From positions 1 to 39,804 of the forward strand of contig CAJXNJ010000011.1 of assembly GCA_913057145.1 (NCBI GenBank): a stretch of 39,804 nucleotides of DNA. The letters are read 5' to 3'. Positions 1 to 39,804 of the stretch are shown here, piece after piece (the first letter of the stretch is position 1; each line of letters opens with the position of its first letter). A program made the position numbers and the translations under genes. Origin of the DNA: an uncultured Ectothiorhodospiraceae bacterium (GTDB taxonomy: Bacteria > Pseudomonadota > Gammaproteobacteria > Nitrococcales > Nitrococcaceae). The notes beneath the pieces were generated by a model. That model had not been told where the DNA came from. It was given only the letters and a program-made list of their open reading frames with translations, and made no database searches.

Positions 1-195
1 GGCGATTTTGATCCGCCCTTCATTCGCTAGACGGTACTGATCAGCCGGCGGATCTCATGAGCCCGGTTAAGTAACCGGAAGCGGCACAGCACCATACATA
101 GGCCAGCCGATAACTCTATGAGCCCGAGAAAGGTAGCAGGAGTCGCCGTGGCACGGCATCAGCCCGCATGAGCTTTCGGGGTGAAGGGGTGGTGG
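1..195. other. Intergenic end of window, no gene recognised
   Basis: No convincing gene lies between the window edge and the lipA stop. In frame 1 the first ten codons read to a TAG at 28-30 and could be the tail of a plus-strand gene, but frame 2 is also open at the edge, so this is undecided. Two small inverted repeats are visible: CCGGTTA/TAACCGG at 63-78 and GCCGTG/CACGGC at 145-157. The 9-mer ATGAGCCCG occurs at 57-65 and again at 118-126. No tRNA-like T-arm or U-run terminator was seen. Confidence 0.4.
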
Positions 196-1197
196 TTAGC
201 CGGTGGCGGCCTCGAGGCCGACGTTGTTTTTCTCGAGCACGCGATCGGCGCGATAGCTTGAGCGGACCAGCGGCCCGGCAACCACCTCCAAAAAGCCTTT
301 GGCAAGCCCGATCTCGCGATAGCGGTTGAACTGCTCCGGCGTGACATAGCGGTCGACCGGCAGATGGTTGACCGTGGGGCGCAGGTATTGGCCGAAGGTG
401 ACGATGTCGACGCCAATGGCGCGCAGATCATCCATCGTCTCAACGATTTCCTCATCCGTCTCCCCAAGCCCCACCATCAGGCTGGTCTTGGTGAGGACAT
501 CGGGGCGGCGGGCCTTGGCATGGGCGAGGACATCGAGCGTTTGCTGATAACCGGCACGCGGATCCCGGACCGGGTGGGTCAGTCGCTTGACGGTCTCGAC
601 GTTCTGCGCGAACACCTCAAGCCCGGTATCGACCACGGTATTGATGGCATCGTGACTACCGTCGAAATCCGGCGTCAGGGCCTCTACGGCGGTCTGCGGG
701 TTGCGGCGCTTGATCTCACGAATGCAGTCCGCGTAGTGCTGCGCGCCGCCATCCGGCAGGTCGTCCCGGTCCACCGAGGTGAGCACTACGTATTTCAGAT
801 CCATCAGTGAGACGGTCTCCGCGGCACCGGCCGGCTCGTTTTCATCCAGCCAGCCGCGCGGGTTGCCGGTGTCCACCGCGCAAAACCGACAGGCGCGGGT
901 GCAGACATCCCCCATCAGCATGATGGTGGCGGTTCCGGCGCTCCAGCACTCGCCGATGTTCGGGCACATGGACTCTTCGCAGACCGTGGCGAGTTTATAG
1001 TCGCGTACCGTCTGCTTGACCTTCTGATAAGTCTCGCCCGTAGGGATTTTTACCCGCAGCCAATCGGGCTTGTCGCCACGGCCGACCGGGGCGGCGTCGC
1101 GCTGGGTCTTGATGCCGTTTTTAATGGCCCGCACGCCATTGGGCTTTTCCACCTTCTGGCCGCTGACAACAACGGGAATGCCTTTGAGCTCGCTCAT
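196..1197 (-). CDS. lipA: Lipoyl synthase
   Basis: This 333-aa radical-SAM enzyme inserts two sulfur atoms into protein-bound octanoyl groups to make the lipoyl cofactor of 2-oxoacid dehydrogenases and the glycine cleavage system. Both LipA cluster motifs are present: the auxiliary cluster triad C73/C78/C84 ([12 protein letters not shown]) and the radical-SAM CxxxCxxC at C99/C103/C106 (CTRACRFC). A conserved [13 protein letters not shown]-type tail closes the protein. Length is normal for the family. The gene follows a 66-aa ORF by 22 bp on the same strand and probably shares its transcript. lipB is not adjacent within the window. Confidence 0.97.
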
Positions 1198-1218
1198 GGT
1201 TTGACTCCCTGGCCGTAA

Positions 1219-1419
1219 CTAGTCTTTGCCGTAGGGGTTGTTCATTACCGAAAACCAGTTCTGATGCGCCTTATCGGCCTTGCGACGATAGCCTTCGACT
1301 TCCTCGCGGCTGACTTCCTCGCGCATCTCCGCATCGCTGACCGGGCGCGGGTCATAGGCGCTGTTGCCGCTGGTCTCTTCGTTCTTGGTCTTGTCCTCTG
1401 GCGCTTGCCGCTCAGACAT
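1219..1419 (-). CDS. Small acidic hypothetical protein upstream of lipA
   Basis: This is a 66-aa, strongly charged and predicted mostly disordered or helical protein. It is rich in Glu, Lys, Asp and Arg, has no membrane segment and no cysteine, and ends FSVMNNPYGKD. I do not recognise a family. An AAGGAAA Shine-Dalgarno sequence lies just upstream of the ATG, which supports translation. It is 22 bp from lipA on the same strand and diverges from tusA across a 57-bp promoter gap. A link to lipoate synthesis is suggested only by position. Confidence 0.65.
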   Translation of the reverse strand: MSERQAPEDKTKNEETSGNSAYDPRPVSDAEMREEVSREEVEGYRRKADKAHQNWFSVMNNPYGKD

Positions 1420-1476
1420 AACGGGTTTCCTTGAGGCGATTGTTATACTACCGCTCAGTATACGCGCTAAGCGGGG
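1420..1476. promoter_or_regulatory. Divergent promoter gap between the 66-aa gene/lipA and tusA
   Basis: The 57-bp gap holds an inverted repeat TATACT (1444-1449) and AGTATA (1457-1462) with a 7-nt spacer. Each arm can serve as a -10 element in one direction (TATAAC for the minus strand, TATACG for the plus strand), so the two genes probably have back-to-back, overlapping promoters. No strong -35 hexamer is evident. Confidence 0.4.
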
Positions 1477-1731
1477 ATGGGCTCCATGGCCGTCGAGTCA
1501 CAAGTCGATTACGACCAGGATCTGGATGTGCGCGGGTTGAACTGCCCGCTGCCCATCCTGCGCACCAAGCAGACATTAAGAGACCTGCCGAGCGGAGCCC
1601 GGCTGCGGGTGCGCGCCACGGACCCGCATTCGGTCATTGATTTCTGTGGGTTCTGTGACCGCAGTGAGCATCGTCTGATCCAGCACGACGAGACCGATGG
1701 GGTCTTTACCTTCTATCTAGAGAAGGGCTGA
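1477..1731 (+). CDS. tusA: TusA/SirA-family sulfur carrier protein
   Basis: This 84-aa protein carries the family signature LNCPLPILRTK, in which the Cys of the CPxP motif forms the persulfide used in sulfur relay (2-thiouridine tRNA modification and related sulfur trafficking). The small alpha/beta fold and length fit TusA. Some family members serve other sulfur pathways, so the exact relay is not fixed by sequence. An in-frame ATG at 1486 is spaced better from the GGGG at about 1472-1475 and is an alternative start. The 3' end overlaps the convergent sohB by 15 bp. Confidence 0.85.
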   Translation: MGSMAVESQVDYDQDLDVRGLNCPLPILRTKQTLRDLPSGARLRVRATDPHSVIDFCGFCDRSEHRLIQHDETDGVFTFYLEKG

Positions 1732-2724
1732 GCGGTCTTCAGTCAGCCCGAGCCGCGCCAGAAGCGATTCCAGCACCACCGACAGACGCCGCTTGAGCGT
1801 TGGCGCCGGATGCCAGGTCAGGCCGATGAGCTCCATGCGATCCTTGCGCTCGAGTAGCAGGTCATCGCTGGTTCCAAGGTCATCCACCAGCCCGAGCTCG
1901 AGTGCACGCTCCCCGAGCCAGTGCTCGCCGGTGGCGACCGTCTCAAGGTCAAGCCGCGGGCGATAACGGGCGATGTGGTTTTTGAAAAGATCATGGACTT
2001 CCTGCAGGGACTCACGAAACTTGGCACGCCCTTCATCGGTATTGCGCCCGAAGACCGTGAGGTCACGCTTGTGTTCGCCGGCGGTATGCAGCTCGAAATC
2101 GATGTCATGGCGCTTGAGCAGGCCGTGGAAGTTGGGTAGCTGCCCGACCACGCCGATGGACCCGATAATCGCAAAGGGTGCCGCGACCACCCGGTCGGCG
2201 ACACAGGCCATGAGATAACCGCCGCTGGCGGCTACCCGATCCACCGAAATGGTCAATCGAATGCCTTTCTCGCGCAGCCTCGCGAGCTGGCTTGCCGCAA
2301 GGCCATAGCCCGGCACCATGCCGCCCGGGCTCTCGAGGCGCAGCAGCACCTCATCGTCACGGCGGGCACTGGTAATGATGGCGCTGACTTCCTCGCGCAG
2401 GGCATCAACCGCACTCGCGCGCAGGTCGCCATTGAAATCGAGGACAAAAAGGCGCGGCAGACGGCCTTCGCCGGCCTGCTTTTTCTGCCCGCGGCGTTCC
2501 TTGATTCTTTGCAGCAGCCCGGGTTGCTTGCGCTTGGCACCCTGCTCAATGCGCCGGCTCATCGCCTCGTAGTGACGGTTGAGGGGCTCGACCTCAAGTT
2601 CCTGTCGCTGCTTGCCGCGGCGTTTGCCGGCCATGCCGCCAATCATGCCGAGCGCGATGGCAAAGGCAAAAAGCAGTGTGAGCACCTGGGCGAGAAACTG
2701 GGCATACTCTTGGATGAATTGCAT
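1717..2724 (-). CDS. sohB: SohB-type S49 family inner-membrane serine peptidase
   Basis: This 335-aa protein starts with one membrane segment (about residues 5-30), followed by a basic, charged linker and an SppA/ClpP-fold peptidase domain. The nucleophile is probably S167 in VAASGGY and the general base probably K219 in GEHKRDL, the spacing expected for single-domain S49 enzymes such as SohB. The ATG at 2724 is preferred over an in-frame TTG at 2754, because the TTG adds ten residues before the membrane anchor and lies within a few bases of the divergent gene at 2760. Likely role: envelope protein or signal-peptide degradation. Confidence 0.88.
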   Translation of the reverse strand: MQFIQEYAQFLAQVLTLLFAFAIALGMIGGMAGKRRGKQRQELEVEPLNRHYEAMSRRIEQGAKRKQPGLLQRIKERRGQKKQAGEGRLPRLFVLDFNGDLRASAVDALREEVSAIITSARRDDEVLLRLESPGGMVPGYGLAASQLARLREKGIRLTISVDRVAASGGYLMACVADRVVAAPFAIIGSIGVVGQLPNFHGLLKRHDIDFELHTAGEHKRDLTVFGRNTDEGRAKFRESLQEVHDLFKNHIARYRPRLDLETVATGEHWLGERALELGLVDDLGTSDDLLLERKDRMELIGLTWHPAPTLKRRLSVVLESLLARLGLTEDRSALL

Positions 2725-2759
2725 GATGCTGAGTCTACGCGAGTCAACGGACAAGAAAA

Positions 2760-3053
2760 GTGCAGTTTCTCTTTGGCGACACCCCGGTTCTTACCCTGCG
2801 ACAGATTGATCAGATGAATGCCGTGGCAAAAGGGACGGCGTTTCGGGCCTTCAAGCGCGCAGAACCGACGCTGGAGGAGGGCGTGGATTATTTCGTCCTC
2901 GATATGAATGCACCCGGTGGCAAGGAGGCGGAGTCGTTGTTGCAACGCCTGAACGCCGCCGGGGCGCTCTATCCGAGTAGCCGGGTCGCGGTATTAATTA
3001 GCGAGAAAGCCTATGCGCGGATGCAGGCGATTGCTAATCTTCGCAGCCAATGA
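2760..3053 (+). CDS. Small hypothetical protein upstream of ctaG
   Basis: This 97-aa protein begins with GTG. Its N-terminal part (LRQIDQMNAVAKGTAFRAFKR) resembles a helix-turn-helix seen in small proteins of related gammaproteobacteria, followed by EEGVDYFVLD and a C-terminal alpha/beta stretch. I cannot assign a function. The stop overlaps the next start as ATGA at 3050-3053, so translation is coupled to the CtaG-type gene. The start is 35 bp from the divergent sohB start, so the promoter must be very short or overlap it. Confidence 0.7.
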   Translation: MQFLFGDTPVLTLRQIDQMNAVAKGTAFRAFKRAEPTLEEGVDYFVLDMNAPGGKEAESLLQRLNAAGALYPSSRVAVLISEKAYARMQAIANLRSQ

Positions 3054-3877
3054 ACACACTGATTGAATGGCTTCGGCCCTGGGAGCCCTCAGCACCGGTT
3101 TTTATTGCCTGTGCGCTGGCCTTTGCGTTGTATGCCATTGGCATGATGCGGGGGGCAAGACCCGGTTTTTGGGCCGCCACCTCCTACTTCCTGGGTGTTG
3201 GCCTGATCTATGTGGTCACTCAGACCCATTACGATTACTACTCACAGTATCTGTTCTCGGCTCATCGACTGCAGCATCTAATCCTGCATCATCTCGGCCC
3301 GTTCCTCATTGCGCTGTCGATGCCAACGGCGGTGCTTGCTGCCGCCATGCCGGCTACGCTGCGCGGTCTCCCGCAGGGGCCCATGCGGCCGTTATTCTCG
3401 GGGCTGGGGGTGATCTATCGCATTCTCCAGCAGCCTTTCATCGCGGGTTTTCTCTTCGTCGGGCTGATTTATCTGTGGCTGACACCGGCCATCCATTTCA
3501 ACGCCATGTTGAGCCTCGATCTTTATTGGTTCATGAACTGGACCATGGCGGTGGATGGGCTGCTTTTCTGGTGGTTGATTTTTGAGCGCGGCAATCACGG
3601 TGTCACCCCGCGGCTCACCCCGGGCCGGCGTATTCTGGTGCTGGCGCTGGTGATGCCCCCGCAGATCGCCCTTGGGGCCTACATCACCTTCAGCCGGCAG
3701 GATCTCTTTGACATCTACGACGTCTGCGGCAGGGCCTTCCCCATCTCGCCGATGCTTGATCAGCAGATCGGTGGTCTGATTACCTGGATTCCGGCGTCGA
3801 TGATGAGTGTGGTCGCGGCCATTATCGTGCTCGCCTTTCGTCTGGAGAAAACGCATGCAAGCCAGTCTCGGTCTTAA
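3050..3877 (+). CDS. ctaG: CtaG-type (caa3_CtaG) cytochrome c oxidase assembly protein
   Basis: This 275-aa polytopic membrane protein has about six to seven hydrophobic segments. It contains the family's histidine-rich helix region (SAHRLQHLILHHLGPFL, about residues 75-91) and a membrane-embedded DQQIGGLITW stretch near the end. These are features of the Bacillus CtaG/caa3_CtaG family, which helps build the copper A site. It is unrelated to Cox11, which shares the name CtaG. The gene is translationally coupled upstream (ATGA) and overlaps the SCO gene by 23 bp. The neighbour supports a copper-delivery role. Confidence 0.85.
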   Translation: MNTLIEWLRPWEPSAPVFIACALAFALYAIGMMRGARPGFWAATSYFLGVGLIYVVTQTHYDYYSQYLFSAHRLQHLILHHLGPFLIALSMPTAVLAAAMPATLRGLPQGPMRPLFSGLGVIYRILQQPFIAGFLFVGLIYLWLTPAIHFNAMLSLDLYWFMNWTMAVDGLLFWWLIFERGNHGVTPRLTPGRRILVLALVMPPQIALGAYITFSRQDLFDIYDVCGRAFPISPMLDQQIGGLITWIPASMMSVVAAIIVLAFRLEKTHASQSRS

Positions 3878-4445
3878 AAGCGGATTTGCCTTAGCGCTCG
3901 TGCTCTTGCTCGCCGGCTGCGGCGGCTCGGGTTATCAGACCAAAGGCATTGAGGGGCTGTTGCCGGAGCTGCAGTTCGACCTCACGGCGGAGACGGGGGA
4001 GCGGATTACCGAGGAGGACTTCTACGGGGCGCCGACGGTGATGTTTTTCGGTTTCACCCACTGCCCGGATGTCTGCCCCACGGCGATGGCCCGAATTGCC
4101 GCGGCGATTGAGGCCTCAGGCGCGGAGGAGGCCGATGAGCTGCGGGTGCTCTTTGTCTCGGTGGACCCCGAGCGGGATGACTTACCGAAGCTCGCCCGCT
4201 ACACCGATTTCTTCAGCGAGCATGTCACCGGGGCGACAGCCAGCATCCCGGAACTCCGGGAACTGACCAAGCATTATCGGGTGACCTTTGGCTATGACGA
4301 GCCCAATGAGTTCGGCGACTACAACGTCTCGCATCCAAGCGTGATGTACGTGTTCGACGCCGCAGGCGAACCTCGGGCGTTATTCCGCCCGAGTGATTCG
4401 ATCGCGGCCATGGCCGCGGATCTTCGCCGTATTACCCGCGGTTAG
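3855..4445 (+). CDS. sco: SCO1/SenC family copper chaperone lipoprotein
   Basis: This 196-aa protein has a lipoprotein signal peptide with lipobox LLAGC, lipidated Cys 22. The thioredoxin-like SCO fold carries the copper ligands C70 and C74 in THCPDVCP and H160 in NVSHPSV. SCO proteins load or reduce the CuA centre of cytochrome c oxidase. The ATG at 3855 is chosen over an upstream in-frame codon because GGAG at 3844-3847 is well spaced and only this start gives a clean signal peptide. It follows and overlaps the CtaG-type gene. Its stop overlaps the ilvD stop by 4 bp. Confidence 0.93.
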
Positions 4446-6130
4446 TCGAACAGATCCTTGTCGGTGACGGCACCGTATGAGGCTGAGCTCACCAGCTTGG
4501 CGAACTTGCCAAGAATGCCGCGCTTGTAGTTCGGCGGGCGGGGCTGCCAGCGCTTGCGCCGCTCGGCAAGCGTCTCCTCACTGATTTTGACCTCGAGCAG
4601 GTTCTGGTCCGCATCGATCACCACGGTGTCACCTTCTTCGACCAGCGCGATATTGCCGCCCACGGCCGCCTCCGGTGCCACATGGCCGACCACCATGCCG
4701 TAGGTGCCGCCGGAGAAGCGGCCATCGGTGATCAGACCGACCGAGTCCCCGAGCCCACGGCCGATAATCGCTGAGGTGGGGGCGAGCATCTCACGCATGC
4801 CCGGCCCGCCTTTCGGTCCTTCATAGCGGATGATCAGCACGTCGCCGGCCTTGATCTTATCGGCGAGGATCGCCTCCATGGCGATTTCCTCGGAGTCGAA
4901 GACGCGGGCCGGGCCCTCAATGCGGCGGTTCTTGATGCCGCTGATCTTGGCCACGGATCCTTCCTCGGCGAGGTTGCCGCGCAGGATGGCCAGATGTCCC
5001 TCGTCGTAGACGGGGTTGTCGAAGCTGCGAATGATGTCCTGACCTGCCGGTGGCGTTGACGGGACGTCGGCCAAGAGCTCTTCGATGGTCTGGCCGGTAA
5101 TGGTCATGCAATCGCCATGCAGCAGTCCGTTGGCAAGCAGGATTTTCATCACCTGAGGCGTGCCGCCGACTTCGTGGAACTCACTGGTGACATACCGGCC
5201 CGAAGGCTTCAGGTCGCAGAGTACCGGGACTTTGCGTCGGGTACGCTCGATATCGTCAATGGACAGATCCACCTCGCAGGCATTGGCGATGGCCAGGTAA
5301 TGCAGCACCGCATTGGTCGAGCCGCCGACCGCCATCAGCAGGCTCAAGCCGTTTTCAAAGGCCTTGCGGGTCATGATGTCGCGCGGCAGGCGCTGATGCC
5401 GGATGGCATCCACCAGCACCTCGGCGGCGCGGGCGGCGACCGTATGCGCCTCATCATCCACGGCCGAGACCGTGCTCGAGCCCATCAGGCTCATGCCCAT
5501 GGCTTCAAAGGCGCTCGACATGGTGTTAGCGGTGTACATGCCGCCACAGGATCCCGCCCCCGGGCAGGCGTTCATTTCCACACCCTTGAGGTCTTCATCC
5601 GAGAGACGTCCGGCGGCTGCTTCGCCCACTGCCTCGAAGGCGCTGACGATGGTGAGGTCCTTGCCCTTGTAGTTACCCGGCTTGATGGTGCCCCCGTAGA
5701 CAAAGATAGCGGGGATGTTCAGTCGGGCAATGCCGATCATCGCCCCGGGCATGTTTTTATCGCAGCCGCCGGTGGCGAGCACGCCGTCCAGGCTCTGACC
5801 GTTGCACACGGTCTCGATGGAATCGGCAATCACTTCGCGCGAGACGAGCGAGTATTTCATGCCCTCGGTGCCCATGGAGATGCCATCAGAGATCGTGATG
5901 GTGCCGAACATCACCGGCATGGCACCGGCTTTTCGCAGCGCGTCACTGGCGCGCTCGGCCTGGGCACCGATGCCCACGTTGCAGGGCGTAATGGTGCTGT
6001 GGGCATTGCCCACACCGACGATCGGTTTGCTGAAGTCCTCATCGCGGAATCCCACGGCGCGCAGCATGGCGCGGTTGGGCGTGCGGGCCAGTCCTTCGGT
6101 CGTTACTCGGCTGCGGCGATTCTCGGCCAT
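4442..6130 (-). CDS. ilvD: Dihydroxy-acid dehydratase
   Basis: This 562-aa enzyme dehydrates 2,3-dihydroxy-3-methylbutanoate and the corresponding pentanoate in valine and isoleucine synthesis. Three Fe-S cysteines occur in conserved contexts: C50 (TITPCNVG), C123 (GGCDKNMPG) and C195 ([14 protein letters not shown]). The C-terminal [10 protein letters not shown] segment is also typical. Length is usual for the shorter IlvD class. It is a single gene here with no other ilv genes beside it. It diverges from zapE across 135 bp. Confidence 0.97.
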
Positions 6131-6265
6131 TGTGGTTCCTTTGGATTAAAAGCCAGTACCTGAAGTTGAACCGCCAAAATACGAAACTCCCGGGCTGCTG
6201 GCAATCGCTTCGGCAGTGGTCATGGCATAATTCGCGCCAATGGATGCCGGGGATCCACAATCAGC
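6131..6265. promoter_or_regulatory. Divergent ilvD/zapE promoter region
   Basis: This 135-bp gap separates two divergent starts, so it must hold both promoters. The clearest element is CATAAT near 6224-6229 on the plus strand, a plausible -10 for zapE with a poor -35. I see no ilv-type leader peptide or attenuator for ilvD. Confidence 0.3.
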
Positions 6266-7366
6266 GTGACAACACCAAGCGAACAGTATCAGGCCGATCT
6301 TCGCGACGAGCGGATGCAGGAGGATGCCTCGCAGCTTGCCGCGGTAACGGCCCTGGATGCGCTCTACCAGCGTTTGTTGAGCCCCGAGGAGACACCTTCG
6401 GGGCTGCGTGGTTGGTGGCAGCGCCGCCGCGGGTCTGCGGTGCCGGCCCCCAAGGGGCTTTATCTCTGGGGGGGTGTCGGCCGGGGCAAGACCTATCTCA
6501 TGGATCTGTTCTACGAATGCCTGCCATCGCAGGTGGGCAAGCGTCGGTCGCATTTCCACCGCTTCATGCGCTCAGCCCATGAGCGCCTGCGAGTCCTGCG
6601 TAATGAACCCGACCCACTGCGCCTGCTCGCCACTGAGTGGGCAAAAGAAACGCGGGTGCTCTGCTTTGATGAATTCTTTGTCAGCGATATCGCCGATGCG
6701 ATGATCCTCTCGGGGCTTTTGCATGGTTTGATCGAGGAGGGGGTGACGCTGATCGCAACCTCCAATATTCAGCCGAGCGGGCTTTATGAAGGGGGGCTTC
6801 AGCGCGAGCGCTTCCTCCCGGCGATCGATCTTCTTGAAACCCACACTCGGGTATTGAATGTGGATGGCGGGATCGATTATCGCCTGCGCCTGCTCTCTCA
6901 GGCCCCGATTTATCATTTCCCGGCCGATGCCAGGGCCGAGACGAAACTTGCCGAGTCCTTCGAGAAGCTCTGTCCGGAACGCGAGCATGCCGAGCCCATT
7001 CTTGAGATCAATCATCGCGAGATTGTGGCGAGGGGCGTGGGCGATGGTGTCCTTTGGGCGGGTTTCGATGCGCTTTGTGAGGGGCCACGGAGTCAGGATG
7101 ATTATGTTGAGCTTGCCCGGCAGTTTCATACCGTCTTGATTTCGGCGGTACCCATTCTCGATCGTGATCGCGAAGATGCCGCTCGCCGGTTTATTGCGCT
7201 CGTGGATGAGTTCTACGATCGCGGCGTTAAATTGATCATCTCGGCCATGGCGGATATCGAGTGGTTGTATCGCGGCTCGCGCAATCGATTTGAATTCAAG
7301 CGCACCGCTTCAAGGCTGCGGGAGATGCAGTCTCACGAGTATCTGGCCCTGCCGCATCGGCCCTGA
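6266..7366 (+). CDS. zapE: Cell division protein ZapE (AFG1-like ATPase)
   Basis: This 366-aa P-loop ATPase has Walker A GGVGRGKT (about residues 69-76), the Walker B-like CFDEFFV (about 133-139) and the family stretch RGVKLIISA near the C-terminus. ZapE acts at the Z-ring in gammaproteobacteria, and mitochondrial AFG1 is the homologue. Start is GTG at 6266, about 10 bp after GGGGAT. The gene stands alone and is followed by the DnaA-box region. Confidence 0.93.
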   Translation: MTTPSEQYQADLRDERMQEDASQLAAVTALDALYQRLLSPEETPSGLRGWWQRRRGSAVPAPKGLYLWGGVGRGKTYLMDLFYECLPSQVGKRRSHFHRFMRSAHERLRVLRNEPDPLRLLATEWAKETRVLCFDEFFVSDIADAMILSGLLHGLIEEGVTLIATSNIQPSGLYEGGLQRERFLPAIDLLETHTRVLNVDGGIDYRLRLLSQAPIYHFPADARAETKLAESFEKLCPEREHAEPILEINHREIVARGVGDGVLWAGFDALCEGPRSQDDYVELARQFHTVLISAVPILDRDREDAARRFIALVDEFYDRGVKLIISAMADIEWLYRGSRNRFEFKRTASRLREMQSHEYLALPHRP

Positions 7367-7588
7367 AGTTTTCCCCAGACTCTGTGGATAAGTCTGTGGA
7401 GGAACTTTTTCCAAGGCGATGTAGCGCCCATGTCATGCGGATCCGCCTTAAATCGGTGGATCTTTGATCAAAATAAAATAATCAATAAAAACAGTAACTT
7501 ATAGTTTATCTCGCGCAATCAGGCAGTTAGCGACACTTCCAGAGATGACAGGCGAGTTACCGTGTGCATAACCACGCTTGTCAAGTCC
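7367..7588. other. AT-rich intergenic region with two DnaA boxes and clustered GATC sites
   Basis: The gap between the convergent zapE and deacetylase genes holds TGTGGATAA at 7383-7391 and TGTGCATAA at 7563-7571. Both are full matches on the minus strand to the DnaA box TTATNCACA, in the same orientation. Between them is a strongly AT-rich run (about 7464-7515) next to three GATC sites at 7440, 7459 and 7466. Replication origins and DnaA-titration loci have this architecture, but dnaA, dnaN, mnmG or parAB are not nearby. Function is therefore unproven. Confidence 0.5.
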
Positions 7589-8512
7589 TTATCGCATTAA
7601 TCCGGCAACATGTGCGGCAACCCCATCGGCAAGGGCTTTGAGGTCATAACCGCCCTCGAGCATCGAGCAGATATGACCGCCACAGCAGTAGTTGGCAACG
7701 GCCACCAGCTCGTCGGTGATCCAGGCAAAATCCTCGGTGGTGAGCTCAAGCCCTGCGAGCGGATCGGTTGCCGCGGCATCGAACCCGGCAGAGAGGATGA
7801 GCAGTTCAGGATCAAAGTCGATGAGTGCGGAAATGGCCTCGCCGTGAAACTGCTGGCGATAGGCTTCGCTGCCGGTGCCGGCCGGCAGCGGCAGGTTGAA
7901 GATGTTGCCCGGAATGTTCTCGGCCCGGGTCCCGCTGCCGGGGAAGAGCGGGTGCTGATGCAGCGAGAGGTAGAAAAGCCCCTCCTGGCCCTGGAACATC
8001 GTCTGCGTGCCGTTGCCGTGGTGGACATCAAAATCGACCACCGCGACGCGCTGAATGCCATGCGCCTGACGCGCATGAAACGCGGCAATCGCGGCATTGT
8101 TGAACAGGCAAAAGCCCATCGACTCATCGGGCTCTGCATGGTGTCCCGGTGGCCGGGTGGCACAAAAAACCCGTCTCGCCTCGCCCGCCTGAATGGCATC
8201 CACGGCCTGGATACCGGCGCCTGCGGCTTTCAGTGCGGCCTCTCGTGATCCGGCGGAGACGACAGTGTCGGCATTGATGTGCTGACGCCCACTCGCCGGG
8301 ATGGCCGCGAATATTCGCTCGATGTACTCGGCATCATGGACCGCGGCCAACGCCTCATGCGGCGCCGCTATTGCCGCTTCCCGATGGAGATCGGCGAATG
8401 CCGGTGCCGAGAGTGCTGTCAGGATGGCCTCGAGCCGGGCGATGCGTTCGGGATGATCACTGCCGGTATCATGCTCCAGGCAGTCCTCATGCGTAATCAG
8501 CCAGGTGGACAC
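7589..8512 (-). CDS. HDAC-family (class II histone deacetylase-like) amidohydrolase
   Basis: This 307-aa protein belongs to the zinc-dependent deacetylase superfamily that includes acetoin-utilisation and polyamine deacetylases. Catalytic and metal residues are visible: H124/H125 in RPPGHHAEPD, D162 and H164 in VVDFDVHHGNGT, and D245 in LSAGFDAAATDPL. The N-terminal HPERIARL motif is also typical. The natural substrate (acetyl-lysine protein, acetylpolyamine or other) cannot be read from sequence. It is the last gene of the long minus-strand run, 5 bp after the DUF4426 gene. Confidence 0.88.
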   Translation of the reverse strand: MSTWLITHEDCLEHDTGSDHPERIARLEAILTALSAPAFADLHREAAIAAPHEALAAVHDAEYIERIFAAIPASGRQHINADTVVSAGSREAALKAAGAGIQAVDAIQAGEARRVFCATRPPGHHAEPDESMGFCLFNNAAIAAFHARQAHGIQRVAVVDFDVHHGNGTQTMFQGQEGLFYLSLHQHPLFPGSGTRAENIPGNIFNLPLPAGTGSEAYRQQFHGEAISALIDFDPELLILSAGFDAAATDPLAGLELTTEDFAWITDELVAVANYCCGGHICSMLEGGYDLKALADGVAAHVAGLMR

Positions 8513-8517
8513 CGATT

Positions 8518-8958
8518 TTACTCGCTGGCGTAGAAAGTCTGGCGGAAGGCCATTTCATAGGGGCCACCACCGGCATGCGGGTTGACCGTAATCTCAAAGG
8601 TCAGTGCCTCGCCTTCTTCCACCGGGAAGGTGCCCACGTACGACACCCAACCGCTGTCGCGCACCCGGCGGGCACCGATTTCGGTGATGTCCTCATCGAC
8701 ATCCCGCGCGAGGATATCCACCCGGGCGGTCACCGGCTCACCATCGCGCAGCACCGTCACCATGACCATGCCGCGGGTGCGGCTGCGAAGAATGCCGTAG
8801 CTCTCGGCAATCTGGTCATTGAGCATGCCGGTGGGCATGGCGCTGTAGTGAATCTCATAGTCATCGAAGCGATTGGCCTGCTGTGCGCCGGCAACAACCG
8901 AGAAACCGAGCAGAACAGCAAGGGCAGAGACAGCGGATAAGCGGCGACAGAATCGCAT
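8518..8958 (-). CDS. DUF4426 secreted protein of the met cluster
   Basis: This 146-aa protein has a Sec signal peptide (hydrophobic core about residues 8-24, cleavage probably after VVAGA-Q) and a mature beta-rich domain matching the DUF4426 family as I know it. It has no known catalytic motif. In Pseudomonas-type genomes this family lies beside metX/metW, as here, 12 bp after metW. A periplasmic role is inferred from the signal peptide. Function is unknown. Confidence 0.75.
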   Translation of the reverse strand: MRFCRRLSAVSALAVLLGFSVVAGAQQANRFDDYEIHYSAMPTGMLNDQIAESYGILRSRTRGMVMVTVLRDGEPVTARVDILARDVDEDITEIGARRVRDSGWVSYVGTFPVEEGEALTFEITVNPHAGGGPYEMAFRQTFYASE

Positions 8959-8970
8959 AAGGCCTCCTCG

Positions 8971-9579
8971 TTATCGATCGGCACGACAGATTCGATAGAG
9001 CGCGACTTCGCCGAAGAGATTGGGCAGAAAGCGCGCGAGCAACGGCTCCTTTAAGTCATGAGATACCACGCGGCGCTCCAGGATGTGAATACCCAGCTCT
9101 TCGCAAAGTGCCTCAAAGTCATCAATCGTGCAGAAATGAATATTCGGTGTCTCGTACCAGGCATAAGACAGCGCATCGCTCATGGGCATCCGACCGCGCA
9201 CGGCAAGGTGATAGCGCAGCTTGTAGTAGGCGAAGTTGGGGAAGGTCACAATCCCTGTGCGTCCCACCCGGAGCATCTCGCGCAGCAATTGATCCGGGCG
9301 TTGGACCGCCTGCAGCGTCTGGGTGAGGATGACCTGGTCAAAGGCATCGTCCTCAAAATCCGCGAGCCCTTCATCAAGGTCACTTTCAATCACGTTAATG
9401 CCGTTGGCGAGGCTCTGTGTGATGCCCTCGGGGTCGATTTCAAGCCCGTAGCCGGTCGCATTGCGGCTGTCGAAGAGATAACGCAGCAGCCGGCCGTCGC
9501 CGCAGCCCAGGTCCAGGACCCGCTCGCCGCTATCCACCCAGTCGGCGACGATCTGCAGATCAGCACGAAGCGGATTCAT
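8971..9579 (-). CDS. metW: Methionine biosynthesis protein MetW
   Basis: This 202-aa SAM-methyltransferase-fold protein has motif [16 protein letters not shown] near residues 20-34 and the family segments SDLDEGL and [12 protein letters not shown]. MetW is required together with MetX for homoserine activation in proteobacteria that lack MetA. Its methyltransferase activity is not established. The start overlaps the metX stop by 4 bp (ATGA), which supports coupled synthesis of the two partners. Confidence 0.94.
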
Positions 9580-10730
9580 GCCCCCACCTCCGCAGCAACC
9601 CGCTGCATGTATGTGCCAAAGACGTCGATGTAGCGCGGTACCGGCATGAGAAAAGCGTCATGGCCGTGATCGGCACGGATCTCGGCGTAGCTCACGCGTT
9701 TGTTGGTATCAAGCAGGGCACGGACAATCTCGCGGCTCGCTGAGGGGGGGAAACGCCAGTCACTGGTAAACGAGGCCACCAGAAACTGCGCCTTGACCTG
9801 CTTGAGCGCGCGCTCAAGGTCGCCCCCGAACTTCGCCGCCGGGTCGAAATAATCCAGAGCCTTGGTCATCAGCAGGTAGGTGTTGGCGTCAAACCGGTCG
9901 ACAAAAGACTGTCCCTGATGGCGCAGATAACTCTCGACCTCAAACTCCACATCGTAGTGGAAGCCAAAATCATCTTCTTCGCCGCGACGGTCGCGGCCGA
10001 ACTTCGCCCCCATCGCCGCTTCCGAGAGATAGGTGATATGCCCGAGCATGCGCGCAAGCATCAGCCCTGTCCGCGGACGGCTGCCCGCGACGGCGTAACG
10101 GCCTTCATGGAAATCCGGATCGGAGCGAATGGCCTGCCGGGCCACTTCATTGAAGGCGATATTCTGGGCCGAGAGCCGGGGCGCTGCGGCAATGACAACG
10201 GCATGCCGGATCCGCTCGGGCAGGTCGATGGCCCACTGCAGCGCCTGCATTCCGCCAAGACTGCCGCCGGCCACCGCCGCCCAACGCTCGACCCCCAGAT
10301 AATCGGCAAGCCGTGCCTGGCTTCTCACCCAGTCGCGCACCGTGACCATGGGGAAATCCGCCCCATAGGGCTTGCCGGTATCCGGGTTGTCGCTGACCGG
10401 GCCGGTGGAGCCATGACAGCCCCCGATGTTGTTGCTGCAGACAATAAAAAAGCGATTGGTATCGAGTGGCTTGCCGGGGCCGATGCAGGCTTCCCACCAG
10501 CCTGGCTTACGCTCACCGTGCTCGTAATAACCGGCTGCATGGTGATTACCTGAGAGTGCATGGCAGACCAGAATGGCGTTACTTGCCTCGGCGTTCAGCT
10601 CGCCATAAGTCTCATAGGCGAGCTCGAAACCCGGCAGGCTGTGCCCGGATTCCAGTTCAAGCGCTTCATCAAAACGCACATGGGCGGGTGTCACCAGCCC
10701 GACAGAGTCTTCCGGAAATTGCTCGCTCAT
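9576..10730 (-). CDS. metX: Homoserine O-acyltransferase, probably succinyl type (MetX)
   Basis: This 384-aa alpha/beta-hydrolase has the nucleophile S157 in [13 protein letters not shown] and the catalytic His in [11 protein letters not shown] near the C-terminus. It activates homoserine as the first committed step of methionine synthesis. In gammaproteobacteria a MetX paired with MetW is usually a homoserine succinyltransferase, so succinyl-CoA use is inferred from context rather than from residues I can assign. It is 2 bp from yggT and overlaps metW by 4 bp. Confidence 0.93.
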
Positions 10731-10732
10731 GG

Positions 10733-11311
10733 CTACATCATGAGCCCCGGGGCGATATGGTCAAGCGGCGGCATGACCAGCATCTTTGCGACCTGAATGG
10801 CGATAATGGCGGCTAGCGGCGAGAGATCGATGCCCCCGAGCGGCGGCAGGATGCTGCGAATCGGCCGGATGACTGGCTCCGTGAGGCTCAGCAGAATGGT
10901 CGTCGCCGGGTTGTAGTCATGCGGATTCACCCAGGAGAGGATGGCCCGCACGATGATCGCCACCAGATAGACATTGAATAAAAGCCCGATGAGCTCGGCG
11001 GGAGTGCGCAGCACCAGATACTCAATGCGCGGAGTGACCCCGGCGATCATCATTAATAACGCGAGCGAGATCATCTGCAGGATGATCATCAGCAGCACGG
11101 CCGAGAAATCAAAGCCGCCCCAGCCTGGCACCAGGCGGCGCAGCGGATGCAGCAGAGGTTGGGTGATGCGCACCAGAAACTGCGAGAGCGGATTGTAGAA
11201 ATCCGCTCTTACCCACTGCAGCAGAAACCGCAGCATCACGGCCATGATGTAGAGGCTGAAAAGCGTGTCGACCAGAAAGGCGAGCGGATGGGTGAGATAG
11301 CCCGGTGTCAT
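10733..11311 (-). CDS. yggT: YggT family membrane protein
   Basis: This 192-aa inner-membrane protein is built of two tandem YggT units. Each has two hydrophobic segments and the conserved pattern of an R-x-L-x-W-N/V-P stretch followed by a PLLRPLR/PVIRPIR-type motif. Both units are intact. YggT proteins have been linked to osmotic or potassium tolerance, but the mechanism is unclear. The start overlaps the proC stop by 4 bp, as in many gammaproteobacteria. Confidence 0.9.
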
Positions 11312-12141
11312 TGCGATTGTGCTCCCAGCTCGTCGCCCAGTTCGGCGGCGCGGCGTGCCGCGGCTCCCAGGGCTTTTGCATAGAGCCCTGCCAGATCGCC
11401 GCGGTTGAATTCTTCGATTGCCGCCGCCGTCGTGCCGCCCGGTGAGGTCACCCGTTTGCGCAGCGTGGCGGCATCTTCCGAGCTCTCCAACGCCATGCGT
11501 GCGGCACCGAGTGCGGTCTCGAGCGTGAGCAGGCGGGCCGTCTCCCGATCCAGTCCCAGCTGCTCGGCGGCCTGCTGCATGACTTCCATGGTGTAGAAGA
11601 AATAGGCGGGCCCGCTGCCGGATAACGCCGTAACGGCATCCATTTGTTGTTCATCGGCAAGCCAGACCACCATGCCCACCGCGCGCATGGTGCTCTCGGC
11701 AAGATCGCGCTGATCGGCAGTCACCGCTGCATTGGCAAACAGCGCGGTTGCGCCGGTTTGTACCAGAGCCGGTGTATTGGGCATGGCTCTGACCACCGGG
11801 GCATTTTCCCCGAGCCAGCCGGCAATATCTGCGCTGCGAACGCCCGCGGCGATGGACATCACCAGGCTCGCCTGGTCGCGAATCTGTGCCGCGAGATCGC
11901 CGGCCACCTCGGCGACGGTGTTGGGTTTGACGGCAAGAATAACGGCATCCGCACCGCGGGCGGCCGTGGCGTTATCCTCAAAGCCCTGAATGGCGAAGTC
12001 GTTAATCAATGCCTCGCGCCGTGCAGCATCCGGTTCGGCGACGCGAATGGCGGCAGCCGGATGGCCATCGGCGATCAGCCCGCCGATTAAGCTGCGGGCC
12101 ATATTGCCGCCGCCGATAAAGCTGATGATTTTCTCACTCAT
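11308..12141 (-). CDS. proC: Pyrroline-5-carboxylate reductase
   Basis: This 277-aa NAD(P)-dependent enzyme performs the last step of proline synthesis. The N-terminal Rossmann motif is IGGGNMARSLIGGL. The conserved ALSGSGPAYFFYTMEVM and C-terminal KRVTSPGGTTAAAIEEF segments mark ProC. Start and stop overlap neighbours by 4 bp on both sides (yggS upstream, yggT downstream), the usual yggS-proC-yggT unit. Confidence 0.97.
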   Translation of the reverse strand: MSEKIISFIGGGNMARSLIGGLIADGHPAAAIRVAEPDAARREALINDFAIQGFEDNATAARGADAVILAVKPNTVAEVAGDLAAQIRDQASLVMSIAAGVRSADIAGWLGENAPVVRAMPNTPALVQTGATALFANAAVTADQRDLAESTMRAVGMVVWLADEQQMDAVTALSGSGPAYFFYTMEVMQQAAEQLGLDRETARLLTLETALGAARMALESSEDAATLRKRVTSPGGTTAAAIEEFNRGDLAGLYAKALGAAARRAAELGDELGAQSQ

Positions 12142-12854
12142 GATGTCTTCTCCGGCCGTGGCCCGAATACCGCCGTGCCCAGTCGCACCAGGGTGCTCCC
12201 CTCGGCAATGGCTGCCTCGAGATCATTGGACATGCCCATGGACAGCGTGTCGAGCGTGAATCCTGATTCAATCAGTGCCTCCTGCAGGCAGCGAAGCTCA
12301 CGAAAAGCGGCGCGTTGCTCGGCAAACTCATCCACGGCTTCGGGCAGGGTCATTAATCCGCGCAGACAAAGCCCCGGCAGCCCGGCTATTTCATGGGCAA
12401 GCGCCTCGGCCTGTGCCGGCTCCACGCCGGATTTGCTCGCCTCGCCACTGACATTCACCTGAATGCAGCAGTTCAGTGCCGGCAGGCCCGCCGGGCGCTG
12501 CTCCGAGAGCCGTCGGGCAATCTTGGCCCGGTCGATGGTATGCACCCAGTCGAAATGCTCGGCGACAGCTCTGGTTTTGTTGGATTGCAAAGCCCCGATG
12601 AAATGCCACTCGATCGGTTTGTCCTGCAGTTGCTCGCATTTCTCGACGCCCTCCTGCAGGTAGTTCTCGCCAAAAGCCCTCTGGCCGGCGGCGAGCGCCT
12701 CTTCAATCAGGCTCACCGGCTGGCGCTTGCTTACCGCGAGCAAACGCACACTGCCGGCCGGGCGGCCGTATTGCTGCTCGGCTTGCGCGATGCGTGCCTG
12801 AAGGCTCGATAATCGCTCGGTCACGCTGGTCTTAAGAGGCCTGTGTTCGGTCAT
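12138..12854 (-). CDS. yggS: YggS family pyridoxal-phosphate homeostasis protein
   Basis: This 238-aa PLP-binding TIM-barrel protein (PLPBP family) controls free PLP and amino-acid balance and has no known catalytic turnover. The PLP lysine is in LLAVSKRQP. GENYLQEG, WHFIGALQSNK and MGMSNDLEAAI are family motifs. The ATG at 12854 is chosen because an upstream in-frame codon at 12935 would run into the preceding gene and add residues not typical of the family. A 52-bp gap to the preceding gene is the largest in this run. Confidence 0.92.
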   Translation of the reverse strand: MTEHRPLKTSVTERLSSLQARIAQAEQQYGRPAGSVRLLAVSKRQPVSLIEEALAAGQRAFGENYLQEGVEKCEQLQDKPIEWHFIGALQSNKTRAVAEHFDWVHTIDRAKIARRLSEQRPAGLPALNCCIQVNVSGEASKSGVEPAQAEALAHEIAGLPGLCLRGLMTLPEAVDEFAEQRAAFRELRCLQEALIESGFTLDTLSMGMSNDLEAAIAEGSTLVRLGTAVFGPRPEKTS

Positions 12855-12906
12855 TGACTTGATAATAAGGCCTGTCTGGCGGATGCGTCGACCGGCTGTC
12901 TGCCTG

Positions 12907-13620
12907 TCATCCGGTTTTTCGGCAGGGGAATTCATGCCATTGCACAGATCCCACCGCCGCTTTCAGTCCGCCGGGCGATTGGGCGGTCGCACTTCGACCC
13001 CAGGGCATGAGCGCAATGATTTCAGTCTGCGCGCGACGCTCGCCCGGCAGTTCGCTGAGATAAAGCGCGAGCAGCTCGAGGACATCGCCTTCAAAGACGC
13101 CGGGGCGTTCCTCGGGCAGTGCCACCCGCGCCGGCAGCCCCAGGGACTCCAGCGTGCCGATGCCTGCAATCGCCTGCTCGGCCAATGCCGGTAAGTAAAA
13201 GCGTGATGGGGCAAGGCGGGCCGGTATGCCGTATTGCCCGCCAAGGATGACGAGATTGACCCGCTCTGCCTGTGTCTCGGCGAGATGCAGGGCGGCCCCG
13301 ATGCCAATATCCTCGGCCACGACAATCGCTGATTCCGCTGTCTTTGGCTGCAGGGCATCTCCCATGAGCGCCGAGCGCTTGATCGCCGAGCCGGGGCCAA
13401 GCCCTTCGGGCAGCAACGCGGCGGGTAGCACCCCGGCGATCCAACCTTCGCCGGCATCAGCGTCCCGCACCGGCAGGCAGAAACGCTGCTCGTTGGTCTC
13501 CAGCCAGAGCCAGTGCCCCGGGGCGGGAGTGGTTGTCTCCGGGGTTTTCTCCCAGGGTAGACGAATCAGCCGCCAGTCATCGGCAATTGGCGTGGCATCA
13601 ATGAGCCGGGTTGGCGTCAT
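12907..13620 (-). CDS. Ferredoxin-reductase-like (PyrK-like) protein, divergent
   Basis: This 237-aa protein follows the layout of FNR-type flavin reductases. A short beta-barrel part carries PGHWLWLE and RFCLPVRD, a GPGSAIKR loop follows, and then a nucleotide-binding half begins at AIVVAEDIGIGAALHLAE. It lacks the C-terminal cysteine cluster that binds 2Fe-2S in PyrK. Its place between the inactive dihydroorotase gene (4-bp overlap) and yggS suggests a link to pyrimidine metabolism, but loss of the cluster argues against a normal dihydroorotate dehydrogenase subunit. Assignment rests on pattern similarity only. Confidence 0.5.
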   Translation of the reverse strand: MTPTRLIDATPIADDWRLIRLPWEKTPETTTPAPGHWLWLETNEQRFCLPVRDADAGEGWIAGVLPAALLPEGLGPGSAIKRSALMGDALQPKTAESAIVVAEDIGIGAALHLAETQAERVNLVILGGQYGIPARLAPSRFYLPALAEQAIAGIGTLESLGLPARVALPEERPGVFEGDVLELLALYLSELPGERRAQTEIIALMPWGRSATAQSPGGLKAAVGSVQWHEFPCRKTG

Positions 13621-14894
13621 TGCGTTGGCTGATGAACGAGGCGGCCGGCGATCAGGGTATGTGTTGCACGGGCGCTGAACTCCCAGCCGAGGAAGGGCGA
13701 GTTCTTGCCGCGGCTTTGCAGCGACTCATTGGTGCAGAACCAGGGCGCGTTCGGGTTGACCAGGGTGATATCCGCCGGTGCGCCTTCGGCGAGACGCCCG
13801 CTCTCGAGCCCGAGCAGTTTCGCCGGCTCAATGGTGACGGCAGCCAGGGCTTTATGCAGGGAGAGGACCTCTTCTTCCACCAGGCGCAGAACAAGCGCCA
13901 GCAATGTATCAATGCCGGAGGCACCGGGTTCGGTGCTGGCGAAAGGTCCATCCTTGGCGTCCTGATCATGCGGCTGGTGGTCAGAGCAGATGATGCGGAT
14001 GACCCCATCAGAGACGGCCTGACGCAGTGCCTCACGATCAATGATATCCCGCAGCGGTGGTTGTAAGTGGAAGCGCGGGTCAAATTCCATGGCGTCCTGG
14101 TCGGTGAGGAAGAGCTGATGGACGGCCACATCGGCGGAGAGCTTGCGGCCCTCGCCAAGTGCAGCTGTCATCAGCCGGACACCTTCGACGCTGGACAGGC
14201 GGCCAAAATGCACCCGGGCCTGAGTTGCACTGGCGATAGCCATTTGTCTGCCAAGCCCTGCGGTCTCCGCGGCGGCAGGCACGCCGGCAAGGCCCAGGCG
14301 GGTGGCGGTCGGCCCTTCATTCAGACAGCCCTGTGCGAGCGCGGTGTCCACGGGGGTCAGCAGACAGGGCAGGGCAAAGGTGCTGGCATATTCAAGGGCC
14401 CGCCGCAGCACCAGCGAGTCAGCGACCGGATATCCGCCATCGGATAATCCCGGGCAGCCGGCCGCAGCCAATCCGGCCATGCCGGGTAGCTGCTCACCGG
14501 CGAGCCCCGTTGTCAGTGCTCCCAATGCGACGACGCGGGCAGCGCCTGCTGCCTCGGCTCGATGGTGGACCAGTTCGACAACGGACGGGGAGTCCATGAC
14601 CGGTTGCGTGTCGGGTGGGACCACCAGGGTGGTGATGCCGGCGCTTGCCGCCGCGCGCGCCTCGCTGGCGATATCCGCTTTGCGGGTAGCGCCCGGCTCG
14701 CGGGTCCGGGCAGCCAGATCAATCAGCCCGGGTATCGCCCATTGCCCGTCGGCCTCGATGGTCTGCACCGGCGTGAAATCACTGACTTCGCCAAGCGCGA
14801 CAATGCGGCCATCGGCAATGGCGATATCGCCTGTGCTATCCAGTCCGCTGTCCGGGTCAATCAGGCGGGCGTTACGGATGAGAATTCGGCTCAT
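13617..14894 (-). CDS. pyrX: Non-catalytic dihydroorotase-like subunit of ATCase (PyrC'/PyrX)
   Basis: This 425-aa amidohydrolase-fold protein resembles class I dihydroorotase, but the metal-binding HxH is lost. The expected D-L-H-x-H-x-R-E-P-G reads [10 protein letters not shown] at residues 59-68, with Ala 61 and Arg 63 replacing both histidines. The later HVSTA-type histidine is also replaced (FGRLSSVEG). In Pseudomonas and relatives such an inactive PyrC' is structurally required for the PyrB dodecamer. The 4-bp overlap with pyrB supports that role here. An active dihydroorotase must be encoded elsewhere. Confidence 0.9.
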
Positions 14895-15859
14895 GTCGAC
14901 TCCCGTGCCGTCTCCGGCTGCAGTCCCAGTACCAGTGACATGACCGCCATGCGCACGGCAATGCCGTTGGTTACCTGCTCGAGAATGACGGAGCGCGGAC
15001 CGTCCGCCAGTGAGGAGTCGATTTCAACGCCTCGATTGATCGGGCCCGGATGCATCACGATGGCCTGTGGATGGGCTGAGCGCAGCCTCGCCTCACTGAG
15101 TCCGTAGTGACGAAAATACTCCGCCTCGCCCGGCAGCAGCGCTCCTTGCATGCGCTCACGCTGCAGGCGCAGGGCGATGACGACATCGGCATCCCGAAGC
15201 CCGGCGCCAAGGTCGTTGTAAACCTGCACGCCGAGGCTGTCGATATCGCCTGGCAGCAGGGTGTTGGGCGCGACCACCCGGATTTCACCGGCTCCGAGGC
15301 CATTGAATGCATGAATCTGTGAGCGGGCGACACGCGAATGCGCGATATCACCGACGATGGCGATGCGCAGTTGCTCGAAATCACCCTTGTGCTGACGGAT
15401 GGTGTAGGCATCCAGCATGGCCTGCGTGGGATGCGCATGCCAGCCATCGCCGGCATTCAGTACCGCAACGCCCGGGTCGACATGGCGCGCGAAGTATTCG
15501 GCCGCACCGCTCTGGCTGTGGCGGATGACGAACATGTCTGCCTGCATGGCCTGCAGGTTGCGCAGCATATCGAGCAGGCTCTCGCCCTTGGTGGTTGTGG
15601 TGTCGACGCTTACATTCAGGACATCGGCCGAGAGCCGCTTGGCAGCCAGCTCAAAGGTCGTGCGGGTCCGTGTGCTCGATTCAAAGAACAGGTTGATCAC
15701 GGTCCGGCCGCGCAGCAGCGGGACTTTCTTGACCGATTTGCCAATGACACCCGAGAACGATTCAGCGGTGTCCAGAATGCGGGTGAGTAATGCGGGGTCG
15801 AGGCCTTCGGTGGTGAGGAAGTGGCGCAGCTGGCCGTTTTCATCAAGCTGCACGCTCAT
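14891..15859 (-). CDS. pyrB: Aspartate carbamoyltransferase catalytic subunit
   Basis: This 322-aa enzyme condenses carbamoyl phosphate and aspartate, the first committed step of pyrimidine synthesis. The carbamoyl-phosphate loop [10 protein letters not shown] is near residues 61-70. [12 protein letters not shown] and [13 protein letters not shown] are the other family signatures. Both ends overlap neighbours by 4 bp. The partner is the inactive PyrC'-type gene rather than a PyrI regulatory chain, which places it in the class A/Pseudomonas-type ATCases. Confidence 0.96.
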
Positions 15860-16368
15860 TCATTGGCCTCCTCGATGACCAGGTGAAGCGGATCGGGCCC
15901 GCGCAGCTTGACGCGTTGCCGCGGTGGCAACTCGATTTCATGGGCTGCGATATCCGCACTGATCGGCAGCTCCCGACCCGGTCGCTGCATCAGTACAGCA
16001 AGCCGGATCGCCGCCGGCCGGCCATAGTCGAAGAGCTCGTTCATCGCGGCGCGAATGGTACGGCCGGTGTAGAGAATGTCATCGATGAGAATGATCACCC
16101 GGCCGTCAATATCCATGGGCATGCGGGTAGGGCGCACGGTGGCCTGCAAACCGCCCTGAGCCAGATCGTCGCGGTAGAAAGCGATATCAACGGCGCCCGG
16201 CTCATCGGCAAGTCCGATTCGAGCCTGCAGGGCCTCGGCGAGCCAGTAGCCACCCTGATGGATACCGACCAGCGCACAATGCTCTCGGCCTTCACGCTCG
16301 ATGAGCTCGCGCACGGCTTCGGTGAACTCATCCAGAAGCGGTTCAATGTCGGGCAGATTGATGCTCAC
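15856..16368 (-). CDS. pyrR: PyrR family regulator/uracil phosphoribosyltransferase
   Basis: This 170-aa phosphoribosyltransferase-fold protein has the PRPP loop [18 protein letters not shown] and the family end [14 protein letters not shown]. In Firmicutes PyrR is an attenuation regulator. In gammaproteobacteria of this gene order the regulatory role is less clear, and I see no PyrR-binding leader upstream. It sits between ruvX and pyrB with 4-bp overlaps on each side. Confidence 0.92.
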
Positions 16369-16778
16369 GATGACTGCTCGCTTAACCAGGTTTCGAGAAT
16401 AATACGCGCTGCTTCGGCATCTAGCACGTCCGTTGCCTGACCGCGTTCACGAAGTGATTCCGCGGCGGCATGGCTTGAGAGGTGTTCATCAATGCGATGC
16501 ACGCTCAATCCCGAGCGTCTTGCCAGCTCGCCGGCAAAACGCTCGGCAATGCGTGTGCTGTGTGAAGCGCTGCCATCGGCCTGGCGTGGAATACCCACAA
16601 TGACTGCGTCGGGTTGCCATTCGCTTAGATGGGCATTGACCATGGCCCAATCCGGCTCACCCGCCTTGCAGCGGATCACATCCAGCGCTCTCGCGGTAGC
16701 CGTCACACGTTCGCCAACGGCCACCCCCAGGCGTTTTTCGCCGGCGTCAAAACCCAAATAAAGACCTGTGCCGCTCAT
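16365..16778 (-). CDS. ruvX: Putative pre-16S rRNA nuclease / Holliday-junction resolvase-like YqgF
   Basis: This 137-aa RNase H-fold protein has LGFDAGEKRLGVAVGE at the N-terminus, VGIPRQADGS in the middle and DEHLSS plus a C-terminal DAEAARIIL helix. The acidic residues expected in the active site are kept. YqgF trims pre-16S rRNA and was earlier proposed as a resolvase. The ATG at 16778 gives the standard N-terminus, and a longer upstream frame to 16823 adds an atypical extension. It is probably the first gene of the twelve-gene run. yqgE/algH, usually next to it, is absent. Confidence 0.92.
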   Translation of the reverse strand: MSGTGLYLGFDAGEKRLGVAVGERVTATARALDVIRCKAGEPDWAMVNAHLSEWQPDAVIVGIPRQADGSASHSTRIAERFAGELARRSGLSVHRIDEHLSSHAAAESLRERGQATDVLDAEAARIILETWLSEQSS

Positions 16779-16856
16779 CGTCAGACAGTATCGGCGAGTG
16801 CTTTGCTGTGAACAAGTGGTCATTTTCCTGGCAGTTTTTGCGCTAGATAAAGCCTG

Positions 16857-16898
16857 TTGCGGTCGGAATTCACGGAGCCTATGCTATGGCCTATGCTA
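16857..16898 (+). promoter_or_regulatory. Candidate vapBC promoter with direct repeats
   Basis: TTGCGG (16857-16862) and TATGCT (16880-16885) are separated by 17 bp and make a plausible sigma-70 promoter. The 10-mer GCCTATGCTA occurs at 16877-16886 and again at 16889-16898, 12 bp apart, overlapping the -10 and start point. That is the usual position for autoregulatory VapBC binding, but operator function is inferred. Confidence 0.45.
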
Positions 16899-16924
16899 AG
16901 CAATGGATGACAAGACAATACGCG

Positions 16925-17185
16925 ATGAGTAATCCCCGTCATGCCCGCTTGTTCCGCAATGGTCGCAACCAGGCCATTCGTATTCCGCGTGAGATGGAAC
17001 TCCCGGGGGAGGAGGTTTTAGTGCGCAAGGAAGGCGGTCGTTTGATTATCGAGCCGATCGAGCGAGAGGGTCTGTTGCCGTGGTTGCACAGCCTTGCGCC
17101 TCTTGATCAGGCTTTCCCCGATGTTGATCAAGGACTCACCGGGCTGGATGATCCGGATCTGGCCGATTTTTCTGATCAGTCGTGA
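16925..17185 (+). CDS. vapB: VapB-type antitoxin (AbrB/SpoVT fold)
   Basis: This 86-aa protein begins with a swapped-hairpin AbrB DNA-binding domain (ARLFRNGRNQAIRIPREMEL) and ends in an acidic tail that would bind and block the toxin. The ATG at 16925 is preferred because an in-frame ATG at 16886 lies inside the predicted promoter. 16907 is also possible. The stop shares a base with the vapC ATG (TGATG at 17183-17187). The module lies on the strand opposite to the surrounding gshB/ruvX genes. Confidence 0.87.
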   Translation: MSNPRHARLFRNGRNQAIRIPREMELPGEEVLVRKEGGRLIIEPIEREGLLPWLHSLAPLDQAFPDVDQGLTGLDDPDLADFSDQS

Positions 17186-17598
17186 TGACCCGATCGTATC
17201 TGCTCGACACCAATATTATTTCGGATCTCATTCGTGAACCGCAGGGGACGGTGACCCAGCACATTGAACGCGTTGGGCCAGGCCAAGTCTGCACCAATGT
17301 GGTTGTCGCCTGTGAATTGCGCTTCGGAGCCAGGAAGTCCGATTCGCAGAAGCTCGCCGCGCGAATTGATCAACTGCTCTCTTATTTGCCGGTTCACCCG
17401 CTTGAGCCCGGCGTTGATCAGGCCTATGCGCGATTGCGCCTGGCGCTGGAGCAAAAGGGACGGCCGATCGGCCCGAATGATCTGCTGATTGCCGCGGATG
17501 CACTCACCCGCGGCTGCACGCTGGTCACCGATAATATGCGCGAGTTCCGGCGTATTGCAGGGCTGGCCGTCGAAAACTGGCGCCTACTCCCCGAATGA
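17185..17598 (+). CDS. vapC: VapC-type PIN-domain toxin ribonuclease
   Basis: This 137-aa PIN-domain protein keeps all four acidic metal ligands: D8 in YLLDTN, E44 in ACELRFGA, D99 in GPNDLLIAA and D116 in LVTDN. VapC toxins cleave tRNA or rRNA, but the target here is unknown. It looks intact. Its 3' end overlaps the convergent tonB-like gene by 15 bp, so insertion of the module was tight. Confidence 0.92.
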   Translation: MTRSYLLDTNIISDLIREPQGTVTQHIERVGPGQVCTNVVVACELRFGARKSDSQKLAARIDQLLSYLPVHPLEPGVDQAYARLRLALEQKGRPIGPNDLLIAADALTRGCTLVTDNMREFRRIAGLAVENWRLLPE

Positions 17599-18150
17599 CC
17601 AGGCGCGGGTGATCACCAGCGCGTCATTACCCTGCAGCACCTCGGATGGCACCGCGGCGTACGGGGCGGCTGCGCGCACCAATTCATTGGCGGCCTGGTG
17701 CAGGGCCGGGTTTTCGCTGCCGGCCATGATGCGGGTTTCAACCACCTCACCCTGTGCATTGAGGGTGACGGCCATGACAACCCGGCCGCTCAGGCCCTGC
17801 TGGCGTAGCGCCTCGGGATAGTTTTGATTGCCGATGGTCTCCGCCTGAACGATCCAGTCACGTAGATACCGCGCTGCTGGCCCATCGTCCGTGGTGCCAT
17901 CGATATGCCGTTGATTGGGCTGCATTATGGCCGAGGCATTGTTGTCTGCTGCCTCTGCCGCTTCGGCAAAGAGTCGCAGTTCCGACTCGGCAGCCGGCTC
18001 GAGCTGCAGTTCGAGTGTCAGCGGCTCGGTGTTGATGACCGGTGCTTTTGGCGCCCCGCCCATAGGGCCGAACAGGACCAGCACATGGATGATCACCGAC
18101 AGGAACATCGCCATGAGCACTCGGTCGCGGGCCAGCACCGGATCGTTCAT
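17584..18150 (-). CDS. TonB-like energy-transducer family protein
   Basis: This 188-aa protein has one N-terminal membrane segment (about residues 10-30), a short periplasmic linker without the usual Pro-rich repeats, and a TonB C-terminal domain (YPEALRQQGLSGRVVMAVTLNAQG, about residues 109-132). Pseudomonas-type genomes carry a similar gene directly after gshB. No exbB/exbD lies nearby, so it may not be the main TonB. It overlaps the gshB stop by 4 bp. Confidence 0.82.
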   Translation of the reverse strand: MNDPVLARDRVLMAMFLSVIIHVLVLFGPMGGAPKAPVINTEPLTLELQLEPAAESELRLFAEAAEAADNNASAIMQPNQRHIDGTTDDGPAARYLRDWIVQAETIGNQNYPEALRQQGLSGRVVMAVTLNAQGEVVETRIMAGSENPALHQAANELVRAAAPYAAVPSEVLQGNDALVITRAWSFGE

Positions 18151-19097
18151 TTTGTAAGGCGCTTCTCGATGGCGGCAAAAAGATCGCCGGCCAGGTTCGT
18201 GCCTTTCTGCGCATCAATCTCTCGCACGCAGGTAGGGCTGGTGACGTTGACTTCAGTGAGATATCCGCCGATGACATCCAGTCCGGCAAAAAGAATCCCG
18301 TGTTCGGTAAGCAGCGGCCGCACCTCGGCGACGATCTCGCGTTCACGTTCGGTCAGTGGGCTGGCAACCCCGCGGCCGCCGGCAGCCAGGTTGCCGCGGC
18401 TCTCACCCGCTGCGGGCAGACGCGCAAGCGCATAGGGCGCCGGTTCACCATCGATGACCAGGACGCGACGATCGCCCTCGCTGATCTCCGGCAGATACCG
18501 CTGCGCCATCACGTATTTGCTGCCGCGCTCGGACAGCTGCTCGATAATGACACTGGTGTTGGGGTCTCCGGCGTGTACCACGAAGATGGCTTCGCCTCCC
18601 ATGCCATGCAGCGGCTTGAGAACGGCGCGGCCCTGGGCATTGATGAAGGCCTTGAGTGGTTCGGCTTTCATCTCCACCACGGTCGGGGTGCAGCATTGCG
18701 GGAACTGTGCGATGGCAAGTTTTTCCTGCACGTCGCGCAGACCACGCGGCCGGTTGACCACCAGCACACCGGCTTTCTCGGCAATCTCCAGGATGTGTGT
18801 GGCGTAGACATAGGCGCTGTCCACCGGTGGGTCCTTGCGCATGAGGATGGCGTCGAGATTCTCCAGCGGTTCTTCATCGCGCTCGCCCAGGGTGAACCAG
18901 TCGTGATTGTCATCACGGACTTCCAGCAGCGCCCCATCGCCCCAGGCCATGCCCTCGCGCAGCGAGAGGTCGGCCAGCGTCATGTAGCGGATCTCCCAGC
19001 CGCGCCGTTGCGCCTCGAGCAGCATGGCAAGCGTTGTGTCCTTGTATGGGGTGATTCCCTCGATGGGGTCCATCACTACCCCCAGGCGATAGGGCAT
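18147..19097 (-). CDS. gshB: Glutathione synthetase
   Basis: This 316-aa ATP-grasp enzyme joins gamma-glutamylcysteine and glycine. Signatures are VVMDPIEGITPYKDTT at the N-terminus, VLKPLHGMGGEAIF for ATP binding, and GLDVIGGYLTEVNVTSPTCVREI near the C-terminus. The ATG at 19097 follows AGGAG with a 7-nt spacer, which decides the start over an in-frame codon at 19127. It is co-directional with the TonB-like gene and diverges from higBA. Confidence 0.96.
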   Translation of the reverse strand: MPYRLGVVMDPIEGITPYKDTTLAMLLEAQRRGWEIRYMTLADLSLREGMAWGDGALLEVRDDNHDWFTLGERDEEPLENLDAILMRKDPPVDSAYVYATHILEIAEKAGVLVVNRPRGLRDVQEKLAIAQFPQCCTPTVVEMKAEPLKAFINAQGRAVLKPLHGMGGEAIFVVHAGDPNTSVIIEQLSERGSKYVMAQRYLPEISEGDRRVLVIDGEPAPYALARLPAAGESRGNLAAGGRGVASPLTEREREIVAEVRPLLTEHGILFAGLDVIGGYLTEVNVTSPTCVREIDAQKGTNLAGDLFAAIEKRLTK

Positions 19098-19173
19098 GGG
19101 CAACTCCTGTGGCTGATTATTGAGCAATCCTCATTGTATCGGATGTCTTGAGCATCGTTGACCGCTTCATCTT

Positions 19174-19202
19174 TTGACAGGAGTCACGTGACACATTACA
19201 TT
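19174..19202 (+). promoter_or_regulatory. higBA promoter with palindromic operator
   Basis: A perfect -35 TTGACA (19174-19179), a 17-bp spacer and the -10 TACATT (19197-19202) form a strong sigma-70 promoter. The spacer contains the perfect 10-bp palindrome GTCACGTGAC (19183-19192), well placed for HigA autorepression. The expected start point is about 19209-19210, at the higB ATG. Confidence 0.75.
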
Positions 19203-19209
19203 TTTGATC

Positions 19210-19491
19210 ATGATCAAAAGCTTCGGCGATAAAAAAACGAGGGAGCTTTTTCTGACCGGGCAATCCAAGCAGGTCCCGGCGCAGATTTTGAAGCGTACGT
19301 TAAGAAAATTGGACTATGTTGATCTTGCCATGACGATTGATGATCTGAGAGTGCCGCCAGGTAATCGATTGCATGCTCTATCTGGGGACAGGGATGGTCA
19401 GTACGCCATTGCGATCAATGATCAATGGCGGATCTGTTTTCGGTTTGAAAATGGTGATGCTTTTGAGGTTGAAGTGTGTGATTACCATTAG
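19210..19491 (+). CDS. higB: HigB-type toxin (RelE superfamily)
   Basis: This 93-aa protein matches HigB/host-inhibition toxins, with MIKSFGDKKTRELF at the start, RKLDYVDLAMTIDDLRVPPGNRLHAL in the middle and INDQWRICFRF at the end. These toxins are ribosome-dependent mRNA endonucleases. The ATG at 19210 is chosen over a TTG at 19204. No Shine-Dalgarno is visible, and the promoter predicts a transcript that begins at or within a base of the ATG. Toxin-before-antitoxin order is typical of higBA. Confidence 0.92.
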   Translation: MIKSFGDKKTRELFLTGQSKQVPAQILKRTLRKLDYVDLAMTIDDLRVPPGNRLHALSGDRDGQYAIAINDQWRICFRFENGDAFEVEVCDYH

Positions 19492-19503
19492 GAGATGCGA
19501 AAT

Positions 19504-19818
19504 ATGAGCGATCTGAAACGACATAAATTTGGCCGCAGGCCAACGCATCCCGGCGAAATGTTACGTGAGGACTTCATGCCTGATTATGGTCTGAGTGTAT
19601 CGCAGCTCGCGGGCCTGCTGGGTGTCTCCAGACAGTCGGTCAATGAGTTGTTACGCGAACGTCGCGCTGCCAGCCCGGAAATGGCGCTTCGCTTGAGCCG
19701 GCTTTTTGGTAATACGGCCGAGTTTTGGCTGAATGCACAATCCGCGGTGGACCTATGGCAGGCAGCTCAGGCAATCGATTCCGAGGTTCAACAGATCAGG
19801 CCCTTAAATGCCGCTTGA
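19504..19818 (+). CDS. higA: HigA-type antitoxin (XRE helix-turn-helix)
   Basis: This 104-aa protein has the HigA lead THPGEMLREDFM and a helix-turn-helix SVSQLAGLLGVSRQSVNELL. It should neutralise HigB and repress the operon. The ATG at 19504 is selected because AGGAG at 19490-19494 is properly spaced for it and abuts the alternative ATG at 19495. The ribosome-binding site overlaps the higB stop. Its last codons run into the opposite-strand MFS gene fragment. Confidence 0.93.
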   Translation: MSDLKRHKFGRRPTHPGEMLREDFMPDYGLSVSQLAGLLGVSRQSVNELLRERRAASPEMALRLSRLFGNTAEFWLNAQSAVDLWQAAQAIDSEVQQIRPLNAA

Positions 19819-19910
19819 TGACATGGGTCGTGGGCGATAAAGCGCCCAGAGCCCGAGTACCGGCCCGGGCAGCAGCCAGAGCAGGGCCCAGGGGCCGTGG
19901 GTGGCCTGCT
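19804..19910 (-). pseudogene. 3'-end fragment of an MFS transporter gene
   Basis: The minus strand reads about 35 codons ending in TAA at 19804-19806. They include HGPWALLWLLPGPVLGLWAL, which matches QGPSVLIWLLPGPVLGLWAL at the C-terminus of the intact MFS gene at 29898-31115. The reading frame and the stop position relative to the core are gene-like, but everything 5' of about codon 35 is missing, replaced by the allophanate hydrolase 3' end. The tails after the core differ (YRPRP here, HWQPA in the intact gene). It is a remnant rather than a functional gene. Confidence 0.85.
19841..19880 (+). repeat. 40-bp direct repeat, left copy
   Basis: This 40-bp block is identical to 29956-29995 in the same orientation, 10,115 bp away. 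It encodes the LWLLPGPVLGLWAL part of the MFS C-terminus on the minus strand. Identity stops abruptly at both ends, although homology to the MFS gene continues at a lower level on one side. Confidence 0.95.
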
Positions 19911-21707
19911 TTAGAGGCTGTTCAAATAACGTCGCCACGAGCGCATATGCGAAACATCCTCGGCGTCACCTGTTAGGGCGCATCCCTCGCACAGGAACCC
20001 GGTCACGCTGGTGCCATCGGCCAGATGCACTCGTCCAAGGCCCAGTGGTGCGGGAATGGTTGAGAGAAACTCGCCGAATATGCTGCGTGGTAATGACCAT
20101 ATTTCGAGTTCGATTGCGGTGCCACCTTCATTGACGCGAACCAGGCCGGGCCTTTGCGGTGGGCCGCCGGGCAGTGCATAGAGACGATAGCTGGCTGCTG
20201 TGCAGGTTTTGGTTAGTAGGCGTCCGCCGCGCTCGATGAGTTCATGATTGAGGGGAAGCCCGGTCATATGTGCACCGCAAACTGCCAATGGTAGCCGGTG
20301 CGCATTGTCTTCTAGGTGGGATGATTCTTGAATGGGTACTGATCGTTCACTGGTCCCCAGCGGTAGCGCAAGATGTTGTTGCAAGCGCCCAGCCAGTCTC
20401 AGCAAAGGCTGATCAAGGAACGTGGGTGCAAACAATGTGACACCGAATGGCAGACCATTGGGTGCAAATCCGACGGGTGTGGCAACAGCGCTCAGGTCGA
20501 GCAAGTTCATGAAATTGGTATATAGCCCGAGCTGGCTGTTTATACCGATCGGATCTGCCTCGACGGCTGCCAGCGTGGGTAGAGTCGGCGCCGTCGGAGT
20601 GACGATACAATCTAGCTCTGACCAAACAGCGTCTGTCCTGCGGCGCAGTTCTGCCAAGCGGTGTTCCGCGGCAAAAAGATCGCATGCAAGCGGTATTTTG
20701 CCTTCCGCAATAATCTGTCGGGTTATCGGCAGCAGCGCCTCGGGCTGCGACTCGATGAAATCACGTATGGCACTGTAGCGCTCAGCCACCCAAGGCCCTT
20801 CATAAAGTAGACGCGCGGTTTCGAAAAATGGGGCGAAGTTTATAAATTCGGCTTTACCACCCAGTGCCTCAAGTCCAGCAACGGCCGCGTCAAAAGTAGC
20901 TCTGTCGAAAGGCGCCTCGATGTTCTGAAGCCCCGCTTCTGTTGGTACCCCAAAACTGAAGTCATCGATGGGCAGGTCGGCTTGCAACGGCAGGGGTGAC
21001 TGTGGGGGGCGGGACTGCGCATCCAAAGGATCAAATGCCTGTGCTACCGCGAATACACGTTGCACGTCATCCGCGCAAAGCCCAAATATGCTCACGCAGT
21101 CGAGGCTGCGGCATGCAGGAACCACGCCGCGGGTGCTGATTAGGCCGCGGCTTGGTTTAAGGCCTACCAAGTTATTGAAGGCTGCAGGAACGCGTCCCGA
21201 CCCGGCGGTATCCGTGCCAAGTGAGAAGCTGACTTGCCCAAGCGCTACGGCAACGGCCGACCCCGAACTGGAGCCACCCGATACGCGTTCGGGATCAAAG
21301 GCATTACGACAGGGTCCGTAGGGTGATCGAGCGCCTACCAGCCCCGTAGCAAATTGATCAAGGTTGGTTTTCCCCATCGGTACAGCGCCGGCTTCAATTA
21401 AGCGCTGGACTACCGTAGCTGAAGCCTCAGGCTGGTAGCGGTAATCGGGGCACCCAGCGGTGGTTGGCATGCCCGCGACGTCGATATTGTCCTTGACCGC
21501 GAATGGAATGCCATAAAGCGGCAGCGTTGTTGGGTCTATCTGTTCGAGCCGGGCAATGTGTGACTCGAGCAGCATGTCATCTATTACTGTAATCCAGGCA
21601 TTATGGAGATCGCGCTCGAGAATGGTTTTGCGTTTACGGCTCAGATATTCGCGTGGCGTTCTGGCACCGGAGCGATAAGCCGCCAACTCTTCGGCGATGG
21701 TGTCCAT
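19911..21707 (-). CDS. atzF: Allophanate hydrolase
   Basis: This 598-aa protein has an N-terminal amidase-signature domain and a C-terminal domain typical of full-length AtzF/DUR2 proteins. The Ser-Ser-Lys triad is visible: K72 in AVKDNID, a cis-Ser in SGGSSSGS (143-150) and the nucleophile S170 in DTAGSGR. It hydrolyses allophanate to ammonia and CO2, the last step of guanidine (or urea) assimilation by the carboxylase route. The start shares one base with the carboxylase stop (TAATG). Its stop abuts the MFS fragment, marking the left edge of the inserted operon. Confidence 0.95.
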   Translation of the reverse strand: MDTIAEELAAYRSGARTPREYLSRKRKTILERDLHNAWITVIDDMLLESHIARLEQIDPTTLPLYGIPFAVKDNIDVAGMPTTAGCPDYRYQPEASATVVQRLIEAGAVPMGKTNLDQFATGLVGARSPYGPCRNAFDPERVSGGSSSGSAVAVALGQVSFSLGTDTAGSGRVPAAFNNLVGLKPSRGLISTRGVVPACRSLDCVSIFGLCADDVQRVFAVAQAFDPLDAQSRPPQSPLPLQADLPIDDFSFGVPTEAGLQNIEAPFDRATFDAAVAGLEALGGKAEFINFAPFFETARLLYEGPWVAERYSAIRDFIESQPEALLPITRQIIAEGKIPLACDLFAAEHRLAELRRRTDAVWSELDCIVTPTAPTLPTLAAVEADPIGINSQLGLYTNFMNLLDLSAVATPVGFAPNGLPFGVTLFAPTFLDQPLLRLAGRLQQHLALPLGTSERSVPIQESSHLEDNAHRLPLAVCGAHMTGLPLNHELIERGGRLLTKTCTAASYRLYALPGGPPQRPGLVRVNEGGTAIELEIWSLPRSIFGEFLSTIPAPLGLGRVHLADGTSVTGFLCEGCALTGDAEDVSHMRSWRRYLNSL

Positions 21708-24700
21708 TAATCAGTCTCCCATTCAATGATGGCCAAAGGCTGACCCGGTGTGACCGGGCGACCGGGCTTACACAGCATCCGCTTGATTACCCCCGCCTGT
21801 GGTGCGTGGACGGGGATTTCCATTTTCATTGATTCGATGACCAGCAGTAGGGCATCAGAAGTAACGTGAGCACCTTCGCCAACCGCAATGGTCCAAATGC
21901 TGCCATGGACATCGGCTTCAAGGACTCCCTCGCCTTCATTTAGCTCAAGGCCTTCGGCGACCGGCGTCGGTGGCTCGACCTCGGTTGTAAAGTCAGCTTG
22001 ACCGTTCGCGAGCCAACGTTGCCGCTCAGCTTCGAACGCCGTTTGCTGGCGCTCTTTGAATGCCGCGATGCTAGCCTCGTTATCCGCAACAAACCTTTGA
22101 TAACGCGCCAGCGAGAACGTAGTCTCTTCGATATTGAGCTGCAGGCCACCACTCGGGAATGCGGCGCGCATATCCATCAGCTCTGACTCGCTAACCTCAT
22201 AGAAGCGGATCTGGTCAAAAAACCTAAGCAACCAGGGTTTTTGGAACTCGGACGTTGTGCGATAGCGATTCCAGATTTGTAGCGTGCGGCCAACAAACTG
22301 ATATCCACCTGGGCCTTCCATGCCATAGATGCACATGTATGATCCCCCTATTCCCACCGCATTCTCCGGTGTCCAGGTTCGGGCTGGGTTGTATTTGGTG
22401 GTAACTAGCCGATGTCGGGGGTCGACTGGGGTCGCAAGCGGGGCAGATAGGTAAACATCACCTAGTCCCATGACCAGATAGGAAGCATCAAAGACAATGC
22501 GCCGCAGCTCGATCTCATCCTTGAGCCCATTGATGCGACGGATAAATTCAATATTGTCGGGGCACCAGGGTGCATCAGGGCGCACCGACTGCATGTATTT
22601 CTCGGTAGCGAGTCGTGTCTGGCTATCATTCCAGGCCAGCGGCAGGTGAATAATGCGTGATGGCAGTTCCTCGCTATCTAAATTGATCAGCTCAGCTTCA
22701 GACTGCTCCAGGATCTCTAGCAGCCGTTCGACCGGAAGCTGACCCGGGTCAAAGTGGATCTGCAGGCTTCGAACGCCGGGTGTCATCTCGATGACCCCAG
22801 GGATAGCAAGTTCAGCGAGCCATTCCAGTAGTGCCTGCACGCGAAAGCGCAGAGCAAGGTCCAGCACGATGGGACCGTATTCGACCAGTAGGTAGCGATC
22901 GCCGGCCGCGCGATAGGTCACTTCGGGACGTCGCGACGAGGCCTCGTGGTGCGAGATAATTGGGCTGGCAGGCGCCGTTGGCTTGAGTTCGGGCCGCGGC
23001 GTCGGCGGCTGCAGGGTGGCAATCATTGCTGTTTGCTCTGCGGCCGACTGTCGAGCTTCGTCCCGACTGACTACCTGAAAGCGGACAGTATCGCCGGGCC
23101 GCAGCTGACCAAGCTTCCATAGATCGGCGTCGATGATAGTGGCGGGACAGACAAATCCGCCCAAGCTGGGGCCGTCCGGCCCCAGAATAACCGGCATGTC
23201 CCCAGTGAAGTCGACGCTGCCAATGGCATAAGCGTTGTCATGGATATTGGATGGATGCAGTCCTGCTTCTCCACCGTCGTCGCGTGCCCATTCCGGTTTG
23301 GGGCCGATTAGGCGAACGCCCGTACGGCTTGAGTTGTAGTGAACTTCCCATTCAGCGTCAAAAAATTTTTTGATGTAGGCGGGAGTGAAAAAATCCGGCG
23401 CTCCGTGGGGGCCGGACATTGCGCGTAGAGTCCAGAATCTGCGGATCTTCGGAATCAGCTCGGTGGGCAGGCTTCGTCCCCGCTGCGCTGATACCTGTGT
23501 CGATGAAGGTTTGCTTTCGGCAGGCCGCAGTACGTCGCCGGCCATAAGTGCTCTGCCGCCATGGCCGCCTAGTCGGCCAAGCGCAAAGGTTGCACGGCTA
23601 CCCATATGCAGCGGCACATCCAGTCCGCCTTCGACCAGTAGATAGGCCCGGATGCCCGCGTCGCCGGCGCCGCCAATGTTTAAGGTTTTGCCGGCAGCGA
23701 TGGTGAAAACTTCCCAGAAAGGCACCGGCTGACTGTCGCATGTAGCGGCCATGGGGGCTCCGGCAAGTACGATTTGGGTAGTTTCTGAGAAGCGCAGGCT
23801 GGGCCCCTGAGCTGTGATTTCAAGGCCGCTAGCCGTCTCGGGGTTCCCCAGTAGGCGATTGCCCAAGCGAAAGGATAGATTGTCCATCGGTCCCGAGGGC
23901 GGTAAACCGATATCCCAGTAGCCCACGCGACCCGGCCAGTCCTGGATTGTTGTCAAGGTACCCGCAGTAATCACATCAATTCGGGCCTCGTCATCCCGAA
24001 ATTCAGCCAAACTCTGGGTAATAGCCTCACCGTTTTGTAATGCCGACATGCGCGTAATAGCCCGGAGATAAGCCAGGTTGGTCATCACACCATCGATACG
24101 CATGTCTGTAAGCGCCCGGCCAAGTCGATCTAGTGCCGTGCTCCGATCTTCAGCATGGACGATGACCTTAGCCAGCATCGGATCGTAGTAGTGCGTTACC
24201 TCGAGTCCGCGTTCAATCCATGTGTCTACTCGGCAGTCCTTTGGCAGTATTGCCTCGGTGATAAGCCCAGTGGCAGGCTGAAAATCCTTACCCGGATCTT
24301 CAGCATAAACTCGCGCCTGAATGGAATGACCGACGGGTGGCTTGGGCCGGCGTTCAACCAGATCGTTAAGTTCGCCGGCGGCCGCGTCCAGCATCCAGCT
24401 GACAAGATCGATACCTGTCACGCTTTCGGTAACGCCGTGCTCGACCTGTAAGCGGGTATTTACCTCCAAAAAGTAGAAATCATTCGTCTCGGCATCGAGA
24501 AGGAACTCTACGGTTCCGGCCGAGCGGTAATTCACGCTTCGACCCAGTCGCTCTGCGGCCTCCAGCAAGTTGGCTCGGGTGGCGGCCCTGAGGTTGGGCG
24601 CGGGTGTCTCTTCGATGACTTTCTGGTGGCGGCGTTGCAGCGAGCAGTCACGCTCGCCAAGTGCAATGACTTCGCCGTGGCCATCACCAAAGATTTGAAC

Positions 24701-25327
24701 TTCGATATGACGTGCCTGCTTGATGTATTTCTCGAGAAAAATTCCGTTGTTAGAAAAATTGTTTTGTGACAGGCGCTGCACAGAGTCAAAGGCAATTTTC
24801 AATTCGGCGGCGTTTTCGCAAAGCTGCATGCCGATCCCGCCTCCTCCGGCAGTACTCTTTAGCATGACCGGATATCCGATTTCTCTGGCGTGTTTGAGTG
24901 CCGCTTCAACATCGACCAGAAGCTCTGTACCTGGCAGCAGCGGAACCTGATTGGCCATGGCCAAGGCACGGGCAGTGTGCTTAAGGCCGAATTCACGTAT
25001 CTGGGTGGGAGTGGGGCCGATAAAGACGATCCCCGCTGCTTCGCAAGCTTCGGCGAAATCGGCATTTTCGGAGAGAAAACCATAGCCTGGGTGAATGGCC
25101 TCGGCGCCATATTCACGCGCGGTGGCAAGAATGCGGGCGGCATCCAGATACGACTCGCTTGCTCTCGATGGTCCGATGGCGACGGCCTCATCGGCCTCGC
25201 GGGCATGCGGTGAAGCGCGATCGGCTTCGGAGAAGATCGCGAGGCTTCTGATGCCGCGCTCTTTTAGCGTGCGCTCAATGCGGCAGGCAATGGCGCCACG
25301 ATTGGCGATGAGTACCTTGCTGAACAT
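21707..25327 (-). CDS. Biotin-dependent guanidine carboxylase (urea carboxylase family)
   Basis: This 1206-aa multidomain enzyme consists of biotin carboxylase (about 1-450, FSKVLIANRGAIACRI and STAGGGGIGMQ), the paired KipA/KipI-like carboxyltransferase halves (about 460-1010), a linker and a biotinyl domain with K1168 in ESMKMEIP. By similarity it is urea carboxylase. The ykkC riboswitch, the two DUF1989 genes and the ABC transporter in the same operon match systems shown to carboxylate guanidine, so guanidine is the probable substrate (established family knowledge applied by context). The ATG at 25327 is chosen over a TTG at 25369. Confidence 0.9.
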   Translation of the reverse strand: MFSKVLIANRGAIACRIERTLKERGIRSLAIFSEADRASPHAREADEAVAIGPSRASESYLDAARILATAREYGAEAIHPGYGFLSENADFAEACEAAGIVFIGPTPTQIREFGLKHTARALAMANQVPLLPGTELLVDVEAALKHAREIGYPVMLKSTAGGGGIGMQLCENAAELKIAFDSVQRLSQNNFSNNGIFLEKYIKQARHIEVQIFGDGHGEVIALGERDCSLQRRHQKVIEETPAPNLRAATRANLLEAAERLGRSVNYRSAGTVEFLLDAETNDFYFLEVNTRLQVEHGVTESVTGIDLVSWMLDAAAGELNDLVERRPKPPVGHSIQARVYAEDPGKDFQPATGLITEAILPKDCRVDTWIERGLEVTHYYDPMLAKVIVHAEDRSTALDRLGRALTDMRIDGVMTNLAYLRAITRMSALQNGEAITQSLAEFRDDEARIDVITAGTLTTIQDWPGRVGYWDIGLPPSGPMDNLSFRLGNRLLGNPETASGLEITAQGPSLRFSETTQIVLAGAPMAATCDSQPVPFWEVFTIAAGKTLNIGGAGDAGIRAYLLVEGGLDVPLHMGSRATFALGRLGGHGGRALMAGDVLRPAESKPSSTQVSAQRGRSLPTELIPKIRRFWTLRAMSGPHGAPDFFTPAYIKKFFDAEWEVHYNSSRTGVRLIGPKPEWARDDGGEAGLHPSNIHDNAYAIGSVDFTGDMPVILGPDGPSLGGFVCPATIIDADLWKLGQLRPGDTVRFQVVSRDEARQSAAEQTAMIATLQPPTPRPELKPTAPASPIISHHEASSRRPEVTYRAAGDRYLLVEYGPIVLDLALRFRVQALLEWLAELAIPGVIEMTPGVRSLQIHFDPGQLPVERLLEILEQSEAELINLDSEELPSRIIHLPLAWNDSQTRLATEKYMQSVRPDAPWCPDNIEFIRRINGLKDEIELRRIVFDASYLVMGLGDVYLSAPLATPVDPRHRLVTTKYNPARTWTPENAVGIGGSYMCIYGMEGPGGYQFVGRTLQIWNRYRTTSEFQKPWLLRFFDQIRFYEVSESELMDMRAAFPSGGLQLNIEETTFSLARYQRFVADNEASIAAFKERQQTAFEAERQRWLANGQADFTTEVEPPTPVAEGLELNEGEGVLEADVHGSIWTIAVGEGAHVTSDALLLVIESMKMEIPVHAPQAGVIKRMLCKPGRPVTPGQPLAIIEWETD

Positions 25328-25346
25328 GTGTGATCCGGCTAATGGA

Positions 25347-25395
25347 GGCGGGTCGTCCCGCCGCTGCAACAGGCTCGCTAGGGTCGTCCCTAGCG
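25347..25395 (-). repeat. Tandem stem-loops with shared GGGACGACCC core
   Basis: The carboxylase leader has two perfect hairpins on the minus strand, 13 nt apart. The upstream one (25376-25395) is CGCTAGGG-ACGA-CCCTAGCG and the downstream one (25347-25362) is GGCGGG-ACGA-CCCGCC. The GGG-ACGA-CCC tip is identical while the lower stems differ but still pair, which argues for a selected RNA structure or repeat element. No U-run follows, so simple termination is unlikely. Confidence 0.7.
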
Positions 25396-25402
25396 GTCGG
25401 GG

Positions 25403-26062
25403 TCATTCCCAGATAATCATCTGAAGCGGTGTCGGGTTGAAGCCGCTACATGGGTTGTTGAGCTGCGGGCAGTTCGAAACCAGCGCGATCACATCCATCT
25501 CGGCGCGCATCTCTACGTACTTACCCGGCCCGGATATGCCGTCCTCGAATGAAAGTCCTCCTTCGGGTGTGACCGGGACATTCATAAAGAAGTTAATGTT
25601 ACTTACTACATCGCGCTTGGTCAGACCGTAATGGCTTTCCTGGATCGCGTGCAAAAAGTTGTCGCGGCAGGAATGCATCGACTTTTTCTCTAGTGCATAG
25701 CGCATTTGGTTTGCCTCGGCTGAGCAAGCGCCGCCCAGTGTGTCATGGCGGCCGCAGGTGTCCGCGGTAATGGTCAACATAACGTTACCTCGGTTTGAGA
25801 CAAGCGGTGAGCCAGTGGTCAGGTAAACATTGTTTTGACGCTGTGTAGTGTCAATGGCGCTGTAACGCTCGCCAGTCGGATCAGCGAGGCTGTAGAACAG
25901 CGTGTCGGCGGCTTCATTACCCTCTACATCTACGATGCGCAGCGTTTGTCCGCGGCTAAGTTCGGCGATCCACCAATCGCCTGCGAGGACGGTTTCACGG
26001 CGGATTGCGTTTTTAGGGTCGAGCGTGCTGGGTTGGAGGTTTATTGCAGGCACGGCATTCAC
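25403..26062 (-). CDS. Carboxyguanidine deiminase subunit (CgdA/CgdB type, DUF1989)
   Basis: This 219-aa protein belongs to the family long named urea carboxylase-associated protein. Conserved segments include [41 protein letters not shown] and [17 protein letters not shown]; the Cys and His residues could bind metal. In characterised guanidine pathways two such paralogues form CgdAB, which converts carboxyguanidine to allophanate and ammonia. Which of the two genes corresponds to CgdA or CgdB I cannot decide. Its start overlaps the paralogue's stop by 4 bp. Confidence 0.88.
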
Positions 26063-26796
26063 TCCTGGCAGGTGGCGATCAATGTATTGGCATAGGCGCG
26101 GGCATTTTCCGGGGCATGGTGGACGCAGAAGTCATCATCTGCCACAGGGGCTGATCGAAAGAGGGATACTTCTACTGCTCCGGGTTGGTAATCCGGGCCG
26201 GACGCCATGGGGTGGGGTGCCGTCGTCAGTACGACAAGGCTGTCGCTCTCAGCCCGCAGGTCAACGCTTGCGCCAGGGTGGCTGTGATTAGCGTGATAGT
26301 GCAGGTCACCGTCATCGTCCACGCTGACTTTTTGGAAAAAATTAACCGGAATGACAAGGTCGCGTGGCCCAAGTCCCCATTTTGCCAGTTCAATCAGAAA
26401 AAGCTCGCGTCCGTCGCGGTAGAAGTCGTTCCAATGATCCTGAAAATTGGCCGTGCCATAACGTGAACGAATCAGCTCAGCATCACTAATGCCGCCAATC
26501 GGATCATGCCAGCCCACGGTGTCCTCAATAATGGAAAACATCGCCCGGCCCATGTCCGAGAACAGCATGTTGCCATGGGATAAGCGGCTGACATGCTGCC
26601 CTTTGAGCGTATCAGCCATATTGTAGCGTTCCAGTGGATTGCTGGGGTTATAGGCCAGGAATGAAGCGTTAGCCCGTCCATCGATGTCGGTCAGGCGCAA
26701 AGTGTAGCCACGTCTGACAATCATCGACCAGTAGCGGGCACCTGGCACCATCTCACGGTGCACGATACGGTTTTGTGCAATGGGTGTGGCGTGCAT
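26059..26796 (-). CDS. Carboxyguanidine deiminase subunit, second paralogue (DUF1989)
   Basis: This 245-aa DUF1989 protein is the longer partner of the downstream gene. Shared landmarks are [43 protein letters not shown] and [15 protein letters not shown]. The two are expected to form a heteromeric deiminase acting between the carboxylase and allophanate hydrolase. The ATG at 26796 has GAGGAG 8 nt upstream and overlaps the ATPase stop as TGATG. An in-frame TTG one codon earlier is less likely. Confidence 0.88.
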
Positions 26797-27590
26797 CAAT
26801 TGCTCTCCTCATCGTGGTTGGATGGAAGCCCTTCAAGCATGGTGGCCGGCAAACGATCGGTTGAACGGGCACCATGCTGTAACGGGATATCGTAGGTAAT
26901 CGTTGCTCCGTACGCGTTGGGCGCATGCGGGTCGACCCGGGTCTTATCGAACACCAACATTCGGGTGCCTAGATCAAAACCTTCTTTCAGGTCGTGGGTG
27001 ACCATAAAAACAGTGATCTCAAGCCGCTCCCAGAGCTCGAGAATCAGTGCATGCATGTCTTTGCGGATGCCAGGGTCGAGTGCGCCGAAAGGTTCGTCCA
27101 AGAGTAGAATGCGGGGGTTCTTCATCAACGCCTGTGCAATGGCGAGGCGCTGTTGCATGCCGCCCGAGAGTTGGCTGGGGTATTTTTTGGCCGCGCTGCC
27201 AAGCCCTACGCGTTCCAGCATTTCATGTGCCCTTACCAGAGCTTCGCGGCGCGCCCTCCCTAAAAGTCGGGCAGTGATCGCGGCCTGTTCCAGTTCCTCG
27301 GCCAGTAACACATTCCCAAGAGCGGTAAGGTGGGGAAATACCGAGTACTTCTGGAACACGACGCCTCTGTCGGGTCCCGGTTCTTCCGGCATGGGACGGC
27401 CATCCAGCAGCAACTCGCCCCGGGTCGGTGTCTCTTCGCCAAGGAGCATGCGCAAAAACGTGCTTTTACCGCACCCCGAGGCCCCCACTACCGTGACAAA
27501 GTCGCCTGCTGCAACATTTAGGTGAATATCTTCAAGAACGACGTCTCGGCCGTATTCTTTCCAAAGGCCTCTGGCTTCGATAACGCTCAT
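26796..27590 (-). CDS. ABC transporter ATP-binding protein, probably guanidine uptake
   Basis: This 264-aa ATPase of the nitrate/sulfonate/taurine (SsuB/TauB) family has Walker A GASGCGKST, signature LSGGMQQR and Walker B ILLLDEPFGALD. Position in the riboswitch-controlled operon suggests it energises guanidine import. Automatic labels such as nitrate or taurine transporter would be misleading. It overlaps the permease stop by 4 bp and the downstream deiminase start by 1 bp. Confidence 0.92.
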   Translation of the reverse strand: MSVIEARGLWKEYGRDVVLEDIHLNVAAGDFVTVVGASGCGKSTFLRMLLGEETPTRGELLLDGRPMPEEPGPDRGVVFQKYSVFPHLTALGNVLLAEELEQAAITARLLGRARREALVRAHEMLERVGLGSAAKKYPSQLSGGMQQRLAIAQALMKNPRILLLDEPFGALDPGIRKDMHALILELWERLEITVFMVTHDLKEGFDLGTRMLVFDKTRVDPHAPNAYGATITYDIPLQHGARSTDRLPATMLEGLPSNHDEESN

Positions 27591-28408
27591 TTAGCCCTCC
27601 CTGTCGAATACCAAGGGAAGAACCAGTAATTAAGACGTCTGAGCAACCAATCCAGCAGAAATGCCAGCAGCGTGATCCACGCTACGTATGGGAGAATTGT
27701 CTGCATGTCTAGATAGCGTCGGACGAGAAAGATACGGTAGCCAAGCCCGTTTTCGGCGGCGATTGCCTCCGCGGCAATCAGAAAGAGCCAGGCAGCGCCC
27801 AGCGCGAGTCGGGTGGCGTCAAACAGTCGTGGCAGGGTTTGCGGAATGGCTACCCGCAGTAGGATCTGCCAAGTCGAGCCGCCCAGAGTTTGGGCCTTGA
27901 CGAACTGCTCCCCGGGAATTTCTTCCACGCGCTGCTGCAGGTCCCTTATCATAAACGGCAGGATGCCAAAGATGATCAGGACCACCTTGGACAGCTCGCC
28001 CACACCAAAAGTGATGAACAAAATGGGTAGGATCGAGAGTGGGGGAATCATGGCCAGCGCCGCCAGAAATGGCGATAGCGAGCGGCGTAGATAGGGAATC
28101 AGCCCGGTGGCCGTACCCACGATCAGCGCTAGTACCATGCTGATAGCAACCCCGGTCATCAATCGCGCCAGGCTGGCCGCCGTGTCGGCCCACAACAGAA
28201 TTTCGCCGGTGCGCCGCGAGGGCTCGGTGGCTAGGCGTACTAACGCGTCTGCCATGCTTATGAGCGAGGGCAGCAGTTTATCACCGGGGTTTTCGGCCAG
28301 CCGGGCTGTCGATGCCGTCATGTAGGCAAGCACCACCAGCGCAAACGGCAGCAGGGCTAGCACGGCTCCTAGCACCCGTCCGGGGCGTTGATTGATCAGT
28401 CGTCTCAT
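27587..28408 (-). CDS. ABC transporter permease, probably guanidine uptake
   Basis: This 273-aa inner-membrane protein has about six hydrophobic segments and the BPD_transp_1 coupling-loop region (KAQTLGGSTWQILLRVAIPQTLPRL, about residues 166-190). It is the SsuC-like partner of the ATPase. The 64-bp gap to the binding-protein gene holds a GC-rich hairpin. No good Shine-Dalgarno is visible before the ATG at 28408. Confidence 0.92.
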   Translation of the reverse strand: MRRLINQRPGRVLGAVLALLPFALVVLAYMTASTARLAENPGDKLLPSLISMADALVRLATEPSRRTGEILLWADTAASLARLMTGVAISMVLALIVGTATGLIPYLRRSLSPFLAALAMIPPLSILPILFITFGVGELSKVVLIIFGILPFMIRDLQQRVEEIPGEQFVKAQTLGGSTWQILLRVAIPQTLPRLFDATRLALGAAWLFLIAAEAIAAENGLGYRIFLVRRYLDMQTILPYVAWITLLAFLLDWLLRRLNYWFFPWYSTGRAK

Positions 28409-28428
28409 TATGTCGGATTTGCGTGACA

Positions 28429-28456
28429 GGGGGCCGGAGGCGGCTGCGCCGCCCCC
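28429..28456 (-). terminator. GC-rich intercistronic hairpin after the binding-protein gene
   Basis: GGCGGC (28439-28444), a 3-nt loop and GCCGCC (28448-28453) form a perfect stem, with an alternative longer pairing of flanking G and C runs. It lacks a U-run. Such hairpins between a solute-binding-protein gene and its permease commonly stabilise or partly terminate the transcript, giving more binding protein than permease. That role is inferred here. Confidence 0.5.
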
Positions 28457-28472
28457 AGGCTACCCATTGGCC

Positions 28473-29561
28473 CTAAAGCTCGCCCTCGGCGGCCATGCGC
28501 ATGTACTCGTCGGTAAACCGCAGTTTGACGTTGCTGGAGGCGCCTAGCACCGAACCATCGGCAAACTCGATGCCTACAAAATCGGGATTTTGGGCACTGG
28601 CTCCCAGTAGACCGCGGTCGAAGGCAAACTGGCGCACGTTGTCCATGGTGGCTCGCGGCTGGTCGCTGGTCACAAAGTCCACTGCATCCGCGGCTTTATA
28701 GAACATCTCGGTGCTATCGAGCTGCAGCTCATATCCGGCAAGATCAGTCCCCGCTGCCTCGGCCATCTCTCTGCGTGCTTCGATGCCTGTGTCGTCATCC
28801 GTCGACATATTGGCCATGATTTCGTACCAGGCACCAGCAAGAGCCATGCCTAGTTCGGGATTGGCCTCAAGTACCTCGGTGTTGAGCGCAAGGGTGTCGA
28901 TGATCTCACCGGGGATGTCCGACGAGTCAAAGACTATGTTGGCATCAGGCATGCCCCCCAGCTCGCTCAGCTGCGGGTTCCAGGTAGCTGCCGCAGTGAC
29001 ATCCGGGCTTGAAAACGCCCCTACGATGTCGGCATCCGAGGTGTTTACCACGTTCACGTCGCGTTCGGTCAGGTCGACCGACTCTAGGGCGCGGGCCAGG
29101 AGGTAGTGCGAGACCGAGAGCTCCACTAGGTTGACGCTTCGGCCTTCAATATCGGCCAGATCATCGCTCCCCTTCAGAACAACGCCGTCGTTCCCATTGG
29201 AGAAATCGCCCACAATGGCGAGCGTCGTATCCACGCCGCTGGCGGCGGGAATGGCGAGTGCGTCCATATTGGTGATGGTGACGCCATCAAACTCTCCAGC
29301 GGTATAAAGATTGATTGATTCGATGTAGTCATTGATCTGCACCACATCGATATCGATGTCGTATCGATCGGCCCATTTATTGACAATGCCTGAGCTCTCG
29401 CCGTAGCCCCAGGGCATCCAGCCCACGTAGATGCTCCAGGCAATACGGAAGCTATCGCGCTCCTGCGCAACGGCAAAGCCAGGAATGGCGAGGGTGAGCG
29501 CGACGAGCGTGGGGGTCAGGCGGCGCAGGCCGCTGCGGAAGGACTTGTTAGGACGTTTCAT
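28473..29561 (-). CDS. Periplasmic substrate-binding protein, probably guanidine-binding
   Basis: This 362-aa NMT1/SsuA-like binding protein has a Sec signal peptide (basic KRPNKSFRSGLRR start, hydrophobic stretch about 15-27, cleavage near GFAVAQ-E). The mature part begins DSFRIAWSIYVGWMPWGYG, rich in Trp and Tyr as expected for cation-pi binding of a small cation such as guanidinium, though this is suggestive only. The ATG at 29561 follows AGGAG at 29568-29572, which fixes the start. It is the first gene after the guanidine riboswitch. Confidence 0.9.
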   Translation of the reverse strand: MKRPNKSFRSGLRRLTPTLVALTLAIPGFAVAQERDSFRIAWSIYVGWMPWGYGESSGIVNKWADRYDIDIDVVQINDYIESINLYTAGEFDGVTITNMDALAIPAASGVDTTLAIVGDFSNGNDGVVLKGSDDLADIEGRSVNLVELSVSHYLLARALESVDLTERDVNVVNTSDADIVGAFSSPDVTAAATWNPQLSELGGMPDANIVFDSSDIPGEIIDTLALNTEVLEANPELGMALAGAWYEIMANMSTDDDTGIEARREMAEAAGTDLAGYELQLDSTEMFYKAADAVDFVTSDQPRATMDNVRQFAFDRGLLGASAQNPDFVGIEFADGSVLGASSNVKLRFTDEYMRMAAEGEL

Positions 29562-29596
29562 GGCCGTCTCCTGTCGATTTGGTCGGGAAATACACA

Positions 29597-29710
29597 CGGG
29601 AGGTCCTCGACGAATCTCCCGGGCTTTTGTCCCGCCGTGTAACCCCTTCAGGAGAGGTCGGATGCTCTCGGACCAGTCATCCGCAGTGCGGACCGGAACC
29701 CTAGCGTCCC
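29597..29710 (-). promoter_or_regulatory. Guanidine-I riboswitch (ykkC class)
   Basis: On the minus strand the conserved blocks of the ykkC RNA appear in order: CTAGGGTTCCG (29704-29694), GGTCCGAGAGCATCCGACC (about 29675-29657) and ACACGGCGGGACAAAAGCCC (29640-29621) followed by GGGAGA. The aptamer spans about 29615-29708. Its 3' strand CGGGAG can instead pair with CTCCCG just downstream (minus-strand stem formed by 29621-29616 and 29602-29597), a plausible expression platform. Guanidine binding should turn the operon on. It lies between the sigma-54 promoter and the first gene. Confidence 0.95.
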
Positions 29711-29785
29711 ATTACTCACCAAATTGTTGTTGCGGGTTGCCAGAGGCAGATCCGCCGCAGGGTCCCGTGTACCCAATCTATGCTG

Positions 29786-29801
29786 TGCAAAATTCCTGCC
29801 A
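29786..29801 (-). promoter_or_regulatory. Sigma-54 (RpoN) promoter of the guanidine operon
   Basis: The minus strand reads TGGCAGGAATTTTGCA. Compared with the consensus TGGCACGRNNNTTGCW it differs at one defined position and keeps the essential GG and GC with correct spacing. Transcription would start near 29775, about 65 nt before the riboswitch aptamer. No good sigma-70 pair was found in the same stretch. Confidence 0.8.
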
Positions 29802-29890
29802 GTTTGGTCCGGAAGGTAGATGATGTCCGTTGTGAATCGCCTGGCCGGCGGATTATCGCGCGGTTCGATGGGGGTGAGGGGGCGGCCTGT

Positions 29891-29907
29891 TGCACCTTTA
29901 TGGTTCG
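29891..29907. promoter_or_regulatory. NtrC-like enhancer site
   Basis: TGCACCTTTATGGTTCG matches 11 of 13 defined positions of the NtrC dyad TGCACC-N4-TGGTGCA. It lies about 124 bp upstream of the predicted start of the sigma-54 promoter, a normal enhancer distance. It overlaps the stop codon of the MFS gene. Only one clear site was found, whereas strong NtrC enhancers often have two. Confidence 0.55.
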
Positions 29908-31115
29908 GATTTGAACCAGTCGGCACCATTTCGAGGCGCGGCGGGTTGCCAGTGCAGCGCCCAGAGCCCGAGTACCGGCCCGGGCAGCAGCCAGATCAGT
30001 ACCGATGGCCCTTGAGTAGTCCAGAGGTGGCTGGTCAGCCAGATGGCCGGGATGCTCAGGCCAAAGCCGATAGTGTTCATGATGGCAAGCGATGCGCCAA
30101 CGCGATGCTGTGGCGCATTCGCTGAGGCCAGTGCGGAGAACTGCGGAGAGTCGGCGGCGAGCGCCAGGCCCCAGAGAAAAAGCAGCGCCAGCAGCAGCAT
30201 CGGAGGTGCGCCAAGTATCGCCAATAGTGGATAGATCAGGCACAGGCTGCCGGAGAGCCCCAATGCACGGCCTGCCACCCAGGCACTGCCGCGTGACCGG
30301 CTGATCTGCCCGCCGATAATGCAGCCAACAAGACCAATACCGATCACCAGATAGGAGAGGATGGGAATGAGAGCGGGTGATGCATCAAGCCGTGCGATTT
30401 CCCGGGCAACAAGCAAAGGCATGAGCATCCAGGCGGCATAGACCTCCCACATATGGCCGAAATAACCGCCCGCTGCGGCGCGGAATTCGGGAATGCGAAG
30501 TGCCTCGAGCCCACCGCGCAGGGCAATTGGCCCCGCTGTGGACGGCAGATGCGGGCCATCGCCTAATCGCAGAATAAAAAGCCCGCCAAGTAGCGTCAGC
30601 CCGGAGGCACCCAAGAGCGCCCATTCCCAAGGCAGCCCAAGTGTCAGCCCGCGCATCAGATGTGGTGTGGCGGTACCAAGGACCAGCATCCCCACCAGCC
30701 AGCTTAACGCCGCCCCGGCATAAGCCGGTGTCCAGGCAATCACCATTTTCATGCCCAGTGGGTAAATGCCGGCAAGACATAAACCGGTCAGAAAACGCAC
30801 TGCCGCGTCCAGCCCGGCATGCGGTGCAGCGATAATAAACCCAGCGTTGGTCAACGCTCCGAGAAGGCTTGCCAGGGCAAATATGCGGCTTGCGGGAAAC
30901 CGGTCTGCCAATCCGGTGGTCGCCAGAATCAGCGTGCCGGTAATAAATCCGGCCTGCACGCTCAGAGTAAGCCGTCCGAGATCACTCTCGCTCAGACCAA
31001 GTTCGCCCGAGAGCGAAAACCACACTCCATTAATGCTGAACCAAAGCGATGTCCCGAAAAGCTGGGCGATCACGATTACCGCAAGCGGTGCACGCTGCAG
31101 CAGCGCGGTGTTCAC
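29898..31115 (-). CDS. MFS transporter
   Basis: This 405-aa polytopic protein has about twelve hydrophobic segments and an MFS motif-A-like loop ATTGLADRFPASRIFAL after helix 2. Substrate is not evident. Its start overlaps the rsmE stop by 4 bp, so it belongs to the metK/ahcY/rsmE transcription direction and may be controlled in part by the SAH riboswitch. Its 3' end contains the right copy of the 40-bp repeat and its stop lies in the NtrC-like site. The C-terminal tail may have come with the inserted operon. Confidence 0.87.
   Translation of the reverse strand: MNTALLQRAPLAVIVIAQLFGTSLWFSINGVWFSLSGELGLSESDLGRLTLSVQAGFITGTLILATTGLADRFPASRIFALASLLGALTNAGFIIAAPHAGLDAAVRFLTGLCLAGIYPLGMKMVIAWTPAYAGAALSWLVGMLVLGTATPHLMRGLTLGLPWEWALLGASGLTLLGGLFILRLGDGPHLPSTAGPIALRGGLEALRIPEFRAAAGGYFGHMWEVYAAWMLMPLLVAREIARLDASPALIPILSYLVIGIGLVGCIIGGQISRSRGSAWVAGRALGLSGSLCLIYPLLAILGAPPMLLLALLFLWGLALAADSPQFSALASANAPQHRVGASLAIMNTIGFGLSIPAIWLTSHLWTTQGPSVLIWLLPGPVLGLWALHWQPAAPRNGADWFKSEP
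29956..29995 (+). repeat. 40-bp direct repeat, right copy
   Basis: Identical to 19841-19880 in the same orientation. Here it sits inside the intact MFS gene, encoding the same LWLLPGPVLGLWAL-type segment. The two copies bracket the whole guanidine operon. Confidence 0.95.
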
Positions 31116-31870
31116 CCAAGGTCCCCGATCATGGTCTGGATTACAGCGAGGGCAGCGACCGGGGCTGTGTCACTGCGCAGAATCCGCGGCCCAAGCCGAA
31201 TCCGTTGCCAGCCAAGATCGGCTACCTGCTGGATCTCCCCAGGAGCAAGCCCGCCTTCCGGGCCGATCAGTGTCGCCAATTGCTCAGCGGGTTGAAGATC
31301 GCCAGCGGCCCGATCTCCTTCGGTATCGAAGATGACACCGGGCAGGCCTTCGACGGCGGCGAGCGCCTCGGTGAGGCTGCAGGCCTCATCAATGATTGGT
31401 ATGCGGTTGCGGCCACACTGCTCGCAGGCGGCAATGGCAACGGCCTGCCAGTGGCGCTGTTTTTTTGCCCAGCGTTTAGCATCCAGCCGCACGACACAGC
31501 GTTCGCTGATCACTGGAATGACGCGTGCCACACCCAGTTCGGTCGCTTTTTGCACGGAATAGTCCATGCGCTCGCCACGGCTGATGCCCTGCAGAATGGT
31601 GACAGCAATGGGGGATTCCGCTTCACGTGCCTGAAACCGCTCGATGCGGGCGGTGGCATCACGTCGGCCCAGCGATAGCAGTGTGGCGATGTGTTCACCG
31701 CCTTCACCATCAAAAAGCACAAGCCCGTCGCCTGTTTTCAGACGACGGGCCTGGATGTGTTTAACCGCACCATCGGGCAGGTCCATGACCTCCCCGATGG
31801 CCGGGATGCCTGTGACGTACAGGCGGGTGGAAGGCTCAGTAGCGATAGTGCTCTGGCTTGAAGGGGCCAT
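31112..31870 (-). CDS. rsmE: 16S rRNA (uracil-1498-N3)-methyltransferase
   Basis: This 252-aa SPOUT-class enzyme methylates U1498 of 16S rRNA. Family marks are an N-terminal PUA-like part, [22 protein letters not shown], and the SAM-knot stretch [13 protein letters not shown] with [16 protein letters not shown] at the end. The only ATG giving a full N-terminus (31870) lies 35 bp inside ahcY, so translation is probably coupled to ahcY termination. No strong Shine-Dalgarno is visible, so a different start codon is possible. Confidence 0.94.
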
Positions 31871-33248
31871 TCACCGGAACGCCAATGTAGTCGGCCTGCT
31901 CATCACGCAGCGTGGTGAGCTTGGCGCCGATCTTCTCGAGATGCAGCCGTGCCACTTCCTCATCGAGGTGCTTGGGCAGTACATAGACCTCATTGCCATA
32001 GCTGCCGTCATTATTGAACAGCGCCATCTGTGCGAGCACCTGGTTGGTGAAGCTCGCTGACATGACAAAGCTGGGATGCCCGGTGGCACAGCCCAGGTTC
32101 ACCAGACGGCCCTCGGCGAGCAGGATGATCTTCTTGCCATCAGGGAAGGTGATGTGATCCACCTGTGGCTTGATGTTCTCCCACTCGTACTGACGCAGGC
32201 TCGCGACATCGATTTCGTTGTCGAAATGGCCGATGTTGCAGACGATGGCCTCGTTTTTCATCGCCGCCATGTGGTCATGGCTGATGACCTGGTAGTTGCC
32301 AGTGGCACTGACAAAGATATCCGCCTGGCTGGCCGCCTCGTCCATGGTGACCACGCGATAACCTTCCATGGCCGCCTGCAGGGCACAGATCGGATCAATT
32401 TCGGTGACCCAGACGCTGGCGCCTAGTGCTTTCAGACTCTGGGCACAGCCCTTGCCGACATCACCATAGCCCACCACAACGGCAATCTTGCCGGCGATCA
32501 TGACATCGGTGGCCCGTTTCAGGCCATCGACCAGCGACTCGCGACAGCCGTAGAGGTTGTCGAACTTGGACTTGGTCACCGAGTCGTTCACGTTAATCGC
32601 CGGGAAGGGCAGCTCACCCTTGGCGGCCATTTCATAAAGCCGCATAACGCCGGTGGTGGTCTCTTCGGTGACACCCTGGATGGCGGCCTGCGTGCGGGCG
32701 TAAAAGCCAGGGTTCTCTTTCAGTCGCCGACGAATGGCGGCAAACAATGCGCGCTCTTCGTCACTGCCGGGGTTGTCGAGCACGGACGGGTCCTGCTCGG
32801 CCTTGGCACCCAGGGTCACGGCCATGGTCGCATCACCCCCGTCATCCAGAATCATGTTGGGGGTGCCATTCGGCCATTCCAGAATGCGGTGGGTGTACTC
32901 CCAGTACTCCTCCAGCGTCTCGCCTTTGTAGGCAAAGACCGGGGTGCCGGTCTCGGCAATGGCCGCGGCGGCGTGATCCTGAGTCGAGTAGATATTACAG
33001 CTTGCCCAACGGCATTCCGCGCCGAGTGCCTGCAGCGTCTCGATGAGGACAGCCGTCTGAATGGTCATGTGCAGGGAGCCGGCAATCCGGGCACCCTTCA
33101 GGGGTTGCTCACCGGCATACTTCTCGCGCAGGGCGATCAGGCCGGGCATTTCGGTTTCGGCAATATCGATTTCGCGACGGCCCCAGGGCGCGAGGCTCGC
33201 ATCGGCGATGATTGAGCCGCTCAGTTTTGTGTCAACGACAGCGTTCAT
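31836..33248 (-). CDS. ahcY: Adenosylhomocysteinase (SAH hydrolase)
   Basis: This 470-aa NAD-dependent enzyme splits S-adenosylhomocysteine into adenosine and homocysteine. It contains [15 protein letters not shown], the NAD motif [17 protein letters not shown] and the conserved C-terminus [10 protein letters not shown]. Length fits the longer bacterial class with the roughly 40-residue insertion. GGAG lies 7 nt before the ATG. It is preceded by a SAH riboswitch and by metK, giving both ends of the SAM cycle. Confidence 0.97.
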
Positions 33249-33270
33249 GGCTTCACTCCATGTGTTGCAG

Positions 33271-33351
33271 TCGAGCGCCGTTGTTGTTGTAGCGCGGGCA
33301 TCGAGCCTCTCCCACCGGTTGGTGAGATGCAGCGCTCCTCGACACCCGCGC
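33271..33351 (-). promoter_or_regulatory. SAH riboswitch upstream of ahcY
   Basis: The minus strand shows the SAH-riboswitch core GTCGAGGAGCGCTGCA, then GAGGCTCGA and finally AACGGCGCTC, which can pseudoknot with GAGCGCTG. The outer stem is GCGCGGG (33351-33345) with CCCGCGC (33298-33292). SAH binding activates downstream expression in this class, here ahcY and probably rsmE and the MFS gene. It occupies the 120-bp gap after metK. Confidence 0.93.
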
Positions 33352-33368
33352 CGGGTAATCTTCTTGCT

Positions 33369-34529
33369 TTACAGACCGGCGGCGCTGCGTAGCGCTTCGG
33401 CCTTGTCCGTTTTCTCCCAGCTAAAGGTATCCTCTTCGCGGCCGAAATGGCCATAGCTTGCGGTCGGCCGGTAAATCGGCCGGACCAGATCGAGCATCTT
33501 GAGGATGCCATAGGGGCGTAGATCAAAATGCTCGCGCACCAGTTCCACGAGCCGCTCCTCGGAAATCCGGCCGGTGCCGAAGGTCTCAACAAAAATGGAG
33601 GTCGGCTCGGCGACGCCGATGGCATAAGAGACCTGAATCTCGCATTTATCGGCAAGCCCGGCGGCAACGATGTTCTTCGCCACATAACGACAGGCGTAGG
33701 CCGCGGAGCGGTCCACCTTCGATGGGTCCTTGCCGGAGAAGGCGCCGCCGCCATGGCGTGACATACCGCCGTAGGTATCGACAATGATCTTGCGGCCGGT
33801 CAGTCCGCAATCACCCACCGGGCCGCCAATCACGAACTTGCCCGTGGGGTTGATGAAAAACCGCGTCTTCTCAGAGATCCACTCCGACGGGATCACCGGG
33901 CGGATGATCTCTTCCATGATGGCTTCCTGGATATCGCCCTGGGAGACCGTTTCATCGTGCTGGCTGGAGATAACGATGGTATCAACGGCCACCGGCTCGC
34001 CGTCTTCGTAGACAAAGCTCACCTGGGATTTGGCATCCGGGCGCAGCCAGGGCAGCACACCGCGGTGGCGGATGTCGCTGTGGCGTTTAACCAGACGATG
34101 GGCGTAGGTAATCGGTGCGGGCATGAGCACATCGGTCTCACGACAGGCGTAGCCGAACATCATGCCCTGATCACCCGCACCCTGTTCCTCCGGGGCCTGG
34201 CGGTCGACGCCCTGGTTGATATCCGGGCTCTGCTTGCCGATGGCGTTGAGTACGGCACAGGTGGCGCCGTCAAAACCCACCTCAGCGCTGTCATAGCCGA
34301 TGTCAAGAATGGTCTGGCGAACCAGTTCTTCAAGATCAATCCAGGCACTGGTGGTGATTTCGCCGGCGACGATGACCATGCCGGTCTTCACCATGGTCTC
34401 GCAGGCAACGCGTGCGCTCGGGTCATCGGCGATGATGGCGTCAAGCACCACGTCCGAGATCTGGTCGGCGACCTTATCCGGATGGCCCTCGGAGACCGAC
34501 TCGGAGGTAAACAAATACTGAGTGCCCAT
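33369..34529 (-). CDS. metK: S-adenosylmethionine synthetase
   Basis: This 386-aa enzyme makes SAM from methionine and ATP. Signatures are [20 protein letters not shown] at the N-terminus, [12 protein letters not shown] and [19 protein letters not shown]. The ATG at 34529 gives the canonical [10 protein letters not shown] start. An open frame upstream to 34748 overlaps the divergent tkt and is not coding. The 5' region carries the inverted repeat described at 34551-34596. Confidence 0.97.
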
Positions 34530-34550
34530 GGATTGCGACTTTCTCCCTGA

Positions 34551-34596
34551 TTCGCAGGCAATAAATCCGCGGATTGTACCGTTAGTTGCCTGCGAA
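34551..34596. promoter_or_regulatory. Inverted repeat and palindrome in the divergent metK/tkt region
   Basis: TTCGCAGGCAA (34551-34561) and TTGCCTGCGAA (34586-34596) form a perfect 11-bp inverted repeat, centred 35 bp apart. Between them is the perfect palindrome AATCCGCGGATT (34564-34575). The minus-strand TACAAT (34578-34573) is a good metK -10, which would place the transcription start between the repeat arms. The arrangement looks like an operator for a dimeric or looping regulator. It does not match MetJ boxes or a SAM riboswitch known to me. Confidence 0.6.
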
Positions 34597-34660
34597 CGGG
34601 AAGTTCTGGACAATTGCCCGTCTTGCAAGCGCCTTGATTTACCGGGGGAGAACCTGCGCC

Positions 34661-36661
34661 ATGTCCACTCGCCGTCAGCTCGCCAACGCCATCCGCGCCC
34701 TATCCATGGATGCGGTCCAACAGGCCAACTCCGGGCATCCCGGCGCACCGATGGGGATGGCGGATATCGCCGAAGTCCTCTGGAATGATTTCTTAAAGCA
34801 CAACCCCGACAACCCCAACTGGGCCGATCGCGATCGCTTTGTCCTGTCCAACGGACATGGCTCCATGCTGATCTACTCGCTGCTGCATTTAAGCGGTTAC
34901 GACCTGCCGCTGCAGGCGCTCAAGGATTTCCGCCAGCTCCACTCCGGCACGCCCGGGCATCCGGAGGTCGGTGATACCCCCGGGGTCGAGACGACTACCG
35001 GCCCGCTGGGTCAGGGTATTACCAATGCCGTTGGGATGGCGCTTGCCGAGCGCATTCTGGCCGGGCAGTTCAACCGTCCGGGACACACACTGGTTGATCA
35101 TTACACCTATTGCTTCCTCGGCGATGGCTGTCTGATGGAAGGCATCTCGCATGAGGCCTGTTCGCTGGCCGGGACGCTTGGGCTCGGGAAGCTGATTGCG
35201 GTGTATGACGACAACGGCATCTCCATCGATGGCAAGGTCCACGGCTGGTTTACCGATGACACGCCGGGCCGCTTCCGCGCCTATGGCTGGCACGTCATCG
35301 AAGATGTTGACGGGCATGACGCCGAGGCCGTCCGCAAGGCCATCGAATCAGCCCGGGCCGAGACCGGCCGGCCGTCGCTGATCTGTGCGAAGACCGTGAT
35401 CGGTTTTGGTGCGCCCAATGTCTGTGGCACCCATGGCGTCCATGGCGCCCCGCTTGGTGCCGAGGAAATTGCGGCAACCCGTGAATTCCTGGGCTGGGAG
35501 CACGGGCCTTTCGAAATCCCGGATGAGATTTATGCCGCCTGGGATGCCCGCGAGCGCGGCGCCCGGGCAGAATCCGCCTGGCAGGAGAAGCTTGCGGCTT
35601 ACCGCAAGGCGCATCCGGAGCTTGCTGCGGATTTCGAACGCCGTATGGCCGGTGACCTGCCTGATCAGTTTGCCGAGCATGCCCGCGCTTTTATTGAGAA
35701 AGTGCAGGCCGAGGGCAAGGAGGATGCCAGCCGCAAGCACTCGCAGGCGGCGCTCAATGGCTTTGGCCCGTATCTGCCCGAGTTGGTCGGTGGCTCGGCC
35801 GATCTCACCGGCTCCAACAACACATTGTGGGATGACTGCACCGCGGTCAGCGCCGATGATGCCGATGGCAACTACATCTACTACGGTGTGCGCGAATTCG
35901 GCATGACCGCCATTATGAACGGCATGGCACTGCATGGCGGTGTCATCCCCTACGGCGGGACGTTTCTGGTCTTCTCCGATTACGCGCGCAACGCGGTTCG
36001 CATGGCCGCGCTCATGGGGATACGCAATATTCTGGTCTACACCCATGACTCCATCGGCCTGGGCGAAGATGGCCCGACCCATCAGCCAATCGAACATCTG
36101 CCGAGTCTGCGCCTGATCCCCGGGCTTGATGTCTGGCGGCCCTGCGATGTCACGGAGACGGCGGTGGCCTGGAAAGCATCGCTTGAGCGACGCAACGGCC
36201 CCTCCGTGCTGGCGCTCTCACGGCAGAAGCTCGCGCATCAGCCGAGGCAGGATGATCAGATTGAGGCGATCGAGCGCGGCGGTTATGTGCTGCGCGAGCC
36301 TGCTGCCAGGCCCGATGCAATTATCATGGCCAGCGGCTCGGAAGTGGGCATGGCCGTTGAGGCGGCTGAGGCGCTCGAGGCCAAGGGCCATGCGGTGCGG
36401 GTGGTCTCCATGCCCTGTATCGAGCGATTCCAGGCACAGCCTGCCGAGTATCGTGAAGCCGTTCTGCCGGCCTCGGTGACGGCCAGGGCAGCTGTCGAGG
36501 CGGCCGTCCCGGATAGTTGGCGCGCCTTTGTGCCGAATGAAGTCGGACTGGTGGGGCTCAGGAGCTTCGGGGCTTCTGCGCCGGCCGGTGTCGTTTATGA
36601 ATACATGGGGTTGACCACTGAAGCCGTGGTCGCCGCCGTTGAAGCACAGTTGCCGGGTTAA
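34661..36661 (+). CDS. tkt: Transketolase
   Basis: This 666-aa thiamine-diphosphate enzyme moves two-carbon units in the pentose phosphate pathway (and Calvin cycle where present). Motifs include [17 protein letters not shown], the ThDP-binding [29 protein letters not shown] and [15 protein letters not shown]. The ATG at 34661 follows GGGGGAG at 34644-34650 and matches the normal N-terminus. It is followed by gap, pgk and pyk in the same direction, a cluster common in Calvin-cycle gammaproteobacteria, but no RuBisCO gene lies in the window. Confidence 0.97.
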
Positions 36662-36699
36662 CCGCCGGCGCTGGAGATCCATCAATCAGGAGTGATGAC

Positions 36700-37710
36700 A
36701 TGGCAATTAAAGTAGGAATCAATGGCTACGGCCGCATCGGACGGAATGTGTTGCGCGCCCTGTATGAGGCTGGTCGCACCGATGAGATCCGTGTGGTGGC
36801 CATTAATGATCTGGGCGATGCCGAGACCAACGCTCATCTCACCCGGGTTGATACGGCCCATGGCCGCTTCCCCGGGACGGTGGAGGTCACCGGCGGCAAC
36901 CTGGTGGTCAATGGTGATGAGATCAAGGTGCTCGCCGAGCGTGATCCCGCCAAACTCCCCTGGGGTGAGCTCGGCGTTGATGTCGTCCTTGAGTGCACCG
37001 GGCTTTTCGCAAGCCGCGACAAAGCCGCCGCCCATCTCGCCGGTGGCGCGAAAAAGGTGCTGATCTCCGCCCCGGCGGGCAAGGATGTTGATGCCTCGGT
37101 GGTCTATGGCGTCAACCATGATGTCCTGCGTGGCGACCACCAGATCGTCTCCAACGCCTCCTGCACCACCAACTGTCTGGCGCCGCTGGTCAAGCCGCTG
37201 CATGAGGCAATCGGCCTTGAGCAGGGTCTGATGACCACCATTCACGCCTATACCAATGACCAGGTGCTCACCGACGTTTATCACTCCGATCTGCGCCGGG
37301 CCCGGAGTGCGACGATGTCGCAGATTCCGACCAAAACCGGTGCCGCGGCCATGGTCGGCCTGGTCATGCCGGAGCTCGATGGCCGTCTTGATGGCTATGC
37401 CATGCGGGTGCCGACGATTAATGTCTCAAGCGTCGATCTGTCCTTCATCGCGGCACGCGATACCTCGGTGGAGGAAATTAACAGCGTCCTCAAGGCCGCG
37501 GCCGAGGGTCCGCTCAAGGGTGTGCTGGCCTACAGCGATGGGCCGTATGTCTCGGTGGACTTCAACCATGACCCGCATTCCTCAACCTATGACGCCACAC
37601 TGACCAAGGTCAGCGGGCGTCTGGTCAAGGTCTGCTCCTGGTATGACAACGAGTGGGGCTTCTCCAACCGCATGCTCGATACCACCGTGGCGATGATGCA
37701 GGCCAAGTAA
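36700..37710 (+). CDS. gap: Glyceraldehyde-3-phosphate dehydrogenase
   Basis: This 336-aa type I enzyme has [15 protein letters not shown] for cofactor binding, catalytic C155 in [12 protein letters not shown] and H182 in [10 protein letters not shown]. The Asp in VAINDL (D37) favours NAD over NADP. AGGAG precedes the ATG with good spacing. It lies 38 bp after tkt and its TAA overlaps the pgk ATG. Confidence 0.97.
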
Positions 37711-38882
37711 TGGCCGTTCGCACGCTGGATGATGTCGATGTTGCGGGCCAGCGCGTGCTGGTTCGCGAGGACCTGAATGTTCCGCTGAAAAACGGCGCAG
37801 TCGCCGATGAATCCCGCCTGCAGGCAGCACTCCCGACGCTTGAGCGGCTGCTCGCCGCCGGCGCCCGGGTGATGGTGATGAGTCACCTGGGCCGACCCGA
37901 GGCCGGACGCTTTGACCCCGAGGCCTCGCTGGCCCCGGTGGCAAAGCGACTCGGTGAACTGCTCGGGCGTGAAGTGCCGGTGATTCGTGACTGGCTCGAT
38001 GGCGCTGAGATCGCACCGGCAGCCGGTGAGCTCGTCCTCTGTGAGAACGTGCGCTTCAACACAGGCGAGACCAAGGACGATGAGGCGCTTGCCCGGCAGA
38101 TGGCAGGCCTTTGTGATCTTTTTGTCATGGATGCCTTTGGCACGGCGCATCGGGCGCAGGCCTCGACGCATGGCGTAGCCAAGTATGCCCCGGATGCCGT
38201 GGCCGGCCCCTTACTCGCCGCCGAGCTTGAGGCCCTGGGCAAAGCGCTGAAGTCACCCGCCCGGCCGATGGTTGCCATTATCGGCGGCTCCAAGGTCTCG
38301 ACCAAGCTGACGGTGCTCGAGCAGCTCACCGATCGGGTCGATCAGCTGATCGTCGGCGGCGGTATCGCCAATACCTTTATCGCCGCAGCCGGGTACTCGG
38401 TGGGCAAGTCACTGATGGAAGCCGATCTGATCGACACCGCCAAAGCGCTGATGGACAAAGCCCGGGCTGCCGGCGGGGAGATTCCCATTCCTGAAGATGT
38501 CGTTGTCGCAACGGAGTTCAGCGAGAACGCGCAGGCCACTGTGAAGCCGGTTGATGCGGTTGGTGATGAGGAGATGATCCTTGATGTCGGCCCGAAGACG
38601 GCAGCGGCCTATGCCGAGCGGCTGCGTGAGGCCGGCACCATTGTCTGGAACGGCCCGGTGGGTGTGTTTGAGTTTGATGCCTTTGCCGAGGGCACCAAAG
38701 CGCTTGCCGAGGCGATCGCCGAGAGCCGTGGATTTTCCATTGCCGGCGGCGGTGACACCCTCGCGGCGGTATCAAAATATGATGTCGCCGATCGCATTTC
38801 CTATATCTCCACCGGTGGTGGCGCCTTCCTTGAGTTCCTGGAGGGCCGTGAACTGCCTGCCGTTGCCGTACTGGATCGATAA
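37710..38882 (+). CDS. pgk: Phosphoglycerate kinase
   Basis: This 390-aa enzyme has [28 protein letters not shown]-site GGSKVSTKL and the C-terminal [11 protein letters not shown], all in the normal order. The ATG at 37710 overlaps the gap stop as TAATG, and no independent Shine-Dalgarno is apparent, so translation is probably coupled. An upstream in-frame extension inside gap is not part of the gene. Confidence 0.97.
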
Positions 38883-38893
38883 GCGGAGCATCC

Positions 38894-39804
38894 ATGATTC
38901 GTCAGACCAAGATTGTTGCCACCCTCGGGCCTGCGACCACACAGCCCGATGACCTGCGTGCCATTGTGGATGCCGGGGTGGATGTGGTTCGCATGAATCT
39001 CTCCCATGGCGATCATGATGAGCATCGGGCGCGGGCCAGTGCGCTGCGCTCAGCCGCCGATGCCGCGGGCCGCGTTGTCGGCATGCTCTGCGACCTGCAG
39101 GGGCCGAAGATTCGGGTCGAGCGCTTTGCCAATGGCCCCGTTGAGCTCGAGGTGGGGGCGAAATTCTTCCTCGACCCTGAGCTTGACGGCGATGCCGGTA
39201 GCATCGAAGGCGTTGGCGTGGCCTACAAAGGTCTGCCGGATGACGTCAGTGCCGGGGATCTGTTGCTGCTCGCCGATGGTCTGGTGCAGCTGCGGGTCGA
39301 TCGCATCGAAGGCACGCGCATTCACACCACGGTGGAGGTCGCCGGAACACTCTCGGACCGTAAAGGGATTAATCGCCTGGGTGGCGGGCTATCGGTGCGG
39401 GCGCTGACCGACAAGGACCGACGCGACATCAAGCTGGCCGCAGAGCTGGAAGCCGATTATGTCGCAGTCTCCTTCCCTCGGGATGCCGCCGATATCGAGG
39501 AAGCGCGTGAGCTGTTACGGGCCGCGGGTGGTCATGGCGGCATTGTCGCGAAGATCGAGCGGCATGAGGCGGTCGAGGCCCTTGCCGACATCATGGAAGC
39601 CGCCGATGCGGTGATGATTGCCCGGGGTGATCTGGCCGTGGAAATCGGGGATGCCGAACTCCCGGGTGTACAGAAGCGCATCATGCGCATGGCCCGAGAG
39701 CGTGACTGCGTGGTGATTACCGCCACACAGATGATGCAGTCGATGGTGGAGAACCCCATGCCCACCCGTGCCGAGGTGCTGGATGTGGCCAACGCCGTTC
39801 TGGA
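38894..39804 (+). CDS. pyk: Pyruvate kinase, 3' end cut by the window
   Basis: The first 303 codons are present and open to the window edge. MIRQTKIVATLGPAT at the start, VRMNLSHGDHDEH, DLQGPKIRVE, IVAKIERHEAVE, MIARGDLAVEIG and ITATQMMQSM are the standard pyruvate kinase signatures, so the active-site barrel and the inserted B domain are essentially complete and the C-terminal domain is missing only because the window ends. GCGGAG lies just upstream of the ATG, 11 bp after pgk. Confidence 0.96.
   Translation, partial: MIRQTKIVATLGPATTQPDDLRAIVDAGVDVVRMNLSHGDHDEHRARASALRSAADAAGRVVGMLCDLQGPKIRVERFANGPVELEVGAKFFLDPELDGDAGSIEGVGVAYKGLPDDVSAGDLLLLADGLVQLRVDRIEGTRIHTTVEVAGTLSDRKGINRLGGGLSVRALTDKDRRDIKLAAELEADYVAVSFPRDAADIEEARELLRAAGGHGGIVAKIERHEAVEALADIMEAADAVMIARGDLAVEIGDAELPGVQKRIMRMARERDCVVITATQMMQSMVENPMPTRAEVLDVANAVL

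Follow-up and report, generated by a model that had tools for sequence, protein, structure and literature searches.

Does this operon, of a kind usually labelled as urea-using, serve urea at all, and which signals would open it? We analyzed a window of 39,804 nucleotides, the whole stretch of DNA under study, and conclude that the operon most likely takes up and breaks down guanidine as a nitrogen source. We give a probability of roughly 85% to a reading in which an operon for guanidine assimilation is governed by three stacked gates, namely a putative sigma54/NtrC-type promoter, a Guanidine-I riboswitch and a Guanidine-II riboswitch (Table 1). The host genome is Spiribacter-like, small and of halophile type, and the organism is likely a halophile.

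Table 1. Predicted features of the operon and its upstream region, in order of transcription.
Feature	Position	Strand	Evidence
NtrC-like palindrome CGAACC-N5-GGTGCA, candidate enhancer	29891-29907	minus	2 mismatches to TGCACC-N5-GGTGCA
sigma54-type -24/-12 promoter TGGCAGGAATTTTGCA	29786-29801	minus	11/12 consensus positions, GG-N10-GC intact
Guanidine-I (ykkC) riboswitch aptamer	29614-29715	minus	Rfam RF00442, 91.6 bits
Binding protein of putative guanidine ABC importer, periplasmic	28473-29561	minus	TIGR03427, 529.6 bits (cut-off 333.9)
ABC transporter permease	27587-28408	minus	PF00528; best NCBIfam model TauC-like, below its cut-off
ABC transporter ATPase	26796-27590	minus	PF00005
DUF1989 protein UAAP1, presumed CgdA (carboxyguanidine deiminase subunit)	26059-26799	minus	TIGR03425, 316.7 bits; PF09347
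DUF1989 protein UAAP2, presumed CgdB	25403-26062	minus	TIGR03424, 319 bits; PF09347
Guanidine-II (mini-ykkC) riboswitch aptamer, inside operon	25348-25395	minus	Rfam RF01068, 47.6 bits (gathering score 32)
Carboxylase (gca; annotated urea carboxylase), ATG 25327	21707-25327	minus	TIGR02712, 1826.8 bits (cut-off 1303.85)
Allophanate hydrolase AtzF	19911-21707	minus	TIGR02713, 772.7 bits; PRK08186 over cut-off; AH_C domain PF21986

NCBIfam cut-offs were exceeded by the binding protein, UAAP1, UAAP2, the carboxylase and AtzF, and the labels among these models include several of the urea type ('urea carboxylase', 'urea amidolyase associated protein', 'putative urea ABC transporter substrate-binding protein'). 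An earlier note on this DNA had anticipated such mislabelling, correctly in kind, and all the genes that it named (an ABC transporter, two DUF1989 proteins, the carboxylase and allophanate hydrolase) were found where it had placed them; it overlooked the Guanidine-II riboswitch and the sigma54-type promoter, the latter lying outside the interval that it described. The names CgdA and CgdB were given to UAAP1 and UAAP2 by gene order, after the account in part of PMC12508155. With start codons as assigned, genes overlap by 1–4 bases at the permease/ATPase, ATPase/first DUF1989, first/second DUF1989 and carboxylase/hydrolase junctions, an arrangement that suits the single transcription unit proposed earlier; at the last of these, the carboxylase stop shares one base with the atzF start.

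The covariance search that the earlier note had suggested as a check on its ykkC-class riboswitch recovered Guanidine-I ahead of the first gene, aligned across all 107 positions with an E value of 2e-15 and well over the gathering score of 63, with no second match in the genome. Where that note would have counted the lack of a covariance hit against the guanidine reading, two different guanidine riboswitch classes matched. The Guanidine-I region folds only modestly better than shuffled sequence (z-score −1.39; 20 of 200 shuffles equally stable). The leader copy ACACGGGA is complementary to the Guanidine-I expression platform, but its duplex energy in the window was unremarkable against shuffles (p = 0.47) and we do not claim the pairing; across 42 stretches, including two mis-mapped ones (L011_1630 and L052_4188), leader–platform pairing reached p ≤ 0.05 in 9, compared with 1 and 2 in two controls.

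Guanidine-II fills the 75-nt gap between the UAAP2 and carboxylase genes and was the sole genome match among the 150 of 235 candidates that were scored. Both of its hairpins are complete with intact ACGR loops, as judged by covariance match and fold, and the fold of positions 25307-25402 has a z-score of −3.56, with none of 200 shuffles equally stable. The intact hairpins and loops weigh against reading Guanidine-II as a functionless relic, with carboxylase translation driven by coupling to UAAP2, as does the nearest relative (L003), which has preserved the two hairpins with their ACGR loops even though letters of the linker and flank differ; the gap, moreover, is long for translational coupling. 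The stretch from Guanidine-II to the carboxylase ATG shows no classic ribosome-binding site, and two relatives of the same genus (L119 and L120) manage without the aptamer, observations that would suit a relic, which we nonetheless consider unlikely.

In L119 and L120, 2 nt replace Guanidine-II, while the chromosomal site, the promoter and Guanidine-I are kept. We suspected mosaic replacement of the Guanidine-II–gca–atzF half, because gca (71%) and atzF (65–66%) are less alike than UAAP2 (83%) between the window and these two relatives. This explanation was rejected: gca was less alike than UAAP2 in 16 of the 16 comparisons having both genes, and in a quick tree the four Spiribacter-type gca genes formed one clade (SH-aLRT 100), nested in a clade of 10 in which all six other rows carry Guanidine-II before gca. 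Both results fit loss of Guanidine-II in place in relatives of the L119/L120 type.

We turn next to the substrate of the carboxylase. To our knowledge, yeast urea amidolyase has no DUF1989 proteins or riboswitches alongside it. The Kluyveromyces lactis urea amidolyase/urea carboxylase (PDB 5i8i, 3va7) is homologous over the whole carboxylase, and 5i8i also matches the hydrolase. When compared at sequence level with 5i8i, as a first form of the pocket comparison proposed in the earlier note, Asp706 aligns with K. lactis Asn1330 and Asp957 with Asp1584. In the part of PMC11410670 available, guanidine carboxylases are called by Asp at both positions. The enzyme here carries this guanidine signature, not the Asn at 1330 of a urea carboxylase sensu stricto, and would be expected to prefer guanidine. 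The signature had no discriminating power within the survey: it occurred in 73 of 80 relatives, 36 of which had neither riboswitch, and two Hyphomicrobium loci with Asn (L041 and L042) carried both. Two Verrucomicrobia carboxylases (L036 and L047) are of a Cys type. As a marker of riboswitch control, the Asp/Asn rule offered no useful contrast in this sample and was set aside. The survey counted 34 loci with Guanidine-I (L011 by its second, true copy) and 31 with Guanidine-II, four of which (L028, L029, L033 and L070) fell below the Rfam gathering score at E ≤ 0.001.

Alternatively, the carboxylase and AtzF could act together as a urea amidolyase, with the DUF1989 proteins and riboswitches as accessories guarding against guanidine that is formed, or imported, alongside urea. 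The family names speak for this, and the 86%-complete genome yielded no urease alpha subunit, so that urea use through the carboxylase would not be redundant and might be the genome's urea route. It is hard to square with Asp in place of Asn at the 1330 position, with two guanidine switches, and with a DUF1989 pair that supplies the heteromeric carboxyguanidine deiminase needed by the guanidine pathway (PMC11410670, in part), and we regard it as very improbable.

The predicted first gate of the guanidine operon lies 70 nt upstream of Guanidine-I and is the one sigma54 site in the window that scores at least 11/12 against what we take to be the sigma54 consensus. The NtrC-like palindrome, scored against a presumed NtrC consensus (TGCACC-N5-GGTGCA), lies further upstream, centered ~111 nt ahead of the −12 element, and the genome encodes both rpoN and ntrC, each over cut-off. 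A single isolated consensus match is weak evidence, and the site could in principle be a chance match in an operon that uses another promoter. What makes this highly unlikely is the recurrence of the site at a similar position on the sense strand across Guanidine-I operons, including the same-genus L119 (69 nt before Guanidine-I) and L120 (67 nt). Sigma54 sites preceded Guanidine-I in 27 of 39 relatives' stretches, compared with 0.84 expected, or 27 of 37 without two mis-mapped stretches; a wider count gave 29 of 40 (29 of 43 before three wrong or unsafe placements were dropped). Of these three, L011_1630 and L052_4188 lack Guanidine-I letters and L059_3169- lies antisense inside a carboxylase; all scored below 10, so the counts of 29 and 27 stand. 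The 12 of 39 Guanidine-I stretches lacking a site of 10/12 include the two mis-mapped ones and some cyanobacterial ones. In 33 Guanidine-I operons, 30 sense sites were found versus 3 antisense, whereas 32 operons without riboswitches gave 10 versus 9, which is background. Counting the window, 9 of the 27 promoter-bearing stretches have an NtrC-like site with at most 2 mismatches, where shuffled sequences would lead one to expect 0.23.

The layout itself is common to relatives and was already known from Vreelandella (Halomonas) boliviensis, where, according to part of PMC12508155, Guanidine-I likewise comes first, followed by an ABC importer with its binding protein, cgdA/B, Guanidine-II between cgdB and gca, and atzF. 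In the same account, guanidine bound both aptamers and induced the operon, which suggests ligand binding here too, and control by two riboswitch types was named as a topic for further study. The guanidine carboxylase/CgdAB/AtzF route assigned in the earlier note gains support from this shared order, together with the two riboswitch classes and the Asp706/Asp957 pair. V. boliviensis differs in having two extra genes, mgdH and mgdL, that separate gca from atzF; neither was found at that position when we looked within the operon, where gca and atzF overlap. This difference speaks against the least probable alternative, in which the substrate would be a guanidine derivative such as methylguanidine and guanidine an intermediate, on the model of V. 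boliviensis. In its favor are the similar layout, the likely halophilic host and a V. boliviensis Guanidine-II that makes no distinction between methylguanidine and guanidine (PMC12508155, in part).

The guanidine pathway described for Pseudomonas syringae and ammonia oxidizers also shares with the operon Guanidine-I, allophanate hydrolase, carboxyguanidine deiminase and a carboxylase with both Asp residues (1330 and 1584); P. syringae likewise has an ABC importer, whereas those ammonia oxidizers that possess guanidine genes carry an APC permease, and the part of PMC11410670 consulted describes no internal Guanidine-II for either. Our survey adds the enrichment of sigma54 sites upstream of Guanidine-I, its absence from riboswitch-less operons, the two positions taken by Guanidine-II among the surveyed loci (ahead of gca or ahead of cgdA), and the same-genus pair with 2 nt in its place. 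In a term search, PMC12508155 mentions neither RpoN nor NtrC, and the word 'sigma' occurs there solely as part of a supplier's name. A possible parallel comes from Burkholderia cenocepacia H111, in which a cluster likened to ours by annotation (I35_7283-7286, an annotated urea carboxylase and a urea-carboxylase-related ABC transporter) falls in an ntrC mutant (I35_7286, log2 −6.0); part of PMC5491218 interprets it as urea use, and 'guanidine' had no occurrences in a term search of that paper.

We propose that the sigma54/NtrC-type promoter would open on nitrogen limitation and that the Guanidine-I leader would then permit expression only with guanidine present. The ABC transporter would import guanidine, the carboxylase would carboxylate it at the expense of ATP, the two DUF1989 proteins (CgdAB) would deiminate the product to allophanate, and AtzF would hydrolyze allophanate to ammonia and CO2. 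Guanidine-II may separately license translation of the carboxylase and, through the gene overlap, of atzF.

Database names would place this operon under urea use, and guanidine use is most likely. More broadly, it seems fairly probable that in many Proteobacteria a nitrogen-starvation gate (sigma54/NtrC) feeds a Guanidine-I leader, with Guanidine-II as a movable third gate, found upstream of cgdA or of gca, and that a Spiribacter-like sub-lineage lost Guanidine-II while the operon kept its chromosomal site, so that a 2-nt junction for translational coupling is left there. Such loss provides a natural same-site pair with and without the aptamer, with which one could test why a single operon has two guanidine switches. 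Should the promoter result hold, the guanidine riboswitches of these operons would be a second step after a nitrogen-starvation signal, not stand-alone sensors, and guanidine alone might not induce the operons in ammonium-rich medium.

The region that the earlier note had read as a guanidine assimilation operon, one that annotation pipelines would label urea amidolyase, was borne out: Rfam recognized its Guanidine-I (ykkC) riboswitch (Gd-I), and family models recognized the transporter, two DUF1989 proteins (a family we take to be COG3665), the carboxylase and allophanate hydrolase. The gene set comprises a TIGR03427 binding protein, a permease, an ATPase, UAAP1 and UAAP2 (the DUF1989 proteins, presumed CgdA and CgdB), the TIGR02712 carboxylase (gca) and the TIGR02713 allophanate hydrolase (atzF). 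With the start codons chosen, gene junctions are overlaps of 1–4 bases, except for a 75-nt gap at the Guanidine-II (mini-ykkC) riboswitch (Gd-II) and a 64-nt gap directly 3′ of the binding-protein gene. The latter, separating it from the permease gene (28409–28472, minus strand), contains a GC-rich inverted repeat, spotted by eye, that could possibly maintain a high ratio of binding protein over permease. The source genome (1.6 Mb, 78 contigs, 86% complete) yielded one Gd-I and one Gd-II match, with one search scoring 150 of 235 candidates. An SAH riboswitch immediately 5′ of ahcY (31836–33248), the usual arrangement, has no relation to the guanidine operon.

Riboswitches and the guanidine-type operon in the window
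Feature	Position	Strand	Basis and remarks
Guanidine-type operon	29561 -> 19911	minus	
Gd-I aptamer	29614-29715	minus	Rfam, 91.6 bits
Gd-II aptamer	25348-25395	minus	Rfam, 47.6 bits
SAH riboswitch RF01057	33266-33346	minus	Rfam, 50.1 bits; outside operon

Guanidine is the best reading of the operon's substrate, judged from two Asp residues in the carboxylase, the presence of both riboswitch classes and the CgdAB pair. The Kluyveromyces lactis urea amidolyase (5i8i) could be aligned to the window carboxylase across almost its full length, placing Asp706 opposite the Asn of its INFTGDEP motif (residue 1330, counted along the alignment) and Asp957 opposite Asp1584. Available passages of PMC11410670 give Asp at both positions as the criterion separating guanidine from urea carboxylases, and those of the review PMC12186494 give the Asp/Asn rule as well. 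Among the best 80 of at least 588 relatives, ranked by similarity to the window carboxylase and thus a non-random sample, residue 1330 was Asp in 73, Cys in five and Asn in two. This residue should not be over-trusted, because both Asn loci, from Hyphomicrobium (L041 and L042, carboxylase at 10001), contain Gd-I as well as Gd-II within the operon; they either contradict the published one-residue rule or represent a urea enzyme under guanidine control. The five Cys loci (L036, L047, L048, L053 and L054), all from Verrucomicrobia, share the motif TICFTGDMP and carry their DUF1989 genes 3′ of atzF, and no guanidine riboswitch match was found in them. Neither a urease alpha subunit nor an SMR-type exporter was matched in the 86% complete source genome.

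Scored against sigma54 and NtrC consensus sequences, the window contains a single sigma54-type site of at least 11/12, the −24/−12 element TGGCAGGAATTTTGCA, 70 nt ahead of Gd-I. Sites of at least 10/12 occurred up to 400 nt before Gd-I in 27 of 39 relatives' stretches against 0.84 expected, and up to 100 nt before it in 26 against 0.21; two of the 39 were mis-mapped, and expectations reflect background frequencies in the loci themselves, which are related and therefore non-independent. In the 6 kb 5′ of gca, sense and antisense sites numbered 30 versus 3 in 33 Gd-I operons, and 10 versus 9 in 32 riboswitch-less operons. An NtrC-like palindrome is found upstream of the −12 element, at a distance of 111 nt in the window and of 112 nt in the uncultured Spiribacter locus L003, the nearest relative among the matches listed (carboxylase 82% alike); nine of the 27 stretches with a promoter site have such a palindrome, where shuffled sequence would give 0.23. 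The source genome encodes both rpoN and ntrC. One relative's locus, L075, has three same-strand Gd-I aptamers (at 1569, 6972 and 20633), each preceded within 60 nt by a sigma54-type site of at least 10/12, apparently a split regulon.

Sequence flanking Gd-I was complementary at p ≤ 0.05 in nine of 42 stretches (controls, 1/42 and 2/42), and fell below significance in the window. In L022, L014, L033 and L077, the 60 nt ahead of the aptamer is strongly complementary to the sequence behind it. An antiterminator helix outside the aptamer is possible in some loci.

Rfam models run on the genomes of the same 80 relatives, some with stricter filters that lost weak matches, placed Gd-I 5′ of gca in 34 loci and Gd-II either immediately 5′ of gca, like the window (position A, 21 loci), or 5′ of UAAP1 (position B, 10 loci), with four of these 31 Gd-II scoring under the gathering score. 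Both switches occurred together in 26 loci, and three further Gd-II were recognized by pattern only. In L070, Gd-II (at 7328) lies ~1.25 kb ahead of the UAAP1 match, and another gene may lie between them. On an 82-row carboxylase tree, built by a quick method with SH-aLRT support only and including the pattern-only Gd-II, position A was mostly gammaproteobacterial, position B was found mostly in alphaproteobacteria and other groups, and the Gd-II states required seven changes.

Within the window's genus, a full-length carboxylase over the cut-off was present in four of 14 genomes, in all four of which the atzF end falls in the gshB flank; a fifth genome, G092, has a carboxylase broken off at a contig edge. 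In the window, an MFS gene and an rsmE-like gene are the operon's upstream neighbours. In five other genomes gshB instead lies next to one of these, the MFS gene in G086 and G090 and the rsmE-like gene in G087, G081 and G092, so the G092 carboxylase copy sits elsewhere. Probe genes were absent within 1.5 kb on that side of gshB in L106, L107 and L113, L109 is cut, and G088 gave no gshB match. The gshB-adjacent site is variably occupied across the genus.

Two other genomes of the genus, L119 and L120, share the location next to gshB and have both Gd-I and a sigma54 site scoring 11/12. Gd-II is absent from both, only 2 nt separating the UAAP2 stop from the gca ATG, and L120 gave no binding-protein match. 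Their carboxylases form one clade with those of the window and L003 on the 82-row tree; because this clade nests inside a Gd-II-carrying clade, loss of Gd-II is the simpler reading. Gd-II would uncouple gca translation from that of cgdAB and would make it subject to a guanidine check of its own; no obvious Shine-Dalgarno sequence lies between Gd-II and gca in the window.

The available text of PMC12508155 reports an operon with this arrangement of Gd-I and Gd-II from Vreelandella boliviensis, said to occur "like in several other bacteria", with binding measured for both aptamers and operon proteins induced on guanidine; a term search of it returned no mention of RpoN or NtrC. In PMC12316311, 102 COG3665 genes are predicted to be sigma54-regulated, 59% identified as urea carboxylase, with "guanidine" nowhere in the text available, and an excerpt of PMC5491218 reports a urea-carboxylase cluster lowered in an ntrC mutant. 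Among the open-licence matches listed, no paper joining a guanidine riboswitch to NtrC was found, and the link may be in print elsewhere; a review of c-di-GMP effectors (PMC12564702) contains the words guanidine, NtrC and riboswitch. The earlier finding is right, and the operon belongs to an already published kind; worth following are its wiring into a putative nitrogen-starvation promoter and the contrast, at one chromosomal site, between operons that have Gd-II and those that lack it.
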